A DNA stretch of 55,364 bases. Origin: Acholeplasmatales bacterium (lineage in GTDB: Bacteria > Bacillota_I > Bacilli_A > Acholeplasmatales > Anaeroplasmataceae). Position 1 is the stretch's first letter; every line of letters begins with the position of its first letter. This document shows, piece after piece, positions 1 to 55,364 of the stretch. The stretch is from contig JAFSWG010000041.1 in NCBI GenBank assembly GCA_017444645.1, positions 1 to 55,364 on the forward strand. Reading direction: 5' to 3'. The notes under the pieces were generated by a model. That model made no database searches. It worked only from the letters and a program-made list of their open reading frames with translations, and was not told the origin of the DNA. A program made the translations under genes and the position numbers.

Positions 1-63
1 AACTGGAACTATACCTTAACTCCCCAAAATGCAATATATTTTTTTTAAATATATTATTCGAAT

Positions 64-91
64 ATTATATACTTTATTTTCAAATATGCAA
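64..91 (-). promoter_or_regulatory. sigma-A promoter for a gene left of the window
   Basis: Reading the minus strand, TTGCAT (91-86) and TATAAT (69-64) are separated by 16 bases. It lies downstream of the GABA aminotransferase stop and points out of the window. The rest of 1-149 is T-rich; a purine run GGGGAG near position 25 on the minus strand could be an SD. No clear terminator was seen after the aminotransferase. Confidence 0.5.
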
Positions 92-149
92 TAGTTTTTT
101 TTATATTTTTTTTACTATTTTTATATCACCTAAAAATGGTTAAAAATAT

Positions 150-1508
150 CTATCCTTTTATGCATACTTTTATAGCATTTTCTATTATATCTAAACCGGC
201 ATTTAATTGATCATTTGAAATAACTAATGGAGCTAAAAATCTAATTACATTATTGTATGTTCCAGCCCCTTCTACTAATAATCCATTATTTGCACATTCT
301 AATATAATCTTTTTAGTTAATTCAGGAGCTGGTTCTTTGGTTCCTTTGTTCTTCACAAATTCAATACCAATCATAGCTCCTAATCCCCTAATATCACCTA
401 TTATTTCATATTTTTCTTGCATCTGCTTATATCTATCTTTAACAATTTTTCCGATTTCTAAGCTTCTATTTGTAAAATTATCACGCTTCATTATCTCAAT
501 TACCTTTAATGCTGCCCTACAAGCGAGTGGGTTGCCACCAAATGTGCCTCCAATTACACCAGACTCTACCGAATCCATTATTTCTTTAGATGCGATTATT
601 GCAGATAGGGGAATACCTGCAGCAATTGATTTTGCAGTTGTTAAAATATCTGGTTCAGCTCCAACTTCCTTCCAATATTCTGAACAAAACATCTTTCCTG
701 TTCTACAGAATCCTGATTGTACTTCATCAGCAATTAATAAAATACCATATTTATCACAAAGTATTCTTAACGCCTTTACCCACTCTATCGGTGCAGGAAT
801 AAATCCTCCTTCACCCTGTAGTGGCTCTACAACTACTGCTGCAATTGTAGATGGTTCAACCGATTCTTCAAAGATATCGTAGATACTATCCATATAGTAA
901 TCTAAATAGTCTTTTTCTTTTATATCTTTTGGAGCCCTATAATAATATGGGAATTTAGCTCTATATACTCCTTCAGCTAATGGTCCCATTCCTTTTGCAT
1001 ATGCTTTTTTTGAAGTCATCGCCATTGTATAATGAGTTCTTCCATGAAAGGCACCAGAAAATACAATTATATTTGGTCTTTTCGTGTATGCTTTAGCAAT
1101 TTTTACTGCATTCTCATCAGCCTCTGCCCCTGAATTTGCAAAATATGCTTTTTTATCTTTTCCTCTTATGGGAGCTATATTACATAATTCCTTTGCTAAA
1201 TTAACATATCCTTCATGTGTCATTGTATTAAACATTGCATGGAAATATTTTTCCGACTGTTCTTTGACTGCTTCAATGATTTCAGGGTGGCTATATCCAA
1301 TATTTAAAACTCCTACCCCACCAATAAAATCTAAAAATCTATTTCCATCTATATCTTCTACTATGGCACCTTCTGCCCTATTAATTACAACAGGATATAT
1401 ACATCCTATCGCATTTGGAATATATTTTTTTCTATCTTCAATTACTTTGGTTGCTTTTGGCCCTGGCAATTTATTGGTTATTATTTTTGGTAATTCATCT
1501 TTTAACAT
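150..1508 (-). CDS. gabT: 4-aminobutyrate aminotransferase-like class III transaminase
   Basis: Pyridoxal-phosphate class III aminotransferase of 452 residues, the usual length. Seen: NSGAEADENA near 125-134 for cofactor phosphate binding, the AFHGRT loop near 153, EPLQGEGG near 228, the cofactor aspartate in DEVQSG (D261) and the Schiff-base lysine in TTAKS (K293). GabT proteins move the amino group of GABA to 2-oxoglutarate, giving succinate semialdehyde. It is the third gene of a putrescine aminotransferase / aldehyde dehydrogenase cluster, so GABA is the most likely substrate. It starts 12 bases after the dehydrogenase, with the SD AAGGGGGAG. Ornithine or another omega-amino acid remains possible; the context favours GABA. 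Confidence 0.82.
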   Translation of the reverse strand: MLKDELPKIITNKLPGPKATKVIEDRKKYIPNAIGCIYPVVINRAEGAIVEDIDGNRFLDFIGGVGVLNIGYSHPEIIEAVKEQSEKYFHAMFNTMTHEGYVNLAKELCNIAPIRGKDKKAYFANSGAEADENAVKIAKAYTKRPNIIVFSGAFHGRTHYTMAMTSKKAYAKGMGPLAEGVYRAKFPYYYRAPKDIKEKDYLDYYMDSIYDIFEESVEPSTIAAVVVEPLQGEGGFIPAPIEWVKALRILCDKYGILLIADEVQSGFCRTGKMFCSEYWKEVGAEPDILTTAKSIAAGIPLSAIIASKEIMDSVESGVIGGTFGGNPLACRAALKVIEIMKRDNFTNRSLEIGKIVKDRYKQMQEKYEIIGDIRGLGAMIGIEFVKNKGTKEPAPELTKKIILECANNGLLVEGAGTYNNVIRFLAPLVISNDQLNAGLDIIENAIKVCIKG

Positions 1509-1520
1509 ATAAACTCCCCC

Positions 1521-2996
1521 TTAATTCTTATACCATCCAACTACACCTGGATTTAAATTAATATTAATTTGCTTAATTTCTTGGTATTCCTCTAAACCTT
1601 TAATTCCAAGTTCTCTTCCTATACCACTCATTTTATATCCGCCCCAAGGAGCTTCATTAAAGCATGGGTTATAACAATTGATCCAAGTAATTCCAGCTCT
1701 TATTTCTTTTATTACTCGAAGAGCCCTTGAACCATCACTTGTAAAAACAGCTCCTGCAAGACCATATGGTGAATCATTTGCCATTTCAATGGCTTCCTTT
1801 TCACTTTTAAATTTCTGAATAGTTACTACAGGACCAAATATTTCTTCTTTAACAATCTTCATTTCACTACTACAATCATCAAAAATTGTTGGCTTTATGA
1901 AATAACCATTTTTACATTCACCTTCAGTATATCTATAACCACCTAAAATACATTTAGCTCCTTCTTTTTTACCAGCATCAATATAATCTAAAACTCTATT
2001 CATCTGTATTTCATTAACAATAGGTCCCATATCTGGATTATTCAAAGGATTACCTAATGTAATATTATTTGCACGCTCAACTAATCTTTTTACAAATTTA
2101 TCATGAAATGATTCTTCAACTATGATTCTTGATCCAGCACTACAAATTTGTCCTTGATTTAAAAATATTCCAAGCATAGCCCATTCAACTGCACCTTCTA
2201 AATCAGCATCAGCAAATATTACGTTTGGAGATTTTCCACCAAGCTCTAATCCAATTTTCTTTACGTTTGAAGCTGCATTTTTCATAACCATTTGTCCAGC
2301 CTTTGTAGAGCCAGTAAATGTAATCATATCTACATCCATAGAACCAGATAAAATATTACCTACATTAGCTCCACCTATTAATAAATTACAGGCACCCTTT
2401 GGAATACCAACCTCATCAAATATTTCAAATAATTTAATACTTGTTAGAACACAATATGGAGATGGTTTATAGATTACACTATTTCCAGCCGCAAGTGCTG
2501 GTGCTAATTTCCATACTCCCATTAATAATGGGTAATTCCAAGGTGTAATTAAAGCACATACTCCAGTAGGCTCATGAACTGTATATGAGTGCATTTTACC
2601 AAAGCCTTCATTTACATCATAAACTCCTCCATAAGGTACTTTAATTAAGGATGCATAATATCTAAAATTATGAACTGCATCATCGACATCACATTCTGCT
2701 TCTCTAAGTGGTTTACCATTATCTAAAACCTCAAGCTTAGCAAATTCTTCTTTTCTCCTTTCAAGTATATCTGCGATTTTTAATAATATATCTCCTCTTG
2801 TTTGAGAATCCATATCTCTCCAACTTCTATCATTATAGAAAGAATATTTAGCCGCTTTAATTGCTTCTAATGTATCACGCTCTGATGATTCATAAATATA
2901 AGCTAAATGTGATCCATCATATGGATTTAATGTTTCATATGTTTTTTCTAAATCTCCTTTTGTCCATTTACCATTTATATACATCATCCATTCCAT
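1521..2996 (-). CDS. NAD-dependent aldehyde dehydrogenase, probably aminobutyraldehyde dehydrogenase
   Basis: Complete 491-residue aldehyde dehydrogenase. Seen: cofactor segment TPWNYPL near 151, FTGSTKAG near 227, the general base in GLELGGKSP (E251), the nucleophile in NQGQICSAG (C285) and EEIFGPVV in the C-terminal third. It looks like the betaine/aminobutyraldehyde dehydrogenase branch. Between putrescine aminotransferase and GABA aminotransferase the natural job is oxidising 4-aminobutanal to GABA (PatD role); succinate semialdehyde is an alternative. The SD AGGAGGG sits directly after the T-run of an intrinsic terminator (3009-3043), with no room for a promoter between, so expression depends on read-through from patA. 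Confidence 0.85.
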   Translation of the reverse strand: MEWMMYINGKWTKGDLEKTYETLNPYDGSHLAYIYESSERDTLEAIKAAKYSFYNDRSWRDMDSQTRGDILLKIADILERRKEEFAKLEVLDNGKPLREAECDVDDAVHNFRYYASLIKVPYGGVYDVNEGFGKMHSYTVHEPTGVCALITPWNYPLLMGVWKLAPALAAGNSVIYKPSPYCVLTSIKLFEIFDEVGIPKGACNLLIGGANVGNILSGSMDVDMITFTGSTKAGQMVMKNAASNVKKIGLELGGKSPNVIFADADLEGAVEWAMLGIFLNQGQICSAGSRIIVEESFHDKFVKRLVERANNITLGNPLNNPDMGPIVNEIQMNRVLDYIDAGKKEGAKCILGGYRYTEGECKNGYFIKPTIFDDCSSEMKIVKEEIFGPVVTIQKFKSEKEAIEMANDSPYGLAGAVFTSDGSRALRVIKEIRAGITWINCYNPCFNEAPWGGYKMSGIGRELGIKGLEEYQEIKQININLNPGVVGWYKN

Positions 2997-3008
2997 ATTA
3001 TCCCTCCT

Positions 3009-3043
3009 AAAAAAATATGGCGTAAATTTTCACTTTACGCCAT
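3009..3043 (-). terminator. intercistronic terminator abutting the SD of the aldehyde dehydrogenase
   Basis: On the minus strand a 10-bp stem (ATGGCGTAAA pairing with TTTACGCCAT, 7-base loop) is followed by A and seven Ts, then at once by AGGAGGG. It lies in the 52-base gap between patA and the dehydrogenase, so it can act as a partial terminator or attenuator. Confidence 0.8.
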
Positions 3044-3048
3044 TGTAA

Positions 3049-4419
3049 TTAAAGATTAAATACACGCTTTGTACAATCTAATGCTAAATCCATTTTTTCA
3101 ATAACTGATTCAATATCTTCCTCTGTTATTAAAACTGATGGTTCAAATCTTATTGTTTTAGCATTAACTAATGTACCTGCGGTTAATACTCTTCTTTTAA
3201 ATAATCCCTTTGATACCTGATATCCATATTTAGTATCTTTAAATTCTACAGCAAGCATTAAGCCTACTCCTCTAACTTCTTCAATAATTTCAGGATATTT
3301 TTTAGCTAAGCCTAATAATCCTACTTTTAAAATTTCACCTTTTTTCTTACACTTACCTGGTACATCATTTTTTAACATATATCTAATAGTTGCTAAAGCT
3401 GCACTACAGGCTAATGGATTACCTCCAAATGTAGGAGATCCTAGCAACCATGGATTATCTACCAATTGTTTAGTCCACATATGAGGTCTACAAATAATGC
3501 CAGTAATTGGCATTATTCCACCTCCAAATGCTTTACCAAATGTCATAATGTCAGGCGTAACTCCTTCTGCTTCACATCTCCACATTGTACCAGTACGTCC
3601 CATACCAGTTTGAATTTCGTCAAAAATTAAAGCTACTCCTGTTTCATCACATATTTTTCTTACTTCAGTTAAGTAACCATCTGGTGGAACAATAACTCCT
3701 GCTTCACCTTGAATTGGCTCTAATATTACTGCCGCAGGCCTTTCACCTACTTCAATTAAATTATAAATAGCCTTTTTAATATCTTCAGCTACACCATATT
3801 CAACATGTACTACCTGTTGAACCATTGGTGCATATGGTACTCTATATGTACTCTTACCACCAACTGATACAGCACCCATAGATTTTCCATGGAAAGCATG
3901 AACTGTAGAAATATACCATCTACCACCTGTTGCGATTCTTGCAAGTTTTAGCGCCATTTCAACAGCTTCTGCACCACCATTTGTAAAGAAACAATATTGT
4001 AAATCTCCGGGTGTTATTTCAGCAACTGCTTTTGCTAAATATCCTCTTAATGGATCTAATAATTCTTGTGAATGAAGTGCTTGATGCTCAAGCTGTGCCT
4101 TTACTACTTCTAATATTTCTTCATTTCTATGTCCACATGTATAAATACCAAAGCCACCTAAGCAATCAATAAATTTTTCACCTTTTAAGCCATAAACATA
4201 TTGATTTTCATCTGTCCATTCCAAGATTGCACCAAGCGCATCATCTGTAGAAACACTCTTTCTATATTTTAACCACCCTGGAGATACATATTCATTAAAG
4301 TTTTTTAATGTATCTTTAACCATTTGATTTTTCTTTTCTTTAGATAATCTCTTTGGACTTTTTGTTTCAATAAAATCAATAACTTCATCCAATTCTTCTA
4401 ATAATTTTGTATGCTTCAT
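3049..4419 (-). CDS. patA: putrescine aminotransferase (PatA/YgjG-like)
   Basis: Class III aminotransferase of 456 residues, close to the E. coli PatA length. Seen: FTNGGAEAVEMALK near 145, HAFHGKSMGA near 174, EPIQGEAGV near 234, DEIQTGMGRTG near 267 and the Schiff-base lysine in TFGKAFGG (K296). The segment SQELLDPLRG near 117 and the long N-terminal extension resemble PatA rather than ArgD or GabT. PatA moves an amino group from putrescine to 2-oxoglutarate, giving 4-aminobutanal. It is the first gene of the cluster, with a promoter at 4495-4522 and a terminator hairpin inside its leader. SD AAGGATGG. Cadaverine or ornithine are alternative substrates. Confidence 0.85.
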   Translation of the reverse strand: MKHTKLLEELDEVIDFIETKSPKRLSKEKKNQMVKDTLKNFNEYVSPGWLKYRKSVSTDDALGAILEWTDENQYVYGLKGEKFIDCLGGFGIYTCGHRNEEILEVVKAQLEHQALHSQELLDPLRGYLAKAVAEITPGDLQYCFFTNGGAEAVEMALKLARIATGGRWYISTVHAFHGKSMGAVSVGGKSTYRVPYAPMVQQVVHVEYGVAEDIKKAIYNLIEVGERPAAVILEPIQGEAGVIVPPDGYLTEVRKICDETGVALIFDEIQTGMGRTGTMWRCEAEGVTPDIMTFGKAFGGGIMPITGIICRPHMWTKQLVDNPWLLGSPTFGGNPLACSAALATIRYMLKNDVPGKCKKKGEILKVGLLGLAKKYPEIIEEVRGVGLMLAVEFKDTKYGYQVSKGLFKRRVLTAGTLVNAKTIRFEPSVLITEEDIESVIEKMDLALDCTKRVFNL

Positions 4420-4442
4420 TATAACACCATCCTTGAATAAAC

Positions 4443-4467
4443 AAAAAAGACGTATAAAATATACGCC
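4443..4467 (-). terminator. terminator hairpin inside the patA leader
   Basis: On the minus strand GGCGTATA pairs with TATACGTC (one G-U) around a TTT loop, followed by six Ts. It is about 25 bases before the patA start and downstream of the patA promoter, so any transcript from that promoter must pass it. It may also end read-through from the ATPase gene. An outer pairing ATAAACAAA/TTTGTTTAT would enclose the stem and cover part of the T-run. Confidence 0.75.
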
Positions 4468-4494
4468 TTTGTAATATCATTTGTTTATATTTTC

Positions 4495-4522
4495 ATTTTA
4501 CTACAAAAAATTTATAAGTCAA
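4495..4522 (-). promoter_or_regulatory. sigma-A promoter of patA
   Basis: Minus strand TTGACT (4522-4517), 16-base spacer, TAAAAT (4500-4495). The predicted RNA starts near 4488 and has a leader of about 70 bases containing the hairpin at 4443-4467. Confidence 0.65.
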
Positions 4523-4572
4523 GTGATATTTTGAATATTATTCGATTTTTATCGATTTTAGAAATCAATTAT

Positions 4573-7203
4573 TCATTTATTTGTCTGTTTTGCCTTTTTA
4601 GGGTTAGGATTATTGATAAATATATCTCGTTCATTTGCACTATTTTTAAGTATAACCTTATTAACTAAAGTCATTACTCCAAAGAATGCAGGAAGCATTA
4701 CTAAGAAGAAGATTCCTGTAACAATATGGTTAGGTGCATCATTGAAGAATGATTGTACATATTCACAATTCCATGGTCTCATAAATTCTTTCATAAACTG
4801 AGTATCCATAAATGTTTCACCTAATGAACTATTGTATCCAAACATAGATGGACCTGTAGGTCTACCACAAATATAAGATGTTGGAAGCATAAATGATAAT
4901 GCTGTAACTGTTAATAATACTAATATTAAAGTAAATGTTCTCCACTTTGTAAATGGGATACACATTGTAACAAATACAATCATTCCAGCAAGTGTTAATA
5001 ATATAGAAACCATTGTTCTAACATTTTCTTCGTCAATTATTGCTTCACCACCAAAGAATGTTGGAACTACACATAATAGTACTGGAGTTAATACCGCAAT
5101 AGCAACTAATATTGCAGATGCTATAGCACGAGATATAACTGTTTTAATAAATGAGCCTTTAATTGGCACTTTACTTCCTTCAAGTGATAAGAAGAAACCA
5201 CCTGTACCAATAACTGCTGCTTCTAGCATATATGCATTTTCAATTGTGTACCACATTTGACCCTTTTTTAGAGGTATTAATGCAAATGCAAGTAATGCAA
5301 TAGCGAAAGATTTCATTAAGAATAATGTAGCTGTTCTTCTAATATTACCGATAACTCTTCTACCTTCACCAACTACTGCCTCTAAATGAGTGAAATCATT
5401 ATCCATTAAAATAACATCAGAAACTGATTTTGCTGCATCAGTAGCTTTGGCAAATGTAATAGATGAATCTGCTTTTCTTAAAGCTAAAATATCGTTAACA
5501 CCATCACCCGTCATGGCAACTTTATGCTTATTATCTTGTAGTGCTGATACGATTGCTTCTTTTTGTTCTGGAGATACTCTTGCAAAAATAGTATATTCTT
5601 CTACTAAATCTGGTATTTTATCTAAAGTAACACCTTCAAGAGATATAGCCTTATCATAATTATCTACTCCACAGTTTTCAGCTATCTTACTTACTGTAAG
5701 TGGATTATCACCTGAAATAATTTTTACAGTAACTCCATTTTCTTTAAAGAATCTTAATGTACCTTTTGCAGATTCTCTTATTTGATCTTCTAATACAAAT
5801 AATGCTAATAATTCATCATTTAATTTTAAAGCAAGAACTCTTTTTCCTTCACTTGCCTTCTTATTAACTATGTCAATTCTATCATCGTCAGGATCTAATA
5901 AATATTCAGGTGCTCCTAATAATAGCTTATCACCATTATCATAGATTAAGCCTGAACATTTTGTTTCACTAGAAAATGGAATTAATTCTTTATATTCAAC
6001 ATTTTGATTTTCACCAAATTCATTAAATAAGGCTTCAGCAGTGGCATTTTTACTCTTACCAGAGCCTAATAAATTTCTAATATTATCATATACATCTTCT
6101 AAATGAACAAATCTCTTAACTTCTACTACCTTCATTGTACCATCAGTTAATGTACCTGTCTTATCCAAACAAATTACATCAACACGAGATAAATTCTCTA
6201 ATGAATATAGTTCTTGAACTAATGTATTTTTTCTTGATAATTTAACAATAGATAATGCAAGTGTTACAGATGTTGTTAATACTAATCCTGAAGGAATAAT
6301 ACCTACTGAGAATGAACCAACTGTAATCATTAATCTAGCCCATGTAACAGGGTCAGATATACTTAATGTCATACCATCCCAAACTCTAGGATCAGAGCCA
6401 TGTACATTAATCTTATAAATCATAGTAGCTACAATTACTATTGCCACTATACCAAGAATAATAGTTAATCCTCTAATGATAGTCATGATATTAGTCATTA
6501 ATTCTGATTTATGCTTTTGCATTTCTTTGACTTTTAAAGATAATGTTGCAGCAAAAGTTTCATTACCGACTTCAATTGTTATTGCTCTAGCATCACCAAT
6601 TATAATAGATGAACCAGAATAAATGATATCACCTGGTTTTTTCTTAATGTAATCAGATTCACCTGTTAACATAGATTCATCTACCTGTACATATCCATCA
6701 ATTACTTGGAAATCAGCAGTAGCTTGCTCTCCTGCTTTTAATAAAACGATATCATCAATAACTATTTCACTCGCATTAATAGTTTCTTTTCTACCATTAC
6801 GAATTACTCTTGTCTTTGCTTCTGTTACAATCTTTAACTTATCTAATACATGCTTACCATGTATTTCTTGGATTGTACCAATCGTAATATTCATTATCGC
6901 TGGAATTAAAAATCCAAATTTTGAAAATCCAAAATGTTTATTTACAACTTCAGCATTACCAGTTGAATACAAATAAACTATAAAAATAATAAATGTTACA
7001 GCTATAATAAGTAAAATTGTATTAAAAAAAGTAAATACATTATGGAAAATAATTTCTCCAACACTTTTTTCATTAGCTTTACTTGTCTTATTATGGTAAC
7101 CTTTTTCTGTTCTTATAGCTACATCACTATATGATAGACCTTGTTCATAATCAGGTTTTTCTCTATCTAGTGGTTCTCTAACTATCTTTTTACTCTTACT
7201 CAT
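4573..7203 (-). CDS. P-type cation-transporting ATPase (CtpE/YfgQ-like)
   Basis: About 876 residues. Seen: actuator motif LTGES near 180, the membrane motif PSGL near 304, the phosphorylation site DKTGTLTDG with D347, MTGDGVND of the hinge, and about ten hydrophobic segments. The run VQELYSLENLSRVDV before the phosphorylation site resembles the CtpE-like subfamily of P-type ATPases, proposed to move calcium or other cations. No N-terminal metal-binding domain is seen. I chose the start at 7203 because GGTGG lies 7 bases before it; the ATG at 7218 has no SD. The promoter has TATAAT with an extended TG. The transported ion cannot be read from sequence. Confidence 0.85.
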   Translation of the reverse strand: MSKSKKIVREPLDREKPDYEQGLSYSDVAIRTEKGYHNKTSKANEKSVGEIIFHNVFTFFNTILLIIAVTFIIFIVYLYSTGNAEVVNKHFGFSKFGFLIPAIMNITIGTIQEIHGKHVLDKLKIVTEAKTRVIRNGRKETINASEIVIDDIVLLKAGEQATADFQVIDGYVQVDESMLTGESDYIKKKPGDIIYSGSSIIIGDARAITIEVGNETFAATLSLKVKEMQKHKSELMTNIMTIIRGLTIILGIVAIVIVATMIYKINVHGSDPRVWDGMTLSISDPVTWARLMITVGSFSVGIIPSGLVLTTSVTLALSIVKLSRKNTLVQELYSLENLSRVDVICLDKTGTLTDGTMKVVEVKRFVHLEDVYDNIRNLLGSGKSKNATAEALFNEFGENQNVEYKELIPFSSETKCSGLIYDNGDKLLLGAPEYLLDPDDDRIDIVNKKASEGKRVLALKLNDELLALFVLEDQIRESAKGTLRFFKENGVTVKIISGDNPLTVSKIAENCGVDNYDKAISLEGVTLDKIPDLVEEYTIFARVSPEQKEAIVSALQDNKHKVAMTGDGVNDILALRKADSSITFAKATDAAKSVSDVILMDNDFTHLEAVVGEGRRVIGNIRRTATLFLMKSFAIALLAFALIPLKKGQMWYTIENAYMLEAAVIGTGGFFLSLEGSKVPIKGSFIKTVISRAIASAILVAIAVLTPVLLCVVPTFFGGEAIIDEENVRTMVSILLTLAGMIVFVTMCIPFTKWRTFTLILVLLTVTALSFMLPTSYICGRPTGPSMFGYNSSLGETFMDTQFMKEFMRPWNCEYVQSFFNDAPNHIVTGIFFLVMLPAFFGVMTLVNKVILKNSANERDIFINNPNPKKAKQTNK

Positions 7204-7290
7204 ATTTATCCACCACACATAAAATATATATTAAATATTATATCACTAAAAGTAATAAAAAGCCATATTCAAATAATCGTGATACATTTT

Positions 7291-7345
7291 ATATCCTAAA
7301 TCATAGACAAAATTCTATAAAAATGTTAAACTATTTTTAGGATAT
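7291..7345 (+). promoter_or_regulatory. promoter bracketed by a 10-bp inverted repeat
   Basis: ATATCCTAAA (7291-7300) and its exact inverse TTTAGGATAT (7336-7345) flank a promoter: TAGACA (7304-7309), 17 bases, TAAACT (7327-7332). One arm sits just upstream of -35, the other at about the transcription start. It could be a two-site operator for the zinc-ribbon gene and possibly the divergent ATPase gene. Confidence 0.5.
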
Positions 7346-7367
7346 CCATAGAAAGAAGGTATTAAAT

Positions 7368-7733
7368 ATGAGATGGGCTTTACAAATATTATTTCATTTA
7401 ATAGTTACTGCTATTGGTGTATTAATGATTGTTTTTGGAGTACAAAATGAAAATGTTCCACTATGGGTATGGGGAATAGTTGTAGTTGTAGCAGGTAATT
7501 TATCTGTTTATTTCTTAATATTCATTATTGCTTTATTTTGGATTCCCGCAGCAAGAAAACAAGATTCACTTGTTGGCATAAATGATAAAAGCATTCAAAA
7601 TAGAGTTAAATATTGTAAGCAATGCGGTAAGGAAGTACCTTATACTATTATGATTTGTCCTAATTGTGGAAATAAATCATACACTGAAGAAAAACCTAAA
7701 GAAATAAAAGTTGAAAATAGTGATAATAATTAA
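7368..7733 (+). CDS. small membrane protein with C-terminal zinc ribbon
   Basis: 121 residues, family not recognised. Two hydrophobic segments (about 5-24 and 31-57) form an N-terminal hairpin, followed by a cytosolic zinc ribbon CKQCGKEV...CPNCGNKS (near 83-103) and a charged tail. Such proteins occur widely in Firmicutes without assigned function. It is monocistronic: its promoter is bracketed by an inverted repeat and it ends in its own terminator. SD GAAGGT precedes the ATG. It is divergent from the P-type ATPase, so shared regulation is possible but not shown. Confidence 0.75.
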   Translation: MRWALQILFHLIVTAIGVLMIVFGVQNENVPLWVWGIVVVVAGNLSVYFLIFIIALFWIPAARKQDSLVGINDKSIQNRVKYCKQCGKEVPYTIMICPNCGNKSYTEEKPKEIKVENSDNN

Positions 7734-7738
7734 AATTT

Positions 7739-7765
7739 GAGGAAGACGCTTCTTCCTCTTTTTTT
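7739..7765 (+). terminator. intrinsic terminator of the zinc-ribbon membrane gene
   Basis: GAGGAAG, 6-base loop, CTTCCTC, then seven Ts, directly after the stop codon. Confidence 0.88.
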
Positions 7766-7775
7766 ATGAACAAAG

Positions 7776-7809
7776 AAAAATAGCGCCGTGCTTTATTATA
7801 CACGACGCT
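7776..7809 (-). terminator. intrinsic terminator of the YdjG/YdjI operon
   Basis: On the minus strand AGCGTCGTG pairs with CACGGCGCT (one G-U pair) around a 10-base loop, then ATTTTTC. It follows the YdjG-like stop codon. Confidence 0.78.
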
Positions 7810-7816
7810 TTATTTA

Positions 7817-9115
7817 TTATCTTTTATTTGTTTTTGGAATAGCTGTTCTAGTAACGTTTCTATATAAGTAAATATCTTTTCTTAATGATAAATTGAAACT
7901 ATTTTCAACAACATATGAAGCCGCACCATGCTGGAATCTAACTGGTTTTATTTGCCTATGAAGTAATAACATAATTAATGTTGTAAAAACTAAGCCACCA
8001 ACTATACCTGCAATAACACTAATTGCAATTTGATTTTCACTATCTGACATTACTCCAAAGAATATACCAAACAATGCAGCACCAAATAATAAGAATGAGA
8101 ATAATGAAATTAATGTTGCTTTGATTTTAGAAATAGGAAGATTACCTGTTAATTTACCAGTTTGACCATTCATTGCAAATTGATATTTCTTCTCTTTATA
8201 CATTGAATTTAATGTCCAAACAGGATAATAAGCATAATATGCACTATTAGATTCATAATTGATAGATGAATCTAATAAATTTACTGTATCATAGCCATGA
8301 ATTGTAGTACGTAAGGCATCTACAGTTCCTTCTTTAATTCTTACATTTGCTCTTTCAAATGTTTCTTCCATTGAAACATCATATTTATCTGCAGCATAGC
8401 CAACAATATAAGAATTGCTATAATCCTTTGCTTCTTTAAAATTGAATGGTTCAATTGATTCCATCATTTTGTCATCCATTTTTTTAGAACCATCAACAGG
8501 TAGCTTTTCAAATGCTATTTCACCACCACGAATTATTTGATAATACTTTGTTTCTCTATATCTGTAATTAGAATCACTCCAAGTTCTAACCTTTGTTGCT
8601 CTAAATTTAGCAACGCCATTTACAGAGGCATCAAATAACCAATATGGTACATAAAGTGATGTTATTTCTTTTACTTCATTTAATTTTTTGAAATCATTTG
8701 GAAGTAAAATCTTTCCTTTAAAATATTTATTTAAATTCTCTCTTGCAGCATCCTTCTCTAATTTAAAAGGAATGATATAATTTGGCTTTAAACCACCAGT
8801 TAATCTACCCTTTAATAAAACTGGATTTCCACAATATGGGCATAAAGTAGATGTAGTATTTTCATCACACATTACTTCTCCACCACATGTTTCACATAAA
8901 TATACATTTAAAGAATCTGATTCACTAAATTCTTCATTTGATGATGTATCCCATTCAGTATTTTCTTCAATATTATTAGATGAATCATTTAATTCTTTTA
9001 AATCACTTACTTCAAATTCAGTATCACAATATTCACACTTAACCTTTTGCAATGATGCTTCAAATTTTAAAGAACCACCACAACAAGGACAAGTGCACGA
9101 AAATAAATCTTGCAT
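7817..9115 (-). CDS. TFIIB-type zinc-ribbon membrane protein, YdjG-like
   Basis: 432 residues. Two zinc ribbons: CPCCGGSL...CEYCDTEF (near 9-31) and CETCGGEV...CPYCGNPV (near 74-95), separated by an acidic Ser/Asn-rich linker. A soluble domain with Tyr/Trp-rich segments follows (about 105-325), then two membrane helices (about 333-355 and 364-385) and a short tail. The layout matches B. subtilis YdjG, part of the ydjFGHI envelope-stress operon. It starts 12 bases after the SPFH gene with SD AGGAG, so the two are co-transcribed. No PspA homologue lies alongside. Function beyond membrane stress association is unknown. Confidence 0.75.
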   Translation of the reverse strand: MQDLFSCTCPCCGGSLKFEASLQKVKCEYCDTEFEVSDLKELNDSSNNIEENTEWDTSSNEEFSESDSLNVYLCETCGGEVMCDENTTSTLCPYCGNPVLLKGRLTGGLKPNYIIPFKLEKDAARENLNKYFKGKILLPNDFKKLNEVKEITSLYVPYWLFDASVNGVAKFRATKVRTWSDSNYRYRETKYYQIIRGGEIAFEKLPVDGSKKMDDKMMESIEPFNFKEAKDYSNSYIVGYAADKYDVSMEETFERANVRIKEGTVDALRTTIHGYDTVNLLDSSINYESNSAYYAYYPVWTLNSMYKEKKYQFAMNGQTGKLTGNLPISKIKATLISLFSFLLFGAALFGIFFGVMSDSENQIAISVIAGIVGGLVFTTLIMLLLHRQIKPVRFQHGAASYVVENSFNLSLRKDIYLYRNVTRTAIPKTNKR

Positions 9116-9127
9116 ATAATCTCCTAA

Positions 9128-10468
9128 CTATTTTGCATCAGAATCATCAAATCTATCGCCACATTCAGGACAGAATTTAGGTGGATTTGATGGATCTTCT
9201 GGAGTCCATCCACATTTATTACATTTAAAGAATTTCTTAGCTTCCGGCTTCTTTGTTCCACATTCAGGACAGAACTTACCTGTAGCCTTTGTACCACATT
9301 GTGGACATACCCATTCATTTGATTCTGGTTTCTTTGTTCCACATTCAGGACAGAACTTACCTGTTGCCATTGCGCCGCATTGTGGACACTTCCAAGCATT
9401 TGCGTTATTTGCTGCTTGCTGTGCTTGTTGAGCCTGTTGAGTTTGTTGCTGTTGTGCTTGTTGTTGAGCACCCATTTGATAGAATTGTTGAGCGTTCATA
9501 CCACCAGCTTGTTGAGCCATATTCATTCCAAAGAATCCCATAGCTGCACCATGAGGGTTAGCACCAGCTGCCTTCATAGCTTCTGCTTGAGCTTCAACTA
9601 ATGTAGCACCAGCCATATTTGGATTTGTTGCATAAACATTCTTTCTTTGTAATTCCTTGATTAATTGTTCATCTTCTTTTGGTAATGTAACAGAACCAAG
9701 AGCAATTGAAACAACCTCAAGACCTCTTAACTCAGCCCATTTTTCAGTTAATGCTTCATTCATTGCTTTTTCCAATTCTGGTATATGAGTCATAATTTGA
9801 TTTGGTCTCATTTCCATTTCTGATAATCTACCAAATGCTGGTTGTAATGCACTTACGAATTCAGTCTTTAATTGTGTATCTATCTTATCTCTAGTATATG
9901 CTGCAGTAACGTTACCACATACATTTTGATAGAATAATACTGGATTTGTAATCTTGTATGAGAATACACCATTACATCTAACTGATACATCGATATCTAG
10001 ACCAACCTTAGAATCTACAACTCTAAATGGAACAGGTTGTGCTGTACCAAATTTATTATCAACTAATTCTTTTAAATTGAAATAATAAACTCTTTGATCA
10101 TGTCCTGTATCTCCACCAAATTTAAAACGTCTTGCGATAGTCTTGAAAATACCATTACCAAGACCCCCTTGGAAAATTGATCCTTCAGTTGATTTATCAT
10201 ATTTGAATTCTCCTGGTTCAGCAGTAAATTCAACAATTGCCCCCTGATCAACAATCATCATACATTGACCTTCATTTACAGCTATAATAGAACCATTTGA
10301 AATAATATTATCTGAACCATTTTTATTTGATGATCTCTTAGAATTAACTCTCTTTTGTCCCTTTGCAACTAAAACATCTTTTTCTAATGAATCGCAATAA
10401 AAATATTCTAACCATTGATCTCCAAAAGTAGAGCCTGTAGCTCCAACTAAAGCTTTAATTAAACCCAT
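9128..10468 (-). CDS. SPFH/Band-7 domain protein with zinc ribbons, YdjI-like
   Basis: 446 residues. An N-terminal SPFH-like domain (about 1-300) without a clear transmembrane segment is followed by a Met/Gln/Ala-rich linker (about 300-350) and three CxxC ribbon modules (CPQCGAMATGKFCPECG, a near-duplicate, then CNKCGWTP...CPECGDRF). The layout matches B. subtilis YdjI and relatives. In B. subtilis this protein works with YdjG at the membrane and with PspA. Promoter at 10503-10531; SD AGGAGGG. The near-identical second ribbon suggests recent internal duplication. The Gln-rich linker produces a spurious overlapping frame on the same strand. Confidence 0.8.
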   Translation of the reverse strand: MGLIKALVGATGSTFGDQWLEYFYCDSLEKDVLVAKGQKRVNSKRSSNKNGSDNIISNGSIIAVNEGQCMMIVDQGAIVEFTAEPGEFKYDKSTEGSIFQGGLGNGIFKTIARRFKFGGDTGHDQRVYYFNLKELVDNKFGTAQPVPFRVVDSKVGLDIDVSVRCNGVFSYKITNPVLFYQNVCGNVTAAYTRDKIDTQLKTEFVSALQPAFGRLSEMEMRPNQIMTHIPELEKAMNEALTEKWAELRGLEVVSIALGSVTLPKEDEQLIKELQRKNVYATNPNMAGATLVEAQAEAMKAAGANPHGAAMGFFGMNMAQQAGGMNAQQFYQMGAQQQAQQQQTQQAQQAQQAANNANAWKCPQCGAMATGKFCPECGTKKPESNEWVCPQCGTKATGKFCPECGTKKPEAKKFFKCNKCGWTPEDPSNPPKFCPECGDRFDDSDAK

Positions 10469-10502
10469 CTTTAATTCCCTCCTAAGTTTAAAAACTATTT
10501 TA

Positions 10503-10531
10503 ATTATAAAATATTATTTTATAGTAGTCAA
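10503..10531 (-). promoter_or_regulatory. strong sigma-A promoter of the YdjI/YdjG operon
   Basis: Minus strand TTGACT (10531-10526), 17-base spacer, TATAAT (10508-10503). It lies just downstream of the serine acetyltransferase terminator. Confidence 0.75.
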
Positions 10532-10550
10532 CTTTTCTACGAATACTTAT

Positions 10551-10578
10551 AAAAAAACTACTCAAATTAATTGAGTAG
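10551..10578 (-). terminator. intrinsic terminator of serine acetyltransferase
   Basis: On the minus strand CTACTCAA pairs with TTGAGTAG around a 5-base loop, followed by seven Ts. Confidence 0.88.
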
Positions 10579-10586
10579 CATTTTTA

Positions 10587-11411
10587 TTATTTATGTTTTT
10601 TAATTTGACCTTTGATTGTAACAATTGTATCTTCTTCTACTGATGATGTGATATATGAGCTTGAACCAATTGTACAATTCTTTCCAATTATAGTTTCACC
10701 ACCAAAAATAGATGCACCTGAATAAATTGTTACATTATCACAAATAGTAGGATGACGCTTACTACCAAATAAATCATGACCCTTAGATAATGATAACGCA
10801 CCTAAAGTAACACCTTGGTAAATCTTTACATGAGAACCTATTTCAGTTGTTTCACCTACAACGATACCTGTACCATGGTCAATAAAGAAATATGGACCAA
10901 TTTTAGCACCTGGGTGAATATCAATTCCTGTTTTAGAATGAGCATATTCAGATAATGCACGTGGTAAGATAGGTATATTCATATCATATAAAATATGTGC
11001 TAATCTATATGTTACAATTGCTTTTAATCCTGGATAGCAAATAATTATTTCTTTTTTAGATTTTGCTGCAGGGTCACCATCAAATAAAGCTTGAATATCT
11101 GTTTCAATTAATTCTTCAAGTTCAGGTAATTTATTTAAGAATGATTCAATTGCACATTCATAATCATTACAATATTCATTTAAGGCTTGAATATCATTAA
11201 TACACTTTAATAATACTAATAAATCCTTTTTAACATCTTCTACTTTATTATCTATATATGATTCTAAATTATCAACATTATCAACATAGCCAGGAAATAT
11301 TAATGCATTACAGTCATTTAAAAATCTTTTTAAATCTGCATGCTTAATTGTATCATTTTCTACTTTTTGTTTTTTCTTTGCTGATATCCAATTATTAAAT
11401 CTTTCATCCAT
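10587..11411 (-). CDS. cysE: serine O-acetyltransferase, SrpH/EpsC-type long form
   Basis: 274 residues. An alpha-helical N-terminal region (to about 145) is followed by a left-handed beta-helix of hexapeptide repeats. Seen: IDIHPGAKIG, the catalytic-site run FIDHGTGIVVGE (His in DHGTG), YQGVTLGALS and KRHPTICDNVTIYSGA. The enzyme makes O-acetylserine from serine and acetyl-CoA, the first step of cysteine synthesis. The long N-terminal arm resembles SrpH/EpsC forms rather than the shorter Bacillus CysE. It is monocistronic, with promoter TTGAAA-N16-TATAAT and its own terminator, divergent from the fumarase operon. No cysK lies nearby. No T-box was found in its short leader. Confidence 0.85.
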   Translation of the reverse strand: MDERFNNWISAKKKQKVENDTIKHADLKRFLNDCNALIFPGYVDNVDNLESYIDNKVEDVKKDLLVLLKCINDIQALNEYCNDYECAIESFLNKLPELEELIETDIQALFDGDPAAKSKKEIIICYPGLKAIVTYRLAHILYDMNIPILPRALSEYAHSKTGIDIHPGAKIGPYFFIDHGTGIVVGETTEIGSHVKIYQGVTLGALSLSKGHDLFGSKRHPTICDNVTIYSGASIFGGETIIGKNCTIGSSSYITSSVEEDTIVTIKGQIKKHK

Positions 11412-11435
11412 AATATCTACCTCTACAACATTTAT

Positions 11436-11463
11436 ATTATATGCTATTTATAATTTTTTTCAA
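11436..11463 (-). promoter_or_regulatory. sigma-A promoter of serine acetyltransferase
   Basis: Minus strand TTGAAA (11463-11458), 16-base spacer, TATAAT (11441-11436). Confidence 0.7.
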
Positions 11464-11477
11464 ATAAGTTTTTAATT

Positions 11478-11511
11478 TATTATTTAAATTAAATAATAGA
11501 AAGTGTATAAT
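11478..11511 (+). promoter_or_regulatory. fumarase operon promoter with overlapping palindrome
   Basis: TATTATTTAA (11478-11487), one base, and its exact inverse TTAAATAATA (11489-11498) overlay the -35 hexamer TTTAAA (11483-11488). After 17 bases comes TATAAT (11506-11511). The palindrome is a candidate operator, though AT-rich DNA makes chance palindromes more likely. Confidence 0.5.
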
Positions 11512-11530
11512 TCATTATGAGGTTATAAAA

Positions 11531-12367
11531 ATGAAAACAATAGACACCAAAACAATAACAGAAAATGTTAAAAGACTTTGTATAGAAGCTGCAACATTTA
11601 TTGAAAATGATGTATTAAATAGAATAAAAAAATGTATGGAAAATGAAACTGGTTTATCTAAATCAATTATCGAACAAATAATTGAAAATGATGAGCTTGC
11701 TGCTAAAGAAAATGTTCCTATGTGTCAAGATACAGGTATTACAATTGTATTTGTTGAAATAGGAAATGATGTTCATATTAATGGTGATTTATATCAAGCT
11801 ATTAATGATGGCGTAAGTCAAGGCTATACAGAAGGTTATTTAAGAAAAAGTGTTGTTAAATCTCCTTTAAATAGAATTAATACTAAAGATAATACTCCAG
11901 CAATTATACATACTAAATATGTAGTTGGTGATACACTAAAAATTACAGTATGTCCTAAGGGCGCTGGATCTGAAAATATGAGTAAAGTTAAAATGCTAGT
12001 TCCCGCAGATGGCATTAATGGAATAAAGAAATTTGTTAAAGATACTATTTTAGAAGCTGGTGGTAGAGCTTGTCCTCCACTTGTTGTAGGAATTGGAATT
12101 GGTGGTAACCTTGAAAAGTCTGCCCTATTAGCTAAAGAAGCTCTTCTTCGTCCTATTGATGATGAATCAAGTGATCCTGACGCTAATAAATTAGAAAAAG
12201 AATTATTAAAGGAAATAAATGAATTAAATGTTGGTCCAATGGGACTTGGAGGAAAAACAACTGCTCTTGCAGTCAAAATTAATTTATATCCATGTCATAT
12301 TGCATCACTTCCTGTCGCAGTAAACATTCAATGTCATGCATCTAGACATAAGGTGGTGATACTATGA
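11531..12367 (+). CDS. class I fumarate hydratase alpha subunit
   Basis: 278 residues, the N-terminal (iron-sulfur) half of the class I fumarase/tartrate dehydratase family. Candidate [4Fe-4S] cysteines are in PMCQDTG (C65), GGRACPP and the C-terminal CHIASLP/NIQCHASR segments (C255, C268). The enzyme interconverts fumarate and malate in the cytoplasm and is oxygen-sensitive, consistent with an anaerobe. The beta subunit starts 4 bases inside this gene, and a malic enzyme follows. SD GAGG. L-tartrate dehydratase is the alternative, but the malic enzyme neighbour favours fumarase. Confidence 0.85.
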   Translation: MKTIDTKTITENVKRLCIEAATFIENDVLNRIKKCMENETGLSKSIIEQIIENDELAAKENVPMCQDTGITIVFVEIGNDVHINGDLYQAINDGVSQGYTEGYLRKSVVKSPLNRINTKDNTPAIIHTKYVVGDTLKITVCPKGAGSENMSKVKMLVPADGINGIKKFVKDTILEAGGRACPPLVVGIGIGGNLEKSALLAKEALLRPIDDESSDPDANKLEKELLKEINELNVGPMGLGGKTTALAVKINLYPCHIASLPVAVNIQCHASRHKVVIL

Positions 12368-12894
12368 TAATTAAATATCCTTTAGACAAAGATAAATTAA
12401 AAGATATTAAAGCAGGTGATGTAGTTGAATTTAGTGGTATTATTTATACTGCTAGAGATGCTGCACATATGAGAATCGAAAAAATGATTGAAAATGGTGA
12501 AAAATTACCTGTAGATTTTTCTGATTCATTTATATATTATGCAGGACCTACTCCTACAAAGCCAGGCAATGTAATTGGTTCAATCGGACCTACTACTTCT
12601 TCAAGAATGGATAAATTTGCTTATTTAATGCCAAAACTAAATGTTGTTGGTACAATTGGTAAAGGCCCAAGAGATGAAGCATGTAGCAAATATTATATTG
12701 ATAATAAAATATTATATTTTATAACTACTGGTGGATGTGGAGCATTACTTGCAAAAGCTGTTAAAGAAGCTAAAGAAATTGCATTTTTAGATTTAGGACC
12801 TGAATCTATAAAAAAATTAAGAGTAGAAAATTTTAAAATGATTTGTGCAATTGATTATCACGGAAATAACTTATTCAATAAGGAGAATAAATAA
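12364..12894 (+). CDS. class I fumarate hydratase beta subunit
   Basis: 176 residues, the C-terminal half of class I fumarase as a separate chain. Seen: GDVVEFSGIIYTARDAAH near 19-36, YYAGPTPTKPG near 58, IGSIGPTTSSRMD near 72 and TTGGCGALLA near 125, all typical of the family. It overlaps the alpha gene by four bases (ATGATAA), indicating translational coupling and equal output. SD GGTGGTG lies within the alpha coding end. The malic enzyme ATG follows by one base. Confidence 0.87.
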   Translation: MIIKYPLDKDKLKDIKAGDVVEFSGIIYTARDAAHMRIEKMIENGEKLPVDFSDSFIYYAGPTPTKPGNVIGSIGPTTSSRMDKFAYLMPKLNVVGTIGKGPRDEACSKYYIDNKILYFITTGGCGALLAKAVKEAKEIAFLDLGPESIKKLRVENFKMICAIDYHGNNLFNKENK

Positions 12895-12895
12895 T

Positions 12896-14086
12896 ATGGA
12901 TTTAAAAACTGAAGCATTAGCCCTTCATAAAGAGCATAAAGGAAAATTAGAAATTGTCTCAAAAGTTAAAATTGAAAATCAACATGATTTATCTTTAGCA
13001 TATACTCCTGGTGTAGCATATGCATGTAAAGAAATTGAAGCAAATCCTGATGAAGCATATCAATATACTTCTAAGTCTAATATGGTCGCAGTAATTACTG
13101 ATGGTTCTGCAGTACTAGGGTTAGGTAATATTGGACCTTATGGTGCAATTCCTGTAATGGAAGGTAAATCTATATTAATGAAGGAATTAGCTGGGGTTGA
13201 TTCAATTCCTATTTGTCTTGCAACACAGGATGTTGAAGAAATAATTAAAACTTGTAAATATCTAGAACCTACATTAGGAGCTATTAATCTTGAAGACATT
13301 TCTGCTCCTCGTTGTGTAACAATTGAGCGTAGATTAATTCAAGAAATGAATATTCCAGTATTCCATGATGATCAACATGGTACTTCTATTATTGTTGCTG
13401 CTGCATTCATAAATGTAGAAAGATTAACAAAGAGAAAATTATCAGATATGACTGTTGTAATGTCTGGTACTGGTGCTGCTGGTTCTATGATTGCTAAAAT
13501 GCTAAAAAGAATTGGTGTTGGTAAAATCTATGCTTATGATATAACAGGTGTTATTGATAAGAAAAAATATGATTCTTATAATTTCTTAATTAAAGAATTA
13601 TTAGATGAAGGAACATATGACACACCAATTAATCATGATGGTACACTTGCATCAATCTTAAAAGGTGCTGATGCATTTATCGGAGTATCTGCTCCTAACC
13701 TTGTTTCTAAAGAAATGGTTAAATCAATGAATGATGGTGCTATAGTTTTTGCAATGGCAAATCCTACTCCTGAAATTAGCTATACAGATGCAAAAGAAGC
13801 TGGAGCTTATATTTGTGGTTCTGGTAGATCTGATTATCCAAATCAAATTAATAATGTATTAGCATTCCCTGGTTTATTTAAAGGTGCATTATCAGTTAGA
13901 GCTTCTAAAATAAATGAAGAAATGAAGCTAGCTGCTGCTAAAGCAATTGCTTATATTATTAATGATGATGAATTAAGTCCTGATTATATTGTTCCAGGTC
14001 CATTTGATAAGAGAGTTGTTCCTGCTGTTAGTAAAGCAGTTGGTGAAGCTGCAATTAAAACTGGAGTTTCAAAATTATATAAATAA
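12896..14086 (+). CDS. malic enzyme (malate dehydrogenase, oxaloacetate-decarboxylating)
   Basis: 396 residues from the ATG at 12896, which has SD AAGGAG 10 bases before it; a longer frame from 12845 overlaps fumarase and lacks an SD. Seen: SLAYTPGVA near 30, VAVITDGSAVLGLGNIGP, FHDDQHGTS of the metal site, the nucleotide-binding run SGTGAAGSMIAKML and ANPTPEI. It decarboxylates malate to pyruvate, reducing NAD or NADP. With fumarase it forms a fumarate-malate-pyruvate route, useful in fermentation or for supplying NAD(P)H. Cofactor preference is not assigned. It is a short bacterial form without a phosphotransacetylase domain. Confidence 0.87.
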   Translation: MDLKTEALALHKEHKGKLEIVSKVKIENQHDLSLAYTPGVAYACKEIEANPDEAYQYTSKSNMVAVITDGSAVLGLGNIGPYGAIPVMEGKSILMKELAGVDSIPICLATQDVEEIIKTCKYLEPTLGAINLEDISAPRCVTIERRLIQEMNIPVFHDDQHGTSIIVAAAFINVERLTKRKLSDMTVVMSGTGAAGSMIAKMLKRIGVGKIYAYDITGVIDKKKYDSYNFLIKELLDEGTYDTPINHDGTLASILKGADAFIGVSAPNLVSKEMVKSMNDGAIVFAMANPTPEISYTDAKEAGAYICGSGRSDYPNQINNVLAFPGLFKGALSVRASKINEEMKLAAAKAIAYIINDDELSPDYIVPGPFDKRVVPAVSKAVGEAAIKTGVSKLYK

Positions 14087-14101
14087 AATCTTATAAAGAA
14101 T

Positions 14102-14134
14102 AAAGACTATCAATCACGATAGTCTTTTTCTTTT
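14102..14134 (+). terminator. terminator of the fumarase-malic enzyme operon
   Basis: AAAGACTATC, 6-base loop, GATAGTCTTT, then a T-rich run. The stem overlaps the 3' end of the convergent LOG gene. Confidence 0.82.
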
Positions 14135-14667
14135 AAGAATTGTTCAATTTCTTCTACTGTATTAATAAAATGAATGTGCTTTAATCTTTCTTTATTAGAA
14201 AAACCATTATCTACTATTTGATTTAGAAATTGCTTTATTAAATCATAATAGCCATTTAAATTAAAGAATATACATTCTTTATTAAAATCAATAAATTCAT
14301 TTAATGTAGTTAATTCCATTACATCTATTATTTCATCTAGTGTTCCCGTACCACCAGGAAATGAAATAAATACATCACCCATTTTATTCATTCTATCTTT
14401 TCTTTCTATCAAATCTTTAGTGACGATTAATTCTTCTAAATCAGGATGTTGAAAACATCTATCAATAAACATTTTTGGTTCTATACCTATAGCACTACCA
14501 CCATTTTGAATAACTGAATCAGCTAAAATTCCCATCAATCCGGATTTTGAGCCACCATATATCAGTTTAAATCCATTTTTACCAATCATGGTGCCAAGAT
14601 TCTTACATTCAATTTCAAATTCATATTTATTGCCTAAAGACGCACCAAGAAAAACTACAACATTCAT
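14110..14667 (-). CDS. LOG-family nucleoside 5'-monophosphate phosphoribohydrolase
   Basis: 185 residues from the ATG at 14667, which has SD GGAGGT. A 48-base longer frame would run back through the terminator hairpin and is rejected. Seen: the Rossmann start FLGASLG, YGGSKSGLMG near 38-47 and the hallmark PGGTGTLDE near 104. LOG proteins (called lysine decarboxylase-like in older annotation) cleave the base-ribose bond of nucleoside monophosphates. The gene sits directly behind the uL15-like membrane protein gene, but a terminator ending against its SD separates them, so its expression needs read-through or an unseen promoter. Confidence 0.83.
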   Translation of the reverse strand: MNVVVFLGASLGNKYEFEIECKNLGTMIGKNGFKLIYGGSKSGLMGILADSVIQNGGSAIGIEPKMFIDRCFQHPDLEELIVTKDLIERKDRMNKMGDVFISFPGGTGTLDEIIDVMELTTLNEFIDFNKECIFFNLNGYYDLIKQFLNQIVDNGFSNKERLKHIHFINTVEEIEQFLKEKDYRD

Positions 14668-14679
14668 TATAATACCTCC

Positions 14680-14717
14680 AAAAAAAATATGGAGTGCACT
14701 TTTCATACACTCCATAT
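14680..14717 (-). terminator. terminator abutting the SD of the LOG gene
   Basis: On the minus strand ATATGGAGTG pairs with CACTCCATAT around an 11-base loop, then about eight Ts run directly into GGAGG. There is no room for a promoter before the LOG start. Confidence 0.85.
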
Positions 14718-14723
14718 TTTTAA

Positions 14724-17258
14724 TTATTCATTATTTCTAATAATCTTGATTGCTGTACAATTTGTACACATTAACATCTTTAATGCATCTGCGTCGAAAT
14801 ATTCAGCATAGATTATTAACTTACGATCTAATGTACCTCTAGCTTTAATTCTTAATACATTACCCTTATTAACGATATGTAAAGTCTTTAATACATCGAT
14901 TGTAATTTCATCACCATCTTCGAAGTGGTTACACAATGTATCAAGATATACATTAGCCTCAACTTCTTCTTCACCTAAATCTTCACCTGGAATCATTGGG
15001 ATATAATCTTCAAGATTATCAGGCATATCATCAGGAATAGAGTGAACATTCATAGTATTATGTAAATAATCTGTACTCATACCAAGTGTAGCCATAATAG
15101 CTTCACCATTTGGAATTAATTGAGGCATATAGTTAACTGGAGTATAATTTCTCTTAGGTTTAACTAATCTATTAGCGAACATGTAATCAACTAATTCTTT
15201 GAAGTACTTTAATGCACGTTGAGAACGTACCTTCATCATTACTGGTACTTCTGCATATTGCTTCTTGTCAGAAACATTCTTTAAATGGTACTTAGGATTT
15301 TCATCAATGAATGATGGATCGATTGCTAAGAATACTTTAATTGACTTTCCACCTAAAGCAACTTTTGCAACTAAGCCCTTATAACGATATGATTCGCATC
15401 TTGCAGAATATCTACCTTTAGCACGATATAATTGAAGATAATTCTTAATTTCATTATAGTATTCCTTAGTTTCATAAGGAGCAAACATCATCTTAGAATT
15501 GAATCTTCTCTTAATCTTCTTAGGTTTACCTTCTTCATCAACGATTTGGAAGTCTTGAACGATAACTTCAGATTCCTTAGTTACTGGTAATTCTTCAACT
15601 TCTTCTTCAGGCTCACCAGCATATTCATCTACTTCGTCTTCAGCTTCTTCCTCTTCGTCTTCTACTTCATCTTCATCTTCTTCAGCTGGTTCTTCCTCAG
15701 CTGGAGTTTCTTCTTCAGCAGGAGCTTCTTCAACAGGAGCTTCTTCAACAGGAGTTTCTTCTTCAGTAGTTTCTTCTTCGTAAACAACTTCTTCAGCTGG
15801 TTGTTCTTCAGCTACCTCTTCTTCAGCCTCTTCCTCTTCATCCTTACCATATACTGATTCGTAGATCTTTTCATCTTCTTCAGTTAATGCGAATGGATCA
15901 GCAGGCTCTTCTTCTTTTTCTTCTTCAACTTCTTCTTCAGCAGGTTGTTCTTCAGCAACTTCCTCTTCAACTGGTTCTTCTTTTTCAGGAGCAGCAGAAA
16001 CAACTGCGAATACTGGATCATAATTTCTTAATCTAATGAATTGAACAACTGCAGCAACGATAAATGCTAAACCAGTAACAATTAATGCTACTAATACGAT
16101 TGCATTCTTAGTTAATACTTCAAAGCTTCCTGTAACAGCTGTAGCAATTACAGTAGTAATAACTGAAGCTGTAGCGAAGAATAATGAAATTAATACCCAG
16201 TCAACCTTTTCAACCTTAGTTGATTTGAATTTTCTGAATACAAAGATTAATGCGATAAATGCTACTAAACAAACAATTGTTAAAATTGAATAAATAGTAA
16301 CACCATTTCCACCTAAGCCGAATCTTCTAGCCCAAGGATTATCTCCAAGTGCACATGCATATGCTAAGCCAAAGAATAATACAGCTAAACCACCAACAGT
16401 TAATGCGAATGCTGGATCATAAGTTTCATATGTTTGCTTGAAATAAGTTCTAATCTTATGAGCAGGATTTTCATATCCTCTACCTTTATTATAAGATACT
16501 GCTCTAATTAATAAAATACCAGCAGCAGTTACAACCATAATCATTAAGAAAATTAATTCTTTCTTATCAACAACAGGAATTGCAACAAATGTTAAATATA
16601 CAGATGCAACAAATACTGCAGCTACTAATAAATCAAGAATTGATACTTCAGCAGTTCTATCAAGTGCAGGAACTAATAAAATAGCAACAGCACCTAATGC
16701 AATACCAAAGAATAAGAATTTATTACTTTGGAAAGAACCAAATAATTGACCGATTACTCCATTCTTTAGGAAGATTGTTCCTACAACTGCTAGAGCAACA
16801 CCAATAACTAATATTAATAATGGATTATAGCCACCAGCTAATGCGCCAAAATAATTTTTGAATGAACCATCATATGTTTGGTCATCAGCAAATTTGAATC
16901 TAAATCCTAATTCAACTGCAAATGCAACTGCAGAAGCGATATATAGGATATAACCTAAAGTATCGATTGATTTAGTTACAGCGCCCATAATTAATAACAC
17001 TATACTAGATACAAAACCAACTAATCTTAAGAAATCGATTAGTCCGACTTTTTCAGTAGTTAGCTTAGAAATTCCAACAACAGCTAATGCTGGGAAAAGA
17101 ACTAACATTGTACCTTTTAGAATACCACTTACTGTTTTACCAACAAATTGAGGGTTAACGTATCCTAAGATGCCTAAACCTACAAAAAGTGCAACAAATA
17201 GTAAGAAAGTAAATACTCCAAATGTCTTGAAATAAGTCTTAAAGAAATTCTCTTTCAT
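14724..17258 (-). CDS. 12-helix membrane protein with acidic linker and C-terminal uL15-like domain
   Basis: 844 residues. About 12 hydrophobic helices fill residues 10-415. A highly acidic Glu/Pro/Ala/Val repeat region follows (about 420-580, EEPVEEEVAEEQPAEEE type), then a basic domain (about 585-700, with ETKEYYNEIKNYL and KCESYR-like patterns). The last ~80 residues resemble the C-terminal half of ribosomal protein uL15 (NVYLDTLCNHFEDGDEIT, then VLRIKARGTL and AEYFDADALKML). The membrane part has no recognised transporter signature. Uncharacterised 'uL15-like' C-terminal proteins are known in Firmicutes; the function is unknown. SD AAGGAGATG; promoter TTGATT-N17-TAAAAT at 17294-17322; strong terminator. 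Confidence 0.7.
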   Translation of the reverse strand: MKENFFKTYFKTFGVFTFLLFVALFVGLGILGYVNPQFVGKTVSGILKGTMLVLFPALAVVGISKLTTEKVGLIDFLRLVGFVSSIVLLIMGAVTKSIDTLGYILYIASAVAFAVELGFRFKFADDQTYDGSFKNYFGALAGGYNPLLILVIGVALAVVGTIFLKNGVIGQLFGSFQSNKFLFFGIALGAVAILLVPALDRTAEVSILDLLVAAVFVASVYLTFVAIPVVDKKELIFLMIMVVTAAGILLIRAVSYNKGRGYENPAHKIRTYFKQTYETYDPAFALTVGGLAVLFFGLAYACALGDNPWARRFGLGGNGVTIYSILTIVCLVAFIALIFVFRKFKSTKVEKVDWVLISLFFATASVITTVIATAVTGSFEVLTKNAIVLVALIVTGLAFIVAAVVQFIRLRNYDPVFAVVSAAPEKEEPVEEEVAEEQPAEEEVEEEKEEEPADPFALTEEDEKIYESVYGKDEEEEAEEEVAEEQPAEEVVYEEETTEEETPVEEAPVEEAPAEEETPAEEEPAEEDEDEVEDEEEEAEDEVDEYAGEPEEEVEELPVTKESEVIVQDFQIVDEEGKPKKIKRRFNSKMMFAPYETKEYYNEIKNYLQLYRAKGRYSARCESYRYKGLVAKVALGGKSIKVFLAIDPSFIDENPKYHLKNVSDKKQYAEVPVMMKVRSQRALKYFKELVDYMFANRLVKPKRNYTPVNYMPQLIPNGEAIMATLGMSTDYLHNTMNVHSIPDDMPDNLEDYIPMIPGEDLGEEEVEANVYLDTLCNHFEDGDEITIDVLKTLHIVNKGNVLRIKARGTLDRKLIIYAEYFDADALKMLMCTNCTAIKIIRNNE

Positions 17259-17293
17259 TACAACATCTCCTTTTTACACACAATTATAATTAT

Positions 17294-17322
17294 ATTTTAA
17301 ACTTTAATTATATTGAAATCAA
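17294..17322 (-). promoter_or_regulatory. promoter of the uL15-like membrane protein gene
   Basis: Minus strand TTGATT (17322-17317), 17 bases, TAAAAT (17299-17294), followed by a leader of about 35 bases and SD AAGGAG. Confidence 0.6.
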
Positions 17323-17334
17323 GTATTATAAATT

Positions 17335-17373
17335 AAAAAAGTGCGTTTTTTTCGGCAAAAACGGCACTTTTTA
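17335..17373 (-). terminator. terminator of the LysR-RluA-PhoH operon
   Basis: A two-part stem: AAAAAGTGC with GCACTTTTTT outside and GTTTTT with AAAAAC inside. On the minus strand it ends in a run of Ts. It lies between phoH and the uL15-like protein gene. Confidence 0.8.
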
Positions 17374-17433
17374 GGGTTTTAAAATTAATTATTATAAAAA
17401 TTTTTTGTTTTTTTTAGAAAAATATGCATTTTC

Positions 17434-18390
17434 CTATTCTTCTAATTTTTCAAACCTATCGATTATCTTAGCAACTAGCGGGTGTCTTACTACATCGAAT
17501 TTATCGAAAACAATTAGTCCAACCTCATTTAATCCCTTTAATAAATTAGCACTAACCTTTAATCCTGATTTCTTTGAATTAGGTAGGTCAACCTGAGAAA
17601 TATCACCTGTAACAATCATCTTAGAATTAAAGCCTAATCTAGTTAAAAACATCTTTAGTTGATCTATTGTAGCATTTTGTGCTTCATCTAATATAATAAA
17701 GGCATTTTCTAATGTTCTACCTCTCATGTATGCTAAAGGAGCTATTTCAATGATTTGCTTTTCTATCATTGCAGTAACATTTTCTACTCCTAGCATATCA
17801 TATAATGCATCATATAGAGGTCTTAAGTATGGATCTACCTTTTCTTTTAAATCACCTGGTAAGAATCCTAATGATTCACCAGCCTCTACTGCTGGTCTTG
17901 TTAGTATTATTTTTTCAATATGGCCTTTTTTCAATTCAGATACTGCATAACATACGGCTAGGTATGTTTTACCTGTACCTGCAGCACCTATTGAGAATAT
18001 TAAATCTTTACTAGATATGCATTTTAAATATTCATCTTGCTTTAATGTTTTAGCATATATTGGTTTATTATGCACGTTATTACATAATGGTTTTCTATTC
18101 TTTATAAATTCAATATATGTTGTTTCTAAATTATTTTCAGCAATTGATATAACATATACAACATCTCTTGGTGTTATCTTAAGTGATTGTTCAGACATTT
18201 TTAATAATATTCTAAATATAGATTCAACTTTTGATATAGTATATTCATCATCTGTTGAGATTATTACTGAAGAACCATTTAATCCTATATCTATGTTATA
18301 ATGATCCTCAATTGTTTTAATATTTGAATTATGTACACCGCTAATATTTTTAGCATCTATTGCGTTATTTATTTCTAAATCAATCTTCAT
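17434..18390 (-). CDS. phoH: PhoH-family ATPase
   Basis: 318 residues, typical length. An N-terminal KH-like segment (to about 100) precedes the P-loop ATPase core: Walker A GAAGTGKT (135-142), LTRPAVEAGE.LGFLPGD near 165-180, and Walker B in FIILDEAQNAT near 233. PhoH proteins are cytosolic ATPases linked to RNA metabolism and often sit with ybeY, which is not next to it here. Its start lies 3 bases past the stop of a small RluA gene, so it is the last gene of a LysR-RluA-PhoH operon and ends in the hairpin at 17335-17373. Confidence 0.88.
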   Translation of the reverse strand: MKIDLEINNAIDAKNISGVHNSNIKTIEDHYNIDIGLNGSSVIISTDDEYTISKVESIFRILLKMSEQSLKITPRDVVYVISIAENNLETTYIEFIKNRKPLCNNVHNKPIYAKTLKQDEYLKCISSKDLIFSIGAAGTGKTYLAVCYAVSELKKGHIEKIILTRPAVEAGESLGFLPGDLKEKVDPYLRPLYDALYDMLGVENVTAMIEKQIIEIAPLAYMRGRTLENAFIILDEAQNATIDQLKMFLTRLGFNSKMIVTGDISQVDLPNSKKSGLKVSANLLKGLNEVGLIVFDKFDVVRHPLVAKIIDRFEKLEE

Positions 18391-18393
18391 TAA

Positions 18394-19035
18394 TTAAACC
18401 TCCTTACTTTTAAATTCCATCCACTCTTTTGTAGTAGGATGAATAAATGATAATGAATAAGCTTCTAGAGGAAAATCATCTTCTTTAATTATAGATTTGC
18501 TTCCATATTTTTTATCTCCATATAATGGATGTCCTATTGATGCCATTTGACATCTAATTTGATGAAATCTTCCTGTTTTTAAATTTATTTCTATATCTGA
18601 TACATCTTTACCATCTATTTTATAATTATTAATCATTCTATATTCTAAAATAGCTTCTTGTCCATTTTTATTTATATATGATTTTCTTTCTTGTTCATTC
18701 TTTAATATATAAGATTTTAATAATACATAATCTTTATTATCTAATATACCTTCTACTGTAGCTATATATTTTTTATGAAAATTATGATTTTTTATATCTT
18801 CACTTAATCTAGATGCTGCCTTTGATGTTCTTGCGAAAACCATTACTCCACTAGTGTTAGTATCTAATCTATGTACTAAACCTAAATATACATTACCTGG
18901 TTTATTATATTTCTCTTTTATATAATCCTTTAATATTGTTAGCATATCAGGCTTATTAGACCCATCAGCTTGTGATAATATACCTTTTCCCTTATATGCA
19001 ACAATAATATGATTATCTTCATAATAAATTTTCAT
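18394..19035 (-). CDS. RluA-family pseudouridine synthase, short form without S4 domain
   Basis: 213 residues. Seen: the catalytic motif HRLDTNTSG (D58), GRFHQIRCQMASIGHPL near 161 and YGDKKYG. There is no N-terminal S4 domain, unlike the second RluA at 51772, so it resembles the RluA/TruC-size class. It isomerises uridine to pseudouridine in rRNA or tRNA; the target is not readable. The start follows the LysR gene stop by one base, without a strong SD, suggesting translational coupling. phoH follows directly. Confidence 0.82.
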   Translation of the reverse strand: MKIYYEDNHIIVAYKGKGILSQADGSNKPDMLTILKDYIKEKYNKPGNVYLGLVHRLDTNTSGVMVFARTSKAASRLSEDIKNHNFHKKYIATVEGILDNKDYVLLKSYILKNEQERKSYINKNGQEAILEYRMINNYKIDGKDVSDIEINLKTGRFHQIRCQMASIGHPLYGDKKYGSKSIIKEDDFPLEAYSLSFIHPTTKEWMEFKSKEV

Positions 19036-19036
19036 A

Positions 19037-19918
19037 TTATGCCTCTTTATTCTTTTTATATCTATCTATTATAATCTGTTTTTTAGTATATTCAGAAGCA
19101 TTTTTACTATAAACTAAATATACATTTTGATAAGGTTCATAATTCATTAATTCAATTCTTTTTAATGAACCATTTAATATTTTATCTATAACACAGTTTT
19201 CATAAACAAAACCAATTCCATCATAACTTTCAACAAGATTAACAATTAAGCTAGATGTAGATGCGGTTAAAATCTTTTTATTTTTTAATCTTATATTCTT
19301 ATTTTTAAAAGCTTGCATAGTAGCATCATATAATCCAGAATAGGTAGGTCCTAATACTAAGGTTGCTTGTTGTAGCATGTCTCTAGTTATTCTATTATAT
19401 TCAGCATATTTACCATCTATTTTAGCTACTAATATTATTTTATTTTGTAATAATGAAATACTTTCAAGTTTATCTTCTGTAAAATTATGGTCAATAATAC
19501 CAAAGTCTATTTTACCATTTTTTAATTCATCTACTATTTTATTATAATGATCACATCTACAATTAAAATATAAGTCATTAGATGATGCGAAATCAAAGAT
19601 ATTAGATAAGTTTTTCATATCTGATAACATATTAGTAAAAGCAATTTCTAAAACTACGTTATCGCCTTTTTTCTTAAAATTGTTTATTAATTCTTCATCT
19701 TCTATTAAACAATTTTTAGCATATTCATATAATACTTTTCCTTCTTCTGTAAGCTCTAAATCTCTATTATTTTTAAATAATGTAATACCATATTCTTTTT
19801 CGAGATTTTTTATATGGTAAGTTACAGAAGGTTGACTTACATATAATTTTTCAGCCGCTTTTAAATATGTTTTTTCTTCTAAAACAGTTAAAAAAGTTAT
19901 TAATTTAGGATCAATCAT
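19037..19918 (-). CDS. LysR-type transcriptional regulator
   Basis: 293 residues. An N-terminal winged helix-turn-helix (about 1-60; FLTVLEEKTYLKAAEKLYVSQPSVTYHIKNLEKEYG-type pattern, quoted here in outline only by its key S-Q-P-S-V-T-Y-H core) and a periplasmic-binding-protein-like effector domain (about 85-290). It heads an operon with a small RluA and PhoH, unusual partners, so the effector and targets cannot be inferred from context. Promoter TTGACA-N17-TATACT at 19959-19987; the DNA around -10 is an AT-rich near-palindrome that could serve autoregulation. SD GGGAG precedes the ATG. Confidence 0.85.
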   Translation of the reverse strand: MIDPKLITFLTVLEEKTYLKAAEKLYVSQPSVTYHIKNLEKEYGITLFKNNRDLELTEEGKVLYEYAKNCLIEDEELINNFKKKGDNVVLEIAFTNMLSDMKNLSNIFDFASSNDLYFNCRCDHYNKIVDELKNGKIDFGIIDHNFTEDKLESISLLQNKIILVAKIDGKYAEYNRITRDMLQQATLVLGPTYSGLYDATMQAFKNKNIRLKNKKILTASTSSLIVNLVESYDGIGFVYENCVIDKILNGSLKRIELMNYEPYQNVYLVYSKNASEYTKKQIIIDRYKKNKEA

Positions 19919-19958
19919 ATGACCACTCCCTTATAAAATGTATTTATATCTTAATTAA

Positions 19959-19987
19959 AGTATATAAATATTTTTAATTATTGTCAA
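19959..19987 (-). promoter_or_regulatory. strong sigma-A promoter of the LysR-RluA-PhoH operon
   Basis: Minus strand TTGACA (19987-19982), 17 bases, TATACT (19964-19959), placed right after the lon terminator. A TTAATTAA core flanked by TATA-rich arms at 19941-19971 overlaps -10. Confidence 0.75.
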
Positions 19988-19996
19988 TTATACAAA

Positions 19997-20024
19997 ATAA
20001 AAAGACTACCATTTAAGATAGTCT
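19997..20024 (-). terminator. intrinsic terminator of lon
   Basis: On the minus strand GACTATC pairs with GGTAGTC (one G-U pair) around a 6-base loop, then TTTTTATTTT. Confidence 0.8.
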
Positions 20025-20033
20025 AATTATATA

Positions 20034-22349
20034 TTAAAATAATGAATTAAGAATTTCAGAAACATGTGAAACTGGTTTAATTTCAAGAGCGTTTCTTACT
20101 TCTTCAGGGATATCTTCGATATCTCTTTCATTTTCTTGTGGAATGAAAATCTTAGTTAAGCCACTTCTATGTGCGGCAATTGATTTTTCTCTTAATCCAC
20201 CAATTGGAAGCACTGCACCTCTTAATGTAATTTCACCTGTCATACCAATATGGCAATCAACTGGCTTACCAGCTAATGCTGATACTAAGGCAGTAGTTAA
20301 TGTAACACCTGCAGATGGACCATCTTTTGGTGTTGCTCCTTCAGGAACGTGAATATGAACATCATTCTTTTGGAATACTTCTTCATCGATTCCTAAATCT
20401 TTAGCATTATGTTTTACATATGAAAATGCTGCTTGGGCAGATTCTTTCATTACATCTCCAAGCTTACCTGTTAACAATAAGCCACCTTTACCAGGATATG
20501 TAGTTACTTCAATATCTAATGTATCTCCACCAAATTGAGTCCAAGCTAAACCTGTAACAATACCAACTTGGTTTTCATTACGATTTTGATTATTAGTGAA
20601 TTTAATTTTTCCTAAGAATTCTTCAACATTATTTTCATCAACAGTGATTGATTCTACTTTATCCATTAAAATCTTTCTAACTGTCTTTCTACATAATGCG
20701 GCAATCATACGATTTAATTCACGTACACCAGCTTCTCTAGTGTATGATCTAATAATCTTATACATTGCTTCATCAGTAATCTTTAATTGTTCTGGTTTTA
20801 GACCATGTTCATCAAGATTTCTAGGTAATAGATGTTTAAATCCAATATTGAACTTTTCAATTTCAGTATAGCTTGATAATTCAATAATTTCCATACGATC
20901 ACGAAGTGGACCAGGAATACCTGAAATATCGTTTGCTGTAGTAATGAACATTACTTGTGATAAATCATAAGGCTCTTCTAAATAATTGTCACTGAAGAAT
21001 TGATTTTGTTCAGGATCAAGTACTTCAAGCATTGCAGCACTTGGATCTCCTCTATAATCAGCTGTCATCTTATCAATTTCATCTAATAAGAATACAGGAT
21101 TTACTGTACCAGCATCCTTCATACCTTTTAGGATACGACCAGGTAGGGCACCAATATATGTTCTTCTATGACCTCTAATTTCAGCTTCATCTCTAACACC
21201 ACCTAGTGATTGCTTAACGAACTTACGTCCTAAAGCTTCACTAATTGATTTAGCTAAAGATGTTTTACCTACTCCTGGAGGGCCTGCAAAGCAAATAATA
21301 GTTGATGGATTATGACCAGTCATCATCTTTACAGCTAGATATTCAATAATTCTATCTTTAACCTTTTCAAGACCATAATGATTCTTATTTAGCTTTGTAA
21401 CTACATCTGATAAATCATTATTATCTTCAGATGCTTTATACCAAGGTAAATTAATAATCCAATCAAGATATGTTCTAATTACACCAGCTTCAGCCATTTG
21501 ATTACTTGTATTTGCATACTTTTGTAATTCTTCCATAGCCTTTTTATAAACATTTTCAGGAAGATGTGCTTCTTCAAGTTTCTTTCTTAATTCTTCAACA
21601 TCTTCTTCATGTCTAGCCTTATCACCCAATTCATTTTGAATTGCGTGCATTTTTTCTCTTAAATAATATTCTTTTTGAGATTCATCGATTGATTTCTTTA
21701 CTTCACTATTAATCTTGTTTTCAATTTCAACGATTTGTTTTTCTCTTTCAATATCCTCTAAGATCATTTCTAATCTCTTAGAAACATTTAATTCTTCTAG
21801 ATAACGATATTTACTTAAATTACTATTTAATCTTAATTGATATGCGATAACATCACTTAATAAATCAGCATTTGTTTCATTCTTTAATAATCTAGTTACT
21901 TCTTCAACAGATAATAATAGATTTTGAGCATTATTAGCTATTTCAGCTGAAATATGCTTAATTAAAGCTGATTCAGTTTCGTCATTATTTAAAATTGAAT
22001 ATAATTTTTCGTAATTAACAACGAAATAAGGAGTTACTGAAGTAAATTCTTTAACTTCAATACGTCCAGAAATTTTAAATTTAACCTTATAATTTCCATT
22101 AGGTAATTTTAATTTTAATGTTACCTTACCAATAACACCAATCATCTCAACATCATTTTCAGTTACGTCAATAGTTGCTGAATCCTTTTGTACTAATAAT
22201 ATAATATTACCATCATACATTTTTTCAGCTGCGTCTAATGCTTGTACTGAATTAGGACGACCAACTTCAATTTTGAAGTCATTACCAGGTAATGGAATTA
22301 CGCCACGAACAGCTATGGCAGGTAGAACAATTTTAGTAGTATCTTCCAT
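20034..22349 (-). CDS. lon: ATP-dependent Lon protease
   Basis: 771 residues from the ATG at 22349, which has SD AAGGGTGG; a 39-base upstream extension lies in the leader and is rejected. N-terminal LAN substrate-binding domain (about 5-195), a coiled segment, the AAA+ module with Walker A GPPGVGKTS near 350 and Walker B FLLDEIDK near 415, then the protease domain with the catalytic serine in PKDGPSAG near 675 and its lysine about 43 residues on. It is a cytosolic hexameric protease that degrades misfolded and regulatory proteins. It is monocistronic, with a promoter overlapped by a TTTTTGGCA inverted repeat, and lies next to trigger factor. Confidence 0.95.
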   Translation of the reverse strand: MEDTTKIVLPAIAVRGVIPLPGNDFKIEVGRPNSVQALDAAEKMYDGNIILLVQKDSATIDVTENDVEMIGVIGKVTLKLKLPNGNYKVKFKISGRIEVKEFTSVTPYFVVNYEKLYSILNNDETESALIKHISAEIANNAQNLLLSVEEVTRLLKNETNADLLSDVIAYQLRLNSNLSKYRYLEELNVSKRLEMILEDIEREKQIVEIENKINSEVKKSIDESQKEYYLREKMHAIQNELGDKARHEEDVEELRKKLEEAHLPENVYKKAMEELQKYANTSNQMAEAGVIRTYLDWIINLPWYKASEDNNDLSDVVTKLNKNHYGLEKVKDRIIEYLAVKMMTGHNPSTIICFAGPPGVGKTSLAKSISEALGRKFVKQSLGGVRDEAEIRGHRRTYIGALPGRILKGMKDAGTVNPVFLLDEIDKMTADYRGDPSAAMLEVLDPEQNQFFSDNYLEEPYDLSQVMFITTANDISGIPGPLRDRMEIIELSSYTEIEKFNIGFKHLLPRNLDEHGLKPEQLKITDEAMYKIIRSYTREAGVRELNRMIAALCRKTVRKILMDKVESITVDENNVEEFLGKIKFTNNQNRNENQVGIVTGLAWTQFGGDTLDIEVTTYPGKGGLLLTGKLGDVMKESAQAAFSYVKHNAKDLGIDEEVFQKNDVHIHVPEGATPKDGPSAGVTLTTALVSALAGKPVDCHIGMTGEITLRGAVLPIGGLREKSIAAHRSGLTKIFIPQENERDIEDIPEEVRNALEIKPVSHVSEILNSLF

Positions 22350-22392
22350 AATAACCACCCTTTCTTCGATTAATATCTTAACCGACAAATAT

Positions 22393-22436
22393 ACTATACA
22401 CTATTTTTGGCACTTTTGCAAGTAGATTGCCAAAAA
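22393..22436 (-). promoter_or_regulatory. lon promoter overlapped by a 9-bp inverted repeat
   Basis: Minus strand TTGCAA (22421-22416), 17 bases, TATAGT (22398-22393). TTTTTGGCA (22404-22412) and its inverse TGCCAAAAA (22428-22436), 15 bases apart, enclose the -35 hexamer. It is not a CIRCE (TTAGCACTC) or CtsR (GGTCAAA) box. Confidence 0.6.
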
Positions 22437-22469
22437 ACAATAAATTAACATATTTTACAACAATTTATA

Positions 22470-22499
22470 AATATAAGCCAGTCTATGAAAACTGGCTTA
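22470..22499 (-). terminator. terminator hairpin after trigger factor
   Basis: AAGCCAGT, 8-base loop, ACTGGCTT; on the minus strand it is followed by ATATTTATAAATT, a weak T-run. Confidence 0.65.
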
Positions 22500-22517
22500 C
22501 AATATTAATTATTTTAA

Positions 22518-23981
22518 TTATTCAGCGTCTTTCTTTGCTGCAGCTTTTTTAGTAGTTGTCTTCTTTGCAGCAGGTTTCTTTTCAGCCTTTTCTTCAGCGT
22601 CAGCCTTAGGAGCTGCCTTCTTAGCTGTAGTTTTCTTTGCTGCAGGCTTCTTTTCTTCTGCCTTACCTTCAGCCTTAGCTAATTTTTTAGGTTCACCTTC
22701 AACTTCTTTAGCTGTTCCAAGTAAGAATTCAACTAATGCTTGATATGCTAAATCAGAATAATATCTAGCGAAGTTTGCTTGAAGATTTTCTTCTTTAGTC
22801 TTACCATTCTTCTTAGCTTCTTCTTCAGCCTTAGCTTCAATTGCTTCTTTAGCAGGAGCTAATTTTTCAACTTCGATAATCTTAGAAGCTACTACATTGA
22901 ATAATGCTTGCTTTTCAGCTTGTTTTTGTGCTTGATCATTGAATTGTTCAATTGTAGCACCCATTAATTCAACGAATTTTTCAAATGGAATATTATACAT
23001 CTTAGCTTGTTGTTCATATTGAGCCTTAAATTGATCAATTCTTTCTTGAATCATTGACTTAGGCATATCAACATTTGCAGCTTCAATGATTTCATTAACG
23101 ATGTAATCAAATTGACGATCTTTTTCAGATTGTGCCTTTGCATCAGTTAATTCTTTCTTCTTTGCATCCTTTAATTCAGCTAAGTTATTAGCGCCGTTTA
23201 CATTTAAGCCCTTAACATATTCATCAGTGAATTCAGGGAATTTTTCTTCCTTAACTTCATGAACTGTAACTTTGAATACTGCAGCCTTGCCAGCTAAATC
23301 TGCTTGTCCATAGTTTTCAGGGAATGTAACATTAATATCTTTTGTTTCTTCAGCCTTCATACCGATCATTTGATCTTCGAAGCCTGGGATGAATTGGCCA
23401 GAACCAATTTGTAATTCATAGTTGTCAGCTTTTCCACCGGGGAATTCAACACCATCAACTGAACCTACGAAATCGAATACTGCATAATCACCTTTTGCAA
23501 TAACTTGTTCAGCCTTTGTTGCCATTGAAGCATCCTTCTTAGCTAATGCATCAACTGCCTTTTGTACTTCATCTTCAGTTACTTCTAAGTTCTTCTTAGC
23601 AACTTCGATACCCTTATATTCAGGTAATGAAACTTCAGGATATGTATCAATTACTAATGATACTTGGAAATCCTTGCCTCTTGCGAATCCTTCTTCAACA
23701 ACTGGTTCGAATCTACCAACGAATTTTTCAACTAATTCTTTATCAGCAACTGCTTCTTGTACCTTATCATTAAAAATTACATCTAATGCATCAGTAAATA
23801 AAGATTCAACACCATATATCTTTTCAAACATGCTTCTTGGAGCTGCACCTTTTCTGAAGCCTTTAATTGTAACTTCTTTATTCTTTGTTTCAAATGCTTT
23901 ATCAAGAGCCTTTTCAAATTCTTCTTTAGTAACATCGAATGTTAACTTTAATTGGCTATGTTCTAACTTTGTAACCTTCAT
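22518..23981 (-). CDS. tig: trigger factor (peptidyl-prolyl isomerase chaperone) with Lys/Ala-rich tail
   Basis: 487 residues against about 430 usual. Ribosome-binding N-domain with the signature GFRKGAAPRSMFEKIYG near 41-57 (family GFRxGKxP), a FKBP-type isomerase domain (about 150-245), then the helical chaperone domain. The last ~55 residues are an added low-complexity tail of repeated KKPAAKKTT and KKAAPK units, like histone H1 or AlgP tails. It binds nascent chains at the ribosome exit. No SD lies just before the ATG; GGAGG is 40 bases upstream, with a hairpin between (23991-24019). Monocistronic; the next gene is lon. Confidence 0.92.
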   Translation of the reverse strand: MKVTKLEHSQLKLTFDVTKEEFEKALDKAFETKNKEVTIKGFRKGAAPRSMFEKIYGVESLFTDALDVIFNDKVQEAVADKELVEKFVGRFEPVVEEGFARGKDFQVSLVIDTYPEVSLPEYKGIEVAKKNLEVTEDEVQKAVDALAKKDASMATKAEQVIAKGDYAVFDFVGSVDGVEFPGGKADNYELQIGSGQFIPGFEDQMIGMKAEETKDINVTFPENYGQADLAGKAAVFKVTVHEVKEEKFPEFTDEYVKGLNVNGANNLAELKDAKKKELTDAKAQSEKDRQFDYIVNEIIEAANVDMPKSMIQERIDQFKAQYEQQAKMYNIPFEKFVELMGATIEQFNDQAQKQAEKQALFNVVASKIIEVEKLAPAKEAIEAKAEEEAKKNGKTKEENLQANFARYYSDLAYQALVEFLLGTAKEVEGEPKKLAKAEGKAEEKKPAAKKTTAKKAAPKADAEEKAEKKPAAKKTTTKKAAAKKDAE

Positions 23982-23990
23982 TGTTCTTAT

Positions 23991-24025
23991 ACAGACTGAG
24001 ATATTTCAGGGACGTCTGTTCCTCC
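23991..24025 (-). promoter_or_regulatory. displaced SD and hairpin in the trigger factor leader
   Basis: On the minus strand the order is GGAGG (24025-24021), AA, ACAGAC, 17 bases, GTCTGT, nine bases, ATG. Folding the 6-bp stem would bring GGAGG to about normal distance from the ATG, which otherwise has no SD. Confidence 0.5.
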
Positions 24026-24077
24026 ATCATACTATTTTACATTTCATCTCAAATTCCCTATTAAAATCGTCTTTTTA

Positions 24078-24105
24078 ATTATATCATAATTACAAAATAA
24101 GTAAA
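24078..24105 (-). promoter_or_regulatory. sigma-A promoter of trigger factor
   Basis: Minus strand TTTACT (24105-24100), 16 bases, TATAAT (24083-24078). The predicted leader is about 90 bases and structured. Confidence 0.65.
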
Positions 24106-24125
24106 GAAATTTTTATTGGAACTAA

Positions 24126-24305
24126 TTACTTCCTAATAAATTGATTAAGGCTAGGGTCATAAATATAACCATAGCCTAATAATATTTTTTCAACTTCTTC
24201 TTTAGATTCATCTAAATCATCACATAGTGAATCTAAATTATCATAAAAATCCCTTAATTTTGTATTTATAACACTTAATAGAATTACAGGATCCTTTGGT
24301 AACAT
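24126..24305 (-). CDS. DUF4250 family small protein
   Basis: A 59-residue frame beginning MLPKDPVILLSVINTKLRDF and ending near GYIYDPSLNQFIRK. This is the pattern of the DUF4250 family (MLPKDPVILLS.vNtkLRD.y..ld.lC.dl), common in Firmicutes and of unknown function. It starts 7 bases after the stop of the membrane protein gene, and its SD AGGTG overlaps that stop, so the two form an operon. The whole protein is acidic and probably helical, without membrane segments. Confidence 0.85.
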   Translation of the reverse strand: MLPKDPVILLSVINTKLRDFYDNLDSLCDDLDESKEEVEKILLGYGYIYDPSLNQFIRK

Positions 24306-24312
24306 AATTCAC

Positions 24313-25299
24313 CTATTGAATGATTGCAGAATCATTATCATCTTTTCTATCAATGATATTTGGATCAATTAATGGTTCATCTTGTCTATTAGTTGGAGCT
24401 TCGATACCTTTATTTTCTTCTTTTGTATCTTTAACTTTATCAGCATCTTCAGCTTTCTTACCATTTCTATATTTGAAGTAACCAATAATTGCTTCTCCAC
24501 CAACAAATAATGCACAAATAAGTGAAATAACTGCTAAAGTAATAACAATCTTTTGTGTATCTGGATTATTACCAAATGATAATATAACAACAGCTAATGT
24601 TATAAATGTAATATGTAACCAGAACATGAATTTTCCAGATTCAACTTTATATAATACTGTATTCATGAAGAATGCAACAGCTTCACTATATAAAATAGCT
24701 GCCAAGAATATTGGATAATTATCTAAATTAAATTGAGTAAAACCAGATCTACTTGAGTTTGAATCTATTTCGTTTTTAAATACGATAGCTGCAACAATTA
24801 AATAAATAGAAATAATTGCATGAATTAATGAAACAACAAGTGTTACTTTCTTAACTTGCGGTTTTTCATCTTTCTTTACTGCAGCACTAATAGATCTAAT
24901 TATTGCAGTAATTAATGTAACACCAGCAGTAATTATAAAGATTGTGAAATATGCTTGATCTTGTTGTACTAAAATAACAATTGCAAATGCGATTAATATT
25001 ACAGCTGCAACAATTTTAACAACGAATGCATATACATTAAATGTAGTTTTAACTGCATTAAATGTTTCAGCTCTCTTTTCTTTATTTTCTGCCTTTTTTT
25101 GAGCCTTTGCTTCTTTTTTAGCATTTAGCTTTTCTTGTTTTGCTTTTTCTTTAGCTTCTTTTTTAGGATTAACCTTTTCTTCTTTTACAGAATCAGTTGC
25201 AGTTTCTTCTACTTCATTTGTTTCATTAGAAGCATCATTGTTTTCTGTAACTTCATTAGAAATTAAATCTTTATCCTTGTTTTTGTTTTTCTTTCCCAT
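24313..25299 (-). CDS. membrane protein with charged N-terminal region
   Basis: 328 residues from the ATG at 25299 (SD GAGGTG); a GTG nine bases earlier would overlap the SD. Residues 1-95 are very rich in Lys, Glu, Asn and Ala with KEAKEKAKQEK-type repeats, probably a cytosolic coiled coil. Six hydrophobic helices follow (about 100-290), then a charged tail. The family is not recognised and there is no catalytic motif. It resembles the uL15-like gene product in combining a polar low-complexity region with helices, but has no uL15-like end. It is divergent from the ATP-grasp gene and followed by the DUF4250 gene. Confidence 0.65.
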   Translation of the reverse strand: MGKKNKNKDKDLISNEVTENNDASNETNEVEETATDSVKEEKVNPKKEAKEKAKQEKLNAKKEAKAQKKAENKEKRAETFNAVKTTFNVYAFVVKIVAAVILIAFAIVILVQQDQAYFTIFIITAGVTLITAIIRSISAAVKKDEKPQVKKVTLVVSLIHAIISIYLIVAAIVFKNEIDSNSSRSGFTQFNLDNYPIFLAAILYSEAVAFFMNTVLYKVESGKFMFWLHITFITLAVVILSFGNNPDTQKIVITLAVISLICALFVGGEAIIGYFKYRNGKKAEDADKVKDTKEENKGIEAPTNRQDEPLIDPNIIDRKDDNDSAIIQ

Positions 25300-25377
25300 A
25301 AAAAACACCTCGACTTTAATTATACATTAATGTTAACGTTTTTAAAAGTTTATTATATATTAATTTTATTAAATTAA

Positions 25378-25386
25378 TGATATAAT
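25378..25386 (+). promoter_or_regulatory. extended -10 promoter of the ATP-grasp gene
   Basis: TGATATAAT matches the TGnTATAAT extended -10 pattern; the -35 region (TATTAA) is weak. SD AAGGAG follows about 12 bases downstream. Confidence 0.5.
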
Positions 25387-25410
25387 TCTATTTAAAAGGA
25401 GATGAATGAT

Positions 25411-26598
25411 ATGAATTTTATTTTTATATCTCCCGCTTTTCCTACTAACTATTACAATTTCTGTGATAGATTAAAGAAAAACGGTGCAAATGTATTGGGT
25501 ATTGGTGATACCCCATATAATGATTTAAATGATAAAGTAAAATCATCATTAACAGAATATTACAAAGTAAATTCTATGGAGAGTTATGATGAAATGTTTA
25601 GAGCTGTTGCTTACTTTTCATTTAAATATGGAAAAATTGATTTTCTTGAATCAAACAATGAATATTGGTTAAGACAAGATGCAAGATTAAGAACTGATTT
25701 TAATATTACTGGTGCGAAGCTAGATGATGTAGTTAATTTCACATCTAAAAGTAATATGAAAGAATTCTATAAAAAAGCTGGAGTTCCAGTAGCTAGATAT
25801 AAATTCTGTACTAATTTCAAAGAAGATATGGAATTTATCAAAGAGGTTGGATTTCCAGTTGTAGTTAAACCAGATGTTGGTGTAGGTGCTGCCGCTACAT
25901 ATAGAATTGAAAACGAAGATGAATTAAAACAATTCCATAATAGAGGATTTAATGTTCCTTATATCATGGAAGAATATATCCTAGGTGATATTATTTCATT
26001 TGATGGTATTTGTGATGCTTCTTCTAATGTTGTCTTCTGTGATAACGAAGTATTCCCACCATCAATTATGGATATAGTTAATGAAAATCTAGAGGTTTCT
26101 TATTATGTTAATAAGGAAGTTCCTGCCAAGGTATATGAAGTTGGTTCAAAGGTTATTAAAGCATTTGGAATCAAGAGTAGATATTTCCATCTTGAATTCT
26201 TCAAATTAAGAAATGATAAGCATGGTTTAGGTAAAGCTGGTGACATTGTTGCCTTAGAAGTTAACATGCGTCCACCTGGAGGATTTACACCAGATATGAT
26301 TAATTTCGGTCAATCAGTTGATACATATCAAATCTGGGCTGATGTAATGTGCTTCAATAAAAATGTTAATGTTGATATGACACATCCAAAATATTATTGC
26401 TTCTACTATGGTAGACGTGATAGATGTGATTATAAATATTCATATGAACAAATTAAACAATCATATCCATATATTCAAATGCATGATAGAAATCCTGAAA
26501 TTTTATCAGGAGCAATGGGAAATGAATTCTTTATTGCAAGATTTGAATTTATGGAAGATTTAGAAAAATTTAAAGATATGGTTTCTGCCAAGAAATAA
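25411..26598 (+). CDS. ATP-grasp domain protein, carbamoyl-phosphate synthetase large-chain-like
   Basis: 395 residues from the ATG at 25411; an ATG nine bases upstream touches the SD and is less likely. An N-terminal Rossmann-like domain (to about 105) is followed by the ATP-grasp fold: PVVVKPDVGVGAAATYRI near 148-165, the hinge IMEEYILGDIISFDGI near 186, and the metal-binding run ALEVNMRPPGGFTPDM near 286-301. It will ligate a carboxylate to an amine or thiol by way of an acyl phosphate; the substrate is unknown. It stands alone, ending in a terminator shared with the convergent membrane gene. Stand-alone ATP-grasp enzymes of this kind are common and mostly uncharacterised. Confidence 0.78.
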   Translation: MNFIFISPAFPTNYYNFCDRLKKNGANVLGIGDTPYNDLNDKVKSSLTEYYKVNSMESYDEMFRAVAYFSFKYGKIDFLESNNEYWLRQDARLRTDFNITGAKLDDVVNFTSKSNMKEFYKKAGVPVARYKFCTNFKEDMEFIKEVGFPVVVKPDVGVGAAATYRIENEDELKQFHNRGFNVPYIMEEYILGDIISFDGICDASSNVVFCDNEVFPPSIMDIVNENLEVSYYVNKEVPAKVYEVGSKVIKAFGIKSRYFHLEFFKLRNDKHGLGKAGDIVALEVNMRPPGGFTPDMINFGQSVDTYQIWADVMCFNKNVNVDMTHPKYYCFYYGRRDRCDYKYSYEQIKQSYPYIQMHDRNPEILSGAMGNEFFIARFEFMEDLEKFKDMVSAKK

Positions 26599-26602
26599 AA
26601 AT

Positions 26603-26638
26603 AAAAAGGAATTTGCTAATTTTGCAAATTCCTTTTTT
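26603..26638. terminator. shared bidirectional terminator
   Basis: A 14-bp stem AAAAAGGAATTTGC / GCAAATTCCTTTTT with a 7-base loop and T-runs on both strands, between two convergent genes. Confidence 0.92.
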
Positions 26639-26644
26639 ATTGTC

Positions 26645-27622
26645 TTATGCATTAGCTCTATTTCTCATCTTAGTAAATCTAGGTGAAATCTTTTCAAGCT
26701 CAGCAAATTGTTCTTCTGTTGGAATATCAGCTAAACCAGCAGCCATGAAGTTTCTTAATACACCAACTAAAATAAATGGTCTAATTAATACACTATGAAT
26801 CATACCCCAAATGACTACTCCAATTACACCTGAGAATACTAAAATTAAAATTTTAGGATCTTGTAATGCAGCTGGGAAATTCTCAAAATTATTTCTTGTA
26901 ACAAATTCAGTGATTTCTGCAGCAAAAGTATCAAAGAATTGTGGGAATTGATTTGAAATTAAATAAGTAATTCCAAAGAATGCACCACCAATAACAACTA
27001 GTGATAAAGCACCCATTCCAAAGATTCTACCAATGTTTCTAATTAATGTTTTACCATGCTTAAAGAATATTACTGCGCCTTCGCATCCTGCTTTAAATCC
27101 ATTTACTTCCTTGCGATATAATACCCATCCTAAACAACAATCACATAAATAACCAATTAGTATTTGAATAGCTGCATCTATTGTCGATGTAACAGCATTT
27201 CCAGCATCTCCACCGATTGCTGTACCTAAACGATTGATTGCTCTACTTAATTGATTAAATACTGATTTAATTAAATGAGTAATAAGAAAGAATGTTGTAA
27301 TTTTACCGAATCTACCTTTAATTTCTCTAAATCCAGCTTTAAAGGTATCATCAGGTAATTTACCATCTACTACTCCATAAGTCATCATTGAAATTTGAGC
27401 TGCTTTAATTCTATTAGAAATAAATATACTGATTAAAACTAAAAATGGTATCGATACTAGTGCGCCGATTAGTAAGCCTAATAAAGCCATATCAGTAGAT
27501 TTATTGAAAATAAAGAATCCAGCAACGCATAATCCTAAAAAGATAATTAATGATAGTAAATCCACTAAAAATCCAATTAAAGAAAATGACAATGTTTTCT
27601 TATACACTTCAAAATTTGACAT
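26645..27622 (-). CDS. integral membrane protein of unknown function
   Basis: 325 residues, family not recognised. About six hydrophobic segments (near 13-36, 46-68, 108-125, 150-170, 200-222 and 262-290). Polar loops include a CDCC motif near 169 and GFKAGCEGAVIFF near 185. The C-terminal region ends in a charged helix (IPTEEQFAELEKIS). It lies 34 bases downstream of the MATE exporter gene with SD GGAGGATACG, and is probably co-transcribed with it. A permease-like or scaffold role is possible; nothing indicates a substrate. Confidence 0.6.
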   Translation of the reverse strand: MSNFEVYKKTLSFSLIGFLVDLLSLIIFLGLCVAGFFIFNKSTDMALLGLLIGALVSIPFLVLISIFISNRIKAAQISMMTYGVVDGKLPDDTFKAGFREIKGRFGKITTFFLITHLIKSVFNQLSRAINRLGTAIGGDAGNAVTSTIDAAIQILIGYLCDCCLGWVLYRKEVNGFKAGCEGAVIFFKHGKTLIRNIGRIFGMGALSLVVIGGAFFGITYLISNQFPQFFDTFAAEITEFVTRNNFENFPAALQDPKILILVFSGVIGVVIWGMIHSVLIRPFILVGVLRNFMAAGLADIPTEEQFAELEKISPRFTKMRNRANA

Positions 27623-27656
27623 AAATCGTATCCTCCTTTAGTTTATTTTAACATAA

Positions 27657-29039
27657 TTATTGTTCATTAACAATTTCAATATCGTTATTATTATCTTCCA
27701 TTGGCATTCTAATATTCTTTTTCCAGAAATAAATTAATATTGGAAGTTCAAATAATATCATAAATACCCAACCTGTAAATGTAGAGAATGCTGTGCCTCT
27801 TACATGATACATTGGAATAAAAATAAATGCGGCTGATACTCTAAATATAATTTGGAATGTTGTAGATAAGAATACAACTAATAAATTACCTATTCCTCTA
27901 AAATATGATTGAATTCCATTTGTTGTACCTGGCATTAAATAAATGAATCCCATTACACTTAAATACATAGCTGCATATTTTTGATTATCTGGATTATCTG
28001 TAAATATTTTAACTATATTTTGTCTTAATGTTAAAACAATTATAGAAATAAATATAGCCATACTCCATTGGATAATTAAGCCATGTATGTATCCTCTTTT
28101 AGCTCTTTTACCTTGCTTAGCACCTCTATTTTGGGCTATAAAGACTGCTACTGCTTGTCCTATACATTTAGATGGTTCAAGTGCGTAATCATCTATTTTT
28201 GTACCAAATGTATATCCTGCTTGTTCATTAAAATCTAGAGTATTAACTTGAGTTTGAACTAAAGCTTTTCCTACATATAATACTACTTGCTGTAATGCAG
28301 ACGCGATTGAATATCTCATTGTTCTAATAAATAATTCTTTTTTAACAAAGAAATCTGAGAATCTTAATCTAAAATGATCATTTTTAATAAGAGCATATAT
28401 TATGGCTATAATCATAGTTACACCTTGAGCAATAATTGTAGCTAAGGCAGCACCAAATATTCCCATATTAGCTCCTGCAACAAACCAAAAATCTAATCCT
28501 ACATTAATTAAACAGCTCATTACTAAAATAATTAAAGGACTTAATGAATCACCCATACTTCTAAGTGCTGTAAATATGATTGTATAAATAGTTAAAAATA
28601 AAACTCCAATCATTGATATTACTAAATATGTTTTAGCACCATCAAGTAAATAATCATGAACATTAGTAGCTTTTAAAAGTGGTCCTGCAATAATCATTAT
28701 AAATATTGATACTACTATTGCAAAAATAGAAAAGATTGTCATACATAAGCCAATCTCTTTTTTAACCATTTCTTTATTTTTGGCTCCATAAAATTCACTC
28801 ATTAAAATGGATGCACCATTACATAAGCCAATAATTAAAAAAGATACTAGATTAATAATAGGTGTTGCTGCACCTACACTATCAACACTTAATGTATCTG
28901 TATAATTACCAATTATTGCAGTATCAATTGTTGAATATAATAATTGAAATACATTCGCAATAATTAAAGGAATTGTATATATTAACATGGATTTTACGAT
29001 ATTACCTTTTGTCATATCGTTTTTTCTAACTTTTTCCAT
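27657..29039 (-). CDS. MATE-family efflux transporter
   Basis: 460 residues with 12 hydrophobic helices in two homologous halves. The start (MEKVRKNDMTKGNIVKSMLI pattern) and PLIIANVFQLLYSTIDTAIIG near 25-45 are typical of the DinF/NorM-like MATE branch in Firmicutes. Members export cationic drugs or metabolites with sodium or proton entry. It has its own promoter (29062-29090) just past the lysC terminator. The promoter spacer holds a 7-bp inverted repeat, so a local regulator may act there. Substrate unknown. SD GAGG is weak. Confidence 0.85.
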   Translation of the reverse strand: MEKVRKNDMTKGNIVKSMLIYTIPLIIANVFQLLYSTIDTAIIGNYTDTLSVDSVGAATPIINLVSFLIIGLCNGASILMSEFYGAKNKEMVKKEIGLCMTIFSIFAIVVSIFIMIIAGPLLKATNVHDYLLDGAKTYLVISMIGVLFLTIYTIIFTALRSMGDSLSPLIILVMSCLINVGLDFWFVAGANMGIFGAALATIIAQGVTMIIAIIYALIKNDHFRLRFSDFFVKKELFIRTMRYSIASALQQVVLYVGKALVQTQVNTLDFNEQAGYTFGTKIDDYALEPSKCIGQAVAVFIAQNRGAKQGKRAKRGYIHGLIIQWSMAIFISIIVLTLRQNIVKIFTDNPDNQKYAAMYLSVMGFIYLMPGTTNGIQSYFRGIGNLLVVFLSTTFQIIFRVSAAFIFIPMYHVRGTAFSTFTGWVFMILFELPILIYFWKKNIRMPMEDNNNDIEIVNEQ

Positions 29040-29061
29040 ATTTATAACCTCATTGATTTTA

Positions 29062-29090
29062 TTAATAGCACTAAGCTATTATGATGTCAA
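29062..29090 (-). promoter_or_regulatory. MATE promoter with a palindrome in its spacer
   Basis: Minus strand TTGACA (29090-29085), 17 bases, TATTAA (29067-29062). TAATAGC-N5-GCTATTA (29063-29081) fills the spacer and is a candidate operator. Confidence 0.62.
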
Positions 29091-29091
29091 A

Positions 29092-29112
29092 TAAAAAGAG
29101 CCCCTAGGGCTC
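29092..29112 (-). terminator. intrinsic terminator of asd-lysC
   Basis: On the minus strand GAGCCC, 3-base loop, GGGCTC, then TTTTTATTT. Confidence 0.86.
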
Positions 29113-29115
29113 CAA

Positions 29116-30420
29116 TTATCTAACTAATGCTTCATATAAAGCTTTAATTGTTTCTTCATAATCCTTTGAATCAACACCAATGATGATATTTAATTCAGAT
29201 GGTCCTTGAGCAAGAAGCTTTACATTAATCTTTTGTGCACCTAATGTTTCGAATATCTTAGCACACACACCACTTCTCTTTGCCATATTACGACCTACTA
29301 CTGCAACTAGGGCAATATTATCATCAATAGATACGTTAGCACCTAATTCTTTCTTTAAATCAGTTACTAATTCATATCTACATTTTTCAACTGATGCACC
29401 ACCAACTACTACTGAGAATGAGTCAATTCCTGATGGAACATGTTCTACTGATACATCATATTTTTCAAATACTGATAAAGCTTTTCTTAAGAATCCTACT
29501 TCATTAGACATATGATCCTTTTGAATATTGAATGATAAGAAATCCTTCTTACCAGCTATACCTGTAACGATATTTGATGTATCTGTACATTCATTTTGAA
29601 TAAATGTACCTGGATTATCAGGTTCATTAGTATTCTTTAAGTTAATTGGAATATTTAAGCTTTGAACAGGGAATACTGTTTCTTCATGTAATACTGATGC
29701 ACCCATATAAGATAATTCTCTTAATTCTGCATAAGTAATTTCTTTAATAGCTTTTGGATTAGATACTAGCTTAGGGTCAGCAGCTAAAATACCAGATACA
29801 TCTGTCCAGTTTTCATAAACTGATGCATTTACGCATTTTGCTAAAATTGAACCTGTAACGTCAGATCCACCTCTAGATAATAGCTTTACTGTACCATTAG
29901 GGTATGCACCATAGAATCCTGGAACAACAATTGAACCATAAGCATTGAATGCTGCTTTAACATTTGATTCAGTTAATTTTTCATCTAATTTTCCATCAAA
30001 ATTAAATCTTAATAAATCTCTAGCATCAACAAATTTATAATTTAAATATCTAGACATTAATAAAGATGTTAAATATTCGCCGCGGCTTACTAAATAATCT
30101 TGGCTAATATTCTTATTTAATTCTGCTTTTAAAGACTCTAAATCCTTTTCAATATCATATTCAATACCAAGTTCATCTCTTACACCAACGAATCTAGTAT
30201 ATAACATATCCCAAATATCAGCATATGGAACTGAATATTTTAAGTGAGCATGTAAGATATATAATAAATCTGTTATTTTTGTATCATTTTTATCTCTTTT
30301 TCCTAAAGCACTACATACAACGATTTTTCTTTTAGGATCAGATAAAACTATATTTTTAACTTTTGCAAATTGAGTAGCACATGATAAAGAGCTACCACCA
30401 AACTTTGTAACTGTTAACAT
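29116..30420 (-). CDS. lysC: aspartate kinase
   Basis: 434 residues. Seen: the N-terminal kinase motif TKFGGSSL (5-12), SRGGSDVTGS near 194-203, the NWTDVSGI segment near 214, and two C-terminal ACT-like domains (about 290-434) that usually bind lysine or threonine for feedback control. It phosphorylates aspartate, the first step toward lysine, threonine, methionine and diaminopimelate. It lies 9 bases behind asd in one operon with its own promoter, not in the riboswitch operon. It is a monofunctional enzyme without a homoserine dehydrogenase domain. Confidence 0.9.
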   Translation of the reverse strand: MLTVTKFGGSSLSCATQFAKVKNIVLSDPKRKIVVCSALGKRDKNDTKITDLLYILHAHLKYSVPYADIWDMLYTRFVGVRDELGIEYDIEKDLESLKAELNKNISQDYLVSRGEYLTSLLMSRYLNYKFVDARDLLRFNFDGKLDEKLTESNVKAAFNAYGSIVVPGFYGAYPNGTVKLLSRGGSDVTGSILAKCVNASVYENWTDVSGILAADPKLVSNPKAIKEITYAELRELSYMGASVLHEETVFPVQSLNIPINLKNTNEPDNPGTFIQNECTDTSNIVTGIAGKKDFLSFNIQKDHMSNEVGFLRKALSVFEKYDVSVEHVPSGIDSFSVVVGGASVEKCRYELVTDLKKELGANVSIDDNIALVAVVGRNMAKRSGVCAKIFETLGAQKINVKLLAQGPSELNIIIGVDSKDYEETIKALYEALVR

Positions 30421-30429
30421 AAAATCCTC

Positions 30430-31470
30430 CTAGAAATCTAGACCAACTAGTTTTAAAGCGATTTGTACAGCGTTAGTTGCAGCACCCTTTCTAACTTGGT
30501 CTCCACAACACCATAATGTAATACCATTTTCATTAATTAAATCACGTCTAATTCTACCAACAAAAACGATATCTTGATCAGATGTTACAATTGGCATTGG
30601 GTATTCCTTAGCTTCTGGATTATCAAATAAACGACAGCCTTTTTCATTTGCAATTGCATTTTTAACAACATCTAAATCTAATTTATTTTCAGTAACTAAA
30701 GTTACAGAAATTGAATGGCTTCTTACAACTGGTACACGTACACAAGTACAAGTAACCTTTAATTCAGGTAAATGCATAATCTTTCTACCTTCATTTTGCA
30801 TCTTCATTTCTTCTGTTGTATAACCATTATCTAAGAATGAACCAATATGAGGAATTACATTACCAGCAATTTGGTATTGGAATACCTTTGATTCGAAATT
30901 ACCTTTATTAAGAATAACTCCATCCTTCTTATAAGTATCAGTTAACATTCCCATTTGATCCATCAATTCAACTGGACCTGCAGCACCAGCTCCTGATGTT
31001 GCTTGATAAGTTGAAGCATTCATTGCTTTAATCTTTGATAATTTATTAATTGCGTTAACTGCAACTAAAGTAATGATTGTAGAACAGTTAGGGTTTGAAA
31101 TAATACCTTTGTTCTTAAATACATCTTCACCATTGATTTCAGGTACTACTAGTGGTACATTATCATCCATTCTAAATGCGCTTGAATTATCAATGAATAC
31201 TGCACCAGCTTTTACGATATCAGGTGCAAATTCTTTTGCTACTGCATTAGATGCAGCACCTAAAACTATATCTAAACCAGCAAATGCTTCATGGCAAGCC
31301 AATTTGATTTCAACTTCTTTTCCACCAAAAGGAACCTTCTTACCAACAGATCTTTCACTAGCTAATAATCTTAATTCATTTACTGGGAATTTTCTTTCTT
31401 CTAAAACTTTTAACATTTCACGACCTACAGCTCCTGTAGCTCCTAAAATACCGACATTATATTTTTTCAT
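30430..31470 (-). CDS. asd: aspartate-semialdehyde dehydrogenase
   Basis: 346 residues, typical length. Seen: NADP-binding GATGAVGREML near 10-20, SERSVG near 39, the catalytic cysteine in NPNCSTI near 127-133, and the RVPVVRSHS run near 245 with the proton-relay histidine. It reduces aspartyl phosphate to aspartate semialdehyde, the branch point for lysine and diaminopimelate, methionine and threonine. First gene of asd-lysC. Its promoter (31529-31557) has a palindrome in the spacer and upstream direct repeats. SD AAAGGAG. Confidence 0.94.
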   Translation of the reverse strand: MKKYNVGILGATGAVGREMLKVLEERKFPVNELRLLASERSVGKKVPFGGKEVEIKLACHEAFAGLDIVLGAASNAVAKEFAPDIVKAGAVFIDNSSAFRMDDNVPLVVPEINGEDVFKNKGIISNPNCSTIITLVAVNAINKLSKIKAMNASTYQATSGAGAAGPVELMDQMGMLTDTYKKDGVILNKGNFESKVFQYQIAGNVIPHIGSFLDNGYTTEEMKMQNEGRKIMHLPELKVTCTCVRVPVVRSHSISVTLVTENKLDLDVVKNAIANEKGCRLFDNPEAKEYPMPIVTSDQDIVFVGRIRRDLINENGITLWCCGDQVRKGAATNAVQIALKLVGLDF

Positions 31471-31528
31471 ATTAATATCTCCTTTAACTTCCTAAATACT
31501 CGCTTATCAAATTAAATAAACTGAATTT

Positions 31529-31557
31529 ATTATATTACTAAATTATTAGTAATTCAA
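31529..31557 (-). promoter_or_regulatory. asd promoter with a palindrome in its spacer
   Basis: Minus strand TTGAAT (31557-31552), 17 bases, TATAAT (31534-31529). ATTACTA-N6-TAGTAAT (31534-31553) fills the spacer between the hexamers. Confidence 0.68.
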
Positions 31558-31575
31558 GAGAAAAATTCATTTTTC

Positions 31576-31603
31576 GCGAACATTTGTATTTTTTGTGCGA
31601 ACA
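31576..31603 (-). repeat. direct repeats TGTTCGC upstream of the asd promoter
   Basis: Minus strand TGTTCGC occurs at 31603-31597 and 31582-31576, 21 bases apart (two helical turns), about 20-45 bases upstream of -35. A candidate activator or repressor site. Confidence 0.45.
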
Positions 31604-31649
31604 CTTAATACATGTAAGGGCTTTATGTCTTTTTCATTACTGAAATCAT

Positions 31650-31672
31650 GAAAAAAAGCACCGAAGTGCTTA
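31650..31672 (-). terminator. intrinsic terminator of the lysA-dapFAB operon
   Basis: On the minus strand AAGCAC, loop TTCG, GTGCTT, then a run of Ts. Confidence 0.88.
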
Positions 31673-31679
31673 ATTTCAA

Positions 31680-32393
31680 TTACTTATTTCCGAATAAAAC
31701 ATCTTCCATATCATAGAATCCAGTTGGCTTATTAGTTAACCATCTAGCAGCTACAATTGCACCATTTGCAAAAATCTTTTTAGAATGAGCTGAATGTTTT
31801 AATGTTAAGATTTCATCTTCTCCACAATACATTACTTCATGCTCACCTACAATTGTACCGCCCCTAATTGCTGATACACCAACTTCTTTTTTATCTCTAG
31901 GACAAATTCCAGATCTTCCTTCATTTACAGCATAGCCTGTTTCTTCTACTATTGTATTTACTAGCATCTTAGCTGTTCCTGATGGAGCATCTTTTTTCTT
32001 ATTATGATGTGCTTCTACTACTTCAATATCAAATTGATCTTTTAAAATAGGTGTTACTTCTTTAACTAATCTATTTAATAAGATTACACCTAAAGAGAAA
32101 TTAGCACTTCTAAGTACAGGTGCTTTCTTTGATAGGTCATCAATTTTCTTTAATTGTTCATCTGTATAACCTGTTGTTGCAAAAACAACTGGTTTTTTTG
32201 TTTTAGATACATAATCACAAATCATATCTAAATTTGCAGGATTAGAAAAATCAATGATTACATCAAAATTCTCTTTAACATCATCTAATTTTTTATTTTC
32301 ACATTCAATAGCGACAACTGAAGCTAATTCATCACCTAACATAGATGATAAAATTTTGCCCATTGCGCCATATCCAACAACAACTGCCTTCAT
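31680..32393 (-). CDS. dapB: 4-hydroxy-tetrahydrodipicolinate reductase
   Basis: 237 residues, at the short end of the family. Seen: N-terminal nucleotide-binding VGYGAMGK near 7-14, the substrate-site signature EAHHNKKKDAPSGTA near 126-140 (family E.HH..K.DAPSGTA) and the tetrahydrodipicolinate reductase C-terminal fold. It reduces the product of DapA with NAD(P)H on the way to lysine and diaminopimelate. It overlaps the dapA stop by one base (TAATG). It is the last gene of the riboswitch-controlled operon and ends in a hairpin with a TTCG loop. Confidence 0.92.
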   Translation of the reverse strand: MKAVVVGYGAMGKILSSMLGDELASVVAIECENKKLDDVKENFDVIIDFSNPANLDMICDYVSKTKKPVVFATTGYTDEQLKKIDDLSKKAPVLRSANFSLGVILLNRLVKEVTPILKDQFDIEVVEAHHNKKKDAPSGTAKMLVNTIVEETGYAVNEGRSGICPRDKKEVGVSAIRGGTIVGEHEVMYCGEDEILTLKHSAHSKKIFANGAIVAARWLTNKPTGFYDMEDVLFGNK

Positions 32394-33274
32394 TATTTAA
32401 TAAGCTCCTTTACATTATCCATTTCAGCTTTTAAAATCTTAGCATTAGCTTCACTCATTGTATCAAGTGGTGCTCTATATCCACCAACATTAAATCCGAA
32501 ATAATTCATTGCTTCCTTAATAGGAATTGGATTTACCTCTAAGAATAAATCATTAGTAAATGTTAATAGCTTGTCAGCTAAATCCATTGCTTCTTTATAC
32601 TTATTTTGGAAACATAAATCACAAATCTTTGCAGTATTTTGTGGTGCGATATTAGCTAATACTGAAATTACACCTGATGCACCTACGGACATCATAGGTA
32701 CAATAATATCATCATTTCCTGATAACATAATGAAATTATCGTTTAATAATTTAGAAATCTTCATAGCATAGCTCATATTTCCAGAAGCTTCCTTAATACC
32801 ATAAATATTTGGATGCTTTGATAATACTTCTACAGCATGATAAGACATATTCATACCAGTTCTTCCTGGTACATTATACATAATTACTGGGCAAAGTGAT
32901 GCATCAGCAACTGCAGTGAAATGCTTAATTAAACCACTTTCATTTGTCTTATTATAATAAGGCGTAATAACTAATACATAATCAGCACCCATTTCAGAAT
33001 ACTTACGAGACATAGTTACTGCTTTTTCTGTTTCATTTGAACCTGAACCAACGATTAAAGGTACTCTCTTATTAACTACCTTAACACTATATTTAACAAT
33101 TTCAGCTTCTTCATCAAATGATAATGTTGAAGCTTCACCTGTTGTACCTAAAATTACTATACCACCTGATTTATTTGCAATATGGTATTCTAATAATTCA
33201 CCTAATTTCTTTAAATTTACTGTACCATCTGGATTAAATGGTGTAACTAATGCAACTATACTTCCTTTTAACAT
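32393..33274 (-). CDS. dapA: 4-hydroxy-tetrahydrodipicolinate synthase
   Basis: 293 residues from the ATG at 33274, preceded by SD GAGGAGG; a longer frame from 33307 overlaps dapF and is rejected. Class I aldolase (TIM barrel). Seen: LVTPFNPDG near 8, GTTGEASTL near 43, the catalytic tyrosine in YNVPGRTG near 132-139 and the Schiff-base lysine in GIKEASGN near 158-165. It condenses pyruvate with aspartate semialdehyde. The dapF stop lies one base before its ATG, and dapB overlaps its stop by one base, giving tight coupling. Confidence 0.94.
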   Translation of the reverse strand: MLKGSIVALVTPFNPDGTVNLKKLGELLEYHIANKSGGIVILGTTGEASTLSFDEEAEIVKYSVKVVNKRVPLIVGSGSNETEKAVTMSRKYSEMGADYVLVITPYYNKTNESGLIKHFTAVADASLCPVIMYNVPGRTGMNMSYHAVEVLSKHPNIYGIKEASGNMSYAMKISKLLNDNFIMLSGNDDIIVPMMSVGASGVISVLANIAPQNTAKICDLCFQNKYKEAMDLADKLLTFTNDLFLEVNPIPIKEAMNYFGFNVGGYRAPLDTMSEANAKILKAEMDNVKELIK

Positions 33275-33275
33275 A

Positions 33276-34091
33276 TTAATATTCCTCCTCGCTATAATTA
33301 CATTCAAATATTTTATCTGCTTTAATTTCTACAAATACATTACCTTTTTTATCGATTTCAGGATTTAATTCTCCTTCGTCTAAATGGCAGGTAACCTTAC
33401 CTCTTGTGTACGCCAACTTAGATGCAGCTACCATAGCTGCACCACAAGCTGATCCTGTATTGTTTACAAAGCCAAGTCCTGGCTTATAACATTTTATTCT
33501 TAAATTCTTTTTATCAATTACTTTCACAAAGATTACATCTGTTTTTCTACTAAATAATTTATATTCAGCAACTACAGGTGCAAGCTTTAACATATTTTCA
33601 TCATTTATATCATCTACAAAAATAATAGTATTAACACCTAATAAATTAAATGAATAAATAGTTAATAATGTATTATCTAATCTAATGACTCTTCCAAACG
33701 AATCCATAGAATCAGTAACATATATCATTCTATTATTAAAATTAGGCTTCTCTAGATTTAATCTAGCAACAAATGGAATTTCAGCGGCGACTTCAATTTT
33801 TGTTCTTCCTGCTCCAGTTAATATTGTCATTTCCTTTGATCTTGATATTTCGTTATCAAAAACAAATTTAGAAAAGCATACTAAAGCGTTAGGATTGAAA
33901 ACTTCTCTTTTTCCTTCTGTATCATATACAATCATTTCAAGAGGCTTTTCTTTAACAACAATTAATCTATTCGCTCCAATTCCTTTTATTCTGTTTAATA
34001 CCTTTATTGCGATATTAGAATAATCTTGATTATCTTCAAATAATGTAATCAAGAAATCCTCACCACAAACATACATCTTTGTAAATTTCAT
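33276..34091 (-). CDS. DapF-like protein lacking key catalytic residues
   Basis: 271 residues aligning over the full length with diaminopimelate epimerase: start MKFTKMYVCGEDF against family MxFTKMHGLGNDF, FSKFVFD after the first active-site region, SACGAAMVAA at the second. The first catalytic cysteine, in family CGNG, is Asn66 (NPNALVC). Binding residues also differ: GND to GED (N to E at 11), substrate NxDGS region to DTEGK, NPH to VNT near 153, ERG to KPG at 203-205, with a four-residue insertion before the second cysteine (C216), which is kept. Position between lysA and dapA implies a DapF ancestor. It is probably not a working two-base epimerase. TAATG coupling to lysA. Confidence 0.75.
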   Translation of the reverse strand: MKFTKMYVCGEDFLITLFEDNQDYSNIAIKVLNRIKGIGANRLIVVKEKPLEMIVYDTEGKREVFNPNALVCFSKFVFDNEISRSKEMTILTGAGRTKIEVAAEIPFVARLNLEKPNFNNRMIYVTDSMDSFGRVIRLDNTLLTIYSFNLLGVNTIIFVDDINDENMLKLAPVVAEYKLFSRKTDVIFVKVIDKKNLRIKCYKPGLGFVNNTGSACGAAMVAASKLAYTRGKVTCHLDEGELNPEIDKKGNVFVEIKADKIFECNYSEEEY

Positions 34092-35326
34092 TATTCTTCT
34101 CTTTCAATTAATTCATCTAAAGTCATTCTTCTAACTACAAGCTTTGATTTACCATCTTCAACAAATACAACTGCAGGTGTTAATGCCTTATTATAATTAG
34201 ATGACATTGAATATCCATAAGCACCTGTTGTATAAGTTATTAATAAATCTCCTGGATTTGCTTCAGGTAATTTATAATCTTCGATAATTAAATCTCCACT
34301 TTCACAGCACTTACCTGCGATAGTTACTGTATGATCTTTCTTATCATTTTCTTTATCAATGATATCACAATCATATTTTGCTTGATATAAGGCAGGTCTA
34401 ATATTATCAGTCATACCTCCATCAATGAAATAATATTCTTTATTTGGAGTTTTCTTTGTAAATCCAATTGTATATAAAGTATATCCTGCTTCACCTACAA
34501 TTGAACGACCTGGTTCAATACATAATTTCTTAATTTTAACATTTGATTTTGCAAGTGCGTTTTCACATGTTTCAATTAAATTTTTAGATACAACATCAAA
34601 TGGAATTGGTTGATCCTCATCTGTATAATGAACACCAAAACCTCCACCAATATTTAATACTAATGGCTTATCAAAATCTTTACAATATGTAATTAATTTC
34701 TCTAGTGCTGCATCAAATGCTTTTAAATCAAAGATTTGAGATCCAATATGAGAATGGAATCCTAAGAAATTAATATATTCTGATTTATTAATTACTTCTA
34801 ACATTGTATTATAATCATCTGATTTATATGCTACACCAAATTTAGAATCTACATGTGCAGTAACAATAAATTTATGTGTATGTGCTGAAACACCTACATT
34901 TAATCTAATGATAATATTAACATTTTTCTTTAATTCTTTAGTTATCATATCTAAAGCAACTAATTCCATTAAATTATCAACAACAATTGTTCCAACGTTA
35001 TTCATAATAATAAATCTTAATTCATCAGGAGATTTATTATTACCATGGAAATAAACCTTCTTAGGGTCATAGCCAACATTTAATGCTGTATAGAATTCAC
35101 CAACTGATACACAGTCAAGTGATAATCCTTCTTGGTCAACTATTCTAACCATTTCTTTTACATTAAATGCTTTAGATGCAAATAATACTTCTGTTTCAAA
35201 TTGATTTGATTTGAAATTATTAATATATAATCTCATATTATTTTTTAGCATTGCTGCATCATAGATATATAGCGGTGTACCATATTCTTTTTTTAATTCA
35301 CGTACATCTACACCTGATATTTTCAT
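34091..35326 (-). CDS. lysA: diaminopimelate decarboxylase
   Basis: 411 residues from the ATG at 35326; the ATG at 35335 touches the SD and is rejected. Fold III pyridoxal-phosphate enzyme. Seen: TPLYIYDAAML near 17, the cofactor lysine in LFASKAFN near 46-53, HSHIGSQI near 192, NIGGGFGVHY near 228, EPGRSIVGEAG near 278 and CCESGD near 344 at the active site. It decarboxylates meso-diaminopimelate to lysine. First gene of lysA-dapF-like-dapA-dapB, controlled by a lysine riboswitch in its leader. SD AAGGAG. Confidence 0.94.
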   Translation of the reverse strand: MKISGVDVRELKKEYGTPLYIYDAAMLKNNMRLYINNFKSNQFETEVLFASKAFNVKEMVRIVDQEGLSLDCVSVGEFYTALNVGYDPKKVYFHGNNKSPDELRFIIMNNVGTIVVDNLMELVALDMITKELKKNVNIIIRLNVGVSAHTHKFIVTAHVDSKFGVAYKSDDYNTMLEVINKSEYINFLGFHSHIGSQIFDLKAFDAALEKLITYCKDFDKPLVLNIGGGFGVHYTDEDQPIPFDVVSKNLIETCENALAKSNVKIKKLCIEPGRSIVGEAGYTLYTIGFTKKTPNKEYYFIDGGMTDNIRPALYQAKYDCDIIDKENDKKDHTVTIAGKCCESGDLIIEDYKLPEANPGDLLITYTTGAYGYSMSSNYNKALTPAVVFVEDGKSKLVVRRMTLDELIEREE

Positions 35327-35352
35327 AATAATCATCTCCTTATATAATTATT

Positions 35353-35375
35353 AAAAGGCGCCTTTAGCGCCTTTT
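35353..35375 (-). terminator. riboswitch-controlled terminator before lysA
   Basis: On the minus strand AAAAGGCGC, 5-base loop, GCGCCTTTT, then AATAATT. The word GGCGCTAA of its 5' arm recurs 36 bases upstream at the riboswitch 3' end, so two exclusive pairings are possible. Confidence 0.8.
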
Positions 35376-35394
35376 ATGTTTGAAATTTATCATA

Positions 35395-35562
35395 ATATAA
35401 TTAGCGCCACTACAACTGTAGGAGTGATATAAGTATTTCCTATATCCCCACATAATCTATATGCCTATAGAATATGTTCGGCAATGGTTACCTTTCTTAT
35501 GGTTCATAGAATGCCTTCTTCCCATAATACTTATTTGCATTGCTACCTCTAATATAAATTTT
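35395..35562 (-). ncRNA. lysine riboswitch (L box)
   Basis: On the minus strand the leader starts with the L-box word AGAGGTAGC (35550-35542). P2 forms from GCAATG with CATTGC and carries the loop-E signature AAGTA opposite GAAAGG around TTATGG/CCATAA; the conserved core GCCGAAC follows. Three more hairpins come in order: P3 (CATA...TATG), P4 (GATATA/TATATC) and P5 (CTACA/TGTAG), then a P1 strand CTAAT. The five-helix order and the conserved words identify the lysine aptamer. Lysine binding should favour the terminator at 35353-35375 and shut off the operon. Confidence 0.88.
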
Positions 35563-35570
35563 ATGTTTTT

Positions 35571-35599
35571 ATTGTATCACTACTTTTTTAATATGTAAA
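35571..35599 (-). promoter_or_regulatory. promoter of the lysine riboswitch operon
   Basis: Minus strand TTTACA (35599-35594), 17 bases, TACAAT (35576-35571) with an extended TG. The start would lie a few bases before the riboswitch. Confidence 0.7.
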
Positions 35600-35633
35600 G
35601 TAATTAGAAAAATATATTTTACAAAATTTAATT

Positions 35634-36635
35634 TTACCAATACTTTTCGGATTTTAAGCTTCTAGCTAATAACATTTGAAGTGCATCCTTAGCACTTATT
35701 TTGCCATTAACTACTAAATATGCTGTAGATATAATAGGAAGCTCTAAATTATATTTAATACCTATTTCATTTCCAGCAATGATAGCTCTAATACCTTCAA
35801 CAGTTTGTGCAGATGAGCCTACTGCTTCATCTACTGACATACCTTGACCTATTTTTAAGCCACATTGGAAATTTCTTGAATTCATTGATGATGCTGTAAC
35901 AATTAAATCACCAACACCAGATAGGCCATATGCTGTTTCAATATTACCACCAAGTGCTGTAACGATTGCTACTATCTCTTTTATACCACGGCTAATTAAG
36001 AAAGCTCTAGCGTTTTCTCCTAGTCCCATACCTGATGCTATACCTGAAACAATCGCGATGGCATTTTTCATTGATCCACCTGTTTCAACACCTATTACAT
36101 CATCTGACGAATATACTCTTAAATATTTTTCATTTGAAAATATTTTTTGTACCTCAAGTGCGGCATCTATGTTATTAGATGCTGCAACTAAAGATGTTAC
36201 TTTTCTTAAAATAACTTCTTCAGCATGGCTTGGGCCTGATAATACAACATATGCTTTGAAATTATTAGGATTAATTACTTCGTCAACAATTTGACTTACT
36301 CTATATGATGTATCAGGTTCAATACCCTTTGATACATTTACAAATAGTTTTTTTGAATTAATTAATTTATTAATTTCGGTTAAAACTATTCTCATCGCCT
36401 TTGTTGGTACACAAAGTACTAAAACATCTGAAAAATCACATGCTTCCTTTAAATCTAGAGTTGCTTTAATTGAATGAGGAATTTCTAAATCAAAAAATGG
36501 ATGTAAATGATTTTCATTTATCTTTTTAACAAAATCAGGATTAATATCTCTTATTAATACATCATTTCCATTATCTGCTAAAAGCTGTGCTAAGGTAGTA
36601 CCCCAAGCACCTCCACCTATAACTGATATATTCAT
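35634..36635 (-). CDS. gpsA: glycerol-3-phosphate dehydrogenase [NAD(P)+]
   Basis: 333 residues, typical length. Seen: nucleotide-binding GGGAWGTTLA near 7-16, LCVPTKAMR near 74, the family signature SGPSHAEEV near 134-142 and the region around the catalytic lysine, ETGGSMKNAIAI near 184-195. It reduces dihydroxyacetone phosphate to sn-glycerol 3-phosphate for phospholipids. It lies two bases behind der, a common Firmicute arrangement. No clear terminator follows, so read-through into the lysine riboswitch is possible. Confidence 0.94.
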   Translation of the reverse strand: MNISVIGGGAWGTTLAQLLADNGNDVLIRDINPDFVKKINENHLHPFFDLEIPHSIKATLDLKEACDFSDVLVLCVPTKAMRIVLTEINKLINSKKLFVNVSKGIEPDTSYRVSQIVDEVINPNNFKAYVVLSGPSHAEEVILRKVTSLVAASNNIDAALEVQKIFSNEKYLRVYSSDDVIGVETGGSMKNAIAIVSGIASGMGLGENARAFLISRGIKEIVAIVTALGGNIETAYGLSGVGDLIVTASSMNSRNFQCGLKIGQGMSVDEAVGSSAQTVEGIRAIIAGNEIGIKYNLELPIISTAYLVVNGKISAKDALQMLLARSLKSEKYW

Positions 36636-36637
36636 AA

Positions 36638-37942
36638 TTAGTCCCTCTTTCTAAATTCAATTTTGATTGGTGTTGCAAAGAAATCAAAATTCTTTCTAAT
36701 TTGATTTTCAAGATATCTATAATATGAGAAATGTAAGAATGCAGGGTCATTTACGAATAATGTAAATGTTGGAGGTAATTCACCAACTTGTTGTGCATAA
36801 TAAATTTTAAGCTTTCCACCATTAAAATCTGATGCAGGGAACATTGCTTGAGCATCCATTATTACATCATTTAATACTGATGTCTTAATATGTTTATGAT
36901 ATGCTTCGTAAGCTTGATTTATTGCTGGGAATAAAGTATGAACTCTTTTATTCTCTTTGGCAGATAAGAATACAATTGGAGCATAATCTAGATATTTAAA
37001 TTTATCTCTAATATCCTCTTCAAATGCTTTCATTGTTTTAGAATCTTTATCTACTAAATCCCATTTATTAACAACAATAATACATGGCTTTCTAAATTCG
37101 TCTACATATTGACCCACATGTAAATCTTGATCAATAACACCTACTGATGCATCAATTAATAGTAATACTAAATCACTTCTACCAATCGCATCAATACTTC
37201 TAATTACTGAATATTTTTCTACGTTTTCGTAAATCTTACCACGTTTTCTTAAACCTGCAGTATCGATTACTACATATTCTTTATCATATGCTTTAAATCT
37301 AGTATCAATAGAATCTCTAGTTGTACCTTCAATATCAGATACAATATCTCTATTTTCATTTAACAATGCATTAGTTAAACTTGATTTACCTACATTAGGT
37401 CTACCAATAATAGAAAAATGAATTGCTCCATCATCAAATGCAACCTCTTGCTTAGGGAAATGTTTAATTACTTCATCTAATAAATTACCAATTCCAATAC
37501 CATGGCTTGATGATACAACAATAGGATCACCAAATCCTAATGAATAGAATTCATAAGAATTTTCTCTAAATTTTTGATCATCAACCTTGTTTACAGCAAG
37601 TAATACAGGCTTATCTGTTTTATATAATAATTTAGCGACATATGTGTCATCATTTGTTAAACCACTACGACAATCAACAACAAAAATAATAACATCAGCC
37701 TCTTCCATTGCAATTTCAGCTTGTGCCTTTATTTCTGTTAAAAAGGGAGCATTGCCTAATTCGATGCCCCCAGTATCAATCAAAAAGAATTCTTTTTCTA
37801 GCCAAGATGCTTTTGAGTAAATTCTATCTCTAGTTACACCTGGTTGATCGTCAGTAATGGATAATCTTTCACCGATAATACGGTTAAATAGAGTAGATTT
37901 ACCTACGTTAGGTCTACCTACAATTGCTACTTTAGGTAACAT
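36638..37942 (-). CDS. der: ribosome biogenesis GTPase Der (EngA)
   Basis: 434 residues. Two tandem GTPase domains, each with GRPNVGKS (near 8 and 181), followed by the DTAGG and DTAGL switch motifs and the NKVD/NKWD base-specificity motifs, then a KH-like C-terminal domain (about 350-434). Der acts in 50S subunit assembly. It lies in the usual cluster cmk/rpsA-der-gpsA, 27 bases after the fusion gene. Confidence 0.95.
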   Translation of the reverse strand: MLPKVAIVGRPNVGKSTLFNRIIGERLSITDDQPGVTRDRIYSKASWLEKEFFLIDTGGIELGNAPFLTEIKAQAEIAMEEADVIIFVVDCRSGLTNDDTYVAKLLYKTDKPVLLAVNKVDDQKFRENSYEFYSLGFGDPIVVSSSHGIGIGNLLDEVIKHFPKQEVAFDDGAIHFSIIGRPNVGKSSLTNALLNENRDIVSDIEGTTRDSIDTRFKAYDKEYVVIDTAGLRKRGKIYENVEKYSVIRSIDAIGRSDLVLLLIDASVGVIDQDLHVGQYVDEFRKPCIIVVNKWDLVDKDSKTMKAFEEDIRDKFKYLDYAPIVFLSAKENKRVHTLFPAINQAYEAYHKHIKTSVLNDVIMDAQAMFPASDFNGGKLKIYYAQQVGELPPTFTLFVNDPAFLHFSYYRYLENQIRKNFDFFATPIKIEFRKRD

Positions 37943-37969
37943 AATTATTCACCACCAAAATTCAATTTA

Positions 37970-40027
37970 TTATTTTTCTAAAACTTCTTTAAATTGGTCT
38001 CCAATTGAAGTAGATGCTTCTTCATTTTGTAAATACTTTTCAAATTCAGCTCTTTCTTCTTTGTTAACTAATTTTTTAATAGAAAGTTTTAATTTCCACT
38101 CTTTCTTGTTTACGTCAATAACAATAGCCTTAGCTTCATCACCTACTGCATAGAAATCAGAAAGTGTCTTCTTTCCTTCAACCATTGTTTCGCTTTGAGG
38201 AATAAATCCATCAACGCCAAATGCTTCAACAATTAATCCTGAAGATTTAATTTCTTTAACCTTAATATCAGTTACATCACCAACTTTAGCCTCAACCTTA
38301 TCCCAAGGATTATCCATTAAAGCTTTTCTTGATAATCTAATATTTTCTTTTTCATCATTCATTTGAATGATTGCAACTTCAACTTCATCACCAATAACAA
38401 CTTGGTTATTGTAATTATCGTTTGGATTCCAAGAATATTCGCTTTGATGTAATAAGCCCTTTAAATTAGGAGCTATTTCAAGTAATAAATATCCTGGTTG
38501 CTTATTAGTTACTCTACCAACAATCTTATCTGATACCTTATGGTTTTCTTTGAATTCTTGGTATGCAGTTTTAACTAATGCTTTTCTTGATAATTGAAGC
38601 TTACCATTTTCTTTGGATAATACTTTTACTGTTACATTATCACCAGCTTTTAATACTGTAGTGATATCTACAAATTCATGAGCAACCTCACGTGCTTTAA
38701 TAATACCAGTAACATTACCAATCTTTACAAAAGCAGCATATTTTTCAACCTTAGTGATTGTACCTTCTAATACATCACCTTCATTAATTGAATCTAATTC
38801 CTTATCTCTTGTTTCAAGATATTTTTCATGTTCAATAACTTTTGCAGAAACAACTGCTCTTCTTCTCTTTTCTTCGATTTCAATTACCTTTACAGCAACA
38901 TCTTCTTTAGCCTTAGTATCCTTTAAAGCTTGGCTCTTAGGCATAAATAATTCAATTCCATTATAAACACAAAGGAAACCACTATTTACTTCTTTTAAAA
39001 CATGAACTGTAATTTCTTCATTATTTTCTTTTGCAGCAACAACCTTATCAAAAGCTTCTCCCTTTAATTGATCAAGTCTTGATAACATAATTAAGCTATG
39101 GTCATTTCTACCTTGTCCATTTTCAATTTTTGTAACTTTACAAGTTAACTTATCACCAATTTTTACTAATCCTTTAAATGAAGTTACATTTTGATCCTTA
39201 GTAAAATAATTTAAGTGAAGTGTACCTTCTGTAAAGCTATGAATATCTAATAATAATGTTTTGTCATCAGGAATAGATACTACTACACCTTCTACTACAT
39301 CACCAACTCTAACATTTGGTTTAGCACTATAATCATTTAATAATTCTTCAAAACTTGGTTCCTTTGACATTTTATTATACCTCTCATTAATCAAACTTAT
39401 AATCTTATTTACAACCTCATCAATTGTCATTTCAGTTGTATCAACCATGATTGCATCATCTACTTTTTTAAGTGGTGATATTTCACGGTGTGAATCTTTA
39501 TAATCCCTAACTTTTATTTCATTCAATATAGTTTCGTAATCTGATTCAATTCCCTTTAATGCATTTTCCTTACAACGTCTTTTAGCTCTTTCAGAAGCTT
39601 TAGCAGTTAAATAAATTTTCAAATCAGCATTTGGTAATACGACAGAGCCAATATCTCTACCATCCATTATTACCTTTCCCTCTTTAGCTGATTCTCTTTG
39701 GAATTCAACCATTTTTTCTCTTACTAATTTTACTTTCGCTACAGCTGAAGCATTATTAGTAACATCTTCTTTTCTAATTTCAGTAGAAACATCTTCTCCA
39801 TTCAAATAAGTCTTACCATCTTTGTAAACTACTTGAATGTCTTTTACGAAGCTATATTCATCTTCGTTTTCTAAATTAATTTTTCTTTTTAATGCTTCAA
39901 GCGTTACCGCACGATACATTGCTCCTGTATCAATATGCGTGAAGCCTTCTTTTTCCGCTATAATAGCTGAAATTGATGATTTTCCGCTACCTGCTGGCCC
40001 ATCAATAGCCACAATAAATTTTTCCAT
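37970..40027 (-). CDS. fusion of cytidylate kinase and ribosomal protein S1
   Basis: 685 residues. Residues 1-219 are a complete CMP kinase: P-loop DGPAGSGKSS (9-18), DTGAMYRAV near 33-41, MDGRDIGSVV near 121-130 and the RVRDxxD-like lid VRDYKDSHRE. Residues 220-685 contain about five S1 RNA-binding repeats, the last ones ending in LSRKAL, as in Firmicute S1 proteins. The join is in frame at NERYNKMSKEPS. An SD-like GAGAGG lies 9 bases before the ATG at 39370, so a free S1 protein could also be made. In many Firmicutes cmk and rpsA are adjacent separate genes. Followed by der. Confidence 0.88.
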   Translation of the reverse strand: MEKFIVAIDGPAGSGKSSISAIIAEKEGFTHIDTGAMYRAVTLEALKRKINLENEDEYSFVKDIQVVYKDGKTYLNGEDVSTEIRKEDVTNNASAVAKVKLVREKMVEFQRESAKEGKVIMDGRDIGSVVLPNADLKIYLTAKASERAKRRCKENALKGIESDYETILNEIKVRDYKDSHREISPLKKVDDAIMVDTTEMTIDEVVNKIISLINERYNKMSKEPSFEELLNDYSAKPNVRVGDVVEGVVVSIPDDKTLLLDIHSFTEGTLHLNYFTKDQNVTSFKGLVKIGDKLTCKVTKIENGQGRNDHSLIMLSRLDQLKGEAFDKVVAAKENNEEITVHVLKEVNSGFLCVYNGIELFMPKSQALKDTKAKEDVAVKVIEIEEKRRRAVVSAKVIEHEKYLETRDKELDSINEGDVLEGTITKVEKYAAFVKIGNVTGIIKAREVAHEFVDITTVLKAGDNVTVKVLSKENGKLQLSRKALVKTAYQEFKENHKVSDKIVGRVTNKQPGYLLLEIAPNLKGLLHQSEYSWNPNDNYNNQVVIGDEVEVAIIQMNDEKENIRLSRKALMDNPWDKVEAKVGDVTDIKVKEIKSSGLIVEAFGVDGFIPQSETMVEGKKTLSDFYAVGDEAKAIVIDVNKKEWKLKLSIKKLVNKEERAEFEKYLQNEEASTSIGDQFKEVLEK
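39370..39385 (-). promoter_or_regulatory. possible internal ribosome site for stand-alone S1
   Basis: On the minus strand GAGAGG, nine bases, ATG, in frame at residue 220 of the Cmk-S1 fusion, exactly at the domain join. Confidence 0.45.
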
Positions 40028-40071
40028 ATATGTACCTCGTTACATAATATTTTACCACATTTTTTGTAGTA

Positions 40072-40800
40072 TTACAAACTATATAATTTCTTTATCTCAT
40101 GAGGTTTTAATTCTCTATATTCTCCTACAGCAAGACCATCTAATGTGATTCCTGCAAAGGATAATCTCTTTAATTTTTTAACTTCAAATCCAACTGTTTC
40201 ACACATTTTTCTTACTTGACGATTTCTACCTTCAGTAATACCAATATGGATTAAAGATGAATTATGTTCCTTATCAAAATCAATTACCTCTACATGAGCA
40301 GGCTTTGTTTTAATACCATCTATAACAACGCCTCTAATTAATTGTGTTACAGCAGTTTGATTAATAATACCATCAACTCTTACTTGATATACTTTTTCAA
40401 CTTCTTTTTCACTTCTAGTTAATCTATATGATAATTCACCATCATTAGTTAATAGAAGCAAACCTGATGTATCATAATCTAATCTACCAACAGGGAAAAT
40501 TCTAGTCTTTTTAGTTTCAGGATCAATTAAATCCATTACAGTTCTTCTACCTAATTTATCAGATACTGCAGTAATATATCCTGTAGGCTTATTTAGAGCA
40601 TAATAAACATGTTGTTGACGAGATAATTCAACATTATCAACAACAATTTTGTCATTCTTTGATACCTTTGTTCCAAGCTCTGTAACAACAATATCATTGA
40701 CTTTAACTCTTCCCTCTTTAATTATTTCTTCGCATTTTCTTCTTGATGCAACACCACATGCTGCCATTACTTTTTGTAATCTTTCTTTATTATCATCCAC
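40072..40800 (-). CDS. rRNA large-subunit pseudouridine synthase, RluB/RsuA family
   Basis: About 242 residues from a GTG at 40800 with GGTG six bases upstream; no ATG lies in frame nearby, and an earlier TTG at 40821 is less likely. N-terminal S4 RNA-binding domain (ERLQKVMAACGVASRRKCEEII pattern, residues about 5-65) and the catalytic domain with GRLDYDTSGLLLLTNDG near 105-120. It modifies helix 89-90 region uridines in 23S rRNA if RluB, or 16S if RsuA. Promoter TTGTCA-N16-TATAAT. It heads the cmk-rpsA, der, gpsA cluster, a common Firmicute order. Confidence 0.88.
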   Translation of the reverse strand: MDDNKERLQKVMAACGVASRRKCEEIIKEGRVKVNDIVVTELGTKVSKNDKIVVDNVELSRQQHVYYALNKPTGYITAVSDKLGRRTVMDLIDPETKKTRIFPVGRLDYDTSGLLLLTNDGELSYRLTRSEKEVEKVYQVRVDGIINQTAVTQLIRGVVIDGIKTKPAHVEVIDFDKEHNSSLIHIGITEGRNRQVRKMCETVGFEVKKLKRLSFAGITLDGLAVGEYRELKPHEIKKLYSL

Positions 40801-40830
40801 GACAATCACCAACCTATACAAACTATAAAC

Positions 40831-40858
40831 ATTATATCATATTTTACAAATATGACAA
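40831..40858 (-). promoter_or_regulatory. promoter of the rluB-cmk/rpsA-der-gpsA cluster
   Basis: Minus strand TTGTCA (40858-40853), 16 bases, TATAAT (40836-40831). Confidence 0.7.
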
Positions 40859-40878
40859 ATATAAATAAGTATCAAGAT

Positions 40879-40907
40879 TTGATTATTTTTTTAATGTATG
40901 CTATCAT
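40879..40907 (+). promoter_or_regulatory. promoter of the small membrane protein gene
   Basis: TTGATT (40879-40884), 17 bases, TATCAT (40902-40907). Confidence 0.55.
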
Positions 40908-40931
40908 AAACTCAATTGGTGAGGGAAAAAT

Positions 40932-41378
40932 ATGGAACTAGAAATTAAGAAGTCAAGAATAATTATGGATATTATTTCAATTTTTATTCTAATTGCATAT
41001 GTTGTGTTATGGTTGATATTTAGTTATAATGTGATTCTTCCATGGGGAAGAACTCTTTTTGATGGACTAGGAGATTGGTTTTCTGACCAAGGACCTGGCG
41101 CACTTGCGTTAATCATTCCACTTGTCTTCGTTGGATTAGGTATTTTTATTCTAATTATCACATGTATTTTAGGACCAATATTATTATTTGTTATGGTAAT
41201 TATATTTATAATCCTAAGCTTAGTAGCTAAGAAAAAATGGATGTGTGTTATTGTAATTATATATGGATTTATATCTTTATCAATTCTTCCAGCAATTACC
41301 TCAATATTGATTTTAGAAGATAATAAAATAAATATTTACAATATGAAAAAAGAAATTATTGATAAACCTGAAGAATAA
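40932..41378 (+). CDS. small four-helix membrane protein, unknown function
   Basis: 148 residues, family not recognised. Hydrophobic segments near 12-35, 55-78, 82-100 and 103-123 suggest four helices, with a short cytosolic N-terminus and a charged C-terminal tail (KINIYNMKKEIIDKPEE). It is monocistronic: its own promoter lies upstream and a terminator whose stem begins inside the coding end closes it. SD GAGGG. No motif indicates transport or catalysis. Confidence 0.65.
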   Translation: MELEIKKSRIIMDIISIFILIAYVVLWLIFSYNVILPWGRTLFDGLGDWFSDQGPGALALIIPLVFVGLGIFILIITCILGPILLFVMVIIFIILSLVAKKKWMCVIVIIYGFISLSILPAITSILILEDNKINIYNMKKEIIDKPEE

Positions 41379-41396
41379 ACTCAGGTTTATTTTTAT
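41364..41396 (+). terminator. terminator overlapping the end of the small membrane gene
   Basis: AAACCTGA, 9-base loop, TCAGGTTT, then ATTTTTATTT. The 5' arm encodes the last residues. Confidence 0.83.
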
Positions 41397-41425
41397 TTAA
41401 AATTATACTCATTTTCATATTTATT

Positions 41426-41441
41426 GTGGTATAATTACCAC
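41426..41441 (+). promoter_or_regulatory. aminopeptidase promoter: palindrome over an extended -10
   Basis: GTGGTA-TAAT-TACCAC is a perfect inverted repeat (6-bp arms) that contains the TATAAT box (41430-41435) with an extended TG. A repressor here would block the -10 directly. SD GGAGG follows closely. Confidence 0.55.
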
Positions 41442-41457
41442 CGGAGGTATTTTAAAG

Positions 41458-42828
41458 ATGTATAAGAAAAATGCATGGTCAAAATATAATGACCAAGAAA
41501 TGAAAAAATTAATGACTTTCTGTGAAGATTATAAAGACTTTTTATCCACATGTAAGACAGAAAGAGAATGTGTAAAATATTCAGTTGAATTAATTGAAAA
41601 ATTAGGTTTTAAAAATATTAATTCTTTAAAATCATTAAAAGCTGGAGATAAGGTTTACGCAGTAAATAGAGACAAAAACATTTGTGTATTTGTAATTGGT
41701 GATGAACCAATTGAAAATGGTTTAAATGTATTAGGTGCACATATTGATTCACCAAGAATTGATATTAAACAAAATCCATTATATGAATCTGAAGGTTATG
41801 CAATGCTAGATGCTCACTACTATGGTGGTATCGTTAAATATCAATGGGTAACAATTAGACTTGCAATCCATGGTGTTGTATGTAAGAAAGATGGAAAGAT
41901 TGTTAATGTATGCATCGGTGAAAATCCTGATGATCCAGTATTAGTAATTACAGATCTTCTTCCACATCTTGCTGCTGAAAAAATGCAAAAATCAGGTGAT
42001 AAAGTAATCGAAGGTGAAGATTTAGATATCACTGTTGGTTCTATGGGACTTGATGGTGAAGAAAAGGAATCAGTTAAGAAAGCTATCTTAAAATTATTAA
42101 AAGAATTTTATGATATTGATGAAGAGGATTTTGTTTCAGCTGAACTTGAAATAGTTCCTGAAGGAAAAGCTCGTGACTTAGGTTTAGATAGATCAATGAT
42201 TTTAGGATATGGTCATGACGATAGAGTATGTGCTTATACTTCTTTACGTGCTGTATTAGATGCAGGTAAATGTAAACGTACTACTTGTGCTTTCTTAGTA
42301 GATAAGGAAGAGGTTGGCTCTATTGGTGCAACTGGTGCTCATTCTACTTGGTTCCAAAATGTATTAGCTGAATTAATTAATTTACAAAATGGTAATTATA
42401 ATGATTTAATGCTAAGAAGAGCATTAACTAATACTTATATGTTATCAAGTGATGTATCTGCAGCATATGATCCACTCTATAGAGGTGTATTTGAAAAGAA
42501 TAATGCTTGCTTCTTAGGCTCAGGTATTACATTCAATAAATATACAGGTGCTAGAGGTAAATCAGGATGTAATGATGCAATGCCTGAATACATGGCAAAG
42601 ATTAGAAAAATAATGGATGATAACAATATCAATTATCAAACTGCAGAACTAGGAAAGGTTGATGTTGGTGGAGGCGGAACAATCGCCTACATTATGGGTA
42701 ACCAAAACATGAACGTAATTGATGCTGGTGTACCAGTTTTATCAATGCATGCTCCACAAGAAGCTGTATCTAAAGCTGACGTATATGAAGCATATATGGG
42801 ATATATCGCATTCATTAAAGAAGCTTAA
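41458..42828 (+). CDS. M18-family aminopeptidase
   Basis: 456 residues. Dinuclear zinc peptidase. Seen: GAHIDSPRID near 93-102 (metal His and catalytic Asp), the DxGxDRSMILGYGHDDRV run near 240-258, DKEEVGSIGATG near 281-292 with catalytic and metal glutamates, and the C-terminal metal histidine in LSMHAPQE near 429. It removes N-terminal, usually acidic or neutral, residues from peptides in the cytosol. It is monocistronic, with the palindromic promoter at 41426-41441 and a strong terminator. SD GGAGG. Confidence 0.92.
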   Translation: MYKKNAWSKYNDQEMKKLMTFCEDYKDFLSTCKTERECVKYSVELIEKLGFKNINSLKSLKAGDKVYAVNRDKNICVFVIGDEPIENGLNVLGAHIDSPRIDIKQNPLYESEGYAMLDAHYYGGIVKYQWVTIRLAIHGVVCKKDGKIVNVCIGENPDDPVLVITDLLPHLAAEKMQKSGDKVIEGEDLDITVGSMGLDGEEKESVKKAILKLLKEFYDIDEEDFVSAELEIVPEGKARDLGLDRSMILGYGHDDRVCAYTSLRAVLDAGKCKRTTCAFLVDKEEVGSIGATGAHSTWFQNVLAELINLQNGNYNDLMLRRALTNTYMLSSDVSAAYDPLYRGVFEKNNACFLGSGITFNKYTGARGKSGCNDAMPEYMAKIRKIMDDNNINYQTAELGKVDVGGGGTIAYIMGNQNMNVIDAGVPVLSMHAPQEAVSKADVYEAYMGYIAFIKEA

Positions 42829-42877
42829 TTAGATATCCGAAAAATTACATTTCATTTTGGGCAAAATTAACATATAT

Positions 42878-42910
42878 AAAAAAATGGCTTAACAAAGCCA
42901 TTTTTTCTTT
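42878..42910. terminator. bidirectional terminator after the aminopeptidase
   Basis: AAAAAATGGCTT, 4-base loop, AAGCCATTTTTT, followed by T-rich DNA; usable from either strand. Confidence 0.88.
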
Positions 42911-42947
42911 TTTTCTTTTTTTATTTTTTACATTACAAAATGTATTT

Positions 42948-43106
42948 TTACCAAACTACAACACTTTCTTTAGGAGATAAATACATTCCATCTCCTTCTT
43001 TAATATTATATGTAGTTATAAAATCATTACATTGAGATAATGTAAAATTAGTTCTTATATAGAATAGTGGATGTTCATTATTAATATCACAATAATATCT
43101 ATTTAT
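42948..43106 (-). pseudogene. 3' remnant of an M13 (PepO-like) metallopeptidase gene
   Basis: A 52-codon open stretch ending in TGG TAA, with no start codon or SD that fits. The translation contains HPLFYIRTNF and ends IKEGDGMYLSPKESVVVW. This is the C-terminal pattern of neprilysin-type M13 peptidases (H.P...R.N......F...F...egD.Myl.pe.rv.iW). The HExxH catalytic domain is absent; upstream lies the terminator of the lipoprotein gene. So it is the tail of a deleted gene, still easily read and therefore probably a recent loss. Confidence 0.72.
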
Positions 43107-43107
43107 A

Positions 43108-43138
43108 AAAATAAAATCGAGGCACACGAAGGTGCCTC
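43108..43138 (-). terminator. terminator of the large lipoprotein gene
   Basis: On the minus strand GAGGCAC, 6-base loop, GTGCCTC, then GATTTTATTTTTAT. Confidence 0.85.
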
Positions 43139-43183
43139 TTTAAGTCATAATTAAATAATTATGAATATTTAAACTTATAATTA

Positions 43184-46100
43184 TTATTGAAGTACATAAA
43201 CTGTAACTCTATCAGAATAATAATTTGTAGCTGCGATGGCAAATTTTTGGTTGTCTGCTAATGTATAATCAGCGAATGCTGCTTCAACATCGTCAGCATT
43301 AAATTCTAAGAATCTGCCTTCAGAATATGATGTCCAAGGTCTACCATCTTTACCTATTTCAGTATATGATCTTCTATATTCAGATCTAAATGCTTTTACA
43401 AATGGAGCATCAGTAACGATTGTAGTTACAACTTCATCATTTTCACCAATTGTTTCTTCAACAACTGTTAAAACAACTGAATAATTCTCCCATAATGAAT
43501 AGTCATCATATTTTTGACCTGTATACCATCCAAATAGATATGGATTATTATCATTACTGAAATCTTCAAACAATACTTCTACATTATCATTAAATGTACC
43601 AGTTGCTTGAACATATTCAGTACCAAAATCTTGATTACATTTATCACAATAATGTTGAATAAGACCATTTTGTGTTTCTGTAGCTTGAAGTAATACTTCT
43701 GTACAATCATTATGGTTATCACTTGTAACTTTAACTAATACGTTAGGGTTAGTATTTGATGTATATAATTTAACAACAGTACATACATCAAGGTTATATG
43801 TTCCAACTAATGTAGATGTAGAATCATACCAATAATACTTATCATTTGTGAAATCTAAATAGTATGTCTTACCTAAAACCTTTAATTCATATTTTACTAT
43901 TCCATTAGTAGTTTCTTTATATATGAATGCAGCTTTACCATTAGTAGATGTATGACTTAAATATGATGTATAGGCGCCAGTTTCTTTATTGTATTCACGC
44001 CAATTACCACCTAATTCATAATATAAATTACCATCGAAATAATAATGGAAACCAATATAATTAAATGATTCAAGTTCTACTGGATATAAATTAATTTCAT
44101 TATATAGATTTAATGATGTATAGATATATTTACCATCTTTCTTATAAGCATCAAATGTTTTATAACAATCATTTCCACCAAAGATATTAGTACCCTTTAA
44201 ATAGAATGTATCTTTTTCTATTCCTTCAATGTTATCAAAAATCTTACCATTATTAGTAGAAATTTGTTCGATATATGCATTTGCAGGAATATCAGTCTTA
44301 TTTACTAATGAATATACATATTGATTTAAGCTAAATGAATTACCTAAATAATATTTGTTATTAGTCTTATTAAATATTATATATGATTTCATACTAATTC
44401 TTCCAAGATATACTGGTTTTCCATCAATTATTCCATATACCTTAGTTCCATTTCCATATACATATCTAGTAATATAATTTAATTCATCATATGTATAAAT
44501 ATTTACATAATTTTGAGAACTGAAATCAACTTCTAAGAAATATCCTGTAGGATTACCCTTGTTAGATAATTGATTATATCCATAATAATCATAATCATAG
44601 TAATAATCATCTTTAAACTTATTAAATATAGTTTCATTAAATGTATTTGTTGTGGCAATTAATCTACCTTCTTTTGTAGCATAAGTAAATGTTAAATTAG
44701 TACCATAAGTTTGGTTAAATGCGTTATCATAAATCTTTGTTTCTCCGTTGATAATCATCTTATCAACTACTGCTTTAATTTCTTTTTCTGCCTTTTCATA
44801 TTCAGCTATTACATTTTCGCCTTTAGAAATAGTAACATTTATATCAGCATTTTTGAAATAAACAGATTGAACTTCATAATTTTGATTTAATTTAACTTCA
44901 ATAACATAATCCTTTAATAATGTCTTTACATCAGCTTCAGTTGGAATTTGAGGTCCAGAAGTTGAAGATGTATTTCCAGTATTACCTTCTGTAGATTCAC
45001 CATCAATAATTGCTGTACCTTCGCTACTAATAGCTTGTTGCACAGGTTTAGAATCAGTTTTTCCATTATTAGAACTTGAAGATTTAAACATCATAGAAAT
45101 TAAATCAGTAACCTTAGCATTCTTATATTGATTAATCATACCAATAATATCAGTTAAAGTCATCTTATTGTTAGGAATCATAGCTAATACTTCATTTACT
45201 TTCATCTTCTTAATTTCTGGCATCTTAGCTTTAATCATTGTAGTATCAAATGGCATTTCGATATCATAATTGCTTTGATAATAATCCATGTAGCCTAATG
45301 CGAAATTAATAATACCTTCAACATCGATACCTTGTTTAGAAATATCATCAATTACTTGTTGTATAGTCTTATTTTCAGCTGCAGTGATAGATGCGATAAT
45401 CTTATCAGCTGTACCTTGACCAATAATTGTATCTAATATACCGCCGATTGTTAAATCTAAAGCTTCGCCATAAATCTTAGCTAACTTATCAACGTTAAAT
45501 TTATAAGTAATTGTTCCATTTTCAGTTGTAATATCAAATGCTAAAACTAAAATCTTATTTAAGAAATCATCTAATAATTTAGAATCAACATATTGAGTTA
45601 AGAAATCAGTTAACTTAAACACTTTATTATTAAATACTAAATCCATACTAGCTAATGCAGATGCTGGCATAGTAGATGTACTATAATAATATCCATTTTC
45701 ACTAGAACTATAGTTAGTTGATTTACCTGCTGATACATCTAATAATGAAATACTATAATCGCCATCAGCTTCTTTAGTAACCTCGTAGAATAAATTACCA
45801 TTTAATTTAATTTGAGCTACGTAATTACCATTCTCTTCGCTAACTGTTTCAACTTTAATTCCTTCAGCCTTGATTTGGTTAATAATACCATCAAACATCT
45901 TAGATAAAATACTAGATTCTTTATTAGATAGCTTAGGTAATTGGATAACCTTAGTTTGATGACAAATTGAACATTCATATACTGATAAACCTGGAGCTGA
46001 AATTGTAGGTTCTTGAGTTCTTACTTCAACCCAATTATGCTTCTTAAGCTCTATTTCAGTTGTTTTAACATGGTTACATCTTGTACATTTTTCAACCTTA

Positions 46101-47278
46101 ACACCTAATGTTTCACATGTACTATCTTTTTCAGAAATTTTAACATATTCATGATCAAATAATTTACATGCTTCTTCTGGTGTCATTTGAACTACTACAT
46201 AGTATGAGAAGTGGTTAGTTTCAAATGTAACGAATCCGTTTGAATATTTAGCACTAATTGCTTCTGGTTCGCCTGAATCACCAAGATACCAAATAACGAT
46301 TGCATTTGGATCATCAGTTGCTTTTAATGTATAAGGAATTGTAACTGTAATATATCCACTAAATTGTGATACTTGGTTATCATCTGCTGTCATTTGGAAA
46401 TCGAATACTTCATTTTCTCCAATTCTTTCTTTGTATTGATCATTAAGAGATAATGTTTCTTTATCAACTGTATCAGCAGAAATATTGATATTTGTTGCAT
46501 TTTCAAATCCTTGTAATGCATTATTATCAAATTCAATTGTTGCATTCTTTAATTCTACTGCGCCAACTGAAGTTAAATCATCTTTTGAAACGTCTGTAGC
46601 AACTTCTTGTTTTGCATCGATAACTTCTTTAGTTGCATTACAACCAGTACATTTATAAGTTTTCTTATTGCCATTTACTGTAGGATTATCTCCCCATGTA
46701 TGGGCATCTTTATCTGTATATTTTACAGTGTATTCATCACCACATAATGTACACTTATATAAATATGTACCTTCTGTAGAACATGTTGCTGGTTTTTGAA
46801 TACTTGATTTATAAGTATGAGTTTCATATGTACTCTTATCAATTTCAATTTCTTTACCACAATGAGCACAAGTACCAACAGTAACATGTTCATGTTTACA
46901 TGTTTGACCTTCAACTTCTTCATCTTTATAAGATATTGTAGAAATCTTGTGATCAAGTTTTGCAGTAGTTACAGTATTTGTATATCCACAAACACCGCAT
47001 GAATAAGTAATACTTCCAGCGTTATCACATGTTGCTTCTTGTTGAGTAACATCTAAACTATGTGCTGCTAAATCTTTCTTATCTCCACAGCTACATTGAT
47101 GCCAGTGATTTTCACCATCTGTAACCCATTCACCATAAACGTGAGTGTGTTCTTCTTGCCCACCACCGCTTGTAGTAGTTGTAGTTTGTTCACCCGACTG
47201 ACCACCACAGCTAGCAAGAACTAATCCGAGTAAAAATACTAAACTAAAAATAGTAAAAAACTTTAACTTTCTCACCAT
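43184..47278 (-). CDS. large surface lipoprotein with CxxC-repeat modules
   Basis: 1364 residues. Signal peptide (1-23) with lipobox LASC and lipidated C24, so anchored outside the membrane. Residues about 40-225 hold tandem modules with paired CxxC motifs (HQCSCGDKK, CGVCGYTN, CAHCGKE, CTLCGDE) in a His/Thr/Tyr-rich setting; two more pairs lie near 385-440 and one near 1250. A beta-rich segment near 240-365 ends in NHFSYYVVVQ, common in Firmicute surface proteins. The long middle and C-terminal parts are Asn/Tyr/Lys-rich and unrecognised. Such CxxC repeats are frequent in gut Firmicute surface proteins; function unknown. Monocistronic; SD AAAGGAGG. Confidence 0.75.
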   Translation of the reverse strand: MVRKLKFFTIFSLVFLLGLVLASCGGQSGEQTTTTTSGGGQEEHTHVYGEWVTDGENHWHQCSCGDKKDLAAHSLDVTQQEATCDNAGSITYSCGVCGYTNTVTTAKLDHKISTISYKDEEVEGQTCKHEHVTVGTCAHCGKEIEIDKSTYETHTYKSSIQKPATCSTEGTYLYKCTLCGDEYTVKYTDKDAHTWGDNPTVNGNKKTYKCTGCNATKEVIDAKQEVATDVSKDDLTSVGAVELKNATIEFDNNALQGFENATNINISADTVDKETLSLNDQYKERIGENEVFDFQMTADDNQVSQFSGYITVTIPYTLKATDDPNAIVIWYLGDSGEPEAISAKYSNGFVTFETNHFSYYVVVQMTPEEACKLFDHEYVKISEKDSTCETLGVKVEKCTRCNHVKTTEIELKKHNWVEVRTQEPTISAPGLSVYECSICHQTKVIQLPKLSNKESSILSKMFDGIINQIKAEGIKVETVSEENGNYVAQIKLNGNLFYEVTKEADGDYSISLLDVSAGKSTNYSSSENGYYYSTSTMPASALASMDLVFNNKVFKLTDFLTQYVDSKLLDDFLNKILVLAFDITTENGTITYKFNVDKLAKIYGEALDLTIGGILDTIIGQGTADKIIASITAAENKTIQQVIDDISKQGIDVEGIINFALGYMDYYQSNYDIEMPFDTTMIKAKMPEIKKMKVNEVLAMIPNNKMTLTDIIGMINQYKNAKVTDLISMMFKSSSSNNGKTDSKPVQQAISSEGTAIIDGESTEGNTGNTSSTSGPQIPTEADVKTLLKDYVIEVKLNQNYEVQSVYFKNADINVTISKGENVIAEYEKAEKEIKAVVDKMIINGETKIYDNAFNQTYGTNLTFTYATKEGRLIATTNTFNETIFNKFKDDYYYDYDYYGYNQLSNKGNPTGYFLEVDFSSQNYVNIYTYDELNYITRYVYGNGTKVYGIIDGKPVYLGRISMKSYIIFNKTNNKYYLGNSFSLNQYVYSLVNKTDIPANAYIEQISTNNGKIFDNIEGIEKDTFYLKGTNIFGGNDCYKTFDAYKKDGKYIYTSLNLYNEINLYPVELESFNYIGFHYYFDGNLYYELGGNWREYNKETGAYTSYLSHTSTNGKAAFIYKETTNGIVKYELKVLGKTYYLDFTNDKYYWYDSTSTLVGTYNLDVCTVVKLYTSNTNPNVLVKVTSDNHNDCTEVLLQATETQNGLIQHYCDKCNQDFGTEYVQATGTFNDNVEVLFEDFSNDNNPYLFGWYTGQKYDDYSLWENYSVVLTVVEETIGENDEVVTTIVTDAPFVKAFRSEYRRSYTEIGKDGRPWTSYSEGRFLEFNADDVEAAFADYTLADNQKFAIAATNYYSDRVTVYVLQ

Positions 47279-47367
47279 AAGCCATTCCTCCTTTTAGCAA
47301 TGAAAAAATTAAAACAACAAAAAATTATAAAATTTGTAATGTGTTTTACTGAAGATATTATAACATA

Positions 47368-47443
47368 TAACAAAAAAAAGTCTAGCAAGCCAGAGTCTCT
47401 TTTGTATTAAATCTTACAAAACTGACAACATTGCTAGACTTTT
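47368..47443 (-). terminator. compound hairpin after the leucine-rich repeat gene
   Basis: Outer arms of 13 bp (AAAAGTCTAGCAA and TTGCTAGACTTTT, 42 bases apart) enclose an inner 7-bp stem (TTTTGTA/TACAAAA). On the minus strand the outer stem ends in a run of eight Ts. It serves as the operon terminator but has an unusually large structured interior. Confidence 0.7.
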
Positions 47444-47459
47444 GTGTAAAATTGAACGA

Positions 47460-48131
47460 TTATTGCACATAATTGATTATTACATTTTCAATGCTATTTA
47501 AGTATTCCTTACTTGATTTAGTTAAAGTATCAGCATAAACATTTATTGTTTTTAATTTAGGCATATCAACAAATGCGTCATTATAAATCACAATAACTGA
47601 TGATGGAATATTTAATGTTTCAATATTAGTTTTTGAGAATGCATAGCTTCCAATTGAAAACAATCCATCATTTAGCTTTAATTCTTTTATATTCGTACAT
47701 CCATAAAATGCACCTATACCAATATCTACTGCGTTAAGCTCATTAATACTTAATTTTTCACAATAAGAAAAACAATTATTTTCAAAATACTTAACATTAC
47801 TTAAATCAATATATTCTAAATTTTTACATTCACTAAAGGCTAATCTTTTAACTGTATCAATCTTATTATTCTCTTCAAATACAATTTTATTTAAATCTTT
47901 AGAATAAAATGCTCTATCACCTATTTTGGTAACATCTTTATCATTCACTTTAGATGATATAGTATAGCTATTGGCATTACCATAAACTGATTCAACAATA
48001 TATGTTTTATTTAAATCATCATACTTATATTTGACTCTTGGAATACTAAAAAAGAGTACAAATATTAACATAATTATTAATAATACTAAAATTGGAATAA
48101 AATATTTCCAATACTTTTTTAGTATTTCCAT
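47460..48131 (-). CDS. membrane-anchored BspA-type leucine-rich repeat protein
   Basis: 223 residues. One transmembrane segment near 8-30 with a basic N-terminus, then an extracellular domain of BspA/LRR_5 repeats (IGDRAFYSKDLNKIVF, FSECKNLEYIDLS, FYGCTNIKELKL, AFSKTNIETLNIPSS), about 55-215. BspA-like repeats are typical of surface proteins in host-associated anaerobes and often mediate binding. It lies 6 bases after the second ABC exporter gene and is the last gene of the queH operon, so it may assist the exporter, but no direct evidence supports that. Confidence 0.8.
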   Translation of the reverse strand: MEILKKYWKYFIPILVLLIIMLIFVLFFSIPRVKYKYDDLNKTYIVESVYGNANSYTISSKVNDKDVTKIGDRAFYSKDLNKIVFEENNKIDTVKRLAFSECKNLEYIDLSNVKYFENNCFSYCEKLSINELNAVDIGIGAFYGCTNIKELKLNDGLFSIGSYAFSKTNIETLNIPSSVIVIYNDAFVDMPKLKTINVYADTLTKSSKEYLNSIENVIINYVQ

Positions 48132-48137
48132 TTATCT

Positions 48138-49997
48138 TCACCTTTTTTCTAAATGCTTATATTGAAGTTCATATAAATTATAATATAAACCATGTTGCTT
48201 TAAAAGCTCTTGGTGTGTACCTGATTCCATTATTTTACCCTTATGTAAAACAATGATTTTTGTTGCATGCTGAATAGTTGATAATCTATGAGCAACTATT
48301 AGCATTGTACCTATATTCATCATTTTTTCTAAAGAATCCTGAATTAGTACTTCTGTTTCTGTATCAATATTAGCTGTTGCTTCATCTAATATCAATATAT
48401 TAGGCTTATGAACCACAGTTCTTGCGAATGATATTAATTGTCTTTCGCCACTAGAGAAATTAGATCCCCTTTCTAATACCTTATAATTCATACCACCATC
48501 TAGCTTATCTATTAGCTTATCAGCATTGACATATTTAGCTGCATCTAATACTTCCTCATCACTAAATTTTTCATCTTTTAATGTAATATTATCCCTAATA
48601 GTACCACTAAATAAGAATACATCCTGAAGCATCTGACCTATATGTGATCTTAATGATTCTATTTTAATCTTTTTAATTGGAATATCATCAATTAATATTT
48701 CACCCTTATTGATTTCATAATTTCTAGTAATAAGACTTAAGATAGTTGTTTTACCTGCACCTGTTGCTCCAACAAAGGCTACAGTCTCACCAGGATTAAT
48801 AACAAAAGATACATCATTTAAAATCCAATTTTCATCAATGTATGCAAACCATACATTTTTAAATTCAATCTTACCCTTGAATTCATTTATTTCAATTGCA
48901 TCTTCTTCATCTTCTATTTCTATTTTAGTATCTAATAATTCAAATATTCTTTCAGCTGAGGCAAAACCATTTTGCATTGTTTGGAATAAATCAGCTAAAT
49001 TTTGAATTGGGTTATATAAATTAGAAATATAATTATAGAATGATACACAGCTTGTAACTGATAATCTCTTGTCTCTAATTAAGAATACTCCTCTAAATAA
49101 AACAATTAATCTAGTTGCTAAATATAAGAAATATATAAATGGTCTAAATAAGCTAAATATTAATATTTGTCTTAATTGATTTTTCTTTAATTCAGTATTT
49201 TTTTCTTTAAATTCATTCTTCTTTTTATTTTCTTGATTAAAGATTTGAATTACCTTCATACCACTTAAGTTTTCATTTAGATAAGCATTGATATTTGAAA
49301 TTGATCCTCTAACTAATCTAAATTGCTTACGTGATAACTTATTAAATAAAATGGATAATGTAATTAATATTGGTGTAATTAATAGAACATATAATGATAA
49401 TAATGGTGAAATTACAATCATTACTATTAATACTACTATAATAGACAAGAATGCTTTTACCATATTAACTATAACATCACTATATAATAAGCTTATCTTA
49501 TTCATATCTGATGTAACTCTTGTTACATATTTACCAATTGGGTTTTTATTGATTTGAGCAATTGATAATGATTCAATGTGAGTAAATGTTTCTTGTCTTA
49601 AATCCTTAACAATATTTTGTCCAATACGTTGTAATATCATTGTAGATTTATATAATATAAAGCTGTTCAATATTATTACAAAAATATAGAATCCAATTAT
49701 AGATAATGATGAATATAATTTAAATTGTTGTAATGATATATTTAAATTATCCATAAAATAATTAGCTATTTCTAATAATTTAGGGTCATTAGCTTCACTA
49801 ATTAAATCAAGTGATAATATACCAATTACACTACCTTGAATTACAGCAGGAAGTAAATCCATTAATACAGTAAATAATGTTAATATTAATGCTAATATGA
49901 ATTTAGCTTTATGAGGCTTGATATATCTAAATAATCTCTTTATTAAAACTCCTGTAGAATATGTTTTAATAGTTTTATTATCATCAAATTTATTCAT
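48138..49997 (-). CDS. ABC exporter half, BmrD/YheH-like (membrane plus ATPase)
   Basis: 619 residues from the ATG at 49997 with SD GGAGGTG; the earlier ATG at 50012 contains that SD. Six transmembrane helices (about 25-335) and a C-terminal nucleotide-binding domain: Walker A GATGAGKTT near 410, signature FSSGERQ near 517 and Walker B ILILDEATANID near 539 with the catalytic glutamate. It overlaps the preceding ABC gene by 8 bases. With that partner, whose Walker B glutamate is Asp, it forms a heterodimeric type IV exporter of the BmrC/BmrD (YheI/YheH) kind, probably for drugs or lipophilic compounds. Confidence 0.88.
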   Translation of the reverse strand: MNKFDDNKTIKTYSTGVLIKRLFRYIKPHKAKFILALILTLFTVLMDLLPAVIQGSVIGILSLDLISEANDPKLLEIANYFMDNLNISLQQFKLYSSLSIIGFYIFVIILNSFILYKSTMILQRIGQNIVKDLRQETFTHIESLSIAQINKNPIGKYVTRVTSDMNKISLLYSDVIVNMVKAFLSIIVVLIVMIVISPLLSLYVLLITPILITLSILFNKLSRKQFRLVRGSISNINAYLNENLSGMKVIQIFNQENKKKNEFKEKNTELKKNQLRQILIFSLFRPFIYFLYLATRLIVLFRGVFLIRDKRLSVTSCVSFYNYISNLYNPIQNLADLFQTMQNGFASAERIFELLDTKIEIEDEEDAIEINEFKGKIEFKNVWFAYIDENWILNDVSFVINPGETVAFVGATGAGKTTILSLITRNYEINKGEILIDDIPIKKIKIESLRSHIGQMLQDVFLFSGTIRDNITLKDEKFSDEEVLDAAKYVNADKLIDKLDGGMNYKVLERGSNFSSGERQLISFARTVVHKPNILILDEATANIDTETEVLIQDSLEKMMNIGTMLIVAHRLSTIQHATKIIVLHKGKIMESGTHQELLKQHGLYYNLYELQYKHLEKR

Positions 49998-51765
49998 TAT
50001 AATCACCTCCATTTACTTCTTTTTCAAGTTCTTGTAGGTGATTCAATTCACGATATATTTCATTATTCTTAATTAAATATTCATGAGTACCAATACCACT
50101 TACTCTACCTTCATCTAAAACTATAATCTTATCTAAGGTAGATACAGTAGATATTCTATGAGCAATCATAATTGTAGTCTTTCCAGCTCTTACTTTTCTT
50201 AAATTATTTAAGATATCATCTTCAGTTTTAGTATCAACAGCGCTCATTGAATCATCTAAAATTAATATTTTAGGATCTTTAATAATCGCTCTGGCGATTG
50301 ATAAACGTTGTTTTTGTCCACCAGATAGGGTTACTCCTCTTTCACCTAGAACTGTTTTATATTTATTTTGGAAATCGCTAATATTTCCATCTAGGTCTGC
50401 AAGTCTTGCTGCCTCTACTACCTTTTTATTGTCAACATCGTTATATGCAAATGCGATATTATTTTCAATTGTATCACTGAAAATAAAATTATCTTGTATT
50501 ACATATCCTATATTATCTCTAATAGTTTTAAAAGGAATATGCATGATATCTTTATCATCAATAAACAATTGATTTTCATTTAGGTTATAAACTCTAAGTA
50601 ATAAATCAACTAATGTCGTTTTACCTGAACCAGTCTTACCAATTATACCTACAGCCTCACCTGGATTAATTGTAAATGAAATATCATTTAATATATCAGT
50701 ATCAGCATCAGGATATTTAAATGATAAATGCTTAAATTCAATTTTACCATTTATGTTATCTAATTCTTCCGTTTCATTATCTACTATATCAACCTTAGAA
50801 TCTAAGAATTCTTCTATTCTTTTATAGCTAGCTTTAGCCTGTGCTCTAATTCTTAGTAGCATTGCTATAGCGAAAAATGGCCAAATTAATGTATCAAAAT
50901 ATCCAACAAATTCAAACATTCTACCTACTGTAAATACTTCACCAAAAAATTCTTTACCACTAACAACATAATAAGAACCAAGTCCTATCATTATTGCAAG
51001 TATTAACATAATAAAACCATCTAAGACAATATTTAATAATGTAGATAATCTAACATGAGCTATTTCTTTATCAAAATTATTTTTATTTGCTTTTTGGAAT
51101 TCTCTTACCTCTATTTGTTCTTTAACAAAAGCTTTAATAACATGAATACCAGTGAAATTTTCTTCAGTAAAATCACTTAATGAATCATATGCTTCTTGTT
51201 TTTCTTTGAATTTTTGTTCCAATAATTTAGATAATATTAATGTAGATATAAGCATTATAGTTAATGGAATTAAAGATATTAATGCTAATATCCAGTTAAC
51301 AATAATCATTTTCACAAATGATAATATACCTAAAAATACTGCATCTACTAAGAATATAAATCCATCTCCAAATGAATCAGTAATTACATCTAAATCATTT
51401 GTATATAGAGCCATTAATCCACCAATTTTATGCTCTTTATAAAACTGATTGGATAGATTTAATGAATGATTAAATAAATCAGATCTTAAATCAGCTCCTA
51501 TTCTTGTCGATGCACCAAAAAATAAAAATCTCCATGCAAATCTACCTATCAATAAACTTAATGCTACAATTACTAATTCTAATAAATATTTCCAAATAAT
51601 ATCATTATCAAATAATGAATTATCCTTAACACCATCAATCATTTTACCAACAACTTCTGGTATTAATAATTGCAATATATCAATAGCAATTAAAAAAAGT
51701 ACACCAAAAAAGAAATACCAAAAATATTTAATATAAAATTTATTGATATATTTACCTGTTATCAT
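49990..51765 (-). CDS. ABC exporter half with degenerate ATPase site, BmrC/YheI-like
   Basis: 591 residues. Six helices (about 12-320) and an ATPase domain: Walker A GKTGSGKTT near 374, signature LSGGQKQR near 480 and Walker B ILILDDSMSAVD near 501. The residue after the Walker B aspartate is Asp rather than the catalytic Glu, as in the degenerate site of heterodimeric exporters. It lies 6 bases after rluA and overlaps the next ABC gene by 8 bases, so the two halves are co-translated. The substrate is unknown. Confidence 0.88.
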   Translation of the reverse strand: MITGKYINKFYIKYFWYFFFGVLFLIAIDILQLLIPEVVGKMIDGVKDNSLFDNDIIWKYLLELVIVALSLLIGRFAWRFLFFGASTRIGADLRSDLFNHSLNLSNQFYKEHKIGGLMALYTNDLDVITDSFGDGFIFLVDAVFLGILSFVKMIIVNWILALISLIPLTIMLISTLILSKLLEQKFKEKQEAYDSLSDFTEENFTGIHVIKAFVKEQIEVREFQKANKNNFDKEIAHVRLSTLLNIVLDGFIMLILAIMIGLGSYYVVSGKEFFGEVFTVGRMFEFVGYFDTLIWPFFAIAMLLRIRAQAKASYKRIEEFLDSKVDIVDNETEELDNINGKIEFKHLSFKYPDADTDILNDISFTINPGEAVGIIGKTGSGKTTLVDLLLRVYNLNENQLFIDDKDIMHIPFKTIRDNIGYVIQDNFIFSDTIENNIAFAYNDVDNKKVVEAARLADLDGNISDFQNKYKTVLGERGVTLSGGQKQRLSIARAIIKDPKILILDDSMSAVDTKTEDDILNNLRKVRAGKTTIMIAHRISTVSTLDKIIVLDEGRVSGIGTHEYLIKNNEIYRELNHLQELEKEVNGGDYNE

Positions 51766-51771
51766 ATACTA

Positions 51772-52611
51772 CTACCTCAAATTAAAATCATTAGGAACTT
51801 TAGCTTCTATTGTTATTTTTTTATTTGTTATTGGATGAATAAATGTAATCTTATGGCTATGTAATAAAAATCTACCATTATAATTTGATTTATCACCATA
51901 TAATTTATCTCCAACTAATGGATGTCCTACATATGACATATGGCATCTAATTTGATGAGTTCTACCTGTTTCTAATAATAATTTAACTAATGAATAATTA
52001 TTATATTCTTTAATTACTTCGTAATGGGTAATTGCTTCTTTACCTGTCTTAGATACTCTTTTTTTATTACTGATATGCCTATCTTCACCTATTGGAGCAT
52101 TAATTGTTCCTTTTTTATTATTAAATTTACCATTTACAATCGCTAAATATTCTCTTCTTATCTCATGTGTTTCAATAAAATGATTAAAATAGCTTAATGT
52201 CAATGTACATTTAACAAATACTATTACACCTGTTGTATCTTTATCTAATCTATGAGCAAATCTTATATTAAGATTAATATTATTTTTATTATAATAATCT
52301 GCAACAAAATTACATAATGAATTGGATACATCATGTATTATTATTCCTTTAGGCTTATTAATAATTAATAAATAATCATCTTCATATAAAACATCTAAAT
52401 TATAATCTTCTATCTTATAATCTATTTCTTCTTTATAATCTATCGTTAAAATATCATTTGGATTTAATATTTTTCTTTCATTAATTGTTTCACCATTTAA
52501 TGAAATACATTTATCAAGAAATAATTTATATACTTTACTAGATGACATATAAAAAGATAATAAATAATCTCTTACATTAATTTCTTTATTAATTAAATAA
52601 TTAATCTTCAT
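51772..52611 (-). CDS. RluA-family pseudouridine synthase with S4-like domain
   Basis: 279 residues. An N-terminal S4-like RNA-binding region (about 10-60) is followed by the catalytic domain: AHRLDKDTTG near 119-128 (D123), GRTHQIRCHMSYVGHPLVG near 225 and YGDKS. It pseudouridylates rRNA (RluD/RluC class); the site cannot be read. Its start overlaps the phosphoesterase stop by 11 bases, consistent with one queH-to-LRR operon. It differs from the shorter, S4-less homologue at 18394. Confidence 0.85.
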   Translation of the reverse strand: MKINYLINKEINVRDYLLSFYMSSSKVYKLFLDKCISLNGETINERKILNPNDILTIDYKEEIDYKIEDYNLDVLYEDDYLLIINKPKGIIIHDVSNSLCNFVADYYNKNNINLNIRFAHRLDKDTTGVIVFVKCTLTLSYFNHFIETHEIRREYLAIVNGKFNNKKGTINAPIGEDRHISNKKRVSKTGKEAITHYEVIKEYNNYSLVKLLLETGRTHQIRCHMSYVGHPLVGDKLYGDKSNYNGRFLLHSHKITFIHPITNKKITIEAKVPNDFNLR

Positions 52612-53734
52612 CTAAATATTTTGTATCAATTAATCCTATATAACCATTTCTTTTAATTACACTATATGGATTAGCTTTTTTAACAACTGATACAATATCT
52701 CCTTTTCTTACAGATAAGAAATTATTAGATGCATCATATGCATATAATTTTTTATTATTCTTATCCTGATATACAAATGATGTATGTACCCACATCTTTG
52801 TGTTTGTTTTTATATGTCTAACTAAATAAAAATCTAGATCCTGATCAATTATTTCTACTTCATTATCTCCAAATGTTAAATTAACTAAAGTTGATGGATT
52901 ATCATAATCAACATCATTTTTAATTTCTTCTCTTGGATAATGATCATCCCAAATATAACCAAATTTCATTGAATTTAATGATTCAAGGAAAACAAAATTA
53001 ATTTGTCCTCCCTTAACTATATGGTTACCACCATCTATTGAAATTATTTTCTTTTTAAAATCAAAGATTGGATTTACACAAGAAATATCTCCACGATAGT
53101 TTCTTGTTGGATAATGACCAACTATCATTAATTTTTCTTGTGGCTTAGATAATTCGTAGAAATTATCATATTTTAGCATTGATATAGAATATTCTGGGAT
53201 ATTATTTATATCATCGATTCCACCATGAACTAATACAATTGAATTATTAATGATAATAACATCAGCTAAAGAATCCATAAAATCATAGAATTCACTATAT
53301 TTATCTTGTACCATATTAACAAAATCATCTACATCCATATCCATAGATAATGGATAATTTTGTTCTTCTGCAATATCATTTAAAATTGAATGCTTTTTGA
53401 TATTTGTATAATATAAAAATTTATCTTTAGCTTCCTTAGGTAAAATGAATCTAAAGACCTCATCACAGTTTCCTGCCATTGGATATACATTATCCTTTTT
53501 AGATAATTCAATAATGTATCTTAATGTTTTTAAATTATATGTGGCATCTCCTTTTTCATGGAAATCACCAATGATAAATAAATAATCATTATCATTGAAA
53601 TTTAATCTTTCAAGACCTCTTTTAAAAGTTTCTAAATCACCATGGATGTCACTTACAAAGATTAATCTTTTATCAGTAGGGATATTAATATTTTTAACTA
53701 TTGTTTTCTTTTTTAGTTCTCTCAATTCTTTCAT
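52601..53734 (-). CDS. calcineurin-like phosphoesterase with C-terminal SH3-like domain
   Basis: 377 residues from the ATG at 53734, with SD AAGGA/AAGGG just upstream inside queH. Dinuclear metal phosphoesterase motifs in order: VSDIHGD, IGDFHEKGD, GNCDE, VHGGID and VGHYPTRN (residues about 25-225). The C-terminal third (about 270-377) holds SH3-like beta segments ending KRNGYIGLIDTKYLDED. The family includes Ser/Thr phosphatases and dinucleotide hydrolases; the substrate is not known. It overlaps queH by 41 bases in another frame, so translation is probably coupled. rluA overlaps its end. Confidence 0.78.
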   Translation of the reverse strand: MKELRELKKKTIVKNINIPTDKRLIFVSDIHGDLETFKRGLERLNFNDNDYLFIIGDFHEKGDATYNLKTLRYIIELSKKDNVYPMAGNCDEVFRFILPKEAKDKFLYYTNIKKHSILNDIAEEQNYPLSMDMDVDDFVNMVQDKYSEFYDFMDSLADVIIINNSIVLVHGGIDDINNIPEYSISMLKYDNFYELSKPQEKLMIVGHYPTRNYRGDISCVNPIFDFKKKIISIDGGNHIVKGGQINFVFLESLNSMKFGYIWDDHYPREEIKNDVDYDNPSTLVNLTFGDNEVEIIDQDLDFYLVRHIKTNTKMWVHTSFVYQDKNNKKLYAYDASNNFLSVRKGDIVSVVKKANPYSVIKRNGYIGLIDTKYLDED

Positions 53735-54326
53735 CCCTTTCCTTGATTGAATATTTACAGCCACAATAATCCTGTCTATATAGACCATATTCTTTTGATA
53801 AATTAATACTGTCTACATAACCAGCTTCTTTTTTAAAATCTGAAAATAAATATTTAACATTATATTTATCTTCTAGCATATAACCTATTTCATTAATCCA
53901 TTTTTCTACCTTATAAGGTGATATAGATAATGTTGTAGTAAAATAATCATAATTTAATTCTTTTGCTTTAATTGCAGTTTTTTCTAATCTTAGCTTATAG
54001 CATTCATAGCATCTTTTAGTTCTTTCACCTAAATGTTCTAAACCTTTAACTGCATTATTATAATCTTCTTCATTATATTTATCATATATAACATTAATAT
54101 CATTAGATATTTTTTTAACAAAGCTTTCTATTTCATCTAATCTTTTTAAATATTCTGATTCAGGATAAATATTATCATTAGAATAAAAAATAGTTATTTT
54201 AAAATAATCCTTTAATACCATTAATGTATGGCTAGAGCATGGTGCACAACAAGCGTGTAATAATAAAGATGGTTTATAATCTAAATTAGTGATGAATTTT
54301 TTAAAATCATTATAATTATCAATCAT
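53694..54326 (-). CDS. queH: epoxyqueuosine reductase QueH
   Basis: 210 residues, DUF208/QueH family. Cysteine motifs in order: HACCAPCSS near 24-32, CYECYKLR near 109-116 and DYCGCKYS near 186-193, which in QueH carry a [4Fe-4S] cluster, a metal site and catalytic cysteines. It reduces epoxyqueuosine to queuosine at tRNA position 34 and replaces QueG in many anaerobes. No other queuosine gene lies in the window, fitting a salvage or dispersed pathway. It heads a long operon with a phosphoesterase, RluA, ABC exporter and LRR protein. SD is weak (GGTGAT). Confidence 0.92.
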   Translation of the reverse strand: MIDNYNDFKKFITNLDYKPSLLLHACCAPCSSHTLMVLKDYFKITIFYSNDNIYPESEYLKRLDEIESFVKKISNDINVIYDKYNEEDYNNAVKGLEHLGERTKRCYECYKLRLEKTAIKAKELNYDYFTTTLSISPYKVEKWINEIGYMLEDKYNVKYLFSDFKKEAGYVDSINLSKEYGLYRQDYCGCKYSIKERDERIERTKKENNS

Positions 54327-54418
54327 ATTATCACCAAGCCCTTTATTGTATATTATATAATAAAATTATATAAAATGTATAAAAAATATTATGTAAAGAA
54401 TATGTTAAATATAAAAAA

Positions 54419-54440
54419 GTATTAATTTATAAATTAATAC
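54419..54440. repeat. 22-bp perfect palindrome upstream of carD
   Basis: GTATTAATTTA followed by its exact inverse TAAATTAATAC, 22 bases upstream of the carD -35. On the minus strand six Ts follow, so it could be an operator or a weak terminator. It is in the divergent queH-carD gap. Confidence 0.6.
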
Positions 54441-54462
54441 TAAAATATTAACTTTTTTGTTT

Positions 54463-54491
54463 TTGAAATAAAGAGAATTATGTGATATAAT
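54463..54491 (+). promoter_or_regulatory. strong sigma-A promoter of carD
   Basis: TTGAAA (54463-54468), 17 bases, TATAAT (54486-54491) with an extended TG. Confidence 0.78.
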
Positions 54492-54550
54492 ATTATCGAG
54501 GGAGTTCGGTTATTATAATTTATATTATATAAGAAAAGGAGGTATTTGAA

Positions 54551-55060
54551 GTGTTTCAAATTGGCGATGTTGTAGTCTATACAACATACGGAATTTGTAA
54601 GGTTGAAAACATTATTGATATGAATTTCAACGGTAATTTAACTAAATATTATGTTTTAGTTCCACTTTCAGAAGCTAAAACTGAATTAACTATACCAGTT
54701 GAAAATCCTATTACTATTGCTAGATTACATGGATTATTATCAGAAAATGAAATTACAGAAATAATAGATCAAATACCTTATCTTGAACCTTTCTGGATTA
54801 TGAATGATAACGAACGTAAAAAAGCATTTAGTGATATCATTAAAAGAGGTAATAGGAAAGATACATTACAAATGTTAAAATCTGTTAAGAAACATCAATT
54901 AAGCTTAAAAGATAAGGTTAGAAAGCTTCATGCTTGTGATGAACAAGTAATGCATGATGCAGAAAAGCTTATTGTTGATGAATTTAGTTATGTACTTGGT
55001 AAAGAAAAAGTTGAAATATATAATTTAGTAAATGATAAAATCATAAAGAGCTTACAATAA
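54551..55060 (+). CDS. CarD-family transcription regulator
   Basis: 169 residues, starting at a GTG with SD AAGGAGG. N-terminal Tudor-like RNA polymerase interaction domain (FQIGDVVVYTTYGICKVENI pattern, about 1-60), then an all-helical DNA-binding domain (about 70-165). CarD/CdnL proteins bind the RNA polymerase beta subunit and stabilise open promoter complexes. The gene is monocistronic with a strong promoter and terminator. It corresponds to the stand-alone class common in Bacilli and Clostridia (B. subtilis YdeB). A 22-bp palindrome lies upstream and may be regulatory. Confidence 0.9.
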   Translation: MFQIGDVVVYTTYGICKVENIIDMNFNGNLTKYYVLVPLSEAKTELTIPVENPITIARLHGLLSENEITEIIDQIPYLEPFWIMNDNERKKAFSDIIKRGNRKDTLQMLKSVKKHQLSLKDKVRKLHACDEQVMHDAEKLIVDEFSYVLGKEKVEIYNLVNDKIIKSLQ

Positions 55061-55088
55061 AAAAAAATGCCAAAAGGCATTTTTTTTA
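55061..55088. terminator. bidirectional terminator between carD and the permease gene
   Basis: AAAAAATGCC, loop AAAA, GGCATTTTTTTT, directly after the carD stop. Confidence 0.92.
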
Positions 55089-55097
55089 TTCTTATTC

Positions 55098-55364
55098 TTA
55101 TAAAGGTAAATCCTTCTTTTCAAATCTAATAGAACCAATTATATAGCCTGCTAATCCAACAATAACTAATATAATTAATTTATAAATCCAAGCATTACCA
55201 CCATCTAGAATTGATACAACATCAAATAAAGAAATTAATGATACGTAATTGAAATTATTTAAAGCAGAAATTCTAACAACTGAAGGAATTACTGGTGAAC
55301 CAAATAAACCTAGCATTGTTGCAACTAAGAAAAACATAGAAATTCCACCACCTAATGCCATTGC
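55098..55364 (-). CDS. ABC-2 type permease, 3' end (partial)
   Basis: Only the last ~88 residues lie in the window; the frame stays open to the edge. Two hydrophobic helices (near the N-terminal edge and about residues 59-76 of the fragment), then a C-terminal end IIGSIRFEKKDLPL. Ends of the type F.K.DLPL are typical of ABC-2 family permeases that pair with a separate ATPase subunit. The rest of the gene and its partner lie to the right. Confidence in the exact family is moderate, as only the tail is visible. Confidence 0.6.
   Translation of the reverse strand, partial: AMALGGGISMFFLVATMLGLFGSPVIPSVVRISALNNFNYVSLISLFDVVSILDGGNAWIYKLIILVIVGLAGYIIGSIRFEKKDLPL

Follow-up and report, generated by a model that had tools for sequence, protein, structure and literature searches.

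The window, a stretch of 55,364 nucleotides from an Acholeplasmatales bacterium (genome G000), carries within a riboswitch-controlled lysine operon a Cys-less DapF-like protein, here labelled X (33276-34091, minus strand), which we rate as a pseudoenzyme of a well-known family rather than as a new system. On balance, X is best read as the DapF native to this operon, inherited vertically and now a pseudoenzyme kept for non-catalytic partner binding. A pseudoenzyme with a regulatory or scaffolding role had been one of two explanations originally offered; its first half is supported by the replacement of both catalytic cysteines and the presence of other routes to meso-DAP, whereas the regulatory or scaffolding role is one that we infer.

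The operon lies on the minus strand in the order lysine riboswitch, lysA, X, dapA, dapB, asd, lysC. The riboswitch aptamer is full length (RF00168, model positions 1-182; 35394-35559, 82.9 bits, E=3.2e-20), and the first gene past it is lysA, encoding diaminopimelate decarboxylase (34091-35335; TIGR01048, 447 bits). X follows as an intact open reading frame of 271 aa, assigned by its ORF, profile and fold matches, and is succeeded by dapA (32393-33274; TIGR00674, 313.2 bits), dapB (31680-32393; TIGR00036, 196.5 bits), the aspartate-semialdehyde dehydrogenase gene asd (30430-31470; NF011456, 437.8 bits) and the aspartate kinase gene lysC (29116-30420; NF006540, 497.6 bits). The lysA stop codon and the start of X overlap in the sequence TAATG, and the likely ATG start of dapA (33274) lies one base downstream of the X stop; the dapA ribosome-binding site, AGGAGG (33284-33289, minus strand), falls in the final codons of X, inside a predicted hairpin (fold z-score -2.78). 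The intact frame, the close packing between lysA and dapA and the riboswitch control were thus all as originally described. An assembly error or a frameshifted pseudogene was rejected because two sister MAGs also have the gene intact, at 75-78% identity. Past lysC, a MATE-family transporter gene (27657-29039, minus strand) begins after 76 bases and may be a further member of the operon. Elsewhere in the window, positions 37970-40027 (minus strand) hold one 685-aa ORF that joins a cytidylate kinase (TIGR00017, 235 bits, residues 3-211) to ribosomal S1-type domains.

The expected likeness of X to DapF from end to end is seen in profiles, structures and models. The DapF profile TIGR00652 aligns with X over positions 1-268 of 270 at 105.4 bits, slightly short of its curated threshold of 114.65; the X proteins of the two sisters likewise stay under it (95.0 and 91.4 bits); PF01678 recognizes X at 59 bits, above its cut-off of 34.7, which places X along its whole length in the DapF superfamily. 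X also matches the PDB DapF 2otn (E=3.9e-21), and its AF2 model, whose confidence is modest overall (mean pLDDT 74.2) and drops to low values in residues 119-133 and 211-217, superposes on E. coli DapF 6d13 over 261 residues (Z 28.2, 2.5 A). X therefore resembles the DAP epimerase DapF (TIGR00652 / PF01678) in length, fold and place in the operon, and the Cys/Cys DapF that walled relatives carry at this locus is its direct orthologue; X differs in that both catalytic cysteines and most substrate contacts are replaced and that its TIGR00652 score falls short. The fold matches of the model also include PhzF. PhzF and the trans-3-hydroxy-L-proline dehydratases are members of the wider fold without the Cys/Cys pair; X belongs to the same superfamily, with about 9-11% identity in structural alignment, and no catalytic residues common to X and these enzymes were found. 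The histidine racemases CntK and HisR share with X the DapF-like fold and the cofactor-independent family but keep the catalytic cysteine pair that X lacks, and Cys-to-Ser mutants of HisR turn over substrate at a greatly reduced rate (PMC11602996).

In X, the first catalytic Cys of the [MF]CGN motif (Cys73 of H. influenzae and E. coli DapF) is replaced by Asn66 (codon AAT, 33894-33896, minus strand), on which all alignments, including that of the orthologues, agree with the earlier reading. The second, in the CG[ST]G motif (Cys217), is replaced by Thr212 (codon ACA, 33456-33458, minus strand). This position was placed by aligning X with 30 operonic orthologues, which required no gap; the HMMER alignment of X with B. 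anthracis DapF is also ungapped through the second active-site motif, as are the bridging orthologues (GWTLACGTGCCASVVAASKLG in G007, GFVNNTGSACGAAMVAASKLA in X of the window and GFINTNGSGCGAALVAASKLG in G003). A four-residue insertion that would keep Cys216 (codon TGT, 33444-33446, minus strand) as the second active-site Cys, as first proposed, is ruled out by these alignments: Cys216 lies four residues downstream of the second catalytic position, is non-catalytic, and occupies a column in which active orthologues have Cys or Ala. Because Thr212 stands at the Cys217 position and Cys216 is off-site, both catalytic cysteines of X are absent. The alternative once offered, a new catalyst with a single cysteine, is unsupported, given the displaced Cys216 and the pair of residues at the catalytic positions, which varies even between sister species (N/T, N/T and N/N) and takes the forms D/S, S/S, N/S and D/N across the clade.

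The substrate pocket has changed as well. GED in place of GND, VNT in place of the substrate-binding NPH and KPG in place of ERG were correctly noted at the outset. Among the 13 residues that we take to be the pocket contacts of DapF structures, X retains N75, G218 and a Ser at S/T219 and has altered the rest; N11, N64, N157, N190, E208 and R209 have become E, D, G, D, K and P, active copies of the family likewise departing from Asn at N157, where they have Thr. In the Cys/Cys groups, all 13 contacts are conserved (13/13; P 0.005 and 0.0001 against random positions). In the clade of the window, 10/13 are conserved versus 66% of positions elsewhere, which is no excess (P=0.32).

Other routes to meso-DAP had been predicted for the cell, either a DAP dehydrogenase or a second dapF, and the window's genome assembly (1.59 Mb, 69 contigs, 73.6% complete) holds both. 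An intact ddh lies on contig C27 (419.4 bits against a cut-off of 180.6), and a canonical Cys/Cys dapF is followed by dapL, the LL-DAP aminotransferase gene, on contig C5 (282.1 and 486.4 bits). A second, partial DAP dehydrogenase match (G000:C6:60709-61110, minus strand, 169.5 bits, positions 190-323) is perhaps a remnant or a contig-edge copy. Without correction for kinship, ddh is present in 13/16 genomes with a Cys-deficient copy, and two of the remaining three have a canonical dapF; in the other, G023 (84% complete), neither gene was found. Conversely, five Cys/Cys genomes gave no ddh match (G028, G032, G041, G052 and G053), and all five keep both cysteines, again uncorrected for kinship. 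Canonical dapF and X occur together in seven genomes (G000, G003, G004, G008, G010, G016 and G026).

The comparison set comprised 55 genomes of one family, f1, which is likely the Anaeroplasmataceae of a survey of this part of the Bacilli that found repeated loss of peptidoglycan, with mur genes kept in 40-60% of Anaeroplasmataceae genomes (PMC10868615). Wherever present in f1, the orthologues of X sit between lysA and dapA, and both the lysA-X-dapA-dapB order kept in Cys/Cys relatives and gene trees identify them as orthologues of the operonic DapF. All 17 genomes with a Cys/Cys DapF at the locus have murE (17/17, kinship uncorrected); in one, G028, murE scores slightly below the cut-off and mraY is present. 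Neither murE nor mraY was found in the whole 18-genome clade of the window, including genomes 98-100% complete, and, judging from these missing genes, the window bacterium, of the gut-type Bacilli, seems to have no cell wall. Both cysteines are gone in 13/13 X-bearing genomes without murE and mraY (G000, G003, G004, G006, G008, G010, G012, G016, G019, G020, G023, G025 and G026; kinship uncorrected). A strict rule that wall loss causes cysteine loss is nonetheless unsupported, because three deviating genomes have both murE and mraY: G017 (S/S) and G021 (N/S) have lost both cysteines and G031 (S/C) the first. The possession of another meso-DAP route, Ddh, fits the cysteine losses better than wall loss does. 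X itself is missing, with lysA directly before dapA, from seven genomes of the family, five wall-less members of genus g1 (G011, G013, G014, G018 and G024) and both g2 genomes, and because these lost X and left lysA and dapA together, its role is dispensable in some species. Outside f1, none of eight further operonic DapF copies, from another family of the order, was Cys-less. In a walled relative of genus g6, the lysine operon includes dapH (TIGR03532).

The thiols were probably lost first, in Ser/Ser forms with a largely intact pocket; we draw this order from present-day pockets, as only the two cysteines differ among the 13 contacts of G010 and little else beyond them in G019. Codons at the first position fit a path from Cys (TGT) through Ser (AGT) and Asn (AAT) to Asp (GAT). 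Built from an alignment stripped of the pocket columns, the gene tree allows a single double loss inside the genus, and the tree of the operon's other genes prefers more than one. Because the AU test rejects neither alternative (p=0.086 and 0.106), only two losses are named as separate: that of G031, which is, and that of G012, which probably is.

The Cys-less gene is not decaying; purifying selection acts on it from end to end. Comparisons among the window species and its two sisters, each of them Cys-less, give dN/dS values of 0.166 (95% 0.104-0.250), 0.188 and 0.191, and a second Cys-less pair gives 0.166; these NG86 estimates are rough at pS ~0.5. Neutral simulations at equal pS gave a mean dN/dS of 0.90 and a minimum of 0.57, and each run rejected about 51 stop mutations and ended at only 19% identity. 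In addition, pN is below pS in each sixth of X, and complete Cys-less copies are 267-271 aa long. With its catalytic residues lost, its gene intact and dN/dS well below 1 (0.166-0.191), X is, by its sequence, a probable pseudoenzyme. Constraint is relaxed, as the Cys-less values are about 2-4 times those of active Cys/Cys copies in genus g6 (0.047-0.089); a Cys/Cys pair of g1 (G022/G005) gives 0.177, similar to the Cys-less values. The focus of conservation differs too. In Cys/Cys copies, the two catalytic motifs belong to the best-conserved segments, but in the clade of the window they are only average and the peak spans residues 101-160; residues 101-120 belong to the best-conserved segments both in this clade and in the D/S pair (the last two bins lie outside both counts). 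Since selection preserves X in related species, it probably has a job that needs no epimerase chemistry.

Such a job need not be binding. A neofunctionalized enzyme, using a changed pocket (E11, R42, D57, N66, the Asp of TDVI, K203-P204 and T212) for thiol-free chemistry, would account for the GED, GANR, YD, VNT, TDVI and YKP motifs common to the three sister species, and members of the wider fold without the Cys pair, such as PhzF, set a precedent. However, the Cys-less orthologues share no acid/base pair, the second catalytic position is T, T and N even among the sisters, and the pocket is no more conserved than the remainder of the protein, so that we think this reading unlikely. Partner binding is the likelier of the two: variable residues fill the catalytic positions in a fold that has been preserved, and conservation no longer centres on the pocket. 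That X is still a DAP epimerase, using Cys216 after a local loop shift as the alignment of the original prediction implied, is highly improbable: the helix of the AF2 model does begin at residue 217, though at a pLDDT below 50, but ungapped alignment on either side fixes Thr212 at Cys217 and leaves Cys216 as the fourth residue beyond, Asn66 leaves no first base, and the contacts N11, N64, N190, E208 and R209 are all replaced.

Two further readings give X no chemistry of its own. X could be a slowly decaying leftover that serves mainly as a coupling cistron, its protein useless; ribosomes crossing X would open the dapA start, and stops and frameshifts in X would be selected against for that reason. 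The overlapping or abutting lysA, X and dapA, the dapA ribosome site within the last codons of X in a predicted hairpin, the relaxed constraint relative to active g6 copies and the loss of X from several relatives are all in keeping with this. Yet it predicts a dN/dS near 1 and shortening, whereas 0.17-0.19, 267-271 aa and whole-gene constraint are seen, and genomes without X simply put lysA beside dapA. Retention solely for translational coupling is accordingly disfavoured by dN/dS and the X-less operons, and we doubt this reading about as much as that of a new enzyme. Considerably less probable again is a regulatory subunit, or prozyme, pairing with the canonical DapF whose gene adjoins dapL. 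Homodimers are common for DapF, which would suit such pairing, and seven genomes hold both genes. The distribution of the genes nevertheless speaks against X as an obligatory partner of the second DapF, with Cys-less X lacking a second dapF in the well-covered G019 (98% complete) and G017 (94%) and a second dapF lacking X in G011, G014 and G033.

For the preferred reading of X as a pseudoenzyme kept for partner binding, we propose the following course. Given the Ddh present and the peptidoglycan apparently absent in the clade of the window, epimerization by the X copy would have become dispensable. The cysteines would have gone first, in Ser/Ser forms that otherwise kept most of the pocket, which would have altered later. 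Selection may then have kept the folded DapF scaffold, which would bind a partner, most likely another protein, and X would be co-expressed with the lysine enzymes whenever the riboswitch registers low lysine. As a model for X we use E. coli DapF, which can bind RppH directly without its cysteines: DapF(C73A/C217A) has no epimerase activity, yet tightly binds and activates this RNA pyrophosphohydrolase (PMC4227774). A DapF scaffold without catalytic cysteines thus still functions through direct binding in that system (PMC4227774), as proposed for X; unlike X, wild-type E. coli DapF is also an active enzyme, and an RppH-type role for X is an analogy from a distant bacterium. More tentatively, the operonic DapF of these bacteria may have a second, non-catalytic function separable from the epimerase; wall loss and Ddh might have freed it from catalysis, and about 15 species would retain a pure DapF scaffold linking lysine status to another process. 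The literature searched contains no report of a DapF pseudoenzyme that still sits at its original locus and has active and intermediate relatives, although this is no proof of absence. At this locus nature supplies a graded series, from active DapF by way of Ser/Ser forms to fully rebuilt pockets, in relatives both walled and apparently wall-less; comparing them lets one ask what DapF does beyond epimerization outside E. coli.

The series also carries a warning for annotation, as Ser/Ser relatives of DapF would pass as DAP epimerase in these genomes. Two such copies (L013 1495-2310 and L018 1498-2310) score 211.6 and 191.6 bits against TIGR00652; because this is far above the cut-off of 114.65, the copies would be named DAP epimerase and pathway reconstructions would credit the wrong gene. 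Among the 55 genomes of f1, those with a canonical dapF beside dapL all lack murE (11/11). A dapL for which no Cys/Cys DapF was found occurs at L131 (G019, 98% complete), L132 (G024, 95%), L133 (G009) and L134 (G020). Two arrangements place dapL next to the region of the CTP synthase gene (L140 and L141 versus L132-L136), either pyrG-dapF-dapL or dapL with a 200-aa ORF and no dapF.
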